Positions 1 through 64,000 of a stretch of 64,000 bases of DNA are shown here, piece after piece. The translations under genes were made by a program, and so were the position numbers. Each line of letters opens with the position of its first letter. Within the stretch, counting starts at the first letter, position 1. The notes under the pieces were generated by a model. The model was not told the DNA's origin, did not search any database, and worked only from the letters and a program-made list of their open reading frames with translations. This DNA comes from Gemmatimonadaceae bacterium (lineage in GTDB: Bacteria; Gemmatimonadota; Gemmatimonadetes; Gemmatimonadales; Gemmatimonadaceae): positions 1 to 64,000 of the forward strand of contig JADZDM010000024.1 in NCBI GenBank assembly GCA_020851035.1, given 5' to 3'.

Positions 1-20
1 CCGCACCGTGCCGCTCCGCA

Positions 21-43
21 GGCCGCCTCCGTGCGAGGCGGCC
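21..43. terminator. Perfect 9-bp hairpin before the first gene
   Basis: Positions 21-29 and 35-43 are perfectly complementary (GGCCGCCTC / GAGGCGGCC) around the 5-base loop CGTGC. A short T run (TGTTTT) follows only about 25 bases later, so it is not a textbook intrinsic terminator. It probably ends a transcript entering from the left of the window, because the next gene starts at 141. That role is inferred from the structure alone. Confidence 0.4.
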
Positions 44-140
44 GGGCGTGTGCGCGTGAACGGGTGTTTTGCACGCACCTGCGCCGAATGGGAATGACGC
101 CGCGTGTGGCGGAGGTGCACCAGTCGGGATAGCGTAGGGA

Positions 141-2222
141 GTGCAGACGAATCCAGTGCAGCGTGTGGATCCGCGCAAGCTCAGATTTCGCTACGTCGAC
201 ACGCGACGGTGGGTGCTGATCGGCACGGCCATCGGCACCGCCGCCTACCTCGTGCTCGCGCTGGTGAACTACGCCGCTGGTGGCAAGGCTGGCGAACACG
301 ATCCGCGCGTGCTGCTGGCGGCCGCGGCGGTGTCCGCGGTTGGCAGCCTGGTGACGGCGCGCGGCCGCGTGTTCGTGGGCGGAATGATCGCGCTGCTCGC
401 CTTCTGGTGTGAGGTGCACTGGTCGCTCGCGACGGCGCAGAGCTTCCCCGTGCCGTCTCTGCTGGCGGGGTCGGCGGTGCTGGTGGCCGCCGCGCTGCTG
501 CTGCGGGCGCCGGACTCGATGGTGCTCGCGGCGTTCACCGTGGCCAGCACCTGGCTGGCGGTGCTGCTCTCGCCGGCGGTGCGCCGCGAGGGTATCTCGG
601 CCCATGTGCTGTACTGGCTCACCGTGCACACGGTGATCACGCTCGCGGTCTGGGCGCTGGTGTCGCTGGGGTTCGCGATCGTGGACCGCGCCTTCCTCGA
701 GCTGCTGCGCAAGGAGCGGGAACTGGCGGAGACGATCGACCGTGCGCCGGACGGCATCCTCGTGCTCGACGCACAGGACCAGGTGCAGGTGGCGAATCCT
801 GCCGCCGAGCGGCTGCTGGGGATGTCGCGCGCGCAATGCGTTGGCCACACCATCGCCGAGGTGCTGGCGGCGGCGGGCAACGGGTCGGCGCACGGGGAGC
901 GGCTGGAGCCGCTGCTGCACGACACCGGTGAGCGGCCGCGCGCCTGGTCGCTGCTGCGCGCCGACGGCCACCAGGCCGAGCTGGAGGTGACCTGGCGTGC
1001 GATGGAGGAGGGACGCCGGCAGCTCGTGTTGCGCGACGTGTCGGAACGGACCGCCGGTGAGGCGGCGCGTCGCCAGATGGAGGTGCAGCTCGCGCATGCC
1101 CAGCGCCTGGAGGCGGTGGGGCAGCTCGCCGGGGGCATCGCGCACGACTTCAACAACATCCTCACCATCGTCGGGGCCTCGGCCGAGGTGCTGCGCAACG
1201 AGCTGCGCGACGATGCCAACGCCCCGCTGCTGGACGAGATCCTGGCGGCACAGGAGCGCGGCGCCACGCTCACGCGGCAGTTGCTGGCCTTCGCGCGCCG
1301 TGACGTGGTGCAGCCGCGGGTGTTCGATGTGTCGTCGCAGGTGCTCACCCTGCGCAGCCTGCTGCAGCGCGTGGCGGGTGAGCAGCTGCGGCTGTCGTTC
1401 GACGTGGAGCCGGACTGCCGCATCCGCGCGGACGTGGGGCAGGTGGAGCAGGCGCTGGTGAACCTCGTCTCGAATGCCCGCGACGCCACGCCGGCCGGCG
1501 GCACCTGTGCCATCTCCGTGGTGCGCATGACGAACGACGACGGCTCGGAGTGGGTGCGGCTGCGCGTGCGCGACGACGGCAGCGGCATGGACGAGGCGAC
1601 ACGGCTGCGCGTGTTCGAGCCGTTCTTCACCACCAAGCCACGCGGGCGCGGCACGGGGCTGGGGCTGGCGGCGGTGCACGGCATGGTGGCGCAGGGGGGC
1701 GGCCGCGCCGACATCGAGTCGGCGGTGGGACATGGCACCACGGTGCTGCTGGAGTTTCCCTTCGCGCAGGGGGCGCTGACCGAGCCGGTGACGATCGCGC
1801 CCACGGTGCCGCAGGGTGGCGGCGCGACCATCCTCGTGGCCGAGGACGACGATGGCACGCGCGCGACGGTGGCGCGGATGCTCGGCCGGCTGGGCTATCG
1901 CGTGATCCTGGCTCCCGACGGGCTGCAGGCGCTGCGCCAGCTGGAGCTGCACGGTGCCGATGTGCACCTGCTGCTCACCGACGTGATGATGCCGGGGCTG
2001 GGTGGCCCGGCGCTGGCGGCACGTGCGCGTGCGGAGCGGCCGTCACTGCCGGTGCTGTTCATGTCGGGATATCCCGAGGAGGCCCTCGAGGCGGTGCCCG
2101 GATTCAACCTCGAGACCGACTTCCTCTCGAAGCCGTTTGCCGCGAGCCGGCTGGCGGCGAGCGTGGCGCACAAGCTCGGTGGCGCCACGCCGGACGCCAC
2201 GCCGGTTGCCGCACCGGTGTGA
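141..2222 (+). CDS. Membrane-bound hybrid sensor histidine kinase with PAS and receiver domains
   Basis: The product is 693 aa from a GTG start. Hydrophobic segments fill roughly residues 25-190 (about six membrane helices). A PAS domain follows at about 195-310. The HisKA box GGIAHDFNNIL carries the phospho-accepting His near 334. The HATPase region (N box, then DDGSGMD and GRGTGLGL motifs) reaches to about 545. The C-terminal receiver has the acidic pair EDDD, the phospho-Asp near 614 in LLTDVMMPG, and the conserved Lys in LSKPF. This is the NtrB/PAS-type hybrid kinase family. The signal is unknown and no partner regulator is adjacent. The gene runs convergently into cysK with only 7 bases between them. 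The family call is firm; the pathway is not. Confidence 0.93.
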   Translation: MQTNPVQRVDPRKLRFRYVDTRRWVLIGTAIGTAAYLVLALVNYAAGGKAGEHDPRVLLAAAAVSAVGSLVTARGRVFVGGMIALLAFWCEVHWSLATAQSFPVPSLLAGSAVLVAAALLLRAPDSMVLAAFTVASTWLAVLLSPAVRREGISAHVLYWLTVHTVITLAVWALVSLGFAIVDRAFLELLRKERELAETIDRAPDGILVLDAQDQVQVANPAAERLLGMSRAQCVGHTIAEVLAAAGNGSAHGERLEPLLHDTGERPRAWSLLRADGHQAELEVTWRAMEEGRRQLVLRDVSERTAGEAARRQMEVQLAHAQRLEAVGQLAGGIAHDFNNILTIVGASAEVLRNELRDDANAPLLDEILAAQERGATLTRQLLAFARRDVVQPRVFDVSSQVLTLRSLLQRVAGEQLRLSFDVEPDCRIRADVGQVEQALVNLVSNARDATPAGGTCAISVVRMTNDDGSEWVRLRVRDDGSGMDEATRLRVFEPFFTTKPRGRGTGLGLAAVHGMVAQGGGRADIESAVGHGTTVLLEFPFAQGALTEPVTIAPTVPQGGGATILVAEDDDGTRATVARMLGRLGYRVILAPDGLQALRQLELHGADVHLLLTDVMMPGLGGPALAARARAERPSLPVLFMSGYPEEALEAVPGFNLETDFLSKPFAASRLAASVAHKLGGATPDATPVAAPV

Positions 2223-2229
2223 GTGGTGT

Positions 2230-3155
<926 letters not shown>

Positions 3156-3159
<4 letters not shown>

Positions 3160-4001
3160 ATCTCGAACTCCAGTGGGAAGTCGTCGCGGAGCCGCTCGTC
3201 CGGCACCGCGTGGGTCACGATCGACCCGGGAGGAACACTGTGCGTGAGCCAGACGTTTCCGCCGATCACGCTGCCGCGGCCGATGACGGTGCGGCCGCCG
3301 AGGATGGTGGCGTTGGCGTACACCGTCACGTCGTCCTCGATCGTGGGGTGCCGCTGGACGCTGGCGAGCGCCTTGGCCACGCGGAGCGCGCCGAGCGTCA
3401 CGCCCTGGTAGAGGCGCACGTCGTTCCCGATGCGCGCCGTCTCGCCGACGACGATGCCGGTGCCGTGGTCGATCGCGAACCGGTCGCCGATGGTGGCACC
3501 GGGGTGCAGGTCCACGCCGGTGCGCGCGTGCGCCCACTCGGTGATGAGGCGCGGGAGGATCGGCACCTGGTGGTGCCAGAGCGGGCTGGCCACGCGGTGG
3601 CAGGCGATGGCCAGGAAGCCGGGGTAGGCGAGGAAGACCTCGTCGACGCTCTGGGCGGCGGGGTCCATGCGGTGGATGGCCTCGGCATCAGCGTACAAAC
3701 GGACGCGGATATCCGGGAGCGCGTCCATCACCTGCGCCGTGACGCGGGCGGCGGCGTCGGGGTCGGGGAGCAGGTCCTGCAGCACGCCCTGCAGCGTCCG
3801 CGCCACACTGTCGTGCTCGGCGGACAGTCCGGCGGGGTCGACCGGCGCGCCCGGCGGCGCCGCATGAGGAAAGAGCAATGTGAGGACGCTCCGCATCCAG
3901 TCCCGCGCGGCGAGATGCAGGCGCGGGGGGAGCGTGGAGGCCCGGCGGGCCTCCGACAGCTGGGCCAGGAAGGCCTCACGGTTGTGCGACACGGGTTTCA
4001 A
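3156..4001 (-). CDS. cysE: Serine O-acetyltransferase
   Basis: The protein is about 281 aa. It has an alpha-helical N-terminal half and a C-terminal left-handed beta-helix with hexapeptide repeats, including [14 protein letters not shown] and the [10 protein letters not shown] and [10 protein letters not shown] segments typical of EpsC/CysE. It makes O-acetylserine from serine and acetyl-CoA, which feeds the cysK product encoded immediately downstream. No ATG gives a sensible start. I chose the TTG at 4001 because a GGAGAG ribosome-binding site lies 6 bases upstream; the in-frame GTG at 3992 is an alternative. The promoter region is shared with the divergent TPR gene at 4104. Confidence 0.92.
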
Positions 4002-4103
4002 GGTACTCTCTCCATCAATCGGGCTGCCTGTGTTTCCGCCACAGTGAGCTGGCCCGACCATTGCTCTGTTGTCTGGCCGACTTCCTCTCCGTGTCGCCAT
4101 CGC

Positions 4104-4979
4104 ATGTCCCAGCTCGACGAAACACTCATCAGCGCCCGCCTGGGCGAACTCATTGCCGACGCGCGGTTCGCGGACGGCCTGGACCTGCTCAACCGCTGCC
4201 TGGTGAGCAACCCGGGTGACGCGTGGCTGTGCGGGATGCGCGCCCTGCTGCTCCTCGAGACGGGGGACACACCGGGGGCCGTGCTGGCCAGTGCAACGGC
4301 GGTGGAACAGGCGCCGATGGCGGCCTTCGCGCACTGGACGCGGGGGGTGGTGCTGCTGCGCGCGAACGACCTGGCCGGCGCGCATCGCGCGGCCGAGCGG
4401 GCGGTGGCGCTCGACCCCGAGGAGTCGGACACGCACGTGTTGCGGGCGCGGGTGTTCCTGCAGAAGTCGCAGTGGGAGTCGGCGCGCGCCGCGGTGGCGG
4501 ATGCCGCATCACACGGTGCCGATGACGAGGAGCTGATGCCGCTGCGCGCCGCGATCGCGGCGGGACGTGGCCTGGACGTGCGGGCCGGCGACACCTGGCG
4601 CGCGTTCGCGCAGCAGTATCCCGCCAACGCGCTCGCACGCACGGGCCACGCCTGGACGCTGCTGGAATCCGGCGACGTGACGAGCGCACGCAGCGAGTTC
4701 GAGCAGGCGCGCGAGCTGGACCCGACCAACGCCTGGGCGCTCGAGGGGCTCGAGGTGACGAAGACGCGCCTGCGCCCGGTGCATCGCCGCCTGGCCTCGT
4801 CGCTCTACGGACGCGTGATGGCGCGGCGCGAGGAGACGATGGTGATTGCCGGCACGGTGCTGGTGGCCTGCGGCCTCCTGCTCATCGCCAGCGGCTGGGT
4901 CGGTGTGGTGCTGCCGCTGGCCCTGACGGTGCTCGGTGCATCACTCCCGATGATCGACGCGTGGCGCCGGAAGGCCTGA
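4104..4979 (+). CDS. TPR-repeat protein with C-terminal membrane anchor
   Basis: The protein is 291 aa. Helical repeats of tetratricopeptide type cover about residues 5-235, with typical spacing and residues such as AERAVALDPEESDTHVLRA and FEQARELDPTNAWALEGL. Two hydrophobic helices follow near 250-285 and the tail is short and basic (WRRKA). It has no N-terminal signal, so the TPR part should face the cytoplasm and the C-terminus should sit in the membrane. Such proteins usually scaffold complexes; no partner can be named. It is divergent from cysE-cysK, and 25 bases separate it from the next gene on the same strand. Confidence 0.8.
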   Translation: MSQLDETLISARLGELIADARFADGLDLLNRCLVSNPGDAWLCGMRALLLLETGDTPGAVLASATAVEQAPMAAFAHWTRGVVLLRANDLAGAHRAAERAVALDPEESDTHVLRARVFLQKSQWESARAAVADAASHGADDEELMPLRAAIAAGRGLDVRAGDTWRAFAQQYPANALARTGHAWTLLESGDVTSARSEFEQARELDPTNAWALEGLEVTKTRLRPVHRRLASSLYGRVMARREETMVIAGTVLVACGLLLIASGWVGVVLPLALTVLGASLPMIDAWRRKA

Positions 4980-5004
4980 CGCACAGCGGCGTCGGCGCCG
5001 CGCG

Positions 5005-6066
5005 ATGACGGAACCGCTCCGCGCGCCAGGCGTGCCGCTGAACGTGGCGCTGGTAGGCTACGGGTTCGTGGGGAAGGTGTTCCATGCGCCACTGGTCATG
5101 GCGGTGGAGGGGCTGCACCTGCACACGGTGGTGTCATCCAACGCGCACGCGGTGCACGCCGACCTGCCGCAGGTGCAGGTGGCCCCGACGCTCGACGCGG
5201 CGCTGGCGGATGCGGCGGTCGACCTGGTGGTGATCGCGACACCGAATGCCGTGCACGCGGCACAGGCGCATGCCGCCCTGGATGCCGGGAAGCACGTGGT
5301 GGTGGACAAGCCGTTCACGGTGACGGTGGCCGAGGCGGTGGACGTGATCGCCCATGCCGAGGCGGCGGGCCGGGTGCTGTCGGTGTTCCACAACCGTCGC
5401 TACGACAGCGACTTCCTGACGTTGCGCGGGCTGGTGACGGCGGGGGACCTGGGTGTGGTGACGCAGTACGAGAGTCACTTCGACCGCTTCCGGCTGGACG
5501 TGCGTGACCGGTGGCGTGAGAAGGCAGGCCCGGGCGCCGGCCTGTGGTACGACCTGGGCCCGCACCTGGTGGACCAGGCGCTGCAACTCTTCGGGATGCC
5601 GCTCGGCATCACCGCCGACATCGCGGTGCAGCGCGACGGCGCCGAGACCGACGACTACTTCCACGCGACGCTGCGCTATCCGCGGCTGCGCGTGCTGCTG
5701 CACGGGTCGGCGCTGGTGGCCGCACACGACCTGCGGTTCGCCGTGCACGGCACACGCGGCAGCTTCGTGAAGCAGGGGCTGGACAGCCAGGAGGATGCGC
5801 TGAAGGCGGGCCGCACGCCGGGTGACGCGCACTGGGGCGTGGATCCGCGTCCCGGCACGCTCACGCGGGTGGCCGGTGACGACCTGACGACGCGCACGAT
5901 CAGCGGGCCGCCGGGTGACTATCGCGCCTACTATGCCGGCGTGCGCGACGCGATCCTCGGTGCCGGCCCCAACCCCGTCCCGGGCGCCGAGGCGCTCGAC
6001 GTCATGCGCCTGATCGCGGCCGGCGTGCAGAGCGCACTGGCGCGCTCCGAGATCGCGATCGCCTGA
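5005..6066 (+). CDS. Gfo/Idh/MocA-family NAD(P)-dependent oxidoreductase
   Basis: The protein is 353 aa. The N-terminal Rossmann fold opens with VALVGYGFVGKVFHAPL. The family signature EKP-like stretch appears as GKHVVVDKPFTVTV (usual form EKP, here DKP). A C-terminal alpha/beta substrate domain starts with FHNRRYDSDF and includes the His of LWYDLGPHLVDQAL. The sequence resembles YdgJ/scyllo-inositol dehydrogenase-like members that oxidise or reduce cyclitols and sugars, but substrate cannot be read from sequence. The 3' end faces the convergent isomerase-like gene across an inverted-repeat element. Confidence 0.9.
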   Translation: MTEPLRAPGVPLNVALVGYGFVGKVFHAPLVMAVEGLHLHTVVSSNAHAVHADLPQVQVAPTLDAALADAAVDLVVIATPNAVHAAQAHAALDAGKHVVVDKPFTVTVAEAVDVIAHAEAAGRVLSVFHNRRYDSDFLTLRGLVTAGDLGVVTQYESHFDRFRLDVRDRWREKAGPGAGLWYDLGPHLVDQALQLFGMPLGITADIAVQRDGAETDDYFHATLRYPRLRVLLHGSALVAAHDLRFAVHGTRGSFVKQGLDSQEDALKAGRTPGDAHWGVDPRPGTLTRVAGDDLTTRTISGPPGDYRAYYAGVRDAILGAGPNPVPGAEALDVMRLIAAGVQSALARSEIAIA

Positions 6067-6080
6067 CCGGCTCAGTTTCG

Positions 6081-6260
6081 CAACGGCAACCGCTTCGACG
6101 CAAAGACGCAAAGGGGCGCGAAGGACGCAAAGAAGGGCGTGTAGGAAATGCGTGCGTGGGCTCGGAAGCTCGAGCGCGCACGAAGTTCCCCAACAACGCT
6201 GTTCTTCGCGTCCTTTGCGTCCCCTTTGCGTCTTTGCGTCTAAGCCGTTGCGGTTGCCGT
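6081..6260. repeat. Nested inverted-repeat element in a convergent gap (copy 1)
   Basis: Two arms of about 55 bases, 6081-6135 and 6204-6260, are imperfect reverse complements. Both are rich in GACGCAAAG blocks on one strand and CTTTGCGTC on the other, and they surround a spacer of about 68 bases. The element fills the gap between two convergent genes, so a bidirectional 3'-end or terminator role is plausible. Related elements occupy 39001-39221, 59844-60017 and 62550-62637. Confidence 0.75.
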
Positions 6261-6288
6261 TGACGTTGACGTTGCAGTCGGGTCGCAG

Positions 6289-7164
6289 CTATGCGAGCTC
6301 GGACTGGAGCCGCTTGAGGAGCGCGAGGGTGCCGCGGACGCCGTCGGGCTCGGGGGTGCGCTCGCCCTCGAACTCGATCCCCACCCAGCCGTGGAAGCGG
6401 GCGGCGAGGACGATGCGCAGCATGCGCGGGAAGTCGATGGTCGTCTCGTTGCCGGCGGCGTCGAACTCGAACGACTTGGCGCTCACCGCCTTGGCGTACG
6501 GCATCATCTCGGTCACGGCCTGGTAGCGGTCGTAGTCGTAGAAGTTGCCGAAGTCGGGGAGGGTGCCCATGCGCGGGTGGTCCACGCGCTGCATCACGCC
6601 CACCAGCCAGTCGCCGTGTGAGGAGAGGCCGCCGTGGTTCTCGACGATCACGTTGAGCTGCATCGGCGCGGCGACCTCCACCAGGCGGCGGAGGCCGTCG
6701 GCGGCGAGCTTCTGCTGCTCGTCGGGGGTGCCGGTGCTCTGCGCGTTGACGCGGATGGTGGCGCAGCCGAGGGTCTTGGCGGCGTCGAGCCACTTGCGGT
6801 GGTTGTCCACGGCCTGGGCGCGCTTCGCGGCATCGGGATCGCCGAGCGCGCCCTCGCCGTCGACCATGATCAGGTGCTGGTAGACGCCTTCGTCGCGCGC
6901 GCGCCGGTTCATCTCGGCCAGGTAGGCGGCGTCGGTGGCCTTGTCCTTGAAGAAGATGTTGACGTACTCGATGGCCTTGATGCCGTAGGTGCGCCGGGCG
7001 ATTCGGGCGAAGTCGAGGTGTTCCATCTCCTTCGCGAAGAGCGCCTTGTGGAACGACCACTGGGCGAGCGAGATGCGGAACGGCGGTTCCTTGCCGGCGT
7101 GCTGCAGCAGCCCGGGCACGGTGGCCGCGGCGACGGCGGCCTGGAGGAAGGTGCGGCGTTCCAT
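6289..7164 (-). CDS. Tat-exported TIM-barrel sugar isomerase/epimerase-like protein
   Basis: The protein is 291 aa. The N-terminus [18 protein letters not shown] has the twin-arginine (RRTFLQ) signal pattern followed by a hydrophobic stretch. The rest fits the xylose isomerase-like (AP endonuclease 2) TIM barrel, with metal-binding candidates in IVENHGG (Glu), [11 protein letters not shown] (Asp), the His of [14 protein letters not shown] and its final Glu. Relatives act on hydroxypyruvate, inosose or rare sugars; the substrate here is not evident. Export suggests periplasmic sugar turnover. The family is well supported and the reaction is not. Confidence 0.85.
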
Positions 7165-7258
7165 GTCGGGCTCCGGAGGTCTGGTGGGTGGGCGTCCACG
7201 GACGGTTGTGCGGGGCCGGCGTCTTCTCGGCGCTCGCCGTGCTGAGTGCTGCGGAAAT

Positions 7259-8020
7259 CTACCCGGGACGGGAATCCACCCGCCCGGCCTTCGCGACCGT
7301 TCTGTACTGCTCCCGCGCCCGCGGCGTGAACTTCTCGATGGCGTAGCGCACGGCGGTACGCGGCATCTGTCGCCAGTGCGCGTCGAGGAAGGCCAGCAGC
7401 GCGGGCCGGTCGCGCTCGCCGACTTCGCGCAGCAGCCAGCCGGTCGCCTTGTGGATCAGCGGGTGCGGATCCTCCAGCAGCAACTGCGCGATGTGGAGCG
7501 TGGGTGCGACCTCACCACGGCGCAGGTGATGGAAGGTGGAGAGGATCGCGATGCGCCGCTCCCACAGGTTCCCCGACGCCGCGAGGCGCTCCAGGAGGCG
7601 CAGGTCGCCTGACGGCACGTGCGTGCCGATGAGGTGCTCGGCCGACGAGTCGACGAGGTCCCAGTTGTCGATGTGGCGGAGGTTCGCCATGCAGGCGTCG
7701 AACACCGCCTGCTGCACCGCGGTGTCGCCGCGCCGGTGCAGCTGCACCATCGACAGCAACGCCAGGAGGCGCTCCTCATGCCACTTCGAGCGGAGCAGTG
7801 TGACGCACGTGCCGAGCGTGACGGTGCGGTTCGCGCGCACGATTGCGCGCGTGGCCGGCACCGACACCCCGAGAAACGCGTCACCCTCGGCGTACTGCCC
7901 GGGGCCGGCCTGGAAGTAGCGCGGTGCCTGCTCGGCCCGCCGCGGATCGACCTGTGCGCGCAGGGCACGGCGCAGGTGCGCGAGCGTCGGCGGGACCGGC
8001 GTCGGCTCAGCGTGTGCCAC
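7259..8020 (-). CDS. alkD: AlkD-type DNA alkylation repair glycosylase
   Basis: The protein is 253 aa, close to AlkD length, and is built of HEAT-like helical repeats. It carries the family landmarks [56 protein letters not shown] and the C-terminal [13 protein letters not shown]. AlkD enzymes excise N3- and N7-alkylated purines without base flipping. It is a single gene here, about 7 kb from the ada-like/alkA pair, so alkylation defence is represented twice in the window. Confidence 0.93.
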
Positions 8021-8286
8021 GCACGGCCCCGATGTCAGCCGACGGTTCCTGGTGTGTGCCTGCCCGAGAGGTCACGATCTTCGTCCCCTTGAACGGCGTG
8101 GACGATTGGTGTGCAAGGTCGCTGCGTCGGTGTGACGAGACGGATTGTTGGTTTCCACGATGCCACTGATGCGACAGACGTCCGAGCAGCTGCACCGCAC
8201 GACGGTTCGAATCCATGCCCCCTTGAACGGAGGCATGCCCGCTTCCAAGTCGTCTTGCCCCGCAGATACCCGTGATCCGCTGCCGC
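8021..8286. other. Intergenic stretch with two CCCCTTGAACG motifs
   Basis: No gene was seen in these 266 bases between two minus-strand genes. CCCCTTGAACGGCG at about 8086-8099 is preceded by GATCTTCGT. On the minus strand it closely matches the repeat unit at 61747-61875 (GTTCAAGGGGACGGGGATC). A second CCCCTTGAACGG lies at about 8219-8230 between GGCATG/CATGCC-type half-palindromes. A GGTTCGAATCC string near 8203 resembles a tRNA T-loop but has no supporting stems. Confidence 0.55.
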
Positions 8287-8772
8287 CTACCGCGCCCCGA
8301 CCTTCGTGACTGCGGTCGGGAACCCGCGTGCATACGCGATGTAGTCCACCGGCGCCGGCGCGATGCCGGCCTGCTTCAGCAGCAGGTTCACCTTGCCCCG
8401 ATGGTAGTGCGCGTGCAGGAACACCTGGTACAGGATGTCCCGCACCGGCGTCTCGAAGGAGATGCCGGCGGTGTTGGTGTACGTCACCACCCGCAGCAGG
8501 TCGGCCTCGATCAGGGTGTCGAGGTGGCGCGCATAGCCCACACGCACGTCGAGTGCGAGCTGCCGGATGTAGTCCTGGTCCGAGTCCGGCCAGATCGGGC
8601 AGCGCGGCCCACGTCCCTCGATGCGGGCCAGCCAGTTCTCGTCGGAGCCGAGCACGTGCGCGAACTCGCGCGCGGCCTCGGCCGGCCAATCCGGCGCGGA
8701 GGCGAGCGCGTCGAGCATCGCATCGTCCGCCCAGGCGAGGTGTTCCCGCAGGCGTCGCAGTTCCGTCAGCAT
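8287..8772 (-). CDS. DinB-family protein
   Basis: The protein is 161 aa with the four-helix DinB/YfiT-like layout. Metal-ligand candidates are the His in FAHVLGSDENWLARI and the His pair in FLHAHYHRGKVNLLLK. DinB-like proteins are small metal-binding enzymes, some of them bacillithiol or mycothiol transferases, and most have no known substrate. It lies just downstream of the exported M20 gene on the same strand, with a 28-base gap. Two other DinB-like proteins occur at 31360 and 48525. Confidence 0.85.
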   Translation of the reverse strand: MLTELRRLREHLAWADDAMLDALASAPDWPAEAAREFAHVLGSDENWLARIEGRGPRCPIWPDSDQDYIRQLALDVRVGYARHLDTLIEADLLRVVTYTNTAGISFETPVRDILYQVFLHAHYHRGKVNLLLKQAGIAPAPVDYIAYARGFPTAVTKVGAR

Positions 8773-8800
8773 GGTACTTCTCCTCGCCGTGTGGCGCGGT

Positions 8801-10267
8801 TCAGGGGACGCTGCCCTTCCGGTAGTCGAGCTGCGGCTTCTGCGAGCCGAGCGCGGTGGTGTAGGTGAACCCCGGCCCGCGGCGGCGGTTCAGTTCCGCC
8901 TTCGCCGCCTCGATCGTCGCCGGTGACGTGAACAGGTCGGCCGCGGTGAGGGCCATGGTCTTCGCTGCGATCATCATGCCCTTCGTGCCGATGCTCATGC
9001 CACCGGCCGCCACGGCCTGCCACGAGTGGGCCGCCGTGCCCGGCACCCAGGTGGCGGCGCTGAGCTGCACGGTGGGCACCACCCAGCTCACGTCGCCGAC
9101 ATCGGTCGAGCCGGCGTCGGCCTGGTCCAGCACCAGCGGCTTGATGCGCGCGGTGGTCTCCAGCGGCACGGCGGTGAACGCCGTGGACTTCTGGAGCCGC
9201 TCGGCGAAGGCGCGCTCCTCGGGGGTGTAGGTGTAGCCGCCCACCCGCTCCAGGGCCCGCTGCTGCACCCGCGCCAGCACCTCGTTGGGCTGCATGGCGT
9301 AGACCGATCCCACCAGCTGGAGGTCGAAGGTGGTGCCGGTGCCGATCGCGGCCCCGCGGGCGGCGTTCGTGATCCGCTCCCAGATGTCGCGCACCACCCG
9401 CATGTCCACGTGCCGGGCGTAGTAATAGACCTCCGCCTCGTCGGGCACCACGTTCGGCGCGCGGCCCCCGCTGGTGATGACGTAGTGGATGCGGCTGCCA
9501 TCGGGGATGTGCTCGCGCATGTAGTTCGTCATCACGTTCATCACTTCCACACCGTCCAGCGCCGACCGGCCGCGCTCCGGCGAGGCGGCCGCGTGGGCGC
9601 TCAGTCCGTGGAAGCGGAACTTGCCCGAGATGTTCGCCATCGAGCGATTGCCCGAGACCTCGTTCGCGTCGCCGGGATGCCAGGCGATCACGGCATCCAC
9701 GTCGTTGAACACGCCATCACGCACCATGTAGACCTTGCCGCCGCCCCCTTCCTCGGCCGGCGTGCCGATCATGCGCAAGGTGCCGGCGACGTGGTTGGCG
9801 ATCATCCACTCCTTCAGCGCGATGGCGGCGGCGGTGCTGGCGGTGCCGAAGAGATGGTGGCCGCAGCCGTGCCCGGGCCCTCCGGCGACGAGCGCGTTCC
9901 GTTCCGGCGTGTTCGCCTGCGACAGGCCGGGCAGGGCATCGAACTCGCCGAGGATTGCGATGACGGGTTTGCCACTGCCGTACTCGGCGACGAATGCGGT
10001 GGGTTCACCGGCCACGCCGGCCGTGACGCGGAAGCCGGCCGTGCGCAGCTCCGACTGCAGCAGCGCCGAGCTGCGCACCTCCATGTAGCCCACCTCGGCC
10101 CAGTCCCAGATCTGCTTCGCGACCGTGGCGAAGTGGCCGGTGCCGGCATCGAGGGTGGCGAGCATCGGCGCCGTGCCGGCGGCCGGCTTCGGGAGCTGGG
10201 CAGCGAGCGGCACCGCGGCGAGCAGGCCGGCGGCGAACAGCAGGGCAGCGTGGGAGCGTCGCGGCAT
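8801..10267 (-). CDS. Exported M20-family amidohydrolase (AbgB/peptidase M20D type)
   Basis: The protein is 488 aa with a Sec signal peptide (cleavage probably after AVPLAAQ, near residue 24). It has the M20 metal motifs: AILGEFDALPGL, the GGPGHGCGHHLFG segment that binds metal, PAEEGGGGK with the catalytic Glu, and the AWHPGD His. The lid domain begins near HGLSAHAAASPERGRSALDG. Relatives hydrolyse N-acyl amino acids or p-aminobenzoyl-glutamate. A paralog-like M20 protein is at 60050-61705. Export and the co-directional LuxR gene upstream suggest periplasmic scavenging of acylated amino compounds; this is inference. Confidence 0.92.
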   Translation of the reverse strand: MPRRSHAALLFAAGLLAAVPLAAQLPKPAAGTAPMLATLDAGTGHFATVAKQIWDWAEVGYMEVRSSALLQSELRTAGFRVTAGVAGEPTAFVAEYGSGKPVIAILGEFDALPGLSQANTPERNALVAGGPGHGCGHHLFGTASTAAAIALKEWMIANHVAGTLRMIGTPAEEGGGGKVYMVRDGVFNDVDAVIAWHPGDANEVSGNRSMANISGKFRFHGLSAHAAASPERGRSALDGVEVMNVMTNYMREHIPDGSRIHYVITSGGRAPNVVPDEAEVYYYARHVDMRVVRDIWERITNAARGAAIGTGTTFDLQLVGSVYAMQPNEVLARVQQRALERVGGYTYTPEERAFAERLQKSTAFTAVPLETTARIKPLVLDQADAGSTDVGDVSWVVPTVQLSAATWVPGTAAHSWQAVAAGGMSIGTKGMMIAAKTMALTAADLFTSPATIEAAKAELNRRRGPGFTYTTALGSQKPQLDYRKGSVP

Positions 10268-10276
10268 TCCAGGGGA

Positions 10277-10370
10277 GGCAGGGCGTCAGGGAACCGCGGT
10301 GTGCGGGTCCATCCCCGTAACTTGTCGTCGTGCACTCCCGGCCGCGATCCGCGAATCCCTGACGCCTGCC
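10277..10370. repeat. Long-range inverted repeat between luxR-like and M20 genes
   Basis: The 16 bases at 10277-10292 and the 15 bases at 10356-10370 are reverse complements except for one extra G (GGCAGGGCGTCAGGGA versus TCCCTGACGCCTGCC), about 63 bases apart. It lies between the stop of the LuxR-type gene and the start of the M20 gene on the minus strand. It could be a 3'-end structure or a leader hairpin. No T tract accompanies it. Confidence 0.45.
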
Positions 10371-10378
10371 CCGATCCG

Positions 10379-11011
10379 TCAGAGCGGCACGATCCCGTGC
10401 CGGAGGCCGTACGACACCGCCTCGCTGCGGGTGCGCACGGCGAGCTTGGCGAAGATCGCCTGCAGGTGGTACTTGACCGTGCTCGGGCTGATGCCGAGCC
10501 GGCCGCCGATCTGCTTGTTGCCCAGCCCCTCGGCCAGTGCCCGGAGCACCTCGAGTTCGCGGTCGGTGAGGCGGGGGTCACCGTCGGCCGCGTCGGGGAG
10601 CTCTGCGCGCAGCTCGCGGCGCGGCGTCCGGTCGCGGGGGGCGCCTGACGGCGGGAGCACCGACGGCGCGACCACCGTGAGTCCGCGCAGCACGGCGTGC
10701 GCCGCGGCGACCACGTCGTCGGCATCGCAGTCGAGCGGGAGCCAGGCGGTGCTGCCGCGGGCGAGCTGCGTCGCGGGCGGGTGCACACCGGGGTCGACGA
10801 GGTGGATAGTGGGCGTGCGCGGGCCGCTCGCCTCGTCGGCGTTGGGCCACTCGGTGACGTAGACGGCGTGGGCGGCGTGCGGGCGCGGCGCCCGGTGCGC
10901 GCGCCCGTCGTCCAGCAGCACCGCCTCATGCCCGATGAATCCCGCGCCGAGGCGCGCCCGCACCACGGCGGGCATCGCCCCGAGCGTCAGGTGGATCCGG
11001 TCATCGGGCAA
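10379..11011 (-). CDS. LuxR-family transcriptional regulator with degenerate receiver domain
   Basis: The protein is 210 aa. The C-terminal 65 residues form a clear LuxR/NarL helix-turn-helix, with LTDRELEVLRALAEGLGNKQIG followed by SPSTVKYHLQAIFAKL. The N-terminal part is receiver-sized, and its last segment (DCDADDVVAAAHAVLRGL then VAPSVL) matches the end of NarL-type receivers. The acidic phosphorylation pocket and the usual Lys are not visible, so it probably does not accept phosphate. The HtrA-like gene ends 3 bases upstream, so the two are co-transcribed and probably work together. Confidence 0.88.
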   Translation of the reverse strand: MPDDRIHLTLGAMPAVVRARLGAGFIGHEAVLLDDGRAHRAPRPHAAHAVYVTEWPNADEASGPRTPTIHLVDPGVHPPATQLARGSTAWLPLDCDADDVVAAAHAVLRGLTVVAPSVLPPSGAPRDRTPRRELRAELPDAADGDPRLTDRELEVLRALAEGLGNKQIGGRLGISPSTVKYHLQAIFAKLAVRTRSEAVSYGLRHGIVPL

Positions 11012-11014
11012 GGG

Positions 11015-11926
11015 TCAGCGGGCCGTGCGTGGACGTTCCCCGATCGTCACCGGCAGGATCACCACCTCGCCGCCGCGCACCACCTGCAGCTGCACCGTGG
11101 TCCCCACTCGGTCGCTGCCGAGGAAGGCGAGCACGTCGTCGTGCTGCGCGATGCGGACCTCGTCGATGCGCACCAGCACGTCGCCGATCATGACACCGCC
11201 GTGTGCCGCCGGGCTGTCGTGCTCCACGTCCAGCACCACCAGGCCGCCGCGACCGTCGAAGCCGAGCTTGGCGGTGGCGCTGTCGGAGAACCGCACGGAC
11301 TGCATGCTGGCGCCAAGCCAGCCGCGAGCCACGTAGCCGCGATTGAGGACGGCGTCGAGGATGCGGTCGATGGTGGTGTCGGGGATGGTGACGCAGAGCG
11401 GCTTGCTCATGCCGCCGGAGTTGATGCCCGCGACGCCACCACTGGCGGTGACGAGGGGGCCGCCGCCGAAGCCGGGAAAGAGCTCGATGTCGCTCTGGAT
11501 GCGCCGGTCGAGGGTGCCGCCGCGCCAGGTGCGCCAGGCCTCGCCGACGCTGCTCACGACGCCGGCGGTGGCGTGATGCCCGTCGCCGCCGGTGCGGGCG
11601 AGGGCGAGGACGAGGTGGCCGGGGCGGAGGTCGGCGGCGGCGGCCCTGGGCGCGACGGGCAGGAGCCCGGTCGGGATCCGCAGGGCGGCGAGGTCGGTGC
11701 CGGCATCGCGGCCAGCCAGCGTGGCGGTGACGCGCGTGCCGTCGGGCATGGTGACGGCGATGTCGTCGGTGCGCTTCACGGTGGCGTCGGTGGTGACGAT
11801 CACGCCATCGCGCCAGTGCACGCCGGTGCTGGCGAGTCGGGGACGGGCGTGGACGGCGACGACGCTGGCGGCAGCGGCGCTGACCGCATCAGCGAGCTGA
11901 TCTGAGAAGGCGGCGAGTGACGACAT
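11015..11926 (-). CDS. HtrA/DegP-like protein with PDZ domain, apparently catalytically dead
   Basis: The protein is 303 aa starting at the ATG at 11926; the frame is open upstream but without recognisable sequence. The trypsin-like half is clear: DGTRVTATLAGRDAGTDLAALRI, with Asp78 at the place of the triad Asp. The His position (normally TNNHVV) reads TTDATV, giving Ala48. The Ser position (normally PGNSGGPL) reads PGFGGGPL, giving Gly154. A PDZ domain covers about 200-300 (ARGWLGASMQ, MIGDVLVRIDEV). No signal peptide is seen. It is best read as a pseudoprotease that binds peptides or acts as a sensor, co-transcribed with the LuxR-type regulator. Confidence 0.85.
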   Translation of the reverse strand: MSSLAAFSDQLADAVSAAAASVVAVHARPRLASTGVHWRDGVIVTTDATVKRTDDIAVTMPDGTRVTATLAGRDAGTDLAALRIPTGLLPVAPRAAAADLRPGHLVLALARTGGDGHHATAGVVSSVGEAWRTWRGGTLDRRIQSDIELFPGFGGGPLVTASGGVAGINSGGMSKPLCVTIPDTTIDRILDAVLNRGYVARGWLGASMQSVRFSDSATAKLGFDGRGGLVVLDVEHDSPAAHGGVMIGDVLVRIDEVRIAQHDDVLAFLGSDRVGTTVQLQVVRGGEVVILPVTIGERPRTAR

Positions 11927-12121
11927 GGCACGGGGGGTTGGGTGTGGCGAACCGTGGTACACGCACGGCAGGTCTCCGGTGCGTCGGGAGGAAGGGTGGC
12001 CTGCAGTGGGGGGCGCCGACATCGGACGAACGGACAGGGTCGGGTTGCCATTCCTGAACATTTCATGAATATCGTGCGTAGCCCGTGCGGTCGCTCCCCG
12101 ACACCTTCGTCCCGCCCCCGC

Positions 12122-14218
12122 ATGCCCCGACGTCCGCTGCTGTCCCTCGTCCTCCTCTGCGCCACCGTCACCACGGGCCGCAGCGTGTCGGCGCAGGCGC
12201 GTGACTCGGTGGCGCGGCGCATCGAACCGGTCACGGTGCGGAGCAATCGCACGCCGAGTGTCGTCGGCGGGGCCAGCGCGATCGTGCTGCGACCGGACAG
12301 CCTGCCGATGCCGCTCATGCCGTCGCCACTGCTCGACCAGGTGCTGCGGCAATCGCCGTTCGTGCTCGTGCGACAGAACTCGCGCGGCGAGATGGAGTTG
12401 TCGGTGCGGGGCTCCGACTCGCGCCAGGCGGCGGTGCTGGTGGACGGCCTGCCGATCACACTCGGCTGGGATCATCGCAGCGATCCATCGCTCTTCCCGA
12501 CCACCGGCGTGGACCGGATCCAGATCGTGCGGGGACTGGGGACGGTGCTGGCCGGACCGAACACGCTTGGTGGCGTGATCGAGCTGCATCTCAACGATCC
12601 GCTCGTGCGCGGTGCCGCGGCACCGCCGCCCACGGCCTATTTCGGCAGTGGACTCGACCAGTTCGCCGGGCGCGTGCTGTCGGCAACCGCCAGCGCGCCG
12701 ATCGCGCTCGGGGGCGGCACGTTCCGCGTCCGGGCCGGCGCGACGTATCGCGAGCGACCGGGGTTCGCGCGCAGCGGTGGTGATGCCGGTGACGGGGTGA
12801 CGGGTGGCGCCGCCGATCCGGGTGATGCCCGCGACTCGCAGCTGCGCACGAACACCGACCTGCGGCAGGTGGATGGCTTCGGAGCGCTGCGGTACGACCA
12901 CGGCAGCGGCGCCTTCGTGGGCCTGACGCTGGCGGCCAACGATGCCCGTCGTGGCGTCGCGCCGGAACAGCACATCCGGGCACCGCGCTTCTGGCGCTAC
13001 CCGCAGCAGGGGCGCCAGCTCGGGATCCTGTCCGCCGGGACCGGCGTTCGCACCACGCCATTCGGCTACGGCACGCTCCAGGCCAGCGTCGGCGCGAACC
13101 GCAGTGACGTCGAGATCGAGAGCTACTCGTCGCGCACGTTCACGACCGTGAGCACGCGCGAACTCGGCGACGAGGAGACGCGCACGGCGCGCGTCCAGGC
13201 GTCACATTCGCTGCCGCGCGGCGGCCAGCTCAGGATCGGCGGCACGACCAACGACGTGCGCTATGACGAGACGCTGGACGCGCAGCTCGCCACGTCGGTG
13301 GCGTCGGAATACCAGCAGCGACTGACCAGCCTCGGCGCCGAGGTGGAAGTGCCGGTCACCTCGCGGCTGCTCGTGAGCGGTGGCGCGGTGCGCGACGCGG
13401 CGCGCTCGCCGAAGACCGGCGGCAAGGTCAGCCTCGGCACGCTGAGCAAGGCCGGCTGGCGCGTGGGCACGACCTTCCTCGCCCGCCCGGGCGTGCGGCT
13501 GCACCTGTCGGCCAGTGAGCGTGCGCGATTCCCGGCGCTGCGTGAGCTGTACAGCGGCGCGCTGAGCCGATTCGATCCCAATCCGCTGCTGCGACCCGAG
13601 ACGCTGCTGGGCATCGAGGCCGGTGTCACCATGACCGGTGCGGTGCTGGAGCGCCACGGACTGCAGGTCCAGGCCGTCGGCTTCCGCCACCGCCTGGATG
13701 ATGCCGTGGTGCGCATCACGCTGCCCAGCCGACTCTTCCGGCGGATCAACCGTGACCAGATCCGCAGCGCCGGTTTCGAGGGCGCGGTGAGCTGGTCGCC
13801 GCCATCGCTGTCCGGGGTGACGGTCACTGCCGACGGCACGATCCAGCGCATCCGGGTCCACGACAACACCATCACCGGCGACGCCGACAACGCACGTCGT
13901 CCCGAGCACAACCCGGAGTTCCGCGGCGCGCTTGCCATCGGCGCACCGATCGTGGCCGGCATCCGGGGCAGCGTGGTCTCGCGTCACACCGGGGCGCAGT
14001 ACTGCCTGCATCCCGACCTCGGCACCACCGTGAAGCTGGCGGGGCAGACGACCGGCGACGCGGCGCTGTCGCGCGGGTTCGCGCTGCGACGGGGGGGGCT
14101 CGTGCAGCGCATCGTCACGACGCTGGCGCTGGACAACGTGGCCAACCGCACCGTGTACGACCAGTGCGGGCTGCCGCAGCCCGGGCGGACCTTCCGCATG
14201 GGCTTCGAACTCCGGTAG
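12122..14218 (+). CDS. TonB-dependent outer-membrane receptor
   Basis: The protein is about 698 aa. The start MPRRPLLSLVLLCATVTTG gives a clean Sec signal ending near SVSAQ; an in-frame ATG at 12065 is an alternative. The plug domain includes LDQVLRQSPFVLVRQNSRG, LSVRGSDSRQAAVLVDGLP and VDRIQIVRGLGTVLAGPN. A beta-barrel follows, ending GRTFRMGFELR. Size and layout fit BtuB/CirA-type siderophore or cobalamin receptors, but the cargo cannot be told. I saw no cobalamin riboswitch or Fur-like box in the roughly 195-base region shared with the divergent HtrA-like gene. Confidence 0.9.
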   Translation: MPRRPLLSLVLLCATVTTGRSVSAQARDSVARRIEPVTVRSNRTPSVVGGASAIVLRPDSLPMPLMPSPLLDQVLRQSPFVLVRQNSRGEMELSVRGSDSRQAAVLVDGLPITLGWDHRSDPSLFPTTGVDRIQIVRGLGTVLAGPNTLGGVIELHLNDPLVRGAAAPPPTAYFGSGLDQFAGRVLSATASAPIALGGGTFRVRAGATYRERPGFARSGGDAGDGVTGGAADPGDARDSQLRTNTDLRQVDGFGALRYDHGSGAFVGLTLAANDARRGVAPEQHIRAPRFWRYPQQGRQLGILSAGTGVRTTPFGYGTLQASVGANRSDVEIESYSSRTFTTVSTRELGDEETRTARVQASHSLPRGGQLRIGGTTNDVRYDETLDAQLATSVASEYQQRLTSLGAEVEVPVTSRLLVSGGAVRDAARSPKTGGKVSLGTLSKAGWRVGTTFLARPGVRLHLSASERARFPALRELYSGALSRFDPNPLLRPETLLGIEAGVTMTGAVLERHGLQVQAVGFRHRLDDAVVRITLPSRLFRRINRDQIRSAGFEGAVSWSPPSLSGVTVTADGTIQRIRVHDNTITGDADNARRPEHNPEFRGALAIGAPIVAGIRGSVVSRHTGAQYCLHPDLGTTVKLAGQTTGDAALSRGFALRRGGLVQRIVTTLALDNVANRTVYDQCGLPQPGRTFRMGFELR

Positions 14219-14298
14219 CCCGCCCGGGCATCGCACGATTCGGGAGGCGCAGCCACGGACCGGCGGCGAGCATGCGGGACCTTCACTTGGAGATCCCG

Positions 14299-15246
14299 AT
14301 GCGCGCTGCCAGCTTCCCCGCCATGCCTCTGGTCCAGACGGTCCCGATCGAGCAGACACGCGCCGAGCGCGCGGTGCTGCGCGCACGTGCGCTGCTGGAC
14401 GACGCGGTGGCACATGGGCGGGAAGGCCGCATTCCGCTGCAGGAACTGGCCGATGCGGTGGAGATGAGCCCGGCGCACCTGCAGCGCCTGTTCACCCAGA
14501 TCGTGGGCGCCTCACCGGCGGCGTACCTGCGCAGCCGTCGCGCCGAGAGCTTCCGTCGCGCGCTGCGTGACGCGCGCACGGTGAGTGCGGCCACCTTCGA
14601 TGCCGGCTATGCGGCATCCAGTCGCGCCTACGCCGACGCCACCCACCACCTGGGCATGACACCCAGCGTGTACCGGCGTGGTGGCGAGGGGGCCACGATC
14701 CGCTGGGCCGCCGCCGACACCCCGCTCGGGCGGCTGGTGATCGGCGCCACCGACGTGGGCCTCTGCTGGGTGTCGCTGGCGGCCAGCGACGCGGTGCTGG
14801 TGGGCGAACTGGCCGCCGAGTTTCCGCGGGCCACCGTGGTGCCCGACGAGCGGGGCGCGCTGGCCCCGATGCTCGAGGCCGTGCTCGCGCGCCTGCGGGG
14901 AGACGCTGCCGCGCTGGCGGTGGCGGTGGACCTGCAGGTGACCGCCTTCCAGCAGCGCGTGCTGGACGCGCTGATCGCCATTCCGTTCGGCGAGACGCGC
15001 AGCTATTCGCAGATCGCCGCCGCCGTCGGCAAGCCGGGTGCGGCGCGGGCCGTGGCAAACGTCTGCGCGACGAACCGGGTGGCGGTGGTGATTCCGTGTC
15101 ACCGCGTGATCCACTCCGATGGCACGATGAGCGGTTATCGCTGGGGCAATCAGATCAAGAAGGCGCTGTTGCGGGTCGAGGGCGCGAACACGCCCCGCGG
15201 CGACGGCGCGCCGCCGGCGGCGGTCCGTCGCCGCGTCACGCGCTGA
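14299..15246 (+). CDS. ada: Ada-like protein: AraC-type DNA-binding domain fused to O6-alkylguanine-DNA alkyltransferase
   Basis: The protein is about 315 aa. An AraC-type HTH (LQELADAVEMSPAHLQRLFT, then PAAYLRSRRAE) covers roughly residues 20-125. A C-terminal MGMT domain contains FGETRSYSQIAAAVGKPGAA and the methyl-acceptor Cys267 in VIPCHRVIHSDG. The N-terminal zinc-Cys4 methylphosphotriester domain of E. coli Ada is missing, so the usual activation switch is absent. I chose the ATG at 14299 because GGAG lies at 14289; the ATG at 14272 is possible. The stop overlaps the alkA start (TGATG). Confidence 0.92.
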   Translation: MRAASFPAMPLVQTVPIEQTRAERAVLRARALLDDAVAHGREGRIPLQELADAVEMSPAHLQRLFTQIVGASPAAYLRSRRAESFRRALRDARTVSAATFDAGYAASSRAYADATHHLGMTPSVYRRGGEGATIRWAAADTPLGRLVIGATDVGLCWVSLAASDAVLVGELAAEFPRATVVPDERGALAPMLEAVLARLRGDAAALAVAVDLQVTAFQQRVLDALIAIPFGETRSYSQIAAAVGKPGAARAVANVCATNRVAVVIPCHRVIHSDGTMSGYRWGNQIKKALLRVEGANTPRGDGAPPAAVRRRVTR

Positions 15247-16160
15247 TGGCCGGTCCGTCCGTCGTGCCGCCCTGGTCGCGGCGCGTGCGCATCCCGCTGC
15301 CAGCCGACGTCGACGTGCGATGGACGCTGCGGTACCTGGTGGTGCGCACGGTGGACTCGCTCGAGCGGATCGCTGGCGCGCAGTACCTGCGGAGCGTGCG
15401 CGACCACGCCAGCGGCCGGCACCTCCTCCTCGACCTGGCCCACGATGCGGATGGCCATGCGCTGCTGGCCCGCACCCGTCCCGCGCTGCCGGCGGCGGAG
15501 ATCCGTGCGCTGGTGGAACGCAGCTTCGACCTCACCACCGACCTCGCCGCATTCCGGGCGCTGGTGATGCGGGACCGTGTGCTGGGGCCGATGCTCCGTG
15601 CGCGTCCGGCGTTGCGCTTGCCGCAGCTGCTCGACCCGTTCGAGGGGCTGATCCGCGCGGTGCTCGGGCAGCAGGTGAGCGTGGTGGGTGCGAGCACCAT
15701 GACCGACCGGCTCGTGCGCGCGTTCGGCACGCCGCTGGCCGCGCACGACGCGGGTCCACCGATGTACGGCTTCCCGTCACCGGCGGTGCTGGCGGAGGCC
15801 GGTGCGGCAACGCTGCGCACCATCGGGCTCACGAACGCGAAGTCCGCGACGCTGCACGGCGTGAGTGTCGCTGTCGCGACCGGCGCCATCGACCTGGAGG
15901 CGCTCCGTGGCGCGCCGACCGACGAGGCGGAGGCGACGCTGGTCGCGCTCCCGGGCATCGGGCCGTGGACGGCACACTACGTCCGCATGCGCGCACTCGG
16001 TGACCGCGACGCATTTCCGGCCGCCGACCTCGGTGTGCTCAAGGCGATGGACAGCGCCGGCATCGCACGGCGGGACATCCTCGCGCGGGCCGAGGCGTGG
16101 CGCCCATGGCGCGCTTACGCCACGCTGCACCTCTGGGAGTCACTCGGAAAGCGCGAGTGA
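15246..16160 (+). CDS. alkA: DNA-3-methyladenine glycosylase II
   Basis: The protein is 304 aa of the HhH-GPD superfamily. An AlkA N-domain-like region comes first. Then LLDPFEGLIRAVLGQQVSV leads to the helix-hairpin-helix LVALPGIGPWTAHYVRMRAL and the catalytic Asp near 261 in FPAADLGV. It removes 3-methyladenine and other alkylated bases. The ATG overlaps the stop of the ada-like gene, so both are co-translated, giving an adaptive-response style pair. The next gene is convergent with a 16-base gap. Confidence 0.93.
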   Translation: MAGPSVVPPWSRRVRIPLPADVDVRWTLRYLVVRTVDSLERIAGAQYLRSVRDHASGRHLLLDLAHDADGHALLARTRPALPAAEIRALVERSFDLTTDLAAFRALVMRDRVLGPMLRARPALRLPQLLDPFEGLIRAVLGQQVSVVGASTMTDRLVRAFGTPLAAHDAGPPMYGFPSPAVLAEAGAATLRTIGLTNAKSATLHGVSVAVATGAIDLEALRGAPTDEAEATLVALPGIGPWTAHYVRMRALGDRDAFPAADLGVLKAMDSAGIARRDILARAEAWRPWRAYATLHLWESLGKRE

Positions 16161-16176
16161 CACCGGCGTGGTGCCG

Positions 16177-17109
16177 TCAGGCGCGCGAGCGGAGCGGCGG
16201 CATCACGACCAGCACCACGCCGAGCAGCGTGATCACAGCCGCCACCAGCATCAGCCCGGTGATGGACTCGTGCCCGATGGAGGCGCCGAGCAGCAGCGCG
16301 ACGATCGGGTTCACGTAGGCGTACGTCGCGACGTGTGAGGTCTTCGACACCCGCAGCAGCCAGATGTAGGCGGTGAAGCCGAGCAGGCTGCCGAAGAGGA
16401 TCAGGTACCAGAACGCGGCCCACGACCGGACCGAGATGGCGGCGAAGTGCACGTCGCGCCAGGCACCGGTGACGGTGCAGGCGATGGTGAGGAAGGCCCC
16501 GGCGACGAGCATCTGCAGCGCGCTGCCCATGAACGCGTTGGCGGGGCGCGGCAGCTCGCGGCCCAGCACGGAACCGGCACCCCAGCTCATGGCACCGAGC
16601 AGCACGAGCCCGACGGCGGCGGTGTCGATGTCGGCCGCGCCACCGCGCAGCGCCGCCACGATGCCGGGACCGGCGAGCAGGCCGAGCCCCGCGAGGCCGA
16701 GTGCCAGCCCGATCCACTCCTTCACCAGCGGCGGGCGCCCGCCGGGCCGGACGCTGGCCACGAGCACGATCCACAGCGGCGTGGTGGCGACGACCATGCT
16801 CGAGAGGCCGCTGGGAATCCGGTGGGCGTTGTACGCCACCATCCCGTTGCCGATCACCAGCAGCATGAACCCACCCAGCACGCCGCCCTTCCAGTGCGCG
16901 CGCTCGGGTGCCGGCGTGCCGGAGAGCCGCAGCACGGTGTAGAGCACGACCCCGGCCAGCGAGTGCCGTGCCGCGATCATCGGCCACGGCGGCATCGTCT
17001 CGGAGGTGATCTTCATCCCGAGGTAGGTACTGCCCCAGATGACGTAGAGTGCCGCGAACGCCGCGATCACCAGCAGGCGAGGGGGGGGAGCCGGTCGCTC
17101 GTGGGGCAT
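16177..17109 (-). CDS. EamA/DMT-superfamily permease (drug/metabolite transporter)
   Basis: The protein is 310 aa with about ten hydrophobic helices and two EamA repeats. The first starts with YVIWGSTYLGMKITSETMPPW, the second around VGLVLLGAMSWGAGSVLGREL. The WGSTY and later AFWYLILFGSLLGFTAYIWLL segments are typical of the RhaT/YedA group. It probably exports small metabolites; the substrate is unknown. It ends convergently against alkA. Confidence 0.92.
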   Translation of the reverse strand: MPHERPAPPPRLLVIAAFAALYVIWGSTYLGMKITSETMPPWPMIAARHSLAGVVLYTVLRLSGTPAPERAHWKGGVLGGFMLLVIGNGMVAYNAHRIPSGLSSMVVATTPLWIVLVASVRPGGRPPLVKEWIGLALGLAGLGLLAGPGIVAALRGGAADIDTAAVGLVLLGAMSWGAGSVLGRELPRPANAFMGSALQMLVAGAFLTIACTVTGAWRDVHFAAISVRSWAAFWYLILFGSLLGFTAYIWLLRVSKTSHVATYAYVNPIVALLLGASIGHESITGLMLVAAVITLLGVVLVVMPPLRSRA

Positions 17110-17138
17110 GCCACGAAGCTAACCGGCCCGCGAAGCGC

Positions 17139-20045
17139 TCAGCTGATGACGCGCGTGGAGAGCGGCGTGAGGCGTTCCGGCGTGTTGCGGCCGTTGCCGC
17201 GCTGGCCGTGGCGCGCGAGGTACGGCATCACGTCGGCCGGCGGGAGCGGCGGGGAGAAGAGGTAGCCCTGCCCGAACTTGCAGCCGAGCTTCGCCAGCAC
17301 CGCGTGCTGCGCCTCGCTCTCGATGCCCTCGGCCACCGTGCGCAGGCCGAGCGAGTTGCCGAGGGCGATGACGGCATTGGCGAGCGCGCTCGCGCCCGGC
17401 CCGTCGGCCACGCCCTCGACGAAGCTGCGGTCGATCTTCAGCACGTCCACCGGGAAGCGGTGCAGGTACGAGAGCGACGAGTAACCGGTGCCGAAGTCGT
17501 CGATGGCCAGGCGCACGCCGAGCGCCTTGAGCGAGGTGAGGATGCCGACCGTCTCCTCGCTGTTGGCGAGCAGCGTGCTCTCGGTGAGCTCGAGCACGAG
17601 CTGGTCGCGGCGGAGTCCCGCCACGCGCAGGGCGTTGGCGACGTCGTCGATGAGGTGCTCGTCGCCGAGCTGTCGCGCGGAGAGGTTCACGGTGACCGTC
17701 ACCGGCAGCAGCTCGGGCAGGCTGCGGCTCCAGTGGCGGGCATGGGCGCAGGCGTGCAGCATGACCCAGCGACCGATGGCCACGATCAGCCCGGACTGCT
17801 CGGCGATCGGGATGAAGTCGGCGGGCGGGATGCGGCCGCGGCGCGGGTGGTCCCAGCGCACCAGCGTCTCGAGGCCGGTGACGGTGCGCGTCTCGAGGTC
17901 CACGATCGGCTGGTACTCGAGCTGCAGCTCGTCGCGCTCGATGGCGTAGCGCAGGTCGGCGAGGAGGTCGAGGCGTTCCACCACCTCCTCGTGCATGTGC
18001 GAGGCAAAGCGCTCGACACGCGCCTTGCCGCGGCGCTTGGCGAGGTACATCGCGAGGTCGGCGTTCCGCAGCAGGTCCTCGCCCGCCTCGGTGCCGGAGT
18101 TGATCGCGACGCCGATGCTGGCGGTGGAGAACGCCTCGCGGTTCTCGAGCGAGAACGGGCGGGCGAACGCCATCGAGATGCGCTCGGCCACGTGCATCGC
18201 CTCCTCGCCGTCCTCGTTGCATCCCTCGAGCAGCACCGCGAACTCGTCGCCCCCCAGGCGGGCAGCGGTGTCGCCGGCGCGCAGGCAGGCCCGCAGGCGG
18301 TCCGCGCCCTGCATCAGGAGCGAATCACCGGCGGCGTGGCCGAGCGAGTCGTTGATCTCCTTGAAGTCGTCGAGGTCGAGGAAGAGCACGGCCGTGCGGC
18401 GGCCGTCACGGGACGCCCGCAGCAGTGCCTGCTCCACGCGGTTGGTGAAGAGGGCGCGGTTGGCCAGCCCCGTGAGCTCGTCGTGGAAGGCGCGGTGCAC
18501 GAGCTGCTCCTCGAGCGCCACGCGGTGCGACACGTCACGGGTGGTCAGCACCACCCCGCCGACGGTGGGGTCGGCGAGCAGGTTCACGGCCACGTTCTCC
18601 ACGCGGCACCACGCCCCCGACGCACTCAGCATGCGCCAGTGCGTGGTGGCGGCCTTGCTGCCGGGCTTCGCGGCATCCGCGAGGAAGCCGAGCATGGGCA
18701 CCACGTCGTCGGTGTGCACCAGGTCGCGGAGCGGCTTGCCCTCCATGTCCGCGATCTCGTAGCCGAAGACACGGTTGATCGCCGGGCTCACGTAGCGGAT
18801 GGTGTCGGCGCCGTCGATGATCGTGATGAGGTCGGTGCTGTGCTGCACGAGCGACCGGAAGCGCGTCTCGCTCTCGGCGTGGGCGCGCGCGTTGCTGCGG
18901 CGCGCGTTCTCGCGCACGCTCACGGCCTGGCGCGCGATGACCATCAGCGTCATCAGGAACATCGCGCCGATGAAGGCGGTGATCTCGTGGTTGCCGGCGC
19001 GCAGCGAGAGGTCGGCCAGCATGGCGGCGCCGAGCACCACCGAGGTGTACGGGACCAGCGTGCTGCGGATCGCGGTGTCGGCACCGGCCGCTGACTGCGG
19101 GGCCGCCTCCACGGGACGGGTGTTGTACTCCATCAGGAGGCCGAGCAGCAACAGTGCGCGCCCGATGCACTCGATGGCGGTGGGTACGGCGGTGCCGGCG
19201 GTGATGTGCCATGACTCCACTGCAGTGCTCGCGAAGGCGAGCACCAGGCCCAGCCCCATCAGCGCGACGCCGCGCCGGTCCCCGCGACCGCCCAGCCGGT
19301 TCCAGACCGCTGCCACACTCACCACGCCGAGCAGCTCCAGCCCCGGCAGCAGCAGCAGCCCCGGCGACGTGCGCAGCCAGTGCACCACATCGCCCGTGGG
19401 ATTCGAGAGCCGCATCAGGTACCAGGACAGCATGGCACCGAGGAAGAGGATCGCACCCACGTCGAGCGCGAACTTCAGGCGCTCCACCGGCCGGCGGAAG
19501 CTGGAGCGGAAGGCGAGCAGTCCTGCCACGGCCAGGGGCGCCGCCACCACGTGGCAGATCATCGTCCAGGCCGCGAACACGTCCGGCACCGTCACGAACG
19601 GCATCAGGCCCCACGCCAGCGCGGCCAGCGACTGGCAGACGAGCCCCAGCCCCACCAGGCGCCAGGCCGGTCGTGCCTTGCCCTGCCACTCCGCGCCGGC
19701 ATTGAAGAACGCCACGATCGCGCTGGCGACGCTCGCCATCACCAGCCAGGCGTCACCCGGTGCCGAGCGGTGGCGCGGGTCGAGGGCGATGGCGACACAG
19801 GCCACGAACGACATGCCGATGGCGAGGATCGTGAGCCAGCGCGTCCAGCTCGACCAGCCGGTCCACGGCAGTCGCGTGCGCACGCGGTGGTGCCCGGTGC
19901 GTGTGTCGGGCGTGCGCCGCAGCGCGTCGAGGTCCGCCGCGTGCTGGCCCGGCTCCGCCGCCGGCGCCGGCGTCCGCCGGCGCAGGGCGCGGGCGTTGCT
20001 GAGCGCGGCCGGCTCGTTCGGCTGCCGGTTGCGCAGGATGCTCAC
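17139..20045 (-). CDS. Membrane PAS-GGDEF-EAL cyclic-di-GMP protein (first paralog)
   Basis: The protein is 968 aa from a GTG start that overlaps the stop of the upstream aminotransferase (GTGA). About eight or nine membrane helices fill roughly residues 65-380. A PAS domain follows (VQHSTDLITIIDGADTIRYV). The GGDEF domain has intact RLGGDEF and an RxxD inhibitory site (RAGD) upstream. The EAL domain reads ETLVRW instead of EALVRW but keeps IDDFGTGYSS and VAEGIESE. It may both make and break c-di-GMP, and activity of the ETL variant is uncertain. The architecture equals that of 23083-26025. Confidence 0.92.
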   Translation of the reverse strand: MSILRNRQPNEPAALSNARALRRRTPAPAAEPGQHAADLDALRRTPDTRTGHHRVRTRLPWTGWSSWTRWLTILAIGMSFVACVAIALDPRHRSAPGDAWLVMASVASAIVAFFNAGAEWQGKARPAWRLVGLGLVCQSLAALAWGLMPFVTVPDVFAAWTMICHVVAAPLAVAGLLAFRSSFRRPVERLKFALDVGAILFLGAMLSWYLMRLSNPTGDVVHWLRTSPGLLLLPGLELLGVVSVAAVWNRLGGRGDRRGVALMGLGLVLAFASTAVESWHITAGTAVPTAIECIGRALLLLGLLMEYNTRPVEAAPQSAAGADTAIRSTLVPYTSVVLGAAMLADLSLRAGNHEITAFIGAMFLMTLMVIARQAVSVRENARRSNARAHAESETRFRSLVQHSTDLITIIDGADTIRYVSPAINRVFGYEIADMEGKPLRDLVHTDDVVPMLGFLADAAKPGSKAATTHWRMLSASGAWCRVENVAVNLLADPTVGGVVLTTRDVSHRVALEEQLVHRAFHDELTGLANRALFTNRVEQALLRASRDGRRTAVLFLDLDDFKEINDSLGHAAGDSLLMQGADRLRACLRAGDTAARLGGDEFAVLLEGCNEDGEEAMHVAERISMAFARPFSLENREAFSTASIGVAINSGTEAGEDLLRNADLAMYLAKRRGKARVERFASHMHEEVVERLDLLADLRYAIERDELQLEYQPIVDLETRTVTGLETLVRWDHPRRGRIPPADFIPIAEQSGLIVAIGRWVMLHACAHARHWSRSLPELLPVTVTVNLSARQLGDEHLIDDVANALRVAGLRRDQLVLELTESTLLANSEETVGILTSLKALGVRLAIDDFGTGYSSLSYLHRFPVDVLKIDRSFVEGVADGPGASALANAVIALGNSLGLRTVAEGIESEAQHAVLAKLGCKFGQGYLFSPPLPPADVMPYLARHGQRGNGRNTPERLTPLSTRVIS

Positions 20046-21229
20046 CGCACGCCCGCAGCGGAATGGTCCAGCACCTGCGCCATGCGCACCGCCGCAGCGC
20101 GCAGCGCCTCCGCCGGCGCGATCAGCGAGACCCGGAACCAGCGCGCGCCGGCGTCGCCGAAGGCGAGGCCGGGCGTGATCATGACCTGTCCATCCATCAG
20201 CACGCGCTGCACCGCGTCCCACGGCTCGAGGCCGTCGGGGAGCGGCAGCCAGGCGTACATCGCGGCCTGCGGCGGCGTCACGTCCCAGCCGAGGCCGCGC
20301 AGCGTGTCATACAGGACGTCGCGCCGCTCGCGATAGGTGGCCACGATCGGCGGCAGCAGGGTGCGCACGTTGTCGAGCGCGTACGCCGCCGCGTGCTGGA
20401 TCGGCATCGACACGCCGTAGCCCACGTTCGCGCGGTAGGCCAGCAGCGCATCGAGCGCGTCGGCGCGGCCGGCCACGAAGCCCACGCGCATGCCGGCCAT
20501 GTTGAACGACTTCGAGCAGGAGTGGAACTCCACCGCGACGTCACGGGCCCCGGGCACCTCGAACACGCTCGGTGCCACGTGGCCGTCGTAGGTCAGCTCG
20601 GAATAGGCGAGGTCGTGCAGCAGCACCAGGTCGTGCCGGCGCGCGAACTCCACCAGCTCGGCCATGCCGGCCAGCGTCGTCACGGCGCCGGTGGGATTGT
20701 TGGGATAGTTGGCGATCAGCACCCGGGCGCGTGTCAGCACCTCGGCGGGGATGCTCTCCAGGTCGAGCTGCCAGCTCCGGGCCGGGTCCATCGGCACCAG
20801 GTGCACGTCGGCGCCGTGCATCAACGGCGCCCGCAGGTACACCGGGTAGCTGAGCGCCGGGGCCAGCACGGTGTCGCCGGGCCCGCAGAGCGTGGAAAGC
20901 AGCTCGGCGATTCCCTCCTTCGAGCCGGCCAGTGCAACGATCTCGCGTTCGGGATCGAAGGTCACCCCGAACCGGGCCGACATGAACCCGGCCGCCGCCG
21001 TCAGCAGCCGCGGGCTCCCGCGAAACGGCGGGTAGGGATTCATGGGAGCCGTGAGTGCCGCCTCGCGCAGGGCCTCGATGACGAGGGCCGGGGGCGGCTG
21101 GTCGGGACTGCCGATGCCAAGATCCAGGAAGTCGTGCCCGGCGGCGCGCGCCGCCTGTTTCCGGCGCTCGAGCTCGGAGAACACGTACGGCGGGATGGTG
21201 GCCAGCGTCGGCAGGATGTGGACGGGCAC
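20042..21229 (-). CDS. Class I/II PLP-dependent aminotransferase
   Basis: The protein is about 395 aa from the GTG at 21229; the open frame further upstream lacks family sequence. It shows the fold-type I landmarks DFLDLGIGSPDQPPP near the N-terminus, NYPNNPTGAV, LLHDLAYSELTYDG, and the PLP lysine in SCSKSFNMAGMRVGF. The overall pattern is closest to LL-diaminopimelate or alanine/aspartate-type aminotransferases; substrate assignment needs more than the motifs. Translation is coupled to the downstream GGDEF-EAL gene, which is an odd operon partner. Confidence 0.9.
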   Translation of the reverse strand: MPVHILPTLATIPPYVFSELERRKQAARAAGHDFLDLGIGSPDQPPPALVIEALREAALTAPMNPYPPFRGSPRLLTAAAGFMSARFGVTFDPEREIVALAGSKEGIAELLSTLCGPGDTVLAPALSYPVYLRAPLMHGADVHLVPMDPARSWQLDLESIPAEVLTRARVLIANYPNNPTGAVTTLAGMAELVEFARRHDLVLLHDLAYSELTYDGHVAPSVFEVPGARDVAVEFHSCSKSFNMAGMRVGFVAGRADALDALLAYRANVGYGVSMPIQHAAAYALDNVRTLLPPIVATYRERRDVLYDTLRGLGWDVTPPQAAMYAWLPLPDGLEPWDAVQRVLMDGQVMITPGLAFGDAGARWFRVSLIAPAEALRAAAVRMAQVLDHSAAGVR

Positions 21230-21627
21230 GGGAGTGCGGTGGAGGAACGTCCGGAAGGCGGGTGGGCACCAGGCCGGACGGGAACGCAGATGGGTGGGGC
21301 CGTACGGGTGCGACGCGCTGCCGCACACGCTCCGGTTGACGAACAATGACGATCCACGGACGCCGAGGAAAGCTCCTCGTCGTCCGAACAAATGAGACGC
21401 GCTGCGGTAACCGGCCGGGTTTCGTGAACCCGGCGGCGGCAGTTTTCGTTGGATCGGCATGTCGCGCGCCCGTCCTTCGGAGTATCGGTCCCTCGGGGGC
21501 CGGCACGACCGACACTTCCGGGTCGTCGCCGGCCACCGGACCGGTGTGGTGTCGTGGTGACCGCGCGGGCGGGCGCCTGCGCGGTCGTCCGACGGCTCGG
21601 CCCCTCCGGTACGGGGTATGTTCCGCC
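21230..21627. other. Divergent intergenic region with a GC hairpin
   Basis: This is a 398-base non-coding region between a minus-strand aminotransferase gene and the plus-strand AarF-like kinase gene. An 8-bp perfect stem (GCCGGGTT / AACCCGGC) with loop TCGTG lies at 21414-21434. A TATGTT hexamer at 21617-21622 ends 5 bases before the kinase ATG and would fit a leaderless transcript. No riboswitch or small gene was recognised. Confidence 0.5.
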
Positions 21628-23064
21628 ATGCGTGTGATCCAGATCCTGCTGCGTTGCCTGCCGCTGCTCCTGAGCTTCCGCCGCGACCGGCACCGCTGGC
21701 TGGTGGCGGGGCGCGGGGCGGTCCGGACGCCGGCGTTCCATGACGCCCGGGCCGAGCAGCTGGTGCACGTCCTCGCGAGCCTCGGCCCGACCTTCGTGAA
21801 GCTGGCCCAGCTCTTCGCGGGGCGGTCCGACATCATCCCCGAGCCGTACGTCAGCGCCCTCGGCACCCTCACCGACCGGGTGCCGCCGGTGCCGGCCGAC
21901 CGGATCCGGGCCAGCCTGATCGACAGTTACGGCGCCCCGCCGGAGACGGTGTTCGAGCACTTCGACGTGGAGCCGCTGGCGGCCGCGTCGCTCGGGCAGG
22001 TGCACCGGGCGCGGGTGGACGGGCGGGAGGTGGTGGTGAAGGTGCTGCGCCCCGGCGTCGAGCGGCTGGTGTCGGGTGACATCCACGCGGCCCGCCGCAT
22101 CCTCGACCTGGTGGCATCGCGCCTCAACCCGCCGCACGTGGCCGGCCTGCGCACGGTGCTGGACGAGTTCGAGCGCCGCGTGGCCGACGAGATGGACTTC
22201 CGGCAGGAGGCGCGCTACGCCACGCAGGTGCGTGCGAACTTCGCGAAGAACGCGGCGATCCGCGTGCCGGAGGTGCTGGACGCATACACCCGGCAGCGGG
22301 CGCTGGTGCTGGAGTTCATCGACGGCCGTCGCGTGGACCAGCTGGGCGACTGGATCTCCACCGGCCGTGTGCGCGCCGACGACGTGCTGCGCTCGGTGAT
22401 GGAGCTGTACGTGCAGATGATGCTGGTGGACGGGCTGTTCCACGCCGACCCGCACCCCGGCAACGTGTTCGTGGACACGCAGGGGCGGCTGACGCTGCTG
22501 GACTTCGGCATGGTGGTCGAGGTGCCGGTGGAGACGCGCCGGGTGCTGGTGCAGACGGTCTTCGCGTCCATCCGCGGTGACGTGGAGAAGGTGGTGGACG
22601 GGTTCTACGCGCTGGGCCTGATCGAGCCGGGCGCGGACCGCGCGATGATCGTGACGATGGCGGGGCAGCTGATCACGCTCGCCAACGAACGGACCACGGC
22701 CACCGAGCGGATCGAGCGGCTGACGCGGCTGGCCGACGAGGTGATGGCGACGCTCTACGACTTTCCGGTGCTGCTGCCCGGCAACATGGTCTACTTCGCG
22801 CGGACGGCGGCGCTGATCGAGGGGCTGGGCGTGCGGTACGACACGCACTTCAATGCGATCCGCTTCGCGACGCCGATCGTGGTGCGGTTGCGGCGCGAGA
22901 TCCTCTCCTCGCTGGGGGAGCCGCTCGGCGGGGCCCCCGACATGGCCACGGCGCTCGGGGCCACGCTCGGGTCGCTGGTGGCGATCGCGCGCCGCGCGAG
23001 CCGGGATGCCGTGGCGACGCTGGCGTCGCAACTGCTGCCGGCGCTGGCGTCGCGCTCCCGCTAG
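21628..23064 (+). CDS. AarF/UbiB (ABC1) family atypical kinase
   Basis: The protein is 478 aa. It has the family hallmarks: LGPTFVKLAQLFAGRSDIIP (KxxQ-type motif), the Ala-rich loop LAAASLGQVHRA that replaces a normal P-loop, VVVKVLRPGV with the nucleotide Lys, FHADPHPGNVFVD and LLDFGMV. C-terminal hydrophobic segments are weak. UbiB/Coq8-type proteins support quinone biosynthesis or lipid handling as ATPases. In this organism a role with menaquinone would be inference. It has its own promoter region and ends convergently with the second GGDEF-EAL gene. Confidence 0.93.
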   Translation: MRVIQILLRCLPLLLSFRRDRHRWLVAGRGAVRTPAFHDARAEQLVHVLASLGPTFVKLAQLFAGRSDIIPEPYVSALGTLTDRVPPVPADRIRASLIDSYGAPPETVFEHFDVEPLAAASLGQVHRARVDGREVVVKVLRPGVERLVSGDIHAARRILDLVASRLNPPHVAGLRTVLDEFERRVADEMDFRQEARYATQVRANFAKNAAIRVPEVLDAYTRQRALVLEFIDGRRVDQLGDWISTGRVRADDVLRSVMELYVQMMLVDGLFHADPHPGNVFVDTQGRLTLLDFGMVVEVPVETRRVLVQTVFASIRGDVEKVVDGFYALGLIEPGADRAMIVTMAGQLITLANERTTATERIERLTRLADEVMATLYDFPVLLPGNMVYFARTAALIEGLGVRYDTHFNAIRFATPIVVRLRREILSSLGEPLGGAPDMATALGATLGSLVAIARRASRDAVATLASQLLPALASRSR

Positions 23065-23082
23065 CGCCGCGCGCCGCGCGGG

Positions 23083-26025
23083 TCAGCTGCGCGGCAGGAC
23101 GATCGTGCGTTCCACCGCGATCGCGCCGGGAATGTCCGGCATGATCGAGTCGAGGGAAGTCGGCGCCGACTGCTGCGTGATGGCTGCGGTCACGGGCTGG
23201 TGCGCGGCGTGCATCGCGGCCAGCGCCATCGGCGTGCCCAGGGCACTGGCCTTGTTGCCGATCAGCGGACCGGTGAGGGCCTTCTGCGGCTGGCCCGTGC
23301 GCTGCGCCCCGAGCTCGCCCACCAGCAGCATCTCGGCGATCTGGTACGCCGAGATCGGGCGCGAGTACAGGTATCCCTGGCCGAAGTCGCAGCCGAGGTT
23401 GCGCAGGTCCCACTCCTGCTCGGCGCGCTCGATGCCCTCGGCCACCACCTTCAGCTTGAGCGAGCGGCCAAGGGCCACCACCGCCGAGGCGAGGGCGCGC
23501 CCGTTCGGGCCGTGGTCCATGCCCTGCACGAAGCTGCGGTCGATCTTGAGCACGTCCAGCGGATACTGCGAGAGGTAGCCGAGCGACGAGTAGCCGGTGC
23601 CGAAGTCGTCGATGGCCAGGCGGACGCCGAGGGCGCGGATGCGGTGCAGCAGCGCGAGGGTGTCGGTGCTGCGGCCGACGAGCATGCTCTCGGTGAGCTC
23701 CAGCACGAGGCGGTCGGCATCGAGGCGGCTCTGCTGCAGCGTCTTCTTCACGATCTCGATGAAGTTGCCGTCCACCATCTGGCGCGCGGAGAGGTTCACC
23801 GTGATCGTGACCGGCTGCTGGCCGGGCGGCACGGGCCAGTTCGCGGCCTCGGTGGCGGCGGTCTTCAGCACCCACTCGCCGATCTCGACGATGATGCCCG
23901 TCTCCTCCGCGAGCGGGATGAAGTCGGCCGGCGACACCATGCCGCGGTACGGGTGGTTCCAGCGCACCAGCGCCTCGGCGCCGATGATCTGCTGCGTGCC
24001 CAGCTCCACGATCGGCTGGTAGACCAGCGTGAGCTCGTTGCGCTCCAGTGCCTTGCGCAGGTCGGCCTGCAACTCGATGCGGTCGAGCACCGCCGCATGC
24101 ATGCCGCTCTCGTAGAGCACGGCGCAGGCCTTGCCGCGGGCCTTGGCATGGTACATCGCCACGTCGGCGTTGCGCAGCACCTCGTCGGCGGACTGCTGGG
24201 GCTGCGCGCGCGCGATGCCGATGCTGGCGTTCAGGTCCACGTCCTTGCCTTCCACCTGCAGCGGGCGGGCGAGGGCGGCCGAGATGCGGTTGGCGACATC
24301 CATCACCTCGCCCTCACCGCGGGTCTGCTCGAGCAGGATCGCGAACTCGTCGCCGCCGAACCGGGCGGCGGTGTCGCTGTCACGCAGGCAGGTGCGCACG
24401 CGGTTGGCCGTCTGCACCAGCACCGCGTCACCGGCGGCGTGGCCGAGCGAGTCGTTGATCTCCTTGAAGTTGTCGAGGTCGAGGAAGATCACCGCCACCT
24501 CGTCCTTCGTGCGCTCGGCGCGGGCGAGGCCGTGGGCCACGCGGTCCTGGAACAGCGCGCGGTTGCCCAGCCCCGTGAGCGGGTCGTGCAGCGCCTGGTG
24601 GCGCAGGTGCTCCTCGAGCGTGACGCGCTCGGTCACGTCGCGGATCGTGAGCACGATGCCGTTGACGTTCTGGTCGGCGAGCAGGTTGGTGGCCACCGTC
24701 TCGGTGCGCATCCACTCGCCGTCGGTGCGGATCATCCGGCAGCCGATGTGGGTGAGCGACGAGCTGCCCATCAGCGAGGCCGAGAAGTGCGACTCGTAGG
24801 CGCCGCGGTCGGCCTCGTGCACCAGTTCCGCGAGGGTGCGGTTCACCATCCGGTCGGCCGAGGTGCCGAACACGCGCTCGGCGGCGGGGCTGACGTAGCG
24901 GATGATGCCGAGCGGGTCGAGGATCGCGAACACGTCGGAGGAGTGCTGCACCAGCGAGCGGAAGCGGGCCTCCGTCTCCTTGGCCGTCTGCTCCACGTAG
25001 AGGCGCATGTTCTCGCGCACGGCGGTGAGCTGCCGGGCCATCACCAGCGAGGTCAGGACCACCGCGCCGACGACGAGGTCGGTGATGTGGTACGTCTCGC
25101 GCAGCGCCATCACGAACAGCAGGCCATAGCCCATCGCCACCGCGACATAGGGCACGATGCTGAAGCGGGCGCGGAGCAGCGCACCGCGGGCGACGATGGT
25201 GGTGCCGCGTGCGTCGGCCCAGCCCACCACGCAGCCCAGGCTCACCATCAGGTAGCCGCCGATGCGCAGCACGTCGGTGACCTGCGCGATCATCGGTGCG
25301 TAGCGCATGTTCAGCACGCTCCACATCGTGTTGGCCACGAAGCCGACCATCAGGCCGGTCGCGATCCACCACGAGCTGCGCCGCAGCGTGAGCCCCGGGT
25401 CCTGCAGCAGCATCGACGCCGCCGCGACCAGCGTGATCAGGTCGAGGCCGGAGTAGACCGTGTAGATCATGATGTCCTCGCGGCCGATGTCGCCGGCGAG
25501 GATGGGGCTCAGGATGAAGTGCCACACGATCATCGCGGCGGCGGACACCACCGTCAGCGCATCGAGCGTGAAGCGCGTGGCATCGGCCTTCGAGCGGCGG
25601 CCGCGGGGAAAGGTGATCACCGCCAGCAGCCAGAGCGGCGTGATGACCAGGCCCGGGGCGTGGCTCCAGCGGTCCCACATCGTGGTGCGGCCGATCAGCT
25701 CGAAGTACGTCCAGCCGCCGTCGGCAAGGGCCTGCAGCAGCAGGGCCAGCGACACGATCCGCCAGGCGTAGCGCGTGCGGCGGTCGGGGGTGCGACGCAC
25801 CGCCTCGCCCGCGAACCACGCGGCCGCCAGGCAGGGCGGCACCAGCATCACGTGCAGCAGGATATTCGGCGCGTCGAACAGCATCATCGCTGCATACGCC
25901 AGCGCGTACATGATCGCACCACGCACGGACTGCTTCGCGCGCGGTTCGAGCGTGTTCAGGCGCTGCGCCGTCAGGAACAGCGGTGTCGGGAGCTGGGTCG
26001 AGGCCATGAAAACCGGATCAGACAT
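23083..26025 (-). CDS. Membrane PAS-GGDEF-EAL cyclic-di-GMP protein (second paralog)
   Basis: The protein is 980 aa. Membrane helices lie at roughly residues 35-330. A PAS domain follows (VQHSSDVFAILDPLGIIRYV). The GGDEF domain has RFGGDEF and an RDSD inhibitory site. The EAL domain is canonical, with EALVRWNHPYRG, IDDFGTGYSSLGYL and VAEGIE. All motifs for both synthesis and hydrolysis of c-di-GMP are present. The C-terminal 100 residues beyond EAL are low-complexity. It shares domain order with 17139-20045, so the two are probably ancient duplicates. The start could also be the Met seven codons downstream. Confidence 0.93.
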   Translation of the reverse strand: MSDPVFMASTQLPTPLFLTAQRLNTLEPRAKQSVRGAIMYALAYAAMMLFDAPNILLHVMLVPPCLAAAWFAGEAVRRTPDRRTRYAWRIVSLALLLQALADGGWTYFELIGRTTMWDRWSHAPGLVITPLWLLAVITFPRGRRSKADATRFTLDALTVVSAAAMIVWHFILSPILAGDIGREDIMIYTVYSGLDLITLVAAASMLLQDPGLTLRRSSWWIATGLMVGFVANTMWSVLNMRYAPMIAQVTDVLRIGGYLMVSLGCVVGWADARGTTIVARGALLRARFSIVPYVAVAMGYGLLFVMALRETYHITDLVVGAVVLTSLVMARQLTAVRENMRLYVEQTAKETEARFRSLVQHSSDVFAILDPLGIIRYVSPAAERVFGTSADRMVNRTLAELVHEADRGAYESHFSASLMGSSSLTHIGCRMIRTDGEWMRTETVATNLLADQNVNGIVLTIRDVTERVTLEEHLRHQALHDPLTGLGNRALFQDRVAHGLARAERTKDEVAVIFLDLDNFKEINDSLGHAAGDAVLVQTANRVRTCLRDSDTAARFGGDEFAILLEQTRGEGEVMDVANRISAALARPLQVEGKDVDLNASIGIARAQPQQSADEVLRNADVAMYHAKARGKACAVLYESGMHAAVLDRIELQADLRKALERNELTLVYQPIVELGTQQIIGAEALVRWNHPYRGMVSPADFIPLAEETGIIVEIGEWVLKTAATEAANWPVPPGQQPVTITVNLSARQMVDGNFIEIVKKTLQQSRLDADRLVLELTESMLVGRSTDTLALLHRIRALGVRLAIDDFGTGYSSLGYLSQYPLDVLKIDRSFVQGMDHGPNGRALASAVVALGRSLKLKVVAEGIERAEQEWDLRNLGCDFGQGYLYSRPISAYQIAEMLLVGELGAQRTGQPQKALTGPLIGNKASALGTPMALAAMHAAHQPVTAAITQQSAPTSLDSIMPDIPGAIAVERTIVLPRS

Positions 26026-26280
26026 GAACGGACCGCCCAGGGGGTGGAGGGCGGTCGCTTGTTCTCACCCCATGACATGTCTGGCCCGCTTTGGTCACAG
26101 CAAAGGCCGCTGCAAACGGGCGCGATGCAGGGTGTCTCCCGGGCCGCTCCCCGGTCGCCTGGCGGCAGGGACGCTCGCCCATGGCCGGGGGCCGGGAGCG
26201 TCCGCCGCGACCGGGGTACAACACCGCGCGGCGCCTGCGCGATATTCAGGCGAGAGACCTGTCCCGACCCCGGCCGACCC

Positions 26281-26787
26281 ATGCCCCTGACCTCGCTCGC
26301 CCTCGCCGCCACCCTCGCGCTGTCCGCCCCGCTTGGCGATCCCTTCGCGGGCGCCGCGCCGTCGGTGCTCACCGGGGCTGCCGCACTCCGGCTGTCCGGC
26401 CGCGGCACCGTGACCGACCCGGTGCTCATCGACTGGCGGACGCTCGGCGGCATGAATCCCCAGACCGGGGCCGTGGTGCCGGCCCTGCGGGCGCTGAGCG
26501 GCCAGGTGGTGCGGATCGCCGGCTACGTGGTGCCGCTGGACGACGCCAGCCAGGAGGACGCGGAGTTCCTGCTGGTGCCGTACTACGGCGCCTGCGTGCA
26601 CACCCCGCCGCCGCCGCCGAACCAGATGGTGCTGGTGGAGATGGAGGGGCGCCGCCGCGTCCGGCTCGACCTCTTCGAGGCCATCTGGCTCGAGGGCACC
26701 CTCGGGATCGACCTGGTGGAGAGCCTCTACGGCACCGCCGGCTTCACCATCAAGGGTCAGCGGGTCTCGCCGTACGTGAAGAAGTGA
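26281..26787 (+). CDS. DUF3299-type exported protein
   Basis: The protein is 168 aa. A short hydrophobic N-terminus (MPLTSLALAATLALSAPLG) could be a signal. The conserved body includes LSGQVVRIAGYVVPLD, EFLLVPYYGACVHTPPPPPN and a terminal GFTIKGQRVSPY, features I associate with DUF3299. Its Cys and His in GACVHTPPPPPN could bind metal. The TGA overlaps the GTG of the ABC ATPase gene, so it belongs to the transporter cassette. From memory, similar DUF3299/ABC/FtsX sets in Pseudomonas respond to zinc limitation; that link is not shown by this sequence. Confidence 0.8.
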   Translation: MPLTSLALAATLALSAPLGDPFAGAAPSVLTGAAALRLSGRGTVTDPVLIDWRTLGGMNPQTGAVVPALRALSGQVVRIAGYVVPLDDASQEDAEFLLVPYYGACVHTPPPPPNQMVLVEMEGRRRVRLDLFEAIWLEGTLGIDLVESLYGTAGFTIKGQRVSPYVKK

Positions 26788-27497
26788 CGCCGCCGGGGCA
26801 GCCCGGCGCCGCCATCGCGATCGACTCGCTGCAGTTCGCGTATGGCAGCGGGCCGCGCGTGCTCGACATCCCGCAGCTCAGCGTGGCCCGCGGTGCCCGC
26901 GTCTTCCTGCACGGGCCCTCGGGCTGCGGCAAGACCACGCTCCTCGGCATCCTCGCCGGCGTGCTGCCCGCCACCACCGGCCGCGTGCGCGTGCTGGACC
27001 GGGACCTGGTGGCGATGAGCAGCGCGCAGCGGGACGGCTTCCGCGCCGAGTGTGTGGGGTACGTGTTCCAGCAGTTCAACCTCATCCCGTACCTCAGCGC
27101 GTACGACAACATCGCGTTGCCGTGCCGGCTCGATGCGCGCCGCCGCGCGCGCCTTGGCGCCGTGCCGCTCGACGCGGCCATCCGTGACGTGGCGGCGCAG
27201 CTCGACATCACCGCACTGCTGCACCAGCAGTCCACCGCGTTGAGCGTGGGCCAGCAGCAGCGCGTGGCCGCGGCGCGCGCGCTGCTCGCCGCGCCGGAGC
27301 TGGTGATCTGCGACGAACCCACGTCGTCGCTGGACACCGACCGCCGCGACGCCTTCCTCGCGCTGCTGGCGAGCAGCGTGGAGCGGGCCGGCGCCACGTT
27401 GCTGTTCGTGAGCCACGACGCGGCGCTCGGCGCCCGCTTCGACGTGCAGCTCTCGCTGCCGCAGCTCAACCGCGCCGCCCGGAGTGATGCGGCGTGA
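26784..27497 (+). CDS. ABC transporter ATP-binding protein, LolD/MacB type
   Basis: The protein is 237 aa. It has Walker A GPSGCGKTT, the Q-loop in YVFQQFNLIPYLSAYDN, the signature LSVGQQQRVAAARALL (LSxGQ form), Walker B LVICDEPTSSLD and the switch His in FVSHD. Its GTG overlaps the preceding stop (GTGA), and its own stop overlaps the GTG of the FtsX-type permease. Type VII ABC ATPases of this class move lipoproteins or drive periplasmic work rather than solute import. Confidence 0.93.
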   Translation: MTPPGQPGAAIAIDSLQFAYGSGPRVLDIPQLSVARGARVFLHGPSGCGKTTLLGILAGVLPATTGRVRVLDRDLVAMSSAQRDGFRAECVGYVFQQFNLIPYLSAYDNIALPCRLDARRRARLGAVPLDAAIRDVAAQLDITALLHQQSTALSVGQQQRVAAARALLAAPELVICDEPTSSLDTDRRDAFLALLASSVERAGATLLFVSHDAALGARFDVQLSLPQLNRAARSDAA

Positions 27498-28804
27498 GGA
27501 TGCTCCTCTCCCTCGCCTGGCGCTCGCTGCGCAACCGTCCCGTCACGTCGATCCTGACCGTCGCGGCGGTGGCGCTGAGCATCACGCTGCTGCTGGGCGT
27601 GGAACAGGCACGGCGCGGCATGCGCGAGAGCTTCACCGGCACGATCAAGGGGACCGACCTCGTGGTCGGCGCGCGTGGCGGCACCCTCCAGCTGCTGCTC
27701 GGTGCCGTCTTCGGCATCGGCTCACCCACCGGCAGCGTGCCGTACCCGGTGTACGAGCAGTGGGCGAAACACCCCGCCATCCGGTGGACGGTGCCGCTGG
27801 CGATCGGTGATTCGCACCGCGGCTACCGCGTGATCGGCACCACGCCGGCGCTGTTCGAGCACTGGCGGTACCGGAGTTCCGGGCGGCTGACGTTCGCGCA
27901 GGGCCGGGTGATCGGCGGGGCCGGCGACGTGGTGCTGGGCAGCGAGGTGGCCGAGCGGCTGGGCTACACGCTGGGGGCGGCGGTGACGGTGGGGCATGGC
28001 CTCAATGCCGTGGAGGGCCTCGGTGACCACGAGGCACACCCGTTCACAGTGGTGGGCATCCTGGCGCCGACGTTCACGCCGCTGGACCGCGCGCTGTTCG
28101 TGACGCTGGACGGGATCGAGGCGATGCACGAGGCGGGCGAGGTGCCGGGGCTGCCCGGGGCCGGGGCGCCGCCCGCGATGCCCGGCGCGACCCCGCCGGT
28201 GATGCCGGGTGCTCCCGCCGCGCCGCCGGCCAACGTGTTCGAGGACCAGCCGAAGGCGCTCAGCGCGTTCCTGGTCGGCACCCGCACGCGGTTCGAGACG
28301 CTGCGCCTGCAGCGTGAGATCAACCAGTACAAGGCGGAGCCTCTGACGGCGGTGATCCCGGGCGTGACGCTGGCCGAGCTGTGGAAGACGCTCGGCACGG
28401 TGGAGGGGGGGCTCCGGCTGGTGGGGGCGCTCACGATCGTGGTGGGGCTGATCGGCATGCTGGTGGCGCTCTATTCGTCGCTCGAGGCGCGGCGGCGCGA
28501 GATGGCGGTGCTGCGCGCGGTGGGGGCACGCCCGTCGATGATCGTGTCACTGCTGGTGCTGGAGAGCGGGCTCCTGACGCTGCTGGGCTGCGCGCTTGGC
28601 GTGGCGCTGGTGATGGGGGGCTTCGCGCTGGCGCAGGGGGTGATCGAGTCGAACACCGGTGTGCACATCGCGGTGCAGGCGCCGGGGGCGCTGGAGTGGG
28701 CGTACATCGGGGTGGTGCTGACGGCGGGGGTGCTGGTGGGGCTGGTGCCGGCGTGGCGGGCGTACCGGAGCTCGCTCGCGGACGGCCTGAGTCCGCGACT
28801 CTGA
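27494..28804 (+). CDS. FtsX/MacB-type ABC permease
   Basis: The protein is 436 aa from a GTG coupled to the ATPase gene stop; the ATG at 27500 is an alternative. One N-terminal membrane helix (LRNRPVTSILTVAAVALSIT) is followed by a large extracytoplasmic domain of about 280 residues with a Pro/Gly/Ala-rich insert near 220-245. Three helices end the protein, with the FtsX-type EARRREMAVLRAVGA sequence between them. This is the type VII permease layout. Its C-terminal codons form the first palindrome of the 25-bp array that follows. Confidence 0.92.
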   Translation: MRMLLSLAWRSLRNRPVTSILTVAAVALSITLLLGVEQARRGMRESFTGTIKGTDLVVGARGGTLQLLLGAVFGIGSPTGSVPYPVYEQWAKHPAIRWTVPLAIGDSHRGYRVIGTTPALFEHWRYRSSGRLTFAQGRVIGGAGDVVLGSEVAERLGYTLGAAVTVGHGLNAVEGLGDHEAHPFTVVGILAPTFTPLDRALFVTLDGIEAMHEAGEVPGLPGAGAPPAMPGATPPVMPGAPAAPPANVFEDQPKALSAFLVGTRTRFETLRLQREINQYKAEPLTAVIPGVTLAELWKTLGTVEGGLRLVGALTIVVGLIGMLVALYSSLEARRREMAVLRAVGARPSMIVSLLVLESGLLTLLGCALGVALVMGGFALAQGVIESNTGVHIAVQAPGALEWAYIGVVLTAGVLVGLVPAWRAYRSSLADGLSPRL

Positions 28805-28907
28805 GTCCGCGCGGGCACGTTGACTCTGTCCCCTTCGCGGCCGCCTGACTCAGAGTCAGCGGTGGTTCCGTGACTCAGAGTCCGAGGCGGCGGCGCGACT
28901 CTGAGTC
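28797..28907. repeat. Five palindromes (GACTCWGAGTC) phased at 25 bp
   Basis: The 11-base palindrome GACTCWGAGTC occurs perfectly at 28797, 28847, 28872 and 28897. A degenerate copy (GACTCTGTC...) starts at 28822, so five units begin at exact 25-base steps. The 14-base stretches between cores are GC-rich and not conserved. The first core spans the stop codon of the FtsX-type permease gene. It may be an operator array or a degenerate tandem repeat. The core is too short for a CRISPR repeat. Confidence 0.85.
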
Positions 28908-29492
28908 CCGGCGTTACAGAGTGCGCGCATTTGGCGGGGTGGCGCCGGGGGATTGCAGACAGTGCGTGACCAATCGAGGCGCGCGTCCCACACTGTGCGA
29001 CCTCGACAGTGGGATCGCTGCCACACTCCCGTCCGTTTCTGTCGCCGGTGCCTCGTGGTGCGACATCACTTCCGGACGCTCCGGTCCCCGGCGGGCTCAG
29101 CCAAACCCTTGCACGACAAGGTGTTAGCGTGTGACGAGTGGTGCCGGCGCTGCCAGCCTCCGCCAATTGTCCCGCTTGGCACTCGCCATGCCCTGAGTTC
29201 AGGTGCAAAGCGTTCGCGTAAGTGCCGGAGCGGCGGAGAGTAGCGGTGTTCTGGCGCGATGAGGCGCCGCTAGCATGCGCGTGCACGAGCGATCCCGAGC
29301 GCTTTGCCGCGCGACGGCGGGTCGTCTCCCCTCGGGGAGGCGGCCCGTCTTTTCGTGCGCGCCAGTGGAGCGGGTCGCGAGCGCCGCCCGTGCCGGCGCC
29401 TGGAGCCGGGCAGAGGATGCGCGCCGGCAACGGGGGTGCCGCGCCGACCGTACGACGGGAAGATTCGTGCGTTCACTCCTTCGCGAGGCTTC
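28805..29492. other. Long intergenic region, otherwise empty
   Basis: Apart from the palindrome array at its left end, I see no gene, tRNA, riboswitch or inverted repeat of note in these 688 bases. Open frames on both strands here have no family features. The region between about 28910 and 29220 is less GC-rich than the neighbouring genes and contains several GTGCGAC / CACACTG-type short strings without clear symmetry. It probably holds the promoter of the M28 peptidase gene. Confidence 0.45.
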
Positions 29493-31130
29493 ATGTCCTG
29501 GTCCGTCCGTCGATTCACCGGCACCGTCGCGCTGACGGTGCCTGCGCTGCTCACCGCCCAGCGGCCGGTGGAGGCGCCCACCGCGCCGAACGCCATGGCC
29601 CGGCCCATCGCGCCCGAGGAGTGGCCGGCGTGGGTGCGCCGCACCCCGGTCACCGATCCGATGCTGCTCCGCATCATGGAGGAGGGGATGCAGCGCTCGG
29701 AGGCGGGGGCGCTGGCACAGGTCCTCACCGACTCCGTCGGGCCGCGGCTCACCGGCTCGCCGGGGTTCACGGCCGCCGGTGACTGGCTGTTGCGCAAGTA
29801 CGCGGAGTGGGGCATCACCGCGCGAAAGGAGGCGTACGGCACCTTCAACGGTTTCCGCCGCGGCGTGACGCACGTGGACCTCGTGGCGCCGCGGGTGCGC
29901 ACGCTCGAGGCCACGATGCTGGCGTGGAGCCCCGCCACCAACGGCGCGGTGACCGGCGACGTGGTGGTGCTGCCGCAGTTCGAGTCGGCGGAGTCTGCAC
30001 ACGCATGGCTGATGGCCACCCGTGGCAAGTTCGTCATGATCAACGCCCCGAACCTGAGCTGCCGCACACCGCAGCAGCTGGCCGAGTTCAGCACGCCGGC
30101 GTCGCTGGCGGCGCTGCGCGCCGGACAGGATTCGCTGCGCGTGAGCTTCAACAACCGCAACGTCTCGGCCGCCGGCCTGCAGGACAGCCTGAAGGTGTAC
30201 GGCGCCGCCGGCGTGGTCACCTTCGGCTGGTCGAACTATCCGGGCATCAACAAGGTGTTCGGCACGCCGCGCCAGCAGGTGCCGACGTTCGACCTGAGCT
30301 GCGAGGATTACGGGCTGGTGTACCGCCTGGCCTCGCGGAACCAGGGGCCGAAGCTCCGCGTGCAGCTCGAGAGCGAGTTCCTGGGTGAGCAGCCGGTGGC
30401 GAACACCATGGCCGAGATCCGCGGCACTGGCCGCACCGCCAGCGAGTACGTGATGCTCTCGGCCCACCTCGATTCGTGGGAGGCCGCCAGCGGCGCCACC
30501 GACAACGCCACCGGCACGGTGACGATGCTCGAGGCGATGCGGATCCTGAAGAAGGCGGGCTTCAAGCCGAAGCGCACCATCCTCGCCGGTCACTGGGGCG
30601 GGGAGGAGCAGGGTCTGAACGGGTCACGCGCCTTCGTGAAGGACCACCCGGACGTGGTGAGCGGGCTGCATGCGCTGTGGAACCAGGACAACGGCACCGG
30701 CCGGATCGTGGGGATGGGCGCGAGCGGCCTGGTGAGCGCGGACACCGTGATTCGCGGCTACCTGTCACAGCTGCCGAGCGACTTCACGCAGTGGATCCGC
30801 TACTCCGGTGTCGGGGTGCCGGGCACCGGTGGCACCGACCACGTGAGCTTCGTCTGCGCCGGCGCACCGGGCTTCGGCCTCAATGCACTGGGCTGGGACT
30901 ACGGCTTCACCACCTGGCACACGAATCGTGACACGTACGACAAGATCGTGGTGGACGACCTGAAGCAGAACGCGACGCTGGTCGCGATGCTGATATACCT
31001 CTCCAGCGAGGATCCGACGTTCATGCGCCGGGTGAAGCGCGACCCGCTGCCGAACGGCCCGAGCGGTTCGCCAGGGGCCTGGCCGAGCTGCGTGGACGGG
31101 ATGCGGAACACCAGCGGCTACCGGCGGTAG
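29493..31130 (+). CDS. Exported M28-family zinc aminopeptidase/carboxypeptidase
   Basis: The protein is 545 aa with a Sec signal (MSWSVRRFTGTVALTVPALLTAQ). A PA-type insert lies in the first half. Then the M28 metal motifs appear: LSAHLDSWEAASGATDNATG (His and Asp ligands), HWGGEEQGLNGSRAF (catalytic Glu and next Glu ligand), GTGGTDHVSF (Asp) and TTWHTNRDTYD (His). It should cleave peptides or dipeptides in the periplasm or outside. The start ATG at 29493 precedes the signal directly. Two hairpins follow the stop. Confidence 0.93.
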   Translation: MSWSVRRFTGTVALTVPALLTAQRPVEAPTAPNAMARPIAPEEWPAWVRRTPVTDPMLLRIMEEGMQRSEAGALAQVLTDSVGPRLTGSPGFTAAGDWLLRKYAEWGITARKEAYGTFNGFRRGVTHVDLVAPRVRTLEATMLAWSPATNGAVTGDVVVLPQFESAESAHAWLMATRGKFVMINAPNLSCRTPQQLAEFSTPASLAALRAGQDSLRVSFNNRNVSAAGLQDSLKVYGAAGVVTFGWSNYPGINKVFGTPRQQVPTFDLSCEDYGLVYRLASRNQGPKLRVQLESEFLGEQPVANTMAEIRGTGRTASEYVMLSAHLDSWEAASGATDNATGTVTMLEAMRILKKAGFKPKRTILAGHWGGEEQGLNGSRAFVKDHPDVVSGLHALWNQDNGTGRIVGMGASGLVSADTVIRGYLSQLPSDFTQWIRYSGVGVPGTGGTDHVSFVCAGAPGFGLNALGWDYGFTTWHTNRDTYDKIVVDDLKQNATLVAMLIYLSSEDPTFMRRVKRDPLPNGPSGSPGAWPSCVDGMRNTSGYRR

Positions 31131-31138
31131 TACAGGAT

Positions 31139-31158
31139 GCGTGGAGGGGAGTCCACGC
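31139..31158 (+). terminator. Hairpin after the M28 gene
   Basis: A 7-bp perfect stem (GCGTGGA / TCCACGC) with loop GGGGAG lies nine bases after the stop. It is not followed by a T run, so it may protect the 3' end rather than terminate. Confidence 0.4.
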
Positions 31159-31180
31159 AAACCTCCTGGGTGGGAGTATG

Positions 31181-31220
31181 CGGGGTCGGTTGCCGAAAGG
31201 TGGCCGGCCCCGTGTGTTTT
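31181..31220 (+). terminator. Probable intrinsic terminator of the M28 gene
   Basis: CGGGGTCGG at 31181-31189 pairs with CCGGCCCCG at 31204-31212 (one G-T pair), and TGTGTTTT follows at 31213-31220. Stem plus T tract fit an intrinsic terminator downstream of the M28 gene. Confidence 0.55.
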
Positions 31221-31279
31221 CCCGGTGCCTGCGCGGCGGATGCACGCGCCGCGCCGCCGTGCGGGCACGTCGCGCAGAC

Positions 31280-31313
31280 ATACTCACACACACACTCACA
31301 CACACAACACACG
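31280..31313. repeat. CA-rich microsatellite
   Basis: About 34 bases of ACACAC with interspersed CTCACA units sit upstream of the DinB-like gene. Simple CA tracts are uncommon in such GC-rich DNA and may vary in length between strains. It lies 47 bases before the gene start, so length changes could alter promoter spacing. Confidence 0.8.
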
Positions 31314-31359
31314 CAGCGTGCGCGCGACCGGCGCATGCGCACGCAGCCAGGGAGGCAGG

Positions 31360-31902
31360 ATGCCGCAGCAGACCGAGTGGTGGCAGCGCGGGCCGGTGGA
31401 AGGTGTGCAGCCGCTGCTGCAGCCGGTGGCGCACATCGTCCTGCAGGTGGGTGAGACCACGCACGAACTCGTGGCGGGGCTCGACGAACCGGGATGGAAC
31501 GCGCGTCCCGCCGGTGTGGCCTCACCGGCGTTCCACGTGCGGCACATGACCGGTGTGCTCGACCGGCTCTTCACGTACGCACGCGGGGAGGGACTCTCGC
31601 CCGCGCAGTTCGAGGCGCTGCGTGCCGAAGCTTCACCGCTCGCGTTGGATGACGTGCCGGCGCTGATGGCGGCGTTCGATGCACGTGTCGCTGCTGCGCT
31701 GGCCGAGCTGCGCACCATCGACCCGGCGATCCTCGGTGACTATCGCGCCGTTGGCCGCGCGCAGTTGCCATCGAGCGTGATCGGCTGCCTGGTGCACGGC
31801 GCGGAGCATGCGATGCGGCATGTGGGGCAGCTCTCGGTGACCGTCCGCGTGCTCCGCGACGGCGCCGGCGCGCCACCGGCAGGGGCTGCGGCGCCGACGT
31901 AG
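31360..31902 (+). CDS. DinB-family protein
   Basis: The protein is 180 aa with a GGAGG ribosome-binding site at 31351-31355. DinB_2-like helices carry His ligand candidates in LQPVAHIVLQVGETTHELV, FHVRHMTGVLDRL and LVHGAEHAMRHVGQL. Function and substrate are unknown. The response regulator gene starts 8 bases after its stop, so the three genes 31360-34124 may form one unit. The C-terminal tail is Ala/Pro-rich and probably disordered. Confidence 0.82.
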   Translation: MPQQTEWWQRGPVEGVQPLLQPVAHIVLQVGETTHELVAGLDEPGWNARPAGVASPAFHVRHMTGVLDRLFTYARGEGLSPAQFEALRAEASPLALDDVPALMAAFDARVAAALAELRTIDPAILGDYRAVGRAQLPSSVIGCLVHGAEHAMRHVGQLSVTVRVLRDGAGAPPAGAAAPT

Positions 31903-31910
31903 ATTCCGGG

Positions 31911-32651
31911 ATGCGCATCCTCTTCGCCGAAGACGATCGTCCGCTGCGCACCTCGATCAGCCGTGGCCTGCGCGAGGCGGCGTACGAGGTGGAGCAGACC
32001 GGCACCGGCACCGGCGCACTCACGCTGGCGGACGAGGGGCCGTGGGATGCGGTGATCCTCGACGTCCTGCTGCCCGGACAGAGCGGGATCGAGGTGTGTC
32101 GGGCCATCCGGGCGCGTGGCGACCGGGTGCCGATCCTGATGCTGACCGCGCTCGATGCCGTGGAGCATCGCATCGCCGGCCTCGACGCCGGCGCCGACGA
32201 CTACCTCGTGAAGCCGTTCGACTTCGGTGAGCTGCTGGCGCGGCTGCGCGCGCTCACGCGGCGCGGATCGGATGCCCTCACGCCGACCGTGGTGGTGGGC
32301 GACCTGGTGATCGACATCGCGCGCCACACGGTGCAGCGCGGTGAGCGCCCGATCACGCTCACGGCCACCGAGTTCGCGTTCCTGCTGGTGCTGGCCCGCA
32401 GCGCCGGCCGGGTGGTGAGCCGTGCCGACCTGATGGCGAGCGTGTGGGAGGACCACCGCAGCACGTACTCCAACATCATCGACGTGTACGCCAGCCGGCT
32501 GCGCCGCAAGATCGACGACGGCGAGGCGGTGCCGCTGTTCACGACGCTGCGCGGCACGGGTTTCGTGCTGCAGGCACCGCCGCCGGCGGCCGCGGGGAGT
32601 GTGCCCTCGCGCGCGCCCGCCCGCCGGCGCCAGCCCCGTCGCGCGGACTGA
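31911..32651 (+). CDS. OmpR/PhoB-family response regulator
   Basis: The protein is 246 aa. The receiver has the acidic EDD near the N-terminus, the phospho-Asp in VILDVLLPG near residue 51, and the Lys in YLVKPFDFGEL. A winged-helix Trans_reg_C domain follows, with LTATEFAFLLVLARSAGRVVSR and YASRLRRKIDDG. The C-terminus is a basic Pro/Arg-rich tail. The kinase gene starts 3 bases after its stop. A TAGATT hexamer ends 5 bases before the ATG, though it overlaps the previous stop codon. Confidence 0.95.
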   Translation: MRILFAEDDRPLRTSISRGLREAAYEVEQTGTGTGALTLADEGPWDAVILDVLLPGQSGIEVCRAIRARGDRVPILMLTALDAVEHRIAGLDAGADDYLVKPFDFGELLARLRALTRRGSDALTPTVVVGDLVIDIARHTVQRGERPITLTATEFAFLLVLARSAGRVVSRADLMASVWEDHRSTYSNIIDVYASRLRRKIDDGEAVPLFTTLRGTGFVLQAPPPAAAGSVPSRAPARRRQPRRAD

Positions 32652-32654
32652 CCG

Positions 32655-34124
32655 GTGCCACGCTGGCCCACATCCCTGCGCTGGCGACTGACGGTCCGCT
32701 ACACGATCCTCCTCGCCCTGCCGCTGGTGGCCTTCGCGCTGGGGTGCTACATGCTCGTCGCCCGCACGCTGGAGCGGCGCACCGATGTGTTCATCACCGA
32801 TGCACTGAACGCCTTCTCGCGCGAGCTGCGCGCGGAACGGCGCAGCGACCAGGGCGCCATCGCCGCCATCCGGCAGACGGTGGAGGAGGTGCGGTTCCGC
32901 GCGCTGAACATCGCGATCGTCGACAGCAGCGGTCACGTCATCGCGACCTCCGGGCGCATCGAGGAACCGGCCGACCTGGCCCTCGAACGCCCGGCGACCG
33001 ACCTGTTCACCGACACCCTGCTGGCGCAGCTCCGCCAGCAGGAGCCCGATGTCGTCGCGACCACCGTGCGCAGCGCCGGCGGCCAGGTGCGGGTGCTGGC
33101 GCGGCCGCTGGACCTCGGCGTGGGTACGGGGCGCTTCGTGCTGATGGGGGCGTACTCACTCGACGAGATCACGGCGGTGATCGACGGCATCCGCCGCGCC
33201 TTCCTCATCTCCATCCCGGTGCTGCTGCTGATCGCGGCGCTGGGCAGCCACGCACTTGCCAACCGCTCGCTGGCCCCGCTGGCCGCCATGTCGGCGCAGG
33301 CCTCGGCGATCACCGTGCGCAACCTGCACGAGCGCCTGCCCGTCACGGGGGGCGACGAGCTGGTGCAGCTGGCGACGGTGTCGAACGGCCTGCTCGACCG
33401 GCTGGAGGAGGCGTTCGAGCAGCAGCGCCGGTTCGTGGCGGATGCCTCGCACGAGTTACGGACGCCGACCGCCGTCGTGAAGACCGAGGCCGACGTGACC
33501 CTCTCCCGCCCCCACCGCGACGAGGAGGAGTACCGCGCCTCGGTGACGGTGATGCAGGACGCGGCGCACCGCATGTCGCGCATCGTCGCCGACCTCTTCC
33601 TGCTGTCGCGCGCCGATGCCGGCCACCTCGTGATGAAGTCGGAGCCGCTCTACCTGGACGAGGCGGTGCAGGACGCCACCCGCGTGCTGCGACGGCTGGC
33701 GGCGGAACGCGGGGTGGAGATCGTGGTGCACGAGCTGAGCGAGGCGCCGCTGGTGGGGGACCGCGACCTGCTCGGGCGGCTGGTGCTGAACCTGCTCGAC
33801 AACGCCGTGAAGTACTCCCCGCCAGGGGGCACGGTGGATGTCTCGCTCACGCACGATGCGGCTGGCTACGCGATCCGCGTGCACGACCGCGGCCCGGGGA
33901 TCCCGCCGGAGTCGCGGGAGCGGATCTTCGAGCGCTTCTACCGCGTGGATGCGGCCCGCTCCCGCGCCGACGCGAGCGCGACCAGCGGAGCCGGGCTGGG
34001 CCTCGCGATCGCGCGGCGCATCGCGGTGATGCACGGCGGCGCGGTCTATCTGGAGCATTCGCGTCCCGGTGACACGCAGTTCCTGATCACCCTCCCTGCC
34101 GCCGGGCTCGCCACGTCGGGGTGA
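32655..34124 (+). CDS. Sensor histidine kinase, partner of the preceding regulator
   Basis: The protein is 489 aa from a GTG. A membrane helix near residues 15-35, a periplasmic region of about 140 residues and a second helix near 175-195 lead into HAMP. The H box DASHELRTPTAVVKTEAD carries the phospho-His near 265. The HATPase domain has the N box LVLNLLDNAVKYS, then HDRGPGIPPESRERIFERF and SGAGLGLAIARR. It is a classical EnvZ-type membrane kinase. The stimulus is unknown; homologous pairs often control metal or envelope responses. Confidence 0.95.
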   Translation: MPRWPTSLRWRLTVRYTILLALPLVAFALGCYMLVARTLERRTDVFITDALNAFSRELRAERRSDQGAIAAIRQTVEEVRFRALNIAIVDSSGHVIATSGRIEEPADLALERPATDLFTDTLLAQLRQQEPDVVATTVRSAGGQVRVLARPLDLGVGTGRFVLMGAYSLDEITAVIDGIRRAFLISIPVLLLIAALGSHALANRSLAPLAAMSAQASAITVRNLHERLPVTGGDELVQLATVSNGLLDRLEEAFEQQRRFVADASHELRTPTAVVKTEADVTLSRPHRDEEEYRASVTVMQDAAHRMSRIVADLFLLSRADAGHLVMKSEPLYLDEAVQDATRVLRRLAAERGVEIVVHELSEAPLVGDRDLLGRLVLNLLDNAVKYSPPGGTVDVSLTHDAAGYAIRVHDRGPGIPPESRERIFERFYRVDAARSRADASATSGAGLGLAIARRIAVMHGGAVYLEHSRPGDTQFLITLPAAGLATSG

Positions 34125-34298
34125 GCGGTGGGTGACGATACCGATCAGGACCGTTGAATCGCGGTGTCTGGACCGGAGATTGCGTGGTATGTTATTCCAA
34201 GCAAGGAAAATCGACCTTCGCCTCCACTGTAGCGCCGGCGTCACACCGCACCCGGCTGCTGGGGAGAAGGGCGGGCGGCGCGATGCGGTGCCGCGGAG

Positions 34299-35459
34299 AT
34301 GCTCGAGCGGACACGACTGGGCATGGCTGAATCGCGGCGCTGGTGGCACGATGCGTGGGCTGGTGACCGGGATGCGTCCGACCTCGCCATGCGCAGCGAG
34401 CACCGGCTTGCCCGCAGCCGATTTGCCGTCGTGCTCATGTTCACGGTGTACGGCGTTGCCGTGGCACTGCGTGAGCCGCGCGGCACGACGTACTGGGGTG
34501 CGATTCCGGTCAACCTCACCTGCCTCGCGCTCGCCACGGTGGTGCTGGTCATCACGCGGCGGGGCCAGCGGCCCACCTGGCTCGCCACCGCGACGGCACT
34601 GGGCGACGTCACCATGGTGTCGCTGCTGCACCTGCTCGAACTGCTCCAGGGCACGCCGTCGGCAGCGCTCAACGGACGCATCACCTTCACAGCGTACTTC
34701 TTCGCGCTGCTCGGCACCTGCGTGCGCTGGGATCGTCGCATCGCCGTCGCGGCCGGCGCGATGGCGGCGGCGCAGTACGGCCTGATCGTGCTCGCGGGGG
34801 CGCGGTCCTGGCCGGCGACGGTCACCCCCGACATCGTGCGCTACGGCACCTTCGACGCCGGCGTGCAGGTGGAGCGGATCCTCACGCTCCTGCTGTTCGG
34901 CGCGGCCTGTGCCTCGATCGCCCACTGGGCCACGAAGCTGAAGGGGTTCGCGACCACCGACCAGCTCACGCGCCTCATGAACCGGCGCAGCTTCGAGGAA
35001 CGCATGCGCGACGAGCTCCTCATGGCGTGGCGGCGCCGGTCGGACCTGGGCGTGGTGATGATCGACATCGACCATTTCAAGCAGGTGAACGACATGCACG
35101 GGCACCACGCCGGCGACCATGTGCTGCGTCAGGTGGCGACGATGCTGCGGACCTCGGTGCGCCGCACCGACCTCGTGAGCCGGTGGGGCGGTGAGGAGTT
35201 CGTGATCGCCTTCCTCGACGCCTCGCTGGTGCAGGCGTCGCACGAGGCGGAATCGCTGCGGAAGGTGGTGGAGGGCACGCCGGTGACGCTCTCCAACGGC
35301 GAGGTGGTGCGCATCACGCTGTCGATCGGCGTGGCGGCGGCGTCGGGCGAGGGGTTCGACTTCGACACCCTGGTGCGGGCGGCGGACCAGCACCTGCTCT
35401 CGGCCAAGCGCGAGGGCCGGAATCGGGTGGTCACGGCCGGCATGCCCGCCGCGGTCTGA
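34299..35459 (+). CDS. Membrane-bound diguanylate cyclase
   Basis: The protein is 386 aa. About five or six membrane helices cover residues 40-205. A C-terminal GGDEF domain of about 165 residues carries DIDHFKQVNDMHGHHAGD, RWGGEEF and an RRTD inhibitory site just upstream. It should make c-di-GMP from GTP with product inhibition. The start may instead be the ATG at 34323. It is preceded by about 170 AT-richer bases with TATGTT at 34188 as a possible -10 element. It is the third c-di-GMP enzyme in 18 kb. Confidence 0.93.
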   Translation: MLERTRLGMAESRRWWHDAWAGDRDASDLAMRSEHRLARSRFAVVLMFTVYGVAVALREPRGTTYWGAIPVNLTCLALATVVLVITRRGQRPTWLATATALGDVTMVSLLHLLELLQGTPSAALNGRITFTAYFFALLGTCVRWDRRIAVAAGAMAAAQYGLIVLAGARSWPATVTPDIVRYGTFDAGVQVERILTLLLFGAACASIAHWATKLKGFATTDQLTRLMNRRSFEERMRDELLMAWRRRSDLGVVMIDIDHFKQVNDMHGHHAGDHVLRQVATMLRTSVRRTDLVSRWGGEEFVIAFLDASLVQASHEAESLRKVVEGTPVTLSNGEVVRITLSIGVAAASGEGFDFDTLVRAADQHLLSAKREGRNRVVTAGMPAAV

Positions 35460-35469
35460 CCGTCGCGGG

Positions 35470-36258
35470 CTACTTCGCCCGGAACGCCGCGATGGCGTGG
35501 CGGGTGAAGTCCGAGAGCACCAGCGTCCCGCTCAGCCGCGCCCGCTCGGCGAGCAGTGCCGGCCAGTCCTCGGTGCCCTGCCAGGCAACCCCCTTCATCA
35601 GGCGCATCGCGTCGGGATTGGAGGAGGCCAGGGTGGTGGCCAGCGCGGCCAGCGCGGCATCCATGGCCGCCGCGTCGTCGAAGAGGCGGGCGTACAGCCC
35701 GTGCCGCTCGCACCAGTCGGCGTCGCGCCAGTCGGCGTCCACGGACATGGCCATGAACGGCCCCATCCCTATGCGGCGCGCGATCACCGGTCCCACCACG
35801 AACGGCCCGATGCCGACGGCCAGCTCGCTCAGCTTGGCCGAGGCGCTGCGCACGGCGACGGTGTAGTCGCCGGCGGCGGCGATGCCGATCCCGCCCCCGG
35901 CGGTGCGGCCGTGCACCCGTACCAGCACGAACTGCGGGGTGCGGAGCATGGCCAGGATGACGGCCGCGAAGCCGCTGAAGAAGCGCTCGCCCTCGTCGGG
36001 GTCGGCGATGCGCACCAGTTCGTCGAAGCTCGCACCGGCGCAGAACGGCCCGCTCCCCTCGCTCCGGAGCACGAGCACCCGCACGTCCGGGTCCTGCCCG
36101 ACAGCGGTGATGGTGCCGGCGAGGTGCTGCAGCAGCGCGCCCGGCAGCGAGTTCCCCTTCGGATGCCCGAAGGTGATGGTGCCGACTCCCGCCGACACGT
36201 CGACGGAAACGGTTCCGCCGGCGACGGCGTTGTACCCGGGCCTGTTCTCGTTGTCCAT
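35470..36258 (-). CDS. Enoyl-CoA hydratase/isomerase (crotonase) family protein
   Basis: The protein is 262 aa. The crotonase fold shows [16 protein letters not shown] (oxyanion loop) and [19 protein letters not shown] followed by [22 protein letters not shown]. The first catalytic Glu of true hydratases (GGGCE) is replaced by Gly; the second Glu (LSEL) is kept, as in methylglutaconyl-CoA hydratase-like members. It is divergent from paaA, so it may serve the PaaF step (2,3-dehydroadipyl-CoA hydration), which is otherwise absent here. That assignment is inference. Confidence 0.82.
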
Positions 36259-36294
36259 CCGGCCAAGCTACCGCCTGCACGCCGGCAGCGTCCA

Positions 36295-36322
36295 TTGTCC
36301 GGGGTGGGCTCACCCGTACATT
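36295..36322 (+). promoter_or_regulatory. Putative paaA promoter, leaderless
   Basis: TTGTCC at 36295-36300 and TACATT at 36317-36322 are separated by 16 bases, and the paaA ATG begins only 6 bases after the second hexamer. If used, transcription would start at or next to the ATG. No PaaX- or PaaR-like operator was recognised. Confidence 0.4.
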
Positions 36323-36328
36323 TCCGGC

Positions 36329-37306
36329 ATGACCCAGACACGCGCGATTGACGCCACGGCCGAGGATCCCGCAGCCGTCGCCGCCTTCGAGGCCCGCATC
36401 GCCCGCGGCGAGAGCATCGAGCCGAAGGACTGGATGCCGCAGCGGTACCGCCAGCAGCTGATCCGCATGATGTCGCAGCATGCGCACAGCGAGATCGTCG
36501 GCATGCTGCCCGAGGGGAACTGGATCACGCGCGCCCCGTCGCTGCGCCGCAAGGTCGGCCTGATCGCGAAGGTGCAGGACGAGGGCGGGCACGGCCTCTA
36601 CATCTACTGCGGCGTGGAGACGCTGGGTGTGGATCGCAGCGAGGTGATCGGGCAGCTGCTCGACGGGCGCGCGAAGTACTCCAGTATCTTCAACTATCCC
36701 ACGCTCTCGTGGGCCGACATCGGCGTGATCGGCTGGCTGGTGGACGGGGCGGCGATCGTGAACCAGACGGTGCTGGCGAAGGCGTCGTACGGGCCGTATG
36801 CGCGGGCGATGATCCGCATCTGCAAGGAAGAGAACTTCCACAAGCGCCAGGGCTACGAGATCGTGGCCACGCTGGCGGCGGGCACGCCGGCGCAGAAGGC
36901 CATGGTGCAGGATGCGGTGAACCGCTTCTGGTGGCCGTCGCTGATGATGTTCGGGCCGAGCGACACCGACTCGCCGAACACGGCGGAGCTGATCCGCTGG
37001 CAGGTGAAGCGGAAGACGAACGACGAGCTGCGCCAGCGCTTCGTGAACCTGACGGTGCCGCAGGCGGCGGCGGTGGGGCTCACGCTCCCCGACCCGGCGC
37101 TGCGCTACGACGAGGCGACGGAGGACTGGCACTTCGGCGAGATCGACTGGTCGGAGTTCCACCAGGTGGTGCGGGGCAACGGGCAGTGCAACCGCGAGCG
37201 CCTCGAGGCGCGGCGGGCCGCGGAACGGGAGGGGGCATGGGTGCGCGAGGCCGCGATGGCCTACGCCGCGAAGCAGCGCACGAACGACACATCGGCCGCA
37301 GCGTGA
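36329..37306 (+). CDS. paaA: Phenylacetyl-CoA epoxidase catalytic subunit
   Basis: The protein is 325 aa, the usual PaaA length. It is a ferritin-like helical protein with the diiron ligand motifs [11 protein letters not shown] and [13 protein letters not shown], the [21 protein letters not shown] segment, and [15 protein letters not shown]. Together with PaaB, PaaC and the reductase PaaE it epoxidises the ring of phenylacetyl-CoA with O2. The start ATG lies right behind a possible promoter. The PaaB frame starts 20 bases after the stop. Confidence 0.96.
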
Positions 37307-37325
37307 CGCCGGCCGGGAGCCAGTG

Positions 37326-37655
37326 ATGAGCGCGAACACGGAGGTGTCGGCCCAGGCCGCGACGATCCCCGCAGACGGCCAGTGGCCGCTCTGGTAGGTC
37401 TTCACGCAGAGTGAGCAGGGGGCGCCGCACGAGCATGCGGGGTCGCTGCACGCGGTGGATGCCGAGCAGGCGATGCAGAATGCGCGCGACGTGTACGCGC
37501 GCCGCGGCGGCGTGATCTCGCTGTGGGTGGTGCCCGGTGGCGCCATCACGGCCTCCAGCCCCGGCGATGCCGGCCCGCTGTTCGATCCGGGCGCCGACAA
37601 GGCCTACCGTCACCCGCAGTTCTACCGCGTGCCGCGCGGCGTGCGCGTCTTTTGA
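37326..37655 (+). pseudogene. paaB: paaB with an in-frame amber codon
   Basis: The frame from the ATG at 37326 encodes a full-length PaaB (109 sense codons) except for TAG at codon 24 (37395-37397). It reads WPLW-stop-VFTQSEQGAPHEHAGSLHA and continues to YRHPQFYRVPRGVRVF and a TGA. In PaaB this position is Glu in the conserved WPLYEVF, so a single GAG-to-TAG change explains it. Both sides are otherwise perfectly conserved and in one frame. The options are a recent null mutation, a sequencing error or amber readthrough. Restart at the GTG at 37455 would lose about 40 residues. PaaB bridges PaaA and PaaC in the epoxidase complex. Confidence 0.9.
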
Positions 37656-38455
37656 GCAGCGCGCCGTTTTCCGTGGTGCCGGCCCCGGCACCCCCCGTGC
37701 ATGCGCTGCTCGAGTACCTGCTGCGGCTTGGCGACGACCGCCTGGTGCTTGGCCACCGGGTGAGCGAGTGGTGCGGGCACGGCCCGATCCTCGAGGAGGA
37801 CATCGCGCTCGCCAACGTCGCGCTCGACCTGATCGGGCAGGCCACCATGCTGCTCCGCCTCGCCGGCGAGGTGGAAGGGCAGGGGCGTGACGAGGATGCG
37901 CTGGCCTACTGGCGCGAGGCGGTGGAGTTCCGGAACTGCCTGCTCGTGGAACAGCCGAACGGCGACTTCGCGCAGACGATCGTGCGGCAGTTCCTGTTCG
38001 ACGTGCAGGCGGTGGTGCTGCTCGACGCGCTCACGCGGGGCACGCACGCGGGGCTGGCCGCCATCGCCGGCAAGGCGGTGAAGGAGGCGAAGTACCATGT
38101 GCGCCACAGCGGCGACTGGATGCTCAAGCTGGGCGACGGCACCGAGGAGAGTCACCGCCGGGTGCAGCGCGCGCTGGACGACCTCTGGCGCTTCACCCCG
38201 GAGCTGTTCGCCGTGGATGCGGTCGACCGCGAGATGATCGCCGCCGGGATCGCGCCGGATCCGGTGGCCCTGCAGGGGCAGTGGCTGGCCATCGTGCGTG
38301 ACGTGCTCGCGCGTGCCACGCTCGTGCTGCCCGCCGACGCCCCGCCCGCCGCCAGTCCGCGCGGGGCCCGGCAGGGCGCCCATTCGGAACACCTGGGGCA
38401 CCTGCTGGCCGAGATGCAGATCGTGGCACGGTCGCACCCGGGCGCCACGTGGTAG
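37652..38455 (+). CDS. paaC: Phenylacetyl-CoA epoxidase structural subunit
   Basis: The protein is about 267 aa starting from the TTG at 37652, which overlaps the paaB TGA (TTGA), so its translation would normally be coupled to paaB. The ferritin-like PaaC fold has HRVSEWCGHGPILEEDIALANVALD, EFRNCLLVEQPNGDFAQTIVRQ and VKEAKYHVRHSGDWMLKLGDGT. It scaffolds PaaA and lacks a working iron site in known relatives. If the paaB amber codon really stops ribosomes, polarity on this gene would be expected. Confidence 0.95.
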   Translation: MSSAPFSVVPAPAPPVHALLEYLLRLGDDRLVLGHRVSEWCGHGPILEEDIALANVALDLIGQATMLLRLAGEVEGQGRDEDALAYWREAVEFRNCLLVEQPNGDFAQTIVRQFLFDVQAVVLLDALTRGTHAGLAAIAGKAVKEAKYHVRHSGDWMLKLGDGTEESHRRVQRALDDLWRFTPELFAVDAVDREMIAAGIAPDPVALQGQWLAIVRDVLARATLVLPADAPPAASPRGARQGAHSEHLGHLLAEMQIVARSHPGATW

Positions 38456-38459
38456 CGGC

Positions 38460-38990
38460 GTGAGTGGCGGCGGGGCGGGTGGCAGGCCCGCCGCGGCGAT
38501 CCCGACGCGGGACGAGATCCTCGCCATCCTCGACACGGTGAAGGATCCCGAGGTGCCGGTGCTCAGCGTGCGCGACCTGGGTGTGGTGCGCGACGTGACG
38601 GTCGGCGAGACGGGCGCCATCACCGTGACGGTCACGCCGACCTACTCCGGCTGTCCCGCGATCCTCGTGATCGAGCAGGACATCACCGCCGCGATCATCG
38701 CCGCCGGCCACGGCCCGGTGACCGTGCGCACCACGTTCACGCCGGCGTGGAGCACCGACTGGATCTCCGACGACGCCCGTGCGCGCCTCAAGGCCTACGG
38801 CATCGCCCCGCCCGGCCGCACCGAGCAGGGCGGCCTGGTGCAGCTCATGCGCGCACGGCGCACGGTCCAGTGCCCATTCTGCGATTCACTCGAGACGGAA
38901 GTCCGCAGCGAGTTCGGGAGCACCGCATGCAAGTCGCTCTGCTGGTGCCGGTCCTGCCGTCAGCCGTTCGAGGAGTTCAAGGCGATCTGA
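38460..38990 (+). CDS. paaD: PaaD-type iron-sulfur maturation factor
   Basis: The protein is 176 aa from a GTG. A MIP18/DUF59 domain (ILDTVKDPEVPVLSVRDLGVV, then YSGCPAILVIEQDI) is followed by a C-terminal zinc-ribbon-like cysteine cluster (CPFC, then CKSLCWCRSC). PaaD is thought to help assemble the Fe-S centre of the reductase PaaE. No paaE follows here; the next 230 bases hold an inverted-repeat element and then a convergent gene. Confidence 0.94.
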   Translation: MSGGGAGGRPAAAIPTRDEILAILDTVKDPEVPVLSVRDLGVVRDVTVGETGAITVTVTPTYSGCPAILVIEQDITAAIIAAGHGPVTVRTTFTPAWSTDWISDDARARLKAYGIAPPGRTEQGGLVQLMRARRTVQCPFCDSLETEVRSEFGSTACKSLCWCRSCRQPFEEFKAI

Positions 38991-39000
38991 GTGGCAAGCG

Positions 39001-39221
39001 CAACGGCTTTGACGCAAAGGCGCAGAGTGCGCGAAGGACGCAAGGAGTTCTGCCCTTGGGCCAGCGTCGGCTGAACACGAAACAGAGTTGTCGAGGGGAA
39101 CCGCGGTGGCAGTTGCAGTTCCCAGAGCATATGCGATGCCCGACGTTACGCCGACGAGTGAAGCCCGCGCAGACCCCTTTGCGTCCTTCGCGCCCATTTC
39201 TCCTTTGCGTCGAAAGAGTTC
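39001..39221. repeat. Nested inverted-repeat element in a convergent gap (copy 2)
   Basis: The arms at about 39001-39047 and 39174-39221 are imperfect reverse complements with GACGCAAAGG, GCGCGAAGGACGC and their complements. The spacer of about 126 bases contains GGGAACC / GGTTCCC-like short palindromic strings. The element is placed between paaD and the inverted E1 gene. It is related to the elements at 6081 and 62550, suggesting mobile or recombinogenic family members. Confidence 0.7.
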
Positions 39222-39228
39222 GGGATGC

Positions 39229-41361
39229 CTACGTGCGCAACAGCGCATCGATGGCCGCACCGATGCGCGCGGCGTCAGGCAGGACCGCAGCGAGCAGCGA
39301 TTCGTGGTACGGCATCGGCACGTCGCGCACGGCGAGCCGCTCGATGGGGGCGTCGAGGAACCAGAAGGCGTCCTGCGCCAGCACCGCCGCGATCTCGGCG
39401 CCGAAGCCGGCGGTCAGGGTGTCCTCGTGCACGACGAGGCACTTCCCGGTGCGGCGGACGCTCTCGAGGACGGCCTCGCGGTCCCAGGGCGCGATGGTGC
39501 GCAGGTCGAGCAGGTCCACTGCGCCGGGGAACTGTGCGGCGGCCTGGGCGCAGCGGTGGACCATCGCGCCCCAGCTCACGACCGTCACGTCGTCCCCGTG
39601 GAGCAGGCGGCTGGCGCGGCCGAACGGCAGCACGTAGCTGTCGCCGGGGTAGCGCGCGCTGCCGTCGCTGGTCATCAGCAGCGAGCGGTGCTCGAAGAAG
39701 ATCGTCGGATTGCCGCTGCGCATCGCGGCGCGCAGCAGGCCGCTGGCGTCGGCGGCGTTCGACGGCATCGCCACCTGCCAGCCCGGCGTGTGCGCCCACG
39801 TCACCTCGCCCGAGAGCGAGTGCCAGGGGTCGCCCACGTCCTTGCCGAAGCCGCCCGGCATCCGCACCACGATCGGCGCGCAGAACTGGTTCGCCGTGCG
39901 CCAGCGCATCGTGCCGCAGTTGTTGAGCTGCTCGTGCGCGGGGTCGGCGTACTTCCGGAACTGGATCTCCGCCACCGGCACCAGGCCGTTCACCGCCATG
40001 CCCACCGCACGCCCGATGATGCCCTCCTCGGAGAGGCTGGTGTCGAACACGCGATCGGCACCGAAGCGCTTCTGCAGCCCCTCGGTGACCAGGTGCACGC
40101 CTCCCTTGCGCCCCACGTCCTCGCCGAACACCAGCACCCGCGGGTTCGCGGCCAGCTCCGACGCCAGCGTGCGCCGGATCGACTCCGCCACGCGCACCAT
40201 GTCGCCGTCGGCATCGGGCACGTCGGTGGCGGGCAGCAGGTCGCGCTGCGCCGGCGACTGCCCGCCGAACGCGCGCACGTCGGTGTCACGCGGCGGTTCC
40301 TCGTACACGAAGCGATGCACGTCGGCGGGCTCGGGGGTGCGCCGCTCGCGGGCGGCCGCCACGCCGGCGTCCACGTCGCGCGCCACCTGCTGCTCCAGCG
40401 CCGCCCACTCGGCGTCCGACAGCAGGGCCGGCACCAGGTGTGCTCGCAGCCGCGGCAGGGGATCACGGGCGCGATCGGCCTCCACCTCGTCATCCGAGCG
40501 ATACCCCTTCTGGTTGTCCGGCCCGGAGTGGCTCGACAGGCGCGGCACGGTGAGCCGCACCAGCGCCGGCCCGGCGCCGCTGCGCACGTGCGCCACGCAC
40601 TCGGCCAGCAGCGGTGCGGCGTCGGTGGGCACGGAACCGTCTCCGCTGCGCACCAGCAGGTTGCCGAACGACGCGAGGTTGGCGCTGATGTCGCCGCCGG
40701 GCGTCTGCATCCCGCCCTGCACCGAGATCCCGAGCCCGTTGTCCTCGATGTAGAAGAGCATCGGCAGGCGCAGCGTGGTGGCCATCGTCAGCGCCGACCA
40801 GAACCCGTTCGTCGCCACACTGGCATCGCCACCCAGCGCCACCGCGATGGCGCCGCCGTATGAGGCGTCGCAGAGCGTGTCGCGGCGGTAGAGGATGGAC
40901 TGCGCCCAGCCGGCGGCCGGCGTGTACTGCGCGCCCACGTCGCCGGCCATCGGCAGCACCGTCACGCCGTTCCATCCCGGGCGATTGCAGACGACGCCGA
41001 TGTCGCGGCCATCACTGAAGCCGCCGGCACGTCCCAGCGGGCTGCCGTGTGCGTCCTCGATCGACAGTCCCACCGAGAGCAGCACCGGCCGCGACCGGTA
41101 GTAGGCGCCCACGCCATCGTGCGGGTGCCCCAGCAGCGAGCCCAGGATGCACTGGCTCATGTCGTGACCGCGGGCCGAGAACTGGTACAGCACCTGGTGT
41201 GCACGCGGCACGCTGGCGCGGTTCCGGTTGAGCGCCTCCTCGAGGTCGTCCAGCGCGCGCGACACCAGCGTGTGGTACGCGATGCGGTGCCAGTCGAAGC
41301 GGGTGTCCACCGGCGGGCCGGCGTGGCCGGCATGGGCGCTGTCTGCTGCGGCGTGCGTCAA
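39229..41361 (-). CDS. Fused alpha/beta 2-oxoacid dehydrogenase E1 (branched-chain type)
   Basis: The protein is about 710 aa from the TTG at 41361; an in-frame ATG at 41484 is possible but adds non-conserved Arg/Pro-rich residues. The N-terminal half is the E1 alpha fold, with the thiamine-diphosphate region GGDASVATNGFWSALTMA and IEDNGLGIS. The C-terminal half is E1 beta, with RVLVFGEDVGRKGGVHLVT, DTSLSEEGIIGRAVGMA and WDREAVLESV. Separate subunits are the norm in many bacteria, while fused ones occur in several phyla. It would decarboxylate branched-chain 2-oxoacids; no E2 or E3 gene is near. It is inverted between two paa blocks. Confidence 0.9.
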   Translation of the reverse strand: MTHAAADSAHAGHAGPPVDTRFDWHRIAYHTLVSRALDDLEEALNRNRASVPRAHQVLYQFSARGHDMSQCILGSLLGHPHDGVGAYYRSRPVLLSVGLSIEDAHGSPLGRAGGFSDGRDIGVVCNRPGWNGVTVLPMAGDVGAQYTPAAGWAQSILYRRDTLCDASYGGAIAVALGGDASVATNGFWSALTMATTLRLPMLFYIEDNGLGISVQGGMQTPGGDISANLASFGNLLVRSGDGSVPTDAAPLLAECVAHVRSGAGPALVRLTVPRLSSHSGPDNQKGYRSDDEVEADRARDPLPRLRAHLVPALLSDAEWAALEQQVARDVDAGVAAARERRTPEPADVHRFVYEEPPRDTDVRAFGGQSPAQRDLLPATDVPDADGDMVRVAESIRRTLASELAANPRVLVFGEDVGRKGGVHLVTEGLQKRFGADRVFDTSLSEEGIIGRAVGMAVNGLVPVAEIQFRKYADPAHEQLNNCGTMRWRTANQFCAPIVVRMPGGFGKDVGDPWHSLSGEVTWAHTPGWQVAMPSNAADASGLLRAAMRSGNPTIFFEHRSLLMTSDGSARYPGDSYVLPFGRASRLLHGDDVTVVSWGAMVHRCAQAAAQFPGAVDLLDLRTIAPWDREAVLESVRRTGKCLVVHEDTLTAGFGAEIAAVLAQDAFWFLDAPIERLAVRDVPMPYHESLLAAVLPDAARIGAAIDALLRT

Positions 41362-41535
41362 CGGAATCGGGAAGGGGCGGCGGAGCCGCGTCGGCGCGAA
41401 ATCTGGGCACGCGCGCCCCCTGCCGGGAGGCGCAGACGGCGCGGGTCGTGCCCGATGCACGGCCGTATATTGCACGACGCGCATCGCGGCGGCATGCCGC
41501 GGTCCCCCCGTCCCTGCACCGCCACTCGGTTCCCG

Positions 41536-42327
41536 ATGGACTCCGACCTGATCCTGACCGCGCTGGCCGATGGCGTCATGACCATCGCGCTCAACCGTCC
41601 GCAGGTGCTCAACAGCTTCAATGCCGAAATGGCCGCGTCGCTGCAGGCGGCGCTGGCCACGGCGGCGGCGGATCCTGCGGTGCGCGCCGTCCTGCTCACC
41701 GCCAACGGCCGTGCCTTCTGCGCCGGCCAGGACCTGGCCGAGGTGCTCCCTGCGGCGGACGGCACCATGCCCGACCTCGGCGCCATCGTGCGCCGCGACT
41801 ACAACCCGATCATCCGCGCCATCCGTTCACTCGAGAAGCCGGTGGTGTGTGCCGTGAACGGCGTGGCGGCGGGCGCCGGCGCCAACCTGGCCCTGGCGTG
41901 CGACATCACGGTCGCGGCCGAGGGGGCGTCGTTCATCCAGTCGTTCTCGAAGATCGGCCTCATTCCCGACAGCGGCGGCACGTTCATCCTGCCGCGCATC
42001 GTGGGCGCGCAGCGCGCCGCGGCACTCACCATGCTCGGCGACAAGCTGCCGGCGAGCACGGCGAAGGAGTGGGGACTCGTGTACGACGTGGTGCCGGCGA
42101 CCGACCTCGCCGAGCGGACCCGCGCCCTCGCGCTGCGGCTGGCCGCGATGCCGACGCGCGGCCTGGGGCTCACCAAGCGTGCCTTCAACGCCGGCCATGC
42201 CCACACCCTCGACGAGCAGCTCGCGCTCGAGGAGACACTGCAGCGGGAGGCCGGCGCCACCCGGGACTACGCGGAAGGGGTGCGCGCCTTCGTCGAGAAG
42301 CGGACACCGACGTTCGAGGGCCGGTGA
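41536..42327 (+). CDS. paaG: Phenylacetyl-CoA ring-1,2-epoxide isomerase
   Basis: The protein is 263 aa. The crotonase fold has GRAFCAGQDLAEV, NGVAAGAGANLALACDITVAA and the PaaG-like IQSFSKIGLIPDSGGTFILPR with its catalytic Asp. The end (GVRAFVEKRTPTFEGR) also matches E. coli PaaG. It converts the epoxide to oxepin-CoA. A TATATT at 41466 could be the -10 element of its promoter, giving a leader of about 60 bases. The stop abuts the ATG of paaH. Confidence 0.92.
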   Translation: MDSDLILTALADGVMTIALNRPQVLNSFNAEMAASLQAALATAAADPAVRAVLLTANGRAFCAGQDLAEVLPAADGTMPDLGAIVRRDYNPIIRAIRSLEKPVVCAVNGVAAGAGANLALACDITVAAEGASFIQSFSKIGLIPDSGGTFILPRIVGAQRAAALTMLGDKLPASTAKEWGLVYDVVPATDLAERTRALALRLAAMPTRGLGLTKRAFNAGHAHTLDEQLALEETLQREAGATRDYAEGVRAFVEKRTPTFEGR

Positions 42328-43512
42328 ATGGCTGACCCGGGGCTGGTGATCGGCGTGGTGGGGGCGGGCGCGATGGGCAGCGGGATCGCACAGGTGGCCG
42401 CGATGGCCGGCCACCGCGTGGTGCTGGGTGACGCGCACGGCGACGCGCTGCAGCGGGCACGGGCCGCCATCACCGTGGCGCTGATGCGTGACGTGGCGAA
42501 GGGCCGCATGGCCGACACCGCGGCCAGCGAGGTGCTCTCGCGCATCACGGACGCCGGTGACCTGGCCATGGGACACGGGGCCTACGCGGAGTGCGGGGTC
42601 GTGATCGAGGCCGTGGCCGAGGACCTCGCGGTGAAGATGACGCTCTTCGACGCGCTCGAGCGCGAGGTGACGCCGGACTGCATCCTGGCCACCAACACCT
42701 CGTCGCTCCCCGTGGCGGCGATCGCCGGCCGCTGCCGGCACGGCGCACGGGTGCTGGGCATCCACTTCTTCAATCCCGCCGTGGTGATGCCGCTGGTGGA
42801 GATCATCCCCGCCATCACCACCGATCCGTCGGTGACCACGCGCGCACGGGCGCTGGTGGATTCGTGGCGGAAGGTGACCGTGGTGGCGCAGGACACGCCG
42901 GGCTTCATCGTGAACCGCATCGCGCGGCCGTTCTACGGCGAGGCCCTGCGGCTGCTGGAGGAGGGCATCGCCGACGTGCCGACGATCGACTGGGCGATGC
43001 GCGAGATCGGCGGGTTCCGCATGGGCCCGTTCGAGCTGATGGACTTCATCGGGCACGACATCAACTTCGCGGTCACGCAGAGTGTCTACGACGGGTTCTT
43101 CCAGGACCCGCGCTACCGGCCGTCGCTCACGCAGCAGCGGCTGGTGCAGGCGGGGTTCCTGGGCCGCAAGCGCATGCGCGGGTTCTACGACTACGCCGAC
43201 GGGGCCGTGCGGCCCGCCGCCACCGAGGATCCCGTGCTCGGGCGCGCGATCGTGGACCGGGTGCTGGCCATGCTGGTGAACGAGGCGGTGGACGCCGTGT
43301 ACCTGCGCGTGGCATCACCAGCCGACATCGAACTCGCCATGACGCGCGGCGTGAACTACCCGAAGGGCCTGCTGGCGTGGGGTGACGAGGTCGGCCCCGC
43401 CGCCGTGCTCGCGCGGCTGGATGCACTGCGCGACGAGTACGGCGAGGATCGCTACCGCGCCAGCGTGCTGCTGCGGCAGCGCGTGCGCGATGGCCGGGCG
43501 CTGCTGGCATGA
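42328..43512 (+). CDS. paaH: 3-hydroxyadipyl-CoA / 3-hydroxyacyl-CoA dehydrogenase
   Basis: The protein is 394 aa. The Rossmann fold begins GVVGAGAMGSGIAQVAAMAG. The catalytic region has LGIHFFNPAVVMPLVEI and the His of that motif, and the C-terminal domain has DTPGFIVNRIARPFYGEALRL and FRMGPFELMDFIGHDINFA. E. coli PaaH is longer (about 475 aa); this one keeps a second 3HCDH-like segment after residue 285. It acts in the last beta-oxidation steps of phenylacetate catabolism. Its stop overlaps the ATG of paaI. Confidence 0.93.
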   Translation: MADPGLVIGVVGAGAMGSGIAQVAAMAGHRVVLGDAHGDALQRARAAITVALMRDVAKGRMADTAASEVLSRITDAGDLAMGHGAYAECGVVIEAVAEDLAVKMTLFDALEREVTPDCILATNTSSLPVAAIAGRCRHGARVLGIHFFNPAVVMPLVEIIPAITTDPSVTTRARALVDSWRKVTVVAQDTPGFIVNRIARPFYGEALRLLEEGIADVPTIDWAMREIGGFRMGPFELMDFIGHDINFAVTQSVYDGFFQDPRYRPSLTQQRLVQAGFLGRKRMRGFYDYADGAVRPAATEDPVLGRAIVDRVLAMLVNEAVDAVYLRVASPADIELAMTRGVNYPKGLLAWGDEVGPAAVLARLDALRDEYGEDRYRASVLLRQRVRDGRALLA

Positions 43513-43961
43513 GCGCCCCACGCACACCGGCGCAGGAGGCCCGCACCGCACAGGTGCTCGCGGCCATGCTGGAGACGGATGCCTTCAGCCGCTGGCTCGG
43601 CATCCGGGTGGTGTCGGCGGGTGCGGGCCGCAGCGAGCTGCACATGCACATCCGCCATGACATGGTGAACGGCTTCGGCGCCGCGCACGGCGGGATCACC
43701 TACTCGCTGGCCGACAGCGCGCTGGCGTTCGCATGCAACGGCGGCGAACACGTCACGGTGGCGGTCGACAACCAGGTCTCGTATCCCGCGCCGGTGCACG
43801 TCGGTGACGACCTGGTCGCGACCGCCGAGGAGGAGTCGCGCGGCGGGCGCCTGGGGTTCTACCGCGTGACCGTCCGCAACCAGCACGGCACCGTGGTCGC
43901 GCTCTTCCGCGGCACGGTCTATCGCACCAGCACCCTGCACCCCACCGGACCCGCATCGTGA
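43509..43961 (+). CDS. paaI: Hotdog-fold acyl-CoA thioesterase
   Basis: The protein is 150 aa. The hotdog helix motif reads HDMVNGFGAAHGGITYSLADSALAFA, matching PaaI, with the catalytic Asp in LADSA. It recycles CoA from dead-end intermediates such as hydroxyphenylacetyl-CoA. It is translationally coupled at both ends (ATGA upstream, GTGA downstream). Confidence 0.95.
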   Translation: MSAPRTPAQEARTAQVLAAMLETDAFSRWLGIRVVSAGAGRSELHMHIRHDMVNGFGAAHGGITYSLADSALAFACNGGEHVTVAVDNQVSYPAPVHVGDDLVATAEEESRGGRLGFYRVTVRNQHGTVVALFRGTVYRTSTLHPTGPAS

Positions 43962-45169
43962 CCGACGCCTTCCTCGTCGATGGCCTCCGGACGGCCATCG
44001 GGAACCTCGGTGGCCAGCTCAGCGAAGTGCGCGCGGACGACATGGCGGCGCACGTGATCGCCGCGCTCGTCGCGCGCCATCCGTCGCTCGACCCGGCGCG
44101 CCTCACCGACGTGATCCTCGGCTGCGCCAACCAGGCCGGCGACGACAACCGCAACGTGGCGCGGATGGCGGCGCTGCTGGCCGGCCTGCCGGTCACGGTG
44201 CCCGGTGAGACCGTCAACCGACTCTGTGCCTCCGGGATGAGCGCGGTGGCGAACGCCGCGCGTGCCGTGCAGGTGGGTGACGGCGACCTGTACATCGCGG
44301 GCGGCGTCGAGAACATGACCCGCGCGCCGTACGTGCTGTCGAAGGCGGGCAAGCCCTTCGCCCGTGACATGGAGCTGTTCGACACCAGCCTTGGCTGGCG
44401 CTTCGTGAACCCGCGGATGCGTGCCGCACACGGCGTGGACTCCATGGGGCAGACGGCGGAGAACGTGGCGGCGCAGCACGGCATCTCGCGGGCGGACCAG
44501 GACTTGTTCGCGCTGCGCTCGCAGCAGAAGGCCGCGGCGGCGCGCGAGGCGGGGCGGTTCGTGGCCGAGATCAGTGCGGTGGAGATCGCCCAGCGGAAGG
44601 GCGCGCCGAGGGTCGTCGACACCGACGAGTTCCTGCGGCCGGAGACGACGCTCGAGATCCTCGGGAAGCTCACGCCGGCGTTCCGCACGGACGGACAGGG
44701 CTCGGTGACCGCGGGCAACGCCTCGGGATTGAACGATGGCGCGGCGGCGTTGCTCATCGCGTCGGCGGCGGGCGCGCGGGCGATCGGTGCGGCGCCGATG
44801 GCGCGCATCGTGACCACGGCGGTGGCCGGCGTCGAGCCGCGGGTGATGGGCATGGGCCCGGTGCCCGCCACGCAGCTGGCGCTGGCGAAGGCGGGACTGA
44901 CGCTGGCCGACATCGGCGTGATCGAGCTGAACGAGGCGTTCGCGGCCCAGTCGCTCGGCTGCCTGCGCGCGCTTGGCCTGGCCGATGACGACGCCCGCGT
45001 GAATCCCAACGGCGGCGCGATCGCGCTCGGGCACCCGCTGGGGATGAGCGGGGCGCGGTTGCTTCTGACGGCCGCGCACGAGCTGCAGCGCACGCAGCAG
45101 CGGTACGCCCTCGCGACCATGTGCATCGGCGTGGGCCAGGGCATGGCCACCATCCTCGAGCGTGCCTGA
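43958..45169 (+). CDS. paaJ: 3-oxoadipyl-CoA/3-oxo-5,6-didehydrosuberyl-CoA thiolase
   Basis: The protein is 403 aa from a GTG coupled to paaI. Thiolase landmarks are the nucleophilic Cys90 in ETVNRLCASGMSAV, IELNEAFAAQSL, NPNGGAIALGHPLGMSGARL and the second active-site Cys near the end (MCIGVGQGMA). It releases acetyl-CoA in two steps of the pathway. The stop overlaps the ATG of paaY (TGATG). Confidence 0.95.
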   Translation: MTDAFLVDGLRTAIGNLGGQLSEVRADDMAAHVIAALVARHPSLDPARLTDVILGCANQAGDDNRNVARMAALLAGLPVTVPGETVNRLCASGMSAVANAARAVQVGDGDLYIAGGVENMTRAPYVLSKAGKPFARDMELFDTSLGWRFVNPRMRAAHGVDSMGQTAENVAAQHGISRADQDLFALRSQQKAAAAREAGRFVAEISAVEIAQRKGAPRVVDTDEFLRPETTLEILGKLTPAFRTDGQGSVTAGNASGLNDGAAALLIASAAGARAIGAAPMARIVTTAVAGVEPRVMGMGPVPATQLALAKAGLTLADIGVIELNEAFAAQSLGCLRALGLADDDARVNPNGGAIALGHPLGMSGARLLLTAAHELQRTQQRYALATMCIGVGQGMATILERA

Positions 45170-45768
45170 TGGCGAACATCTTTGCGTTCGAGGCGTGGGT
45201 CCCGGTGGTGCACGCGTCGGCGTACGTGCACCCCAACGCCACGGTGACGGGCAACGTCATCATCGGCCGCGACGTGTACGTCGGGCCCGGGGCCGCGATC
45301 CGCGGTGACTTCGGCGGCATCGTGATCGGTGACGGCTGCAACGTGCAGGAGAACTGCACGATCCACATGTTCCCCGGCGTGACCGTGGTGCTGGAGGACG
45401 CGGCGCACATCGGCCACGGGGCCATCGTGCACGGCGCGCGCATCGGTGCGAATGCGCTGATCGGGATGAACGCCGTGATCATGGACAACGCCGTCATCGG
45501 GGCCGGCAGCGTGGTGGGGGCGCTGGCCTTCGTGCCGACCGGCATGCAGGTGCCGCCGCGCTCGGTCGTGGTGGGCAACCCGGCGAAGGTCGTGAAGGAA
45601 GTGAGCGACGAGATGCTGGCGTGGAAGTCGGAGGGCACGGCGCTGTACCAGGCGCTGCCCGCACGCCTGCACGCCACGCTGCGTGCCTGTGAACCGCTGC
45701 GCGAGGTGCCCGCGGATCGCGGCGTGCCCGCATCGACATACCGGAACTGGGGAGAGACCAAGCCGTGA
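45169..45768 (+). CDS. paaY: PaaY-like hexapeptide-repeat thioesterase/gamma-carbonic anhydrase fold
   Basis: The protein is 199 aa. The left-handed beta-helix of hexapeptide repeats runs through residues 10-150 (VHPNATVTGNVIIGRDVYVGPGAA, then IHMFPGVTVVLEDAAHIGHGAI). The His zinc ligands of this fold (CTIHMF, HIGHG) are present, and a C-terminal helix follows. PaaY cleaves a toxic cyclohepta-type CoA ester formed from the pathway aldehyde. The stop overlaps the GTG of paaZ. Confidence 0.92.
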   Translation: MANIFAFEAWVPVVHASAYVHPNATVTGNVIIGRDVYVGPGAAIRGDFGGIVIGDGCNVQENCTIHMFPGVTVVLEDAAHIGHGAIVHGARIGANALIGMNAVIMDNAVIGAGSVVGALAFVPTGMQVPPRSVVVGNPAKVVKEVSDEMLAWKSEGTALYQALPARLHATLRACEPLREVPADRGVPASTYRNWGETKP

Positions 45769-47813
45769 TACGGATGCAGAACTACGCGTACGGCGAGTGG
45801 GTGGCCGGCACCGGCGAAGGCACCCTGCTGCAGAATGCCGTCACCGGCGATGTGGTCGCGACCACGTCGAGCACGGGCCTCGACTTCAAGGGGATGCTGG
45901 AGTACGGGCGCACCGTCGGTGGGCCGACACTGCGCGCGATGACGTTCCACCAGCGCGCGCGCATCCTGAAGGCGTTGGCGCAGCACCTCACCGCGCAGAA
46001 GGACGAGTTCTATCGCATCTCGTCGTGGACCGGTGCCACGAAGGGTGACTCGTGGATCGACATCGACGGTGGCGTCGGCACCCTGTTCGCCTATGCCAGT
46101 CGCGGGCGGCGCGAGTTTCCCGATGAGACGTTCTTCGTGGACGGCGCCGTCGAGGGACTGAGCCGCGGCGGCACCTTCATCGGCCGGCACATCTGCGTGC
46201 CGATGGAAGGGGTGGCGGTGCAGATCAACGCCTTCAACTTCCCGGTGTGGGGGATGCTCGAGAAGTTCGCGACGTCGTTCCTCGCCGGCGTGCCGAGCAT
46301 CGTGAAGCCGGCGTCGGTCGGCAGCTTCCTGACGGAGGTGGTGGCGCGGTCGATGGTGAGTTCCGGACTGCTGCCGGTGGGCTCGTTCCAGCTCATCCTG
46401 GGCAGCCCGGGTGACCTGCTCGATCACCTCACCTGCCAGGATTCGGTGGCCTTCACCGGCTCGGCGGCGACGGGCCTCATGCTGCGCAGCAATCCGTCGA
46501 TCCTCGCCAACAGCGTGCGATTCAACCAGGAAGCTGACTCGCTGAACTTCTCGATGCTGGGGCCCGATGCGGCGCCGGGCACCGAGGAGTTCGACCTGTT
46601 CATCAAGGAAGTCTCGCGCGAGATGACGGTGAAGGCGGGGCAGAAGTGCACCGCGATCCGCCGCACGTTCGTGCACGAGAGCATGGTGGACGCGGTGAGT
46701 GCGGCGCTCAGCAGGCGGCTCTCCACCGTGACCATCGGCGATCCGGCACTCGACGGCGTGCGCATGGGCCCACTGGCCGGCCGCGCCCAGGTGCGTGACG
46801 TGCAGCAGAACGTGGACCGGCTGCGCAGTGGTGCGGAACTGGTGTTCGGTGGCAGTGACACGCTCACCGTGGTGGGTGCCGATGCCGGGAAGGGCGCGTT
46901 CTTCGCGCCGGTGCTGCTGTACAGTGGCGATCCGTTCGGTGGCACCCACTCGCACGACATCGAGGCGTTCGGGCCGGTGAACACCATCATGCCGTACAAG
47001 AGCGTGGACGAGGCGATCGCGCTGGCGAAACTCGGCAAGGGAAGCCTCGTCGGCAGCGTGTTCACCAACGACGATGCCGTCGCGCGCCAGATGGCACTCG
47101 GCACGGCGGCGTACCACGGCCGCCTGATGCTTGCGAACCGGCACAGCGCGAAGGAGAGCACCGGGCACGGGTCACCGATGCCCGGGCTTGTGCACGGCGG
47201 GCCTGGTCGTGCCGGCGGAGGCGAGGAGATGGGCGGCGTGCGCGGCGTGATGCACTACATGCAGCGCACCGCCATCCAGGGCTCGCCGCAGGTGGTGACG
47301 GCCGTCACGCGCGAGTGGAGCAAGGGTGCGACCGAGTTGAAGGACCGTATCCACCCGTTCCGCAAGTACTTCGATGAGCTGCGCATCGGCGAGACGTTCA
47401 TCACCCATCGCCGCACCGTGACCGAGGCCGACGTGGTGAACTTCGCCGGTATCAGCGGCGACTATTTCTACGCGCACATGGACGACATCTCGGCCCAGGC
47501 CTCGCTGTTCGGCAAGCGGGTGGCGCACGGGTATTTCGTGCTCTCGGCGGCGGCGGGGTTGTTCGTGGATCCGGCGCCCGGCCCGGTGCTGGCCAACTAC
47601 GGACTGGAGGGCCTGCGCTTCACCAAGCCCGTGTTCATCGGCGACACGATCCAGGCGCGGCTCACCTGCAAGCAGAAGACGCAGAAGGAAGACCGCGAGG
47701 GGCAGGTGCCGCAGGGGGTGGTCCACTGGGACGTGGAGGTCACGAACCAGGATGGGGAGCCGGTGGCGGTGTACACGATCCTGACGCTGGTGGCGCGGCA
47801 GGTGGACGCGTAA
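45765..47813 (+). CDS. paaZ: Bifunctional oxepin-CoA hydrolase / semialdehyde dehydrogenase
   Basis: The protein is 682 aa, the normal PaaZ length. The N-terminal aldehyde dehydrogenase has FNFPVWGMLEKFATSFLAG, the general-base region FNQEADSLN, and the nucleophile Cys in VKAGQKCTAIRR. The C-terminal MaoC-like hydratase has FAGISGDYFYAHMDD and GKRVAHGYFVLS. It opens the oxepin ring and oxidises the aldehyde in one chain. It starts at a GTG coupled to paaY or at the ATG at 45774. It ends the paa cluster. Confidence 0.96.
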   Translation: MIRMQNYAYGEWVAGTGEGTLLQNAVTGDVVATTSSTGLDFKGMLEYGRTVGGPTLRAMTFHQRARILKALAQHLTAQKDEFYRISSWTGATKGDSWIDIDGGVGTLFAYASRGRREFPDETFFVDGAVEGLSRGGTFIGRHICVPMEGVAVQINAFNFPVWGMLEKFATSFLAGVPSIVKPASVGSFLTEVVARSMVSSGLLPVGSFQLILGSPGDLLDHLTCQDSVAFTGSAATGLMLRSNPSILANSVRFNQEADSLNFSMLGPDAAPGTEEFDLFIKEVSREMTVKAGQKCTAIRRTFVHESMVDAVSAALSRRLSTVTIGDPALDGVRMGPLAGRAQVRDVQQNVDRLRSGAELVFGGSDTLTVVGADAGKGAFFAPVLLYSGDPFGGTHSHDIEAFGPVNTIMPYKSVDEAIALAKLGKGSLVGSVFTNDDAVARQMALGTAAYHGRLMLANRHSAKESTGHGSPMPGLVHGGPGRAGGGEEMGGVRGVMHYMQRTAIQGSPQVVTAVTREWSKGATELKDRIHPFRKYFDELRIGETFITHRRTVTEADVVNFAGISGDYFYAHMDDISAQASLFGKRVAHGYFVLSAAAGLFVDPAPGPVLANYGLEGLRFTKPVFIGDTIQARLTCKQKTQKEDREGQVPQGVVHWDVEVTNQDGEPVAVYTILTLVARQVDA

Positions 47814-47897
47814 CGGCGTCTTTTGCGCCTGTTGCGACTTTGTGTTGACCTGTCCCCAACGCCCGCCCGTGCAGCACCATCATGAAAGGAGCCTGGA

Positions 47898-48413
47898 ATG
47901 CGCCGTCTTGCCGCCGTTGTGCTGCTCGCCTCACTCACCGCCTGCGGTGGTGACAGCACGCCCCTCCCGCCGATCAGCGTGGGACCCGAGTGGTTCCCGA
48001 TGATGCTCGACACCACCGGCAACTTCGTGATGCGCCGACTCGGCATGTGGATCGACACCGCCCATGTCACCACCCAGCCCAGCGGCTACCTGCTGACGTC
48101 GCAGAAGATGCTGATGGACATGAAGCTGGGCGGCGTCTCCACCAGCATGCGTCTCAAGACCGAAATCGATTGCAGCGGCCGGCGCTACCGGGTGATCGGC
48201 ATGGACAGCCTGGTCGCGTCGGTGAAGGGCAAGCCCATGTCGGAGGCCGATGCGCAGCAGGCCATGAAGGGGCAGGCGGCGAACACCGTGGACACGGTGT
48301 GGCGGGCGATCCCGCCCACGGACAAGGGGAGCAACGCCATGCTGGCGGTCATCTGCACGCGGACCGCGCCGGGGGCGGCTCCCGTCGCCGTTCCGGACGC
48401 CGCGCCACAGTGA
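47898..48413 (+). CDS. Lipoprotein resembling the surface-adhesin E domain
   Basis: The protein is 171 aa with a good GGAG site before the ATG. The signal MRRLAAVVLLASLTAC ends in a lipobox with Cys16. The body has one further Cys pair (EIDCSGRRYRV and LAVICTRTAP). A pattern of a strand, a kinase-free IDC..RRYRV motif and a late W.. followed by C resembles the Adhesin_E-type domain; this is a moderate resemblance read by eye. The function is unknown. The 84 bases before it contain no clear promoter. Confidence 0.72.
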   Translation: MRRLAAVVLLASLTACGGDSTPLPPISVGPEWFPMMLDTTGNFVMRRLGMWIDTAHVTTQPSGYLLTSQKMLMDMKLGGVSTSMRLKTEIDCSGRRYRVIGMDSLVASVKGKPMSEADAQQAMKGQAANTVDTVWRAIPPTDKGSNAMLAVICTRTAPGAAPVAVPDAAPQ

Positions 48414-48524
48414 CGCTTCGTGACATGTGCCCCCCTTGCGAGGTCGGAATCGCGGTCCTAACATGGAGGACCGAAGAAATACCGAAGCAGTCTCAACCTG
48501 CCGGATCAGCCACGCGAGGCCACC

Positions 48525-49004
48525 ATGTCTGATGTTTCCGCTCCCGCTGTCATTGCGCCCGAGGCGCTCCTCTCCCACTGGCAGGGCCACCGCCGCGTCA
48601 CGCGCCGGGTGATCGAGGCGTTCCCGGCGGACGAGTTCACCACGCTGAGCATCGGCGGCATGCGGCCGTTCAGCGCCATGGCGCAGGAAATGTTGTCGAT
48701 GGCCGTGCCGACGCTGCGCGGCATCCTCACCGGGGAGTGGGCGCCGTTCCAGCAGCCGGAGCCGACCACCCAGGCCAAGGTGCTGGCGGAGTGGGACGCC
48801 GCGACGGCCGAGCTCGACACGCTGTTCGGCCAGATCCCGCTCACGCGGTTCCAGGAGCAGATCGTGGCCTTCGGGCAGTGGCCCATGTCCGTGCACGACC
48901 TGATTCTTGGCGTGATCGACAACGAGATCCACCATCGTGGGCAGGGTTACGTCTACCTGCGCGCGCTCGGGGTCACACCGCCGGAGTTCTGGGTACGGGA
49001 CTGA
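48525..49004 (+). CDS. DinB-family protein
   Basis: The protein is 159 aa. It has the DinB four-helix pattern with LSHWQGHRRVTRRVIEAF near the start, and the His pair in DNEIHHRGQGYVYLRALG that closes the metal site in this group. It is the most canonical DinB protein of the three in the window. It has its own leader of about 110 bases and precedes an exported amidohydrolase. No role can be assigned. Confidence 0.9.
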   Translation: MSDVSAPAVIAPEALLSHWQGHRRVTRRVIEAFPADEFTTLSIGGMRPFSAMAQEMLSMAVPTLRGILTGEWAPFQQPEPTTQAKVLAEWDAATAELDTLFGQIPLTRFQEQIVAFGQWPMSVHDLILGVIDNEIHHRGQGYVYLRALGVTPPEFWVRD

Positions 49005-49079
49005 CCTCCCCCGCTCCCTTGCGAAGGGGCTCGCGCGGCACGTAAGTCCCGCGCGGGCCCTCACCACCGGAGCGACGAA

Positions 49080-52000
49080 ATGTGGCATCCCCGACCTGTC
49101 CGACGAGCGCTGGCGTGCTCCCTGCTCACCGCGCTCACCGTCGTTCCGGTGGGCCGCCTGTCCGCGCAGGCGGCTGCCGATACCACCCGTCGCACCGCCC
49201 CGGACTCGGACCTGCCGCTCATCCCCACGCGGCCGCTCCGGTTCACCACCGACGAAGGCACGTGGATGTCGCTCGACCTGTCGCCCGATGGCCGCACCAT
49301 CGTCTTCGACATGCTCGGCGACCTGTACACGATCCCGGCCGCCGGCGGACCGGCCACACGCATCACCAGCGGCTCGGGCTTCGACGGGCAGCCGCGATTC
49401 GCACCCGACGGCAAGTCGATCGTGTTCGTCAGCGATCGCTCGGGCAGCGAGAACCTCTGGCTCGTCGATCCCGACGGAACGCGCGTGCGCGCCCTCACCC
49501 GCGGCCCGAACCAGGCCTTCATCTCGCCGGACTTCACCCCCGACGGCCAGTACGTCGTGGTCTCGAAGAACGCCGATCTCTGGCTCTATCACGTGGGCGG
49601 CGGCAATGGCCTCAAGCTCACCGGCACCACCCCCGCTGCGCCCGGCGGCGGGGGTGGCGGCGGTGCGGCGCCGGTGAATTTCATGGGCGCCACGGTCAGC
49701 CCCGACGGACGCTACATCTACGCCGGCGCCCGCACCGGTGCGGCCGGCTACAACCAGATGCTCGGCACCACGCAGGTCGTGATGTACGACCGCCAGACCG
49801 GCCGCCTCGCCACCCGCACGCTCAACCTCGGCACCGCGTTCCGGCCGGCGATCTCGCCCGACGGCAAGCAGCTCGCCTACGCCTCGCGCCAGATGGCCGT
49901 CACGGGGCTCAAGCTGCGGGACCTCGCCAGTGGCGATGAACGCTGGATCGCCCGTGACATCCAGCGCGACGACATCGAGTCGCGTGGCTCGCGCGACCTG
50001 CTGCCCGGCTACGCGTGGACGGCTGACTCGAAGGCCATCGTCCTTGCGCACCACGGGAAGATCTGGCGCCTCGACGTGGCCACGGGTCAGCAGGTGCAGG
50101 TGCCGTTCACGGCCGAGGTGGACCAGCGGATCGGCGAGCTCGTGAAGTTCGAGTACCCGGTGAACGACAGCGTGCTCACGGTCCGGCAGGTACGCGGCGC
50201 CCGCCCCTCGCCCGACGGCAAGCGCCTCACCTTCTCGGCGCTGGACCACCTCTGGATCATGGACCTGCCCAGCGGCACGCCGCGCCGCCTCACCACCTCC
50301 AGCGACGGGGAGCACTCCCCGGTCTGGTCCCCCGACGGCAGGTACATCGCCTATGTGAGCTGGAACGAGGATGGCGGCGACGTGTGGCGCGTGCCCGCCG
50401 CCGGTGGCCGTGCCGAGAAGCTCACGACGCAGACGGCGTTCTACGACGACATCATGTACTCCTCGAGCGGCAGCCGGATCGTGGCCGCGCGGGCCCCGCG
50501 CCAGCAGCGTGCCGTGATGAACGACGAGATCAACCCGGCGCTGGTGATCACGGACCTCGTCTGGCTGCCGGCCTCCGGTGGCGCCACGACGTTCATCACG
50601 TCGATCAACAACGCCGGCCGCCCGCACTTCACCACCGACACCTCACGGATCTGGATCTACGAGTCCGGTGATGGCCTGGTCTCGATGCGCTGGGATGGCA
50701 CCGACCGCAAGGCGCACCTCAAGGTGACGGGCTACCAGTCCCCGAATGCCGGCCCGAACGCGCAGCCATCACAGGCGTCGGAGCTGCAGGTCTCGCCCGA
50801 TGGCAGCCGCGTGCTGGCGTCGGTGAACAACCGGCTGTTCGTGGTGCCGCTGCCGGTCACCGGCGGCGCGACCCCGTCGGTCTCGGTGCAGCAGCCCACC
50901 GGTGGTGCGCTGCCCTTCCGTCGCCTCTCCCGCATCGGTGGGGACTTCCTCGGCTGGAGCAGCGACTCGAAGTCGGTGTTCTACTCGCTCGGTCGCGCGT
51001 TCTTCCAGTACGACCTCGCGCGGGCCGACTCGCTTGCCGCCGACTCGACCTCGAAGGCACCGGCGCCACCTGCGGGACGCGCCGCGGGAGCCACCGCTTC
51101 CGGCCCGAACAGGCCCGTGTACGACGCGGCGCGCACCGACATCACCATCACCGCGGCGAAAGACCGGCCCGCCGGCAGCGTGGTGCTGCGCGGCGCGCGC
51201 ATCATCACCATGGCGGGTGACCGCGTGATCGCGCGTGGCGACGTGGTGGTCACGAACAACCGCATCGCCGGCGTGGGGGAGCAGGGCAGTGTGCCCGTCC
51301 CGGCCGGCGCGAGGGTCATCGACGTGGCGGGAAAGACGATCATGCCCGGGCTGGTGGACGTGCACGCGCACATGTGGCCCCAGTGGGGCGTGCACTCCCC
51401 GCAGCCGTACATGTACACCGCGAATCTCGCCTACGGCGTCACCACCACCCGCGATCCGCAGACCAGCACGGCCGACGTCGTGTCGTACGGCGACGCAGTG
51501 GATGCGGGGCAGATCATCGGCCCGCGCATCTATGCCACCGGGCCCGGCATCTTCGTGCAGGACGACATCACCAGTGCCGACGACGCACGCGAGGTGATGC
51601 GGCGCTACTCGGAGTTCTACCGCACCGAGACGATCAAGCAGTACATGGCCGGCGACCGCCGTCAGCGGCAGTGGATCGCGATGGCAGCGCGCGAGCAGCA
51701 GATCACGCCGACGCTCGAGGGGGGGCTGGACTTCAAGAAGAACATGACCGAGGCGATGGACGGCTACGCCGGCATCGAGCACACGCTGCCGATCGCGCCG
51801 ATGTACAAGGATGCCATCGGGCTGTTCGCGCAGAGCGGCACCACCTGGACACCGACGCTGCTGGTGCAGTACGGCGGACCATGGGCGGAGAACTGGTGGT
51901 ACGAGCACTACGACATCCTGGCCGACCCCAAGCTCACGCACTTCACGCCCTTCTCCGAACTTGAGCGTCGCGGCCTGCGCCGGTCGCAGTGGTTTCGCGA

Positions 52001-52427
52001 CAGCGAGTACTCCTATCGCCTGTTCGCCGAGCAGGCGAGGAAGGTGGTGGAGGCCGGCGGCCGGGTGGGGCTGGGCGGCCATGGGCAGCTGCAGGGCCTG
52101 GGCGTCCACTGGGAGTTGTGGAGCATCGCCAGCGGTGGCATGAAGCCGATGGACGCGCTGCGTGTGGCGACGATCTTCGGCGCCGAGGCGATCGGGCTGC
52201 AGCGGCACCTCGGGTCGATCGAGGCCGGAAAGCTGGCCGACATCCTGGTGCTGGACGCGAACCCGCTCGACGACATCCGCAACACCAACACGATCGCGCT
52301 GGTGATGAAGAACGGGCGGCTCTACGAGGGGAGCACGCTGGCCGAGGTGTGGCCGCGGGCGAAGCCGTTGCCGCGGCAGTGGTGGATGACGAACGACGTC
52401 ACGCCCGCGGCGTCAGGGGCACGGTAG
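49080..52427 (+). CDS. Exported TolB-like propeller fused to amidohydrolase
   Basis: The protein is 1115 aa with a Sec signal (LLTALTVVPVGRLSAQ). Residues 55-680 are WD40-like/PD40 beta-propeller repeats (SPDGRTIVFDMLGDLYTI, SPDGKQLAYASRQ, SPDGRYIAYVSWNEDGGD). After a flexible Ala-rich linker, an amidohydrolase domain starts near 700, with PGLVDVHAHMWPQWG and later GLGGHGQLQGLGVHWELW and DILVLDANPLDDI. It probably binds a peptide or oligosaccharide with the propeller and hydrolyses an amide or ester. Such fusions are common in Gemmatimonadota and Bacteroidota. The substrate is unknown. Confidence 0.93.
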   Translation: MWHPRPVRRALACSLLTALTVVPVGRLSAQAAADTTRRTAPDSDLPLIPTRPLRFTTDEGTWMSLDLSPDGRTIVFDMLGDLYTIPAAGGPATRITSGSGFDGQPRFAPDGKSIVFVSDRSGSENLWLVDPDGTRVRALTRGPNQAFISPDFTPDGQYVVVSKNADLWLYHVGGGNGLKLTGTTPAAPGGGGGGGAAPVNFMGATVSPDGRYIYAGARTGAAGYNQMLGTTQVVMYDRQTGRLATRTLNLGTAFRPAISPDGKQLAYASRQMAVTGLKLRDLASGDERWIARDIQRDDIESRGSRDLLPGYAWTADSKAIVLAHHGKIWRLDVATGQQVQVPFTAEVDQRIGELVKFEYPVNDSVLTVRQVRGARPSPDGKRLTFSALDHLWIMDLPSGTPRRLTTSSDGEHSPVWSPDGRYIAYVSWNEDGGDVWRVPAAGGRAEKLTTQTAFYDDIMYSSSGSRIVAARAPRQQRAVMNDEINPALVITDLVWLPASGGATTFITSINNAGRPHFTTDTSRIWIYESGDGLVSMRWDGTDRKAHLKVTGYQSPNAGPNAQPSQASELQVSPDGSRVLASVNNRLFVVPLPVTGGATPSVSVQQPTGGALPFRRLSRIGGDFLGWSSDSKSVFYSLGRAFFQYDLARADSLAADSTSKAPAPPAGRAAGATASGPNRPVYDAARTDITITAAKDRPAGSVVLRGARIITMAGDRVIARGDVVVTNNRIAGVGEQGSVPVPAGARVIDVAGKTIMPGLVDVHAHMWPQWGVHSPQPYMYTANLAYGVTTTRDPQTSTADVVSYGDAVDAGQIIGPRIYATGPGIFVQDDITSADDAREVMRRYSEFYRTETIKQYMAGDRRQRQWIAMAAREQQITPTLEGGLDFKKNMTEAMDGYAGIEHTLPIAPMYKDAIGLFAQSGTTWTPTLLVQYGGPWAENWWYEHYDILADPKLTHFTPFSELERRGLRRSQWFRDSEYSYRLFAEQARKVVEAGGRVGLGGHGQLQGLGVHWELWSIASGGMKPMDALRVATIFGAEAIGLQRHLGSIEAGKLADILVLDANPLDDIRNTNTIALVMKNGRLYEGSTLAEVWPRAKPLPRQWWMTNDVTPAASGAR

Positions 52428-52432
52428 TCCGG

Positions 52433-52457
52433 ACGTCGTCGACACCGTTGACGACGC
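52433..52457. terminator. Hairpin between convergent genes
   Basis: GTCGTC at about 52435-52440 pairs with GACGAC at about 52450-52455 across a 9-base loop, just after the amidohydrolase stop. There is no T run. The remaining gap to the cytochrome gene contains GCGTCTCCGTGAG, which resembles an arm of the element at 59844-60017. Confidence 0.35.
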
Positions 52458-52543
52458 CCGCCACCGTGGCTGAACCGAACACCGCCGCAGCGCCGCGCGT
52501 CTCCGTGAGCCGGGGGAGGCGGACCGTGCGCATGGCGCGGCGG

Positions 52544-53089
52544 TCAGCCCCCCGCGCCCGGGAACTCCTTCTTCAGCTCCTCTGCCGTCCACGCACTCCG
52601 GCTGCCGATCTTGTCGCGCACGGCCTTGACCTCCGCTGGTGTGACCGGGCCGGCCGCGTTGCCCCACTGTGAGCGGGTGTAGGTCAGGACGTTGGCCACG
52701 TCGTCGTTGCTGAGCATGCCCCAGGCCTGCATGGCGCCGTTGTAGGCCTTGCCGCCGACGCTGATCTCACCCTGCAGTCCGGCAATCACGATCGCGATCG
52801 GCACCTGGGCGTCGCCCGTGAGCCATGCCGATCCCGCGAGCGGGGGGAATGTCCCCTCCACGCCGAGTCCGGTGGCCTGGTGGCAGCTGGCACAAATCTG
52901 TGTGTAGGTGGCGGCCCCCTTGTCGGTGGGGGCCGCCGCGTCGGTGGCTGGCGCGGCGGCGACCGCAACGGCGGTGTCAGCGGGCTTCGGCTCGCCACCG
53001 CCACAGGCAGTGAGCAGGGCGAGGGCGGCGAGCGTGACGGCGGTCGTGGCCGTGCGGCGCGGGCGGGCGGACAGGTCGGGTCGTGGCAT
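52544..53089 (-). CDS. Lipoprotein c-type cytochrome
   Basis: The protein is 181 aa. A lipobox LLTAC (Cys29) follows a hydrophobic signal, then an Ala/Pro linker and a class I cytochrome c domain with heme motif CASCH (Cys66, Cys69, His70) and a candidate Met ligand in NGAMQAWG. It would sit on the periplasmic face. It is divergent from nosZ with 203 bases between starts, so it is a candidate electron donor to N2O reductase. That partnership is inferred from position. The C-terminal 40 residues form a helical extension. Confidence 0.9.
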   Translation of the reverse strand: MPRPDLSARPRRTATTAVTLAALALLTACGGGEPKPADTAVAVAAAPATDAAAPTDKGAATYTQICASCHQATGLGVEGTFPPLAGSAWLTGDAQVPIAIVIAGLQGEISVGGKAYNGAMQAWGMLSNDDVANVLTYTRSQWGNAAGPVTPAEVKAVRDKIGSRSAWTAEELKKEFPGAGG

Positions 53090-53129
53090 GTCGGGTGTGG
53101 CTGTGGGACGTCAGGCAGGATCCGGTGAC

Positions 53130-53160
53130 CGGGGGAAGTTAAATCGCATATATGGATGGG
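53130..53160. promoter_or_regulatory. AT-rich divergent promoter region of nosZ and the cytochrome
   Basis: TTAAAT and CATATATGG form the only AT-rich patch between the two divergent genes and could supply -10 elements in both directions. No FNR/DNR-type TTGAT-N4-ATCAA box was found. The Rrf2 protein encoded at the 3' end of the nos cluster is a candidate regulator. Confidence 0.4.
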
Positions 53161-53292
53161 AATGTCAGCAATTCCCTCACAAATGTGCAGGCAATGGCGG
53201 ACTATGCCACCGCGCGTGGCGCCGTACCTATCCCTCCGGGCGTGCCACCGCATCACGCACACGCTCCTCACACTGTGCCCGGAGAGTCCCAC

Positions 53293-55326
53293 ATGTCACG
53301 ATTGCTCACCCAGGGGAAGGCCGGCCTCGCCGCCGTGGCGGTCTGTTCCGCCATCGTGCTCGCGTATGCCTGTTCCCCCACCGGCGCCACGAAGCCAAAT
53401 ACCGCACTCGTCGGTGGTGATGCCGCCCAGGCCGTCTATGTGGCGCCCGGCAAGTACGACGAGTTCTACGCCTTCCTGTCCGGCGGGTTCAACGGCCAGG
53501 TCGGTGTCTACGGCCTGCCGTCGGGGCGGCTGCTCAAGCTGATCCCGGTCTTCAGCCAGCATGCCGAGAACGGCTGGGGCTACAACGAAGAGACGAAGGA
53601 GATGCTCCGGACTTCCTACGGCATGGTGCCGTGGGACGACCTGCACCACACGGCGCTCTCGCAGACGAAGGGCGAGGACGACGGCCGCTGGCTCTTCGTC
53701 AATGCCAACAACACCCCGCGGGTCGCCCGCATCGACCTGACCCGGATGGAGACCGAGGAGATCATCGAGATCCCCAACGCCGCCGGCAACCACGCGTCGC
53801 CCTTCATCACGCAGAACACCGAGTACGCCGTCGCCTCGACGCGCTTCAGCGTGCCGATCCCGAACCGCGACATGCCCATCGCGGAGTACAAGAAGGGATT
53901 CCGCGGCTCGATCAGCTTCATCAAGGCGAATGAGCCGGGCAAGATGCGGATCGCCTTCCAGCTCCTCGTACCGGGCTTCAACTATGACCTGGCGCGTGCC
54001 GGGAAGGGGCCGTCCGACGGCTGGATGTTCTTCACCTCCTACAACTCCGAGCAGGCCAACAGCCTGCTGGAGGCGAATGCCTCGCGCAACGACAAGGACT
54101 TCATCGCCGCCGTGAACTGGAAGGCGGCCGAGCGCTGCGTGGCCGATGGCAAGGGGCAGACGATGGCGACCGAATACCTGCACAACGTCATGGACGAGTT
54201 CACGCGCACGGCCCGGGTGATCACCGAGACGAGCGTGGTCACGCTCGAGACGGCCGCGTGCCCCGGTGTGATGTACTTCCTGCCGACGCCGAAGTCACCA
54301 CACGGCGCTGACGTGGACCCGTCGGGCGAGTACATCGTGGCCGGCGGCAAGTTGGCCACCGTGATCCCGGTGCACAGCTACTCGAAGATGATCGCCGCCA
54401 TCGAGAAGAAGGACTTCGAGGGTGACGTCGAGGGCATCCCGGTGCTGCGCTATGCCAGCGTGCTGGCCGGCGAGGTCAAGAACCCGGGCCTCGGCCCACT
54501 CCACACGGAGTTCGATGGCAAGGGCTTTGCCTACACCTCGTTCTTCCTGTCATCGGAGATCGTGAAGTGGAAGCTCGGCACCTGGGAGGTGGTGGATCGC
54601 ACGCCGACGTTCTATTCGGTGGGCCACCTGATGATCCCGGGCGGCGGCACCAGCAAGCCGGCGGGCAAGTACGCGCTGGCGATGAACAAGATCACCAAGG
54701 ACCGCTACCTGCCCACCGGGCCGGAGCTGGCGCACTCGGCGCAGCTGTACAGCATCGAGGGCGACAAGATGCGGCTGCTGCTCGACTTCCCGACCTTCGG
54801 CGAGCCGCACTACGGCAACGCCATCGCTGCCAGCGTGATCCGCGACCGGCAGGTGCGTTTCTACTCGCTGAAGGAGAACCGGCACCCGCAAGTGGCCCGG
54901 ACGGAGCGGGAGACGGGCATCAGCCGTACCGGCCGAGCCGTGCACGTGCGGATGGCCTCCCTGCGGAGCCACTTCTCGCCCGACAACATCGAGGGCGTGC
55001 AGCTCGGTGACACGGTGTACTTCCACGTGACCAACATCGAGCAGGACTGGGACATGCCGCACGGTTTTGCCATCACCGGGGCCAACACGGCCGAGGTGCT
55101 GGTGATGCCGGGTGAGACCCGCACCATGAAGTGGATTCCCACGCGAACCGGCGTCTACCCGTTCTACTGCACCGACTTCTGCTCGGCGCTGCACCAGGAG
55201 ATGCAGGGGTACATCCGCATCTCCGAGCCCGGGTCGTCGGTGCCGTTGGTCGCCAACTCCGGGCGCGTCGGCCAGAACGTCGATGCCACGGTGGCAGCGG
55301 CCGCCGGCTCGCTCCCGAAGCGCTAG
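53293..55326 (+). CDS. nosZ: Nitrous oxide reductase, clade II (Sec-dependent)
   Basis: The protein is 677 aa. The start ATG at 53293 has GGAGAG upstream and leads straight into a Sec-type signal (AVAVCSAIVLAYAC), not a twin-arginine one. The frame is open back to 53152 but the extra 47 residues lack conservation. The beta-propeller carries the seven CuZ His positions, in DLHHTAL, GNHASPF, KSPHGADVDPSG, GPLHTEFDG, VGHLM and FGEPHYGN. The C-terminal cupredoxin has the CuA site CTDFCSALHQEMQG. It reduces N2O to N2 in the periplasm. A perfect 9-bp hairpin separates it from the next gene. Confidence 0.97.
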   Translation: MSRLLTQGKAGLAAVAVCSAIVLAYACSPTGATKPNTALVGGDAAQAVYVAPGKYDEFYAFLSGGFNGQVGVYGLPSGRLLKLIPVFSQHAENGWGYNEETKEMLRTSYGMVPWDDLHHTALSQTKGEDDGRWLFVNANNTPRVARIDLTRMETEEIIEIPNAAGNHASPFITQNTEYAVASTRFSVPIPNRDMPIAEYKKGFRGSISFIKANEPGKMRIAFQLLVPGFNYDLARAGKGPSDGWMFFTSYNSEQANSLLEANASRNDKDFIAAVNWKAAERCVADGKGQTMATEYLHNVMDEFTRTARVITETSVVTLETAACPGVMYFLPTPKSPHGADVDPSGEYIVAGGKLATVIPVHSYSKMIAAIEKKDFEGDVEGIPVLRYASVLAGEVKNPGLGPLHTEFDGKGFAYTSFFLSSEIVKWKLGTWEVVDRTPTFYSVGHLMIPGGGTSKPAGKYALAMNKITKDRYLPTGPELAHSAQLYSIEGDKMRLLLDFPTFGEPHYGNAIAASVIRDRQVRFYSLKENRHPQVARTERETGISRTGRAVHVRMASLRSHFSPDNIEGVQLGDTVYFHVTNIEQDWDMPHGFAITGANTAEVLVMPGETRTMKWIPTRTGVYPFYCTDFCSALHQEMQGYIRISEPGSSVPLVANSGRVGQNVDATVAAAAGSLPKR

Positions 55327-55334
55327 CATCCGGC

Positions 55335-55361
55335 CGGCGGTGGTGGCTCCGGCCACCGCCG
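55335..55361 (+). terminator. Perfect hairpin between nosZ and nosL-fusion genes
   Basis: CGGCGGTGG at 55335-55343 pairs perfectly with CCACCGCCG at 55353-55361 and is followed by a C-rich, T-poor tract. It sits 8 bases after the nosZ stop. It may hold nosZ mRNA stable or reduce read-through into the maturation genes, which are needed at lower levels. Confidence 0.5.
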
Positions 55362-55391
55362 CCCGGCCTGCCCCTTCCCCGACAGGTCCTG

Positions 55392-56474
55392 ATGCCCCGC
55401 ATCTCCCGCTGGCTCGTTGCCCTCGCCGCCCTGGCCGTCCTTGGCGTGTTCGTGTTCCCGCTGTGGCGTGTGACGCTCGAGGCGCCGCAGTACCCCGAGG
55501 GAATCGGGATGCTGATCCACGTGAACGGCGTGACCGGCGTGAACGAGCATGACCTCGACAACATCAACGGACTCAATCACTACATCGGGATGCACCGCAT
55601 CGAACCCGATGCGATCCCGGAACTGCGCGTGATGCCATGGATCGCCGGTGCCATCGTGCTCACCGGGCTGCTGGTGGCGTGGCGGGGTACGCGCGGTGTC
55701 TACATCGGCTGGGCCACGGTCGTGCTCTCGACGCTGGCCGTTGGCGTCTACGACTTCTGGAAGTGGGAGTACGACTACGGCCACAACCTGAACCCCGACG
55801 CCGCCATCCGCATTCCCGGGCTCACGTACCAGCCACCGCTCTTCGGCTCGAAGCAGATCCTGAACTTCGTGGCCAACTCGTATCCCGACACCGGCGGCTG
55901 GATGCTGATCGTCGCCGGCGCGGTGTTCGGCCTGGTGCTGCTGCACGTGCTCCTGGCGCGGCGTCCGGGTGCGCCCGCAGCGGCGCCGCGCCGCCCGACG
56001 CTGGTCACCACGGCCGCGATGGTGGTCACGTCGCTGCTGCTCATGTCCTGCACCCGGCCTGGCCCGCGGCCGCTGGTGACGGGCACCGACGAGTGTGCGC
56101 AGTGCCGCATGATGATCACCGACCCCCGCTTCGGCGGCGAGGTGATCACCCGGACCGGGAAGGTGCAGGTGTTCGATGCGATCGAATGCCTGGCGGGCTA
56201 CGTGTCCGCCTCCGACAGCGCGACGGTGCGCGAGGTGTGGGTGAGCGACTTCGAGCACCCGGGCACCTGGCTGCCGGCGGCCACAGCGCGCTTCGTCCGC
56301 GGCGCCACGATCGGGTCACCGATGGGGCGCTCGCTGCTGGCGCTCGCCCCGTCGGTGCCGGCGGACGTGGCCGTGCAGCGGTACGGTGGGCAGGCCAGCG
56401 ACTGGGCCGCCATCGTGCGCGCATCGACCACCGGTGACAGCGCCACGCCGGCCGGTCACGCGCATGCCCATTGA
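55392..56474 (+). CDS. nosL: Membrane protein fused to NosL copper chaperone
   Basis: The protein is 360 aa. Residues 1-190 hold four membrane helices (near 7-25, 83-98, 103-120, 171-190), resembling the small membrane protein (nosB-like) found after nosZ in clade II clusters. A fifth hydrophobic stretch ends in the lipobox-like SLLLMSC (Cys220). The rest is NosL: CAQCRMMITDPRFGGE and VQVFDAIECLAGYV with Cys235, Cys238, Met240 and Met241 as copper ligands. NosL delivers copper to NosZ. A fused form is unusual; an internal start is not excluded. It overlaps nosD by 11 bases. Confidence 0.9.
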   Translation: MPRISRWLVALAALAVLGVFVFPLWRVTLEAPQYPEGIGMLIHVNGVTGVNEHDLDNINGLNHYIGMHRIEPDAIPELRVMPWIAGAIVLTGLLVAWRGTRGVYIGWATVVLSTLAVGVYDFWKWEYDYGHNLNPDAAIRIPGLTYQPPLFGSKQILNFVANSYPDTGGWMLIVAGAVFGLVLLHVLLARRPGAPAAAPRRPTLVTTAAMVVTSLLLMSCTRPGPRPLVTGTDECAQCRMMITDPRFGGEVITRTGKVQVFDAIECLAGYVSASDSATVREVWVSDFEHPGTWLPAATARFVRGATIGSPMGRSLLALAPSVPADVAVQRYGGQASDWAAIVRASTTGDSATPAGHAHAH

Positions 56475-57708
56475 CCTGCGGCGCAGCGGCGTGCTGCTCG
56501 GTGCGGCACTGCTCGCGGCCGCGCCGGCCCAGGCGCGGCGCATCGAGGTGCGCGCCGGCCCGGGCGCACCGATCGCGCGTGCCCTCGCGGCAGCGCTGCC
56601 GCACGACACGCTGCTGCTGCGGCGCGGCACCTATCGTGAGCCCACCGTGCAGGTCACGCGACCCGTGACGCTGCTGGGCGAGCCGGGCACGGTGCTGGAC
56701 GGTGAAGGGCAGCGCGCGCTGGTGATCGTGCGCGCCGCGCACGTGACGGTGGAGGGCATCACCTTCCGCCACACCGGCGTCAGCGGCATCGACGACCGCG
56801 CCGCCCTGCGGGTCGTGGACGCGACGGACTGCCGCATCGTCGGCAACCGTGTCGAGCAGGCCTTCTTCGGCATCTACCTGGCGCGGGTCACGCGCTGCGA
56901 CGTGCGCGACAACGTCGTCAGTGGCACCTCCGGCGGCGAGATGGACGCGGGTAACGGTATCCACCTCTGGTACTCGCGCGACGTGCAGCTCACACGCAAC
57001 ACCATCGAGCACCATCGCGACGGCATCTACTTCGAGTTCACGCACGGCGGCGTGGCGAGGGACAACACCAGCCGCGAGAACAGCCGCTACGGGCTGCACT
57101 TCATGTTCTCGGACAGCTGCCGCTACCTGCACAACCGCTTCGAGCGCAACGCGGCCGGCATCGCGGTGATGTACACGAACCATGTGGAGATCAGCGACAA
57201 CCTGTTCGCCGACTCGCGCGGGAGCGCCTCCTACGGGCTGCTGCTCAAGTCCATCTCCGACTCGCGCATCGAGCGCAACACGTTCCGGTCCAACTCGGTG
57301 GGGCTGCACCTCGAGGATGCGAATCGCAACCAGGTCACCGGCAACCGCATGGAGCGAAACGGCTGGGCCCTGCGGCTGATGGCCAGCGCCGACGACAACA
57401 CCGTCGCACACAACGACTTCACCGGCAACGCCTTCGACGTGGTGGCGGTGGGTGACCGCAACAGCACCCGCATGCACGACAACTACTGGGACAACTACCG
57501 CGGCTACGACCTGGACCGGGACGGCACGGGCGACGTGCCGCACCACCCGGTGCGCTTCTTCGCGCTGATCGTGGAGAACAACCCTCCCGCGCTGGTGCTG
57601 CTGCGGTCGTTCCTGCTGGACCTGCTGGACCTGGCCGAGCGGGTGCTGCCGGTGCTGACCCCGGCCAGTGTGGTGGACAGGGCGCCGGCGATGCGGAGGC
57701 AGGCATGA
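56464..57708 (+). CDS. nosD: NosD periplasmic right-handed beta-helix protein
   Basis: The protein is 414 aa. A signal (SGVLLGAALLAAAPAQA) is followed by parallel beta-helix repeats of the NosD/CASH type (GIYLARVTRCDVRDNVV, GLHFMFSDSCRYLHNRF, GLHLEDANRNQVTGNRM) and a family-typical DNYWDNYRGYDLDRDGTGD. A hydrophobic C-terminal segment near 375-395 may anchor it. NosD works with the NosFY transporter to mature the CuZ centre. The stop overlaps the ATG of nosF. Confidence 0.95.
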   Translation: MPIDLRRSGVLLGAALLAAAPAQARRIEVRAGPGAPIARALAAALPHDTLLLRRGTYREPTVQVTRPVTLLGEPGTVLDGEGQRALVIVRAAHVTVEGITFRHTGVSGIDDRAALRVVDATDCRIVGNRVEQAFFGIYLARVTRCDVRDNVVSGTSGGEMDAGNGIHLWYSRDVQLTRNTIEHHRDGIYFEFTHGGVARDNTSRENSRYGLHFMFSDSCRYLHNRFERNAAGIAVMYTNHVEISDNLFADSRGSASYGLLLKSISDSRIERNTFRSNSVGLHLEDANRNQVTGNRMERNGWALRLMASADDNTVAHNDFTGNAFDVVAVGDRNSTRMHDNYWDNYRGYDLDRDGTGDVPHHPVRFFALIVENNPPALVLLRSFLLDLLDLAERVLPVLTPASVVDRAPAMRRQA

Positions 57709-58478
57709 TCCGGCTGGCCGACGTCCACAAGCAGTTCGGCACCCTGCCGGTGCTGCGTGGCGTGAGCCTCGCGCTCACACCGGGACGCGTGACGGCGATC
57801 GTGGGGCCGAATGCCGCCGGCAAGAGCACCCTCATCCGCTGCATCCTGGGGCTCACACGCCCCGACAGCGGGAGCATCACCCTGCCGGACGGTCGCGACG
57901 TGCGGCTCCCTGCCGCGCGCGCCGGCATCGGCTACATGCCACAGCTGCCCAGCTTCCCCGACAACCTCACCGGGCACGAGGTACTGGCCATGCTCGATGC
58001 GCTGCGCCCCGAGGTGGTGCCGGACGGCACGCTCCTCGAGCACTTCCAGGTGGCGGGCCAGCTCGACAAGCCGGTGCGCACGCTCTCGGGAGGTACGCGC
58101 CAGAAGCTCTCGGCCGTGATCGCGTTCCGGTACCGTCCCTCGCTGCTCATCCTCGACGAGCCCACGGCAGGCCTCGATCCGCTGGCGGCGTCCGTGTTCA
58201 AGGCGGCGGTGATGTCGGCGCGTGACGCCGGCACCACGGTCCTCCTCACCACCCATGTCGTTGCAGAGCTGGCGATACTGGCCGACGACGTGGCGTTCCT
58301 GCTCGACGGCATCATCCGCTTCGCGGGTCCCGTGGCCGAGTTGCTGCGCCGGGCCGGCGCGACCACGCTCGACGAGGCGCTCACGACGCTGATGCAGTCG
58401 CCACTGGAGGAGATCCCGACCGCCGCGCTCTCGGTCGGTGAGTCCCGCCTGCACATGGTGCGGGAGGTGCGGCCATGA
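57705..58478 (+). CDS. nosF: NosF ABC transporter ATP-binding protein
   Basis: The protein is 257 aa. It has Walker A VGPNAAGKST, Q-loop region GYMPQLPSFPDNL, signature LSGGTRQKLS and Walker B LLILDEPTAGLDPLA, with switch His in LTTHVV. It powers NosY, probably for sulfur or copper supply to the CuZ cluster. ATGA overlaps couple it to nosD and nosY. Confidence 0.96.
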   Translation: MIRLADVHKQFGTLPVLRGVSLALTPGRVTAIVGPNAAGKSTLIRCILGLTRPDSGSITLPDGRDVRLPAARAGIGYMPQLPSFPDNLTGHEVLAMLDALRPEVVPDGTLLEHFQVAGQLDKPVRTLSGGTRQKLSAVIAFRYRPSLLILDEPTAGLDPLAASVFKAAVMSARDAGTTVLLTTHVVAELAILADDVAFLLDGIIRFAGPVAELLRRAGATTLDEALTTLMQSPLEEIPTAALSVGESRLHMVREVRP

Positions 58479-59311
58479 GCGTCGTCCCAGTCGTCGCGGT
58501 GCCGCGGGTGCCAGGCACCGCCGCGCTGGCGCGCATCATCGCCGTCCACCAGTCGCGCGACGTGCTGCGCAAGCGCTGGGTGATCGCCTACGCCGTCGTC
58601 CTGGCGGTGGCCGGCGACCTGCTGCTGCGCCTGGCCGGAGACGGTCCGTCGGCGCTCGTCTCGCTGCTGAATGTCGTGCTGCTGCTGGTGCCGCTGATTG
58701 CACTGATCCTCGGATCGGCGTCGCTGTACGGGGCGCGCGAGTTCACCGAGTTGCTGCTCGCGCAGCCGATCCCGCGGCGGTCGCTGTACGTGGGGCTGTA
58801 CCTCGGCCTGACCGTGCCGCTGATGGGTGCAACCGCCGCGGGACTGGCACTGCCGTTCCTCGTCGAGCGTGCGCTGGATCCTGCCACGCTGCCGGTGCTG
58901 GTGCTGCTGCTGGCGGTGAGCGTGCTGCTGGTGGGCGTGTTCACGGCGCTCGCGTTCGTGATCACGGTGCTGGTGCGTGACCGCGCGCGCGGTCTGGGGG
59001 TGGCGATCCTCGCCTGGCTCGGGCTTGGTGTCCTGTACGATGGACTCATCCTCATGATCGCCACGGCGTTCCGCGACTGGCCCATCGAGCGCGGCATGCT
59101 GGCGGCGATGGCGCTGAATCCCATCGACCTCGCGCGGACGATCCTGCTGCTGCGGCTCGACGTGGCCGCGCTCATGGGGTACACGGGCGCCGTGTTCCGT
59201 GCGGCCTTCGGTTCGACGGCCGGCGTCGGGATCGCACTGGCCGCGCTCGGCGCGTGGATCGTGGTACCATGGTGGCTCGGTGCCAGGGCGTTCGAGCGTC
59301 GGGACTTCTGA
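58475..59311 (+). CDS. nosY: NosY ABC permease
   Basis: The protein is 278 aa with six hydrophobic helices. The first helix follows QSRDVLRKRWVIAYA, a pattern shared with NosY. LYGAREFTELLLAQPIPRRSLYVG is the family coupling region and LNPIDLARTILLL lies before the last helices. It pairs with NosF. After the stop there are 94 bases before the Rrf2 gene. Confidence 0.95.
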   Translation: MSVVPVVAVPRVPGTAALARIIAVHQSRDVLRKRWVIAYAVVLAVAGDLLLRLAGDGPSALVSLLNVVLLLVPLIALILGSASLYGAREFTELLLAQPIPRRSLYVGLYLGLTVPLMGATAAGLALPFLVERALDPATLPVLVLLLAVSVLLVGVFTALAFVITVLVRDRARGLGVAILAWLGLGVLYDGLILMIATAFRDWPIERGMLAAMALNPIDLARTILLLRLDVAALMGYTGAVFRAAFGSTAGVGIALAALGAWIVVPWWLGARAFERRDF

Positions 59312-59405
59312 ATCCGGGCGTCGGGCAACTGCCGCTATCGGAGCGGGCCGGTCCCGACGTACACTGGAAGATTCATTGCCCCTGACCGCATTCCCCGGAC
59401 CGCTC

Positions 59406-59801
59406 GTGCTTTCCCAGACCTCTGAATACGCGCTCCGCATCATGGCCTACCTCGCGCAGCAACCGCCTGCGGCGCTGGTGTCGGCGATCGCGATGGAAGG
59501 GAAGGTGCGGGTGCCGGCGAACTACCGGTCCAAGATCCTGAATCAGCTCACGCGCGCGGGCCTGCTGGAATCGACACGCGGGCGCACGGGTGGATTCCGG
59601 CTCGCCCGGGCAGCCGCGCAGATCCGGCTCGCGGAAGTCGTCGCGCCGTTCGAGCCGCCGGGCTCCACGCGCACCTGCATCCTCGGCCGCGCGCGCTGCC
59701 AGGACTCCGTGCCGTGCGCGGCGCATCGAGGCTGGCGAGAGCTCGGAAGGGCTCGGGACGAGTACCTGCGGGGAACCACTGTGGCGGACGTCGCGGCCTG
59801 A
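59406..59801 (+). CDS. Rrf2-family regulator with three-cysteine cluster site
   Basis: The protein is 131 aa from a GTG that yields the typical Rrf2 start (MLSQTSEYALRIMAYLAQ). A winged helix is followed by the cysteine set C91-x6-C98-x5-C104 (TCILGRARCQDSVPC), close to IscR/NsrR spacing. It probably binds an Fe-S cluster and could sense NO or redox state. Its place at the end of the nos cluster suggests it controls nos genes. This is inference, since no operator was recognised. Confidence 0.9.
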   Translation: MLSQTSEYALRIMAYLAQQPPAALVSAIAMEGKVRVPANYRSKILNQLTRAGLLESTRGRTGGFRLARAAAQIRLAEVVAPFEPPGSTRTCILGRARCQDSVPCAAHRGWRELGRARDEYLRGTTVADVAA

Positions 59802-59843
59802 CCGCTCGGGCGTCTGCGCAGTTGTCGGCATCGTTCGCATGTC

Positions 59844-60017
59844 TCACGCGGAGTCGCGGAGGGAACTACAGCACTGCGTCGTTCAATGCTGTACGCAAAC
59901 GAAAGAGCTGTAGGAACTGCGTGTACGATCGCGCAGTTCCTACAGCTCTTTTCCCATGCGCGGTTCAGATAAGTGCCGCCAGCACCGATCCCTCCGCCCC
60001 TCCGCGTCTCCGCGTGA
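59844..60017. repeat. Nested inverted-repeat element in a convergent gap (copy 3)
   Basis: The outer arms at 59844-59863 and 59998-60017 match in 19 of 20 bases (TCACGCGGAG... versus ...CTCCGCGTGA). They enclose a perfect 20-bp stem at 59902-59921 and 59932-59951 with a 10-base loop, ended by T residues. It uses ACGCGGAG blocks rather than GACGCAAAG but shares the nested layout with the elements at 6081, 39001 and 62550. Confidence 0.8.
59902..59953. terminator. Bidirectional terminator, 20-bp perfect stem
   Basis: The two arms at 59902-59921 and 59932-59951 are exact reverse complements; the left flank has AAA and the right flank TTTT. This fits an intrinsic terminator for both the Rrf2 gene (+) and the M20 gene (-). 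It is the strongest hairpin I found in the window. Confidence 0.8.
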
Positions 60018-60049
60018 GGAATGTCATCGACCTTCCACGACCACCGACC

Positions 60050-61705
60050 TCAAGGCACCGGATTCGTAGGCGGCTTCACGGTCGGGTACGCGATTCCGAG
60101 CTGCTCGAGGTACGTCCGGAACTTCGTCGCGTCGTAGTACAGCTTCTTCATCTCCGGCCGGTAGCGCGCCATGATGTCGGCGTTCAGCCAGGTCGGCGGG
60201 CCGTCGTTCGGGCCGAGGAACGACACGTACTTGGTGTCCTTGGTCTGGACGTTGTTGAAGTACTCCCAGGCGTCGGCAACGATCTTCGGCTGCGTGAGCA
60301 GGTCGATCAGCGTCATGGCCTGCACCTTGGCGCCGGCCACCGCGCCCTTGTGTGCGATCGGCGTGGCCATGGCGATGCCGTTGGCCCAGTTGTGGCCCGG
60401 CGTGCCGGGAATGTTCGACGGGTAGCGCAGCGTGATGGTCGGCACGTTCCAGCTCACGTCACCGATGTCGTCGCTGCCGCCGCCGAAGGCCACCAGGCTG
60501 CGCGCGGGCCCCTGCAGCGGGCGCACCTGCGTGACGAGGCCGTTCTGCGCCACGCCGAGCTCGCGCTGCAGCCCCTTGGCCAGCGCCTGGTCGTTCTCAT
60601 CCCACTTCGGGAGGCCGACGGTCTCGATGTTCGCGTGCATCGCCTCGGCGACGGGCTTGCTGAAGTGGCCGGGCCAGGCCGAGCCGAGGATGATGACGGT
60701 GTCGAGCGTGGCCTCGGTCATCATGGCGGCACCGCGGGCGATGCGCTTGCCGGCCTCGAACATGTCCTGCACGTGCTGGTAGTCCCGTTCACGGAAGTAG
60801 AACCAGATCGACGCCGTGCTGGGCACGACGTTGGGCTGGTCGCCGCCGTCCTTGATCACGTAGTGGCTGCGCTGGCCCGGCTCCATGTGCTCGCGGTGGA
60901 ACTCCCAGCCCTGCGCCATCAGCATCACCGCATCGAGCGCGCTCTTGCCGCGCCACGGGGCACCGGCCGCGTGCGCCGACTGGCCCTTGAAGCGGAACTC
61001 CGCCGACACGATCGCGAGCGACGACGACTGGCCCCAGGTCACGCCGAGGTCGTTGCCGACGTGCGTGAAGAGGGTGACATCCACGTCCTTGAACACACCG
61101 GCACGGACGAAGTGGGCCTTGCCCGCGACGGCCTCCTCGGCCACGCCGGGCCAGAGCACCAGCGTGCCGGGCATCCGCTCGCGCATCATGATTTCCTTCA
61201 CCACCAGCGCGGCGGCGATGTTCACGGCCTGGCCGGAGTTGTGGCCCTCCCCGTGCCCCGGTGCGCCCGGCACCTGCCACTGACGGAACGCGGTGGCGGG
61301 TGCCTGGTTGGACTGCGGGATGCCGTCGATGTCGGAGCCGAGCGAGATGACCGGCTTGCCGTTGCCCCAGCGGGCGACCCAGCCCGTGGGCATGCCGGCC
61401 ACGTTGCGGGTGACGGTGAAGCCGTTGCGCTCGAGGATGCCGGTGAGGTAGCGGGAGGTCTCGAATTCCTGCATCCCGAGTTCCCCGTACGAGTAGACCT
61501 GGTCGATGATCTCCTGGATCAGCTTCGCCCGGGCCTCGACCTTGGTGGCGGCTTCGGCCTTGAGTCGCTCGATGCGCGGATCGAGCGGTGCGCGTGGCGC
61601 GGACGGCGCCGGTGCGATCTCGGGATCCTGCGCGCGCAGCCGCTGGGGGCTGGCGGCGAGGAGGAGCGTGGTGGTGCAGAGGAGGGCAGCACGAATACGC
61701 GGCAT
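60050..61705 (-). CDS. Exported M20-family amidohydrolase (AbgB-like, second copy)
   Basis: The protein is 551 aa with a Sec signal (ALLCTTTLLLAASPQRLRAQ). M20 motifs are SLGSDIDGIPQ, GAPGHGEGHNSGQAVN, LWPGVAEEAVAGKA with the catalytic Glu, and TLFTHVGND. The metal-binding Cys/His of AbgB-type enzymes reads GHGEGHN here. The lid domain begins at FKGQSAHAAGAPWRG. Relatives cleave aminobenzoyl-glutamate or N-acyl amino acids. The upstream region carries the A-B-A-B-A tandem repeat. Confidence 0.92.
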   Translation of the reverse strand: MPRIRAALLCTTTLLLAASPQRLRAQDPEIAPAPSAPRAPLDPRIERLKAEAATKVEARAKLIQEIIDQVYSYGELGMQEFETSRYLTGILERNGFTVTRNVAGMPTGWVARWGNGKPVISLGSDIDGIPQSNQAPATAFRQWQVPGAPGHGEGHNSGQAVNIAAALVVKEIMMRERMPGTLVLWPGVAEEAVAGKAHFVRAGVFKDVDVTLFTHVGNDLGVTWGQSSSLAIVSAEFRFKGQSAHAAGAPWRGKSALDAVMLMAQGWEFHREHMEPGQRSHYVIKDGGDQPNVVPSTASIWFYFRERDYQHVQDMFEAGKRIARGAAMMTEATLDTVIILGSAWPGHFSKPVAEAMHANIETVGLPKWDENDQALAKGLQRELGVAQNGLVTQVRPLQGPARSLVAFGGGSDDIGDVSWNVPTITLRYPSNIPGTPGHNWANGIAMATPIAHKGAVAGAKVQAMTLIDLLTQPKIVADAWEYFNNVQTKDTKYVSFLGPNDGPPTWLNADIMARYRPEMKKLYYDATKFRTYLEQLGIAYPTVKPPTNPVP

Positions 61706-62094
61706 CAGGCGTCTCGGGGGTGGGTGGGCGTGCGGTGCGGCGCGCTCAAGGGGACGGGGATCTTGAACCGGTTGGCGTTCAAGGGGACGGGGATCTCGAG
61801 TTCAAGGGGACGGGGATCTTGAACCGGTTGGCGTTCAAGGGGACGGGGATCTCGAGTTCAAGGGGACGGGGATCTTGATCGGTCCGGTTGGGGGGCCGCC
61901 CCTCCACAGGCGCGACAGGCCGTCGTCGGCCCGCACCTGAAGTGTACGCGTGAACGGGACAGCTGTTAGTGAGAGCCAGATCTCAGGAATACAGGTCGAA
62001 AGGCGTACCGCCTGTTAGCTTCCCTGAGCGTAGTGACTCCAGGGTGCCGCCGGTGTGCGCCCGTCGAGTGCCCCGCACCGACGAGGAGAAGCCG
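61706..62094. other. Divergent intergenic region carrying a tandem array
   Basis: The 389 bases between the M20 gene (minus) and the small unknown gene (plus) contain the repeat array at 61747-61891. Apart from the GAGGAGA Shine-Dalgarno-like site at about 62083-62089, nothing else stands out. No protein-coding sequence with family features was found here. Confidence 0.5.
61747..61891. repeat. A-B-A-B-A tandem array of CAAGGGGACGGGGATCT
   Basis: The 17-base unit starts at 61747, 61780, 61803, 61836 and 61859. It is followed alternately by TGAACCGGTTGGCGTT (33-base period, A) and CGAGTT (23-base period, B), so a 56-base block is repeated. The last copy continues with TGATCGGTCCGGTTGG. It lies upstream of the M20 start on the minus strand. 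A relative of the unit is at 8076-8099. Confidence 0.85.
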
Positions 62095-62532
62095 ATGTCC
62101 CGTACGCTGCCTGCCGCCCGCGACCAGTTCGTGAAGGCGATTGCCCGTGACACCCACGCCGTCGAGCAGCCGAGACTGGTGGCGGTGCTCGATGCGCTGA
62201 TCGCCTGGAGTGCGAAGCACCCGACGCTCCTCAAGTTCCGCGAGGAGGAGGACACCCCCGGTACGATCGCCTTCGAGCGCGTGGGATCGAAGATGATCGT
62301 CTGGACGGCGTCGCCCCGGCGGCAGGACGTGCCGCGGCTGGAGCTGGTGCCGAAGGCGCTCAAGACGATCCCTCCCGAGCAGCGCGAAAAGCTGACCAGC
62401 ACCCTCAACGCGCACATGCGCGAGCCGCTGCTGCCCGACGAGAAGCTGCGCATCGGCTTCTCCGCTCTCAAGAACGCGGCCGCGCTGGCGGCCATCCAGA
62501 CGGCCGTCGAGCAGCTCATCGCGCCTGCCTGA
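62095..62532 (+). CDS. Unrecognised small protein
   Basis: The protein is 145 aa with GAGGAGA just upstream of the ATG at 62095. It is soluble, mixed alpha/beta and fairly basic; no signal or membrane helix is seen. Segments such as AIARDTHAVEQPRLVAVLDALIAW, MIVWTASPRRQDVPRLELVP and EKLRIGFSALKN do not match a family I can name with confidence. Codon use looks like its neighbours. It ends convergently with the MaoC gene across a hairpin. Confidence 0.75.
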   Translation: MSRTLPAARDQFVKAIARDTHAVEQPRLVAVLDALIAWSAKHPTLLKFREEEDTPGTIAFERVGSKMIVWTASPRRQDVPRLELVPKALKTIPPEQREKLTSTLNAHMREPLLPDEKLRIGFSALKNAAALAAIQTAVEQLIAPA

Positions 62533-62549
62533 TCTGCTACTGCCGCCGC

Positions 62550-62637
62550 TCGGACGCGAAGGCCGCACGGGATGAGCAGCAAGGGCGCAGAGTGATCTTT
62601 GCGCCCTTTCGGCACCCCTTTGCGCCCGTCGCGTCAA
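62550..62637. repeat. Nested inverted-repeat element in a convergent gap (copy 4)
   Basis: An inner stem pairs 62581-62592 with 62597-62608 (11 of 12 bases, AAGGGCGCAGAG versus CTTTGCGCCCTT). It is flanked by looser outer arms, GGACGCGAAGG near 62550 and GTCGCGTC near 62628. It lies between two convergent genes and shares GACGCGAAGG / CTTTGCG blocks with the elements at 6081 and 39001. It could act as a bidirectional terminator. Confidence 0.65.
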
Positions 62638-62665
62638 GACTGTCGCTCATCGAGCCGAACCGACC

Positions 62666-63064
62666 TCAGGGCCGCTGGACGACGGCCTCACCGCTCACGA
62701 CCGGCTTCCCGCGTGCGTTGAGCACGGTCGTCGAGAGCGTGATGCGCCGGCGGGCGGCATCGATGGCGGTGATCTCCACCCGGGCCACGACGGTGTCGCC
62801 GAGCCGGACGGGGCGCAGGAAGTTCAGCGTCTGCGAGAGGTAGATCACCCCGGGACCGGGGAGCTCGGTGGCGAGCAGCGTCGAGAAGAGGCTCGCCGTG
62901 AGCATGCCGTGGACGATGCGGCCGCCGAACGGTGAGCTGGCCGCCGCCGCCTCGTCGAGGTGCACGGGGTTGTGGTCACCGGTGACCGCCGCGAACGCCA
63001 CCACGTCGGCCTCCGCGAGGGTGCGTTCGAGCTGTGCCGACTGGCCCACCACGAAGCGCTCCAC
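62666..63064 (-). CDS. MaoC-like (R)-specific enoyl-CoA hydratase, PhaJ type
   Basis: The protein is 132 aa, a single hotdog domain. The catalytic motif AVTGDHNPVHLDEAAA holds the Asp and His of R-hydratases, and HGMLTASLFSTLL follows. It hydrates trans-2-enoyl-CoA to (R)-3-hydroxyacyl-CoA, for PHA supply or fatty acid turnover. It lies 3 bases after the stop of the anti-sigma factor gene on the same strand, a probable shared transcript. Confidence 0.92.
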   Translation of the reverse strand: MERFVVGQSAQLERTLAEADVVAFAAVTGDHNPVHLDEAAAASSPFGGRIVHGMLTASLFSTLLATELPGPGVIYLSQTLNFLRPVRLGDTVVARVEITAIDAARRRITLSTTVLNARGKPVVSGEAVVQRP

Positions 63065-63067
63065 GTG

Positions 63068-64000
63068 CTACCTGGTCGGGGTGCCGGCGATGAGGATCCC
63101 GCCGGTCGGCTGCGGCGACCCGCCCTCGGGTTCCTCGGTGATGGCGATGGCGGCGAGGTCAGGGCCGGCGAGTGCGTAGGTCGCCTGGAAGACGGTGTTG
63201 CCGCTGGCATCGGTGTTGAAGGTGCCGGCGCTGATCTTCTCCGACTTCGCCGTGACCAGCCAGAGTTGGTAGACATGTCCTTCCGAGGCCTTCGGCAGGT
63301 CGTGCGTCACCAGCGTCCAGCGGTTCTCGATGCGGTCCCAGAACATGCGGGCGCCCGGCGGCAGCTTGGCGGTGGAGACCATCTCGACGACGGTGACCTT
63401 GGGCCCGGTGAGCGACGCGATCATGCTGTCGCGCACGGCCAGCGTGGCACCGAGGCGCGAGGCCTCGGCGGTGGCGGCGGCGTACGCCTTCTGCGCCGCA
63501 TTCAGGTCGGCCACGGCGCTGCCCGCCTTCCAGACCGACGCGACGACGGCGATGCCGGCGGCGGCGAGCAGCATCGGCACCCACTTCGGCATGACCTTCT
63601 GTGCGACGACGGGCGTGGACCGCGTCGGCCGTGCGGTGTCACCGCCGGCCTGGCGATCGAGGGACAGCGCGGGCGTCGCCAGCGGGGTGCCGCGGCTCTC
63701 GCGGATCGCCGGCGAGGACATCGGCGTCGGCACCGCGGCGCGCTCGCCGGTCTCGTCGTGGATGCGCAGGTTCGCGTCGGCCGCCGCGCGCGACATGAGG
63801 CGCGAGCGGATGCCGGTGCGACGCTCGTACGAGAGCTGCGCCTTGGGCACGGCATAGCCGAGCACATCCACCGTGCCGCGCAGCGAGGCCAGCTCGGCCT
63901 GCAGCTTCGGCGAGGTCCTGACGATCGCCATCAGGCGCTCGGCCTCGGCCTTCGGCAGGTTGCCGAGGGCGAGGTCGGGCAGCATCACGAATGCTTCGTC
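63068..64000 (-). CDS. RskA-like anti-sigma factor, 5' end cut by the window
   Basis: At least 311 residues are visible; the coding frame runs through the window edge (DEAFVMLPDLALGNLPKAEAERL), and a short N-terminus should lie outside. The first part is the zinc-free anti-sigma (ZAS-like) N-domain. A single membrane helix follows near PMLLAAAGIAVVASVW. The C-terminal domain is the RskA type (FWDRIENRWTLVTHDLPKASEGHVYQLWLV, then SAGTFNTDASGNTVF). It would hold an ECF sigma factor at the membrane. The sigma gene should be just beyond 64000. Confidence 0.85.
   Translation of the reverse strand, partial: DEAFVMLPDLALGNLPKAEAERLMAIVRTSPKLQAELASLRGTVDVLGYAVPKAQLSYERRTGIRSRLMSRAAADANLRIHDETGERAAVPTPMSSPAIRESRGTPLATPALSLDRQAGGDTARPTRSTPVVAQKVMPKWVPMLLAAAGIAVVASVWKAGSAVADLNAAQKAYAAATAEASRLGATLAVRDSMIASLTGPKVTVVEMVSTAKLPPGARMFWDRIENRWTLVTHDLPKASEGHVYQLWLVTAKSEKISAGTFNTDASGNTVFQATYALAGPDLAAIAITEEPEGGSPQPTGGILIAGTPTR

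Follow-up and report, generated by a model that had tools for sequence, protein, structure and literature searches.

Within the 1,2-phenylacetyl-CoA epoxidase, PaaB binds PaaA as well as PaaC, and a PaaB dimer links two PaaAC heterodimers; when any one of paaA, B, C, D or E is deleted, the pathway is blocked at the epoxidation step (PMC4498308). Isolated in-frame stops have been reported in bacterial genes with dN/dS below 1, and readthrough has been proposed for them (PMC7918605). Here we examined a paaB frame interrupted by TAG in a stretch of 64,000 nucleotides (the window; positions 1-64000 of contig C24, JADZDM010000024.1) from Gemmatimonadaceae bacterium GCA_020851035.1, a genome of 4.97 Mb in 34 contigs that is 95.7% complete. 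The gene shares with PaaB (TIGR02157/PF06243; 3EGR, 4IIT) whole-profile similarity on either side of the stop and the order paaA-paaB-paaC-paaD, and differs by a single nonsense codon, which stands in place of the invariant Glu in the first of the conserved motifs. With the stops described in PMC7918605 it has in common a single nonsense change and a dN/dS well below 1 elsewhere in the gene; in contrast to them, the paaB stop is private to one genome and bears no sign of persistence through speciation. The stop is of an ordinary sort, nothing new in kind, and being a point mutation confined to one genome it is of little importance.

The paaB frame within the paa cluster

The paaABCD genes are followed further downstream by a PaaH-like gene, paaI, paaJ and paaZ (Table 1), and an enoyl-CoA hydratase open frame is also present in the cluster region. 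All remaining paa genes tested had open frames, ruling out decay of the whole cluster, and the operon was under constraint when compared with the genus mate G002 (dN/dS of 0.067 for paaA and 0.087 for the whole of paaB). Canonical PaaK and PaaE had no match in the genome. Loss of PaaK as pathway decay specific to this genome was rejected, canonical PaaK being absent also from G002 and from most paaB-bearing relatives. Convergent with paaD is a gene for a fused 2-oxoacid dehydrogenase E1 alpha-beta (39229-41484, minus strand). From this neighbour and the lack of canonical PaaK and PaaE we would guess that phenylpyruvate, through oxidative decarboxylation, may be the source of phenylacetyl-CoA in place of phenylacetate.

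Table 1 Features of the paa region, in window coordinates
Feature	Position	Strand	Evidence
paaA, catalytic subunit of 1,2-phenylacetyl-CoA epoxidase, intact	36329..37306	+	TIGR02156, 502.8 bits, full length
paaB frame, interrupted at codon 24	37326..37655	+	PF06243 and TIGR02157 profiles
In-frame TAG at invariant Glu of paaB	37395..37397	+	Glu in 99/99 relatives
paaC, structural subunit, intact, own stop TAG	37652..38455	+	TIGR02158, 302.2 bits
paaD, intact	38460..38990	+	TIGR02159, 190.8 bits
PaaH-like 3-hydroxyacyl-CoA dehydrogenase, open frame	42328..43512	+	TIGR02279, 443 bits, under model cut-off of 669.4
paaI thioesterase, intact	43509..43961	+	TIGR02286, 130.5 bits
paaJ-type 3-oxoadipyl-CoA thiolase, intact	43958..45169	+	TIGR02430, 607.3 bits
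paaZ, intact	45765..47813	+	TIGR02278, 979 bits

The paaB frame translates as MSANTEVSAQAATIPADGQWPLW*VFTQSEQ...GVRVF*, in which the internal TAG (first asterisk) is followed by 85 sense codons up to TGA at 37653-37655. Under the standard code this is an interrupted paaB, with no full-length PaaB ORF. When TAG was read as Glu, the product scored 124.8 bits against Pfam PaaB (PF06243; curated cut-off 27), with profile positions 1-88 spanning PaaB residues 19-106, and 105.3 bits against NCBIfam TIGR02157 (curated cut-off 85.45). The nearest PDB homologues of the frame were 3egr and 4iit chain B, both PaaB. A preliminary description of this DNA had presented the paaB frame as complete, with TAG in place of the family's Glu and 85 PaaB-like codons beyond it; both points were borne out, by the residue found in relatives (below) and by profile similarity before and after the stop together with a post-stop dN/dS of about 0.07. 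The motif had been given as WPLYEVF, which needs correction, since this lineage reads WPLWEVF. A start of paaC within the paaB stop, also proposed there, is plausible (TTGA at 37652-37655, the same four bases being found in G002), with GTG at 37673 or 37676 as alternative starts. If the internal stop is true, translation of paaC would be reduced through loss of coupling.

Relatives and the age of the stop

We compared codon 24 across 99 aligned paaB loci drawn from two collections, in which a few genomes were counted twice; the relatives were Gemmatimonadaceae, and those in the public collection are MAGs. The residue was Glu at every locus (GAG in 56, GAA in 43), TAG occurring in 0 of the 99. 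In a search of 395 genomes of the phylum, 1 of the 117 strong PaaB matches (E below 1e-25) had an internal stop, namely the one studied here. The preliminary description had also considered that an intact second paaB might be the expressed copy, and profile and DNA searches of the genome (95.7% complete) found none. With an invariant Glu, a single occurrence in the phylum and no second copy, the paaB stop is beyond chance.

The genus mate G002 has an open paaB frame with GAA at codon 24 and a PaaB 90% identical to this one. The single G to T change suggested earlier suffices if the starting codon was GAG, as in G014, but G002 carries GAA; the ancestral codon was GAG or GAA. In a further congener, G001 (90% complete), no PaaA, PaaB or PaaC was detected. 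The paa pathway therefore seems dispensable in the genus, within which it appears to have been gained or lost.

The part of paaB beyond the stop was strongly conserved in its protein sequence (dN/dS 0.070; 0.054/0.767). Changes in this part, polarised with seven outgroups, comprised 2-3 replacement and 10 silent on this branch and 4-5 replacement and 15 silent on the sister branch, so that the 85 codons carried no replacement excess on this lineage. As a rough estimate, no more than about 15-20% of this lineage's branch after it parted from the sister could have been relaxed (neutral), with a Poisson P below 0.05 beyond that share, a bound which presumes that constraint ended once the stop arose. 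These data do not fit an old pseudogene, and a null allele would therefore have to be young. The substitution pattern of paaB would fit either a young mutation or an error.

Nonsense allele or consensus error

The stop is probably a real and recent single-nucleotide nonsense allele in the only paaB of the genome. Most simply, one substitution in this sole copy would have converted GAG to TAG. Translation would then halt once 23 residues had been made, where the conserved domain begins, and no PaaB would be produced; without PaaB to bridge the PaaAC heterodimers, neither the epoxidase nor the paa cluster would be expected to work in cells bearing the allele. A 23-residue peptide would be unable to join PaaAC, and a true stop thus predicts a null epoxidase. 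We infer that the organism truly carries this base and that PaaB function is lost. The undecayed state of the rest of the cluster counts against a nonsense allele, being expected equally under an error or a functional gene.

The main competing explanation, which we regard as possible but clearly less likely, is that the organism's own paaB is normal and that the base at 37395 arose in the assembly or its consensus, either as an error or as the base of a minority strain; the assembly is probably metagenomic. The assembly is in 34 contigs and 95.7% complete, the public relatives are MAGs, paaB shows no other sign of decay in a constrained operon, and a single substitution explains the stop, all of which would be consistent with an error. 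The surroundings of the site are, however, free of frame problems, and the low count of isolated in-frame stops argues against an error-ridden consensus. Scanning 1.56 of the 4.97 Mb (31%) by codon usage gave 33 candidate in-frame stops, two of which looked genuine by eye: the paaB TAG and, at C25:55055, a TGA within a gene for a GH106 alpha-L-rhamnosidase, each an isolated single change. By eye, nearly all of the candidates were same-frame junctions of adjacent genes or antisense frames, and the scan agreed with the earlier claim that no further gene of the window has an in-frame stop. The rhamnosidase TGA implies a low rate of isolated nonsense events in this genome. Two such stops in 1.56 Mb are nothing unusual as nonsense differences, and a low rate of consensus error would explain them equally well. 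Use of phenylacetyl-CoA should accordingly not be scored for this genome before a read check at 37395.

The rhamnosidase gene itself (L081:14879-18259, minus strand) carries its TGA at a Trp-like position (VVANT*QNRFVGD; C-terminal sugar-binding domain).

Decoding of UAG and re-initiation

The preliminary description had listed a fresh null mutation, an assembly error and programmed readthrough or amber decoding as the three cases; the first two are those favoured by our analysis, and the third found no specific evidence. Programmed or tolerated readthrough of UAG, giving low-level full-length PaaB, would account for the constrained post-stop frame, has been proposed for constrained stop-bearing bacterial genes (PMC7918605), and may be aided by the base following the paaB TAG, a G, a context in which termination in E. 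coli is reported to be less accurate (PMC11126739). We nevertheless consider it improbable, as the same constraint is expected of a young mutation and the stop is kept in no relative. TAG is a normal terminator in this genome, ending 85 of 477 called genes (0.77 Mb sampled), among them paaC of the same operon, where readthrough would append 393 residues. This usage, together with an intact RF1 (prfA, 458 bits), ruled out genome-wide recoding. A suppressor tRNA with a CUA anticodon, raised in the preliminary description, was searched for genome-wide: 0 of the 42 tRNAs above the Rfam cut-off read UAG (CUA or UUA anticodon), all having sense anticodons by ARAGORN, and none of four matches under threshold was recognised by ARAGORN as a tRNA (genome 95.7% complete). 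The 100 nt past the stop folded no better than shuffled sequences (z = +0.95), giving no sign of a stimulatory 3' RNA structure. Taken together, these results lend no support to recoding, a suppressor or conserved readthrough. It is more doubtful still that a near-cognate tRNA reads the UAG at a low, perhaps condition-dependent rate and so throttles epoxidase assembly; if readthrough were true, this would be a stop codon tuning a catabolic complex.

Re-initiation at the in-frame GTG 37455 or ATG 37473 to yield a shortened working PaaB is the least credible explanation, since neither start has a convincing ribosome-binding site by eye and both lie at least 20 codons past WPLWEVF, within the conserved domain.

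The weak tRNA matches on contigs C7 and C33, rejected as suppressors, looked by eye like degenerate remnants of tRNA-Ser (L063, C7:33450-33800) and tRNA-Gly (L064, C33:81150-81450), and are possibly old integration sites.
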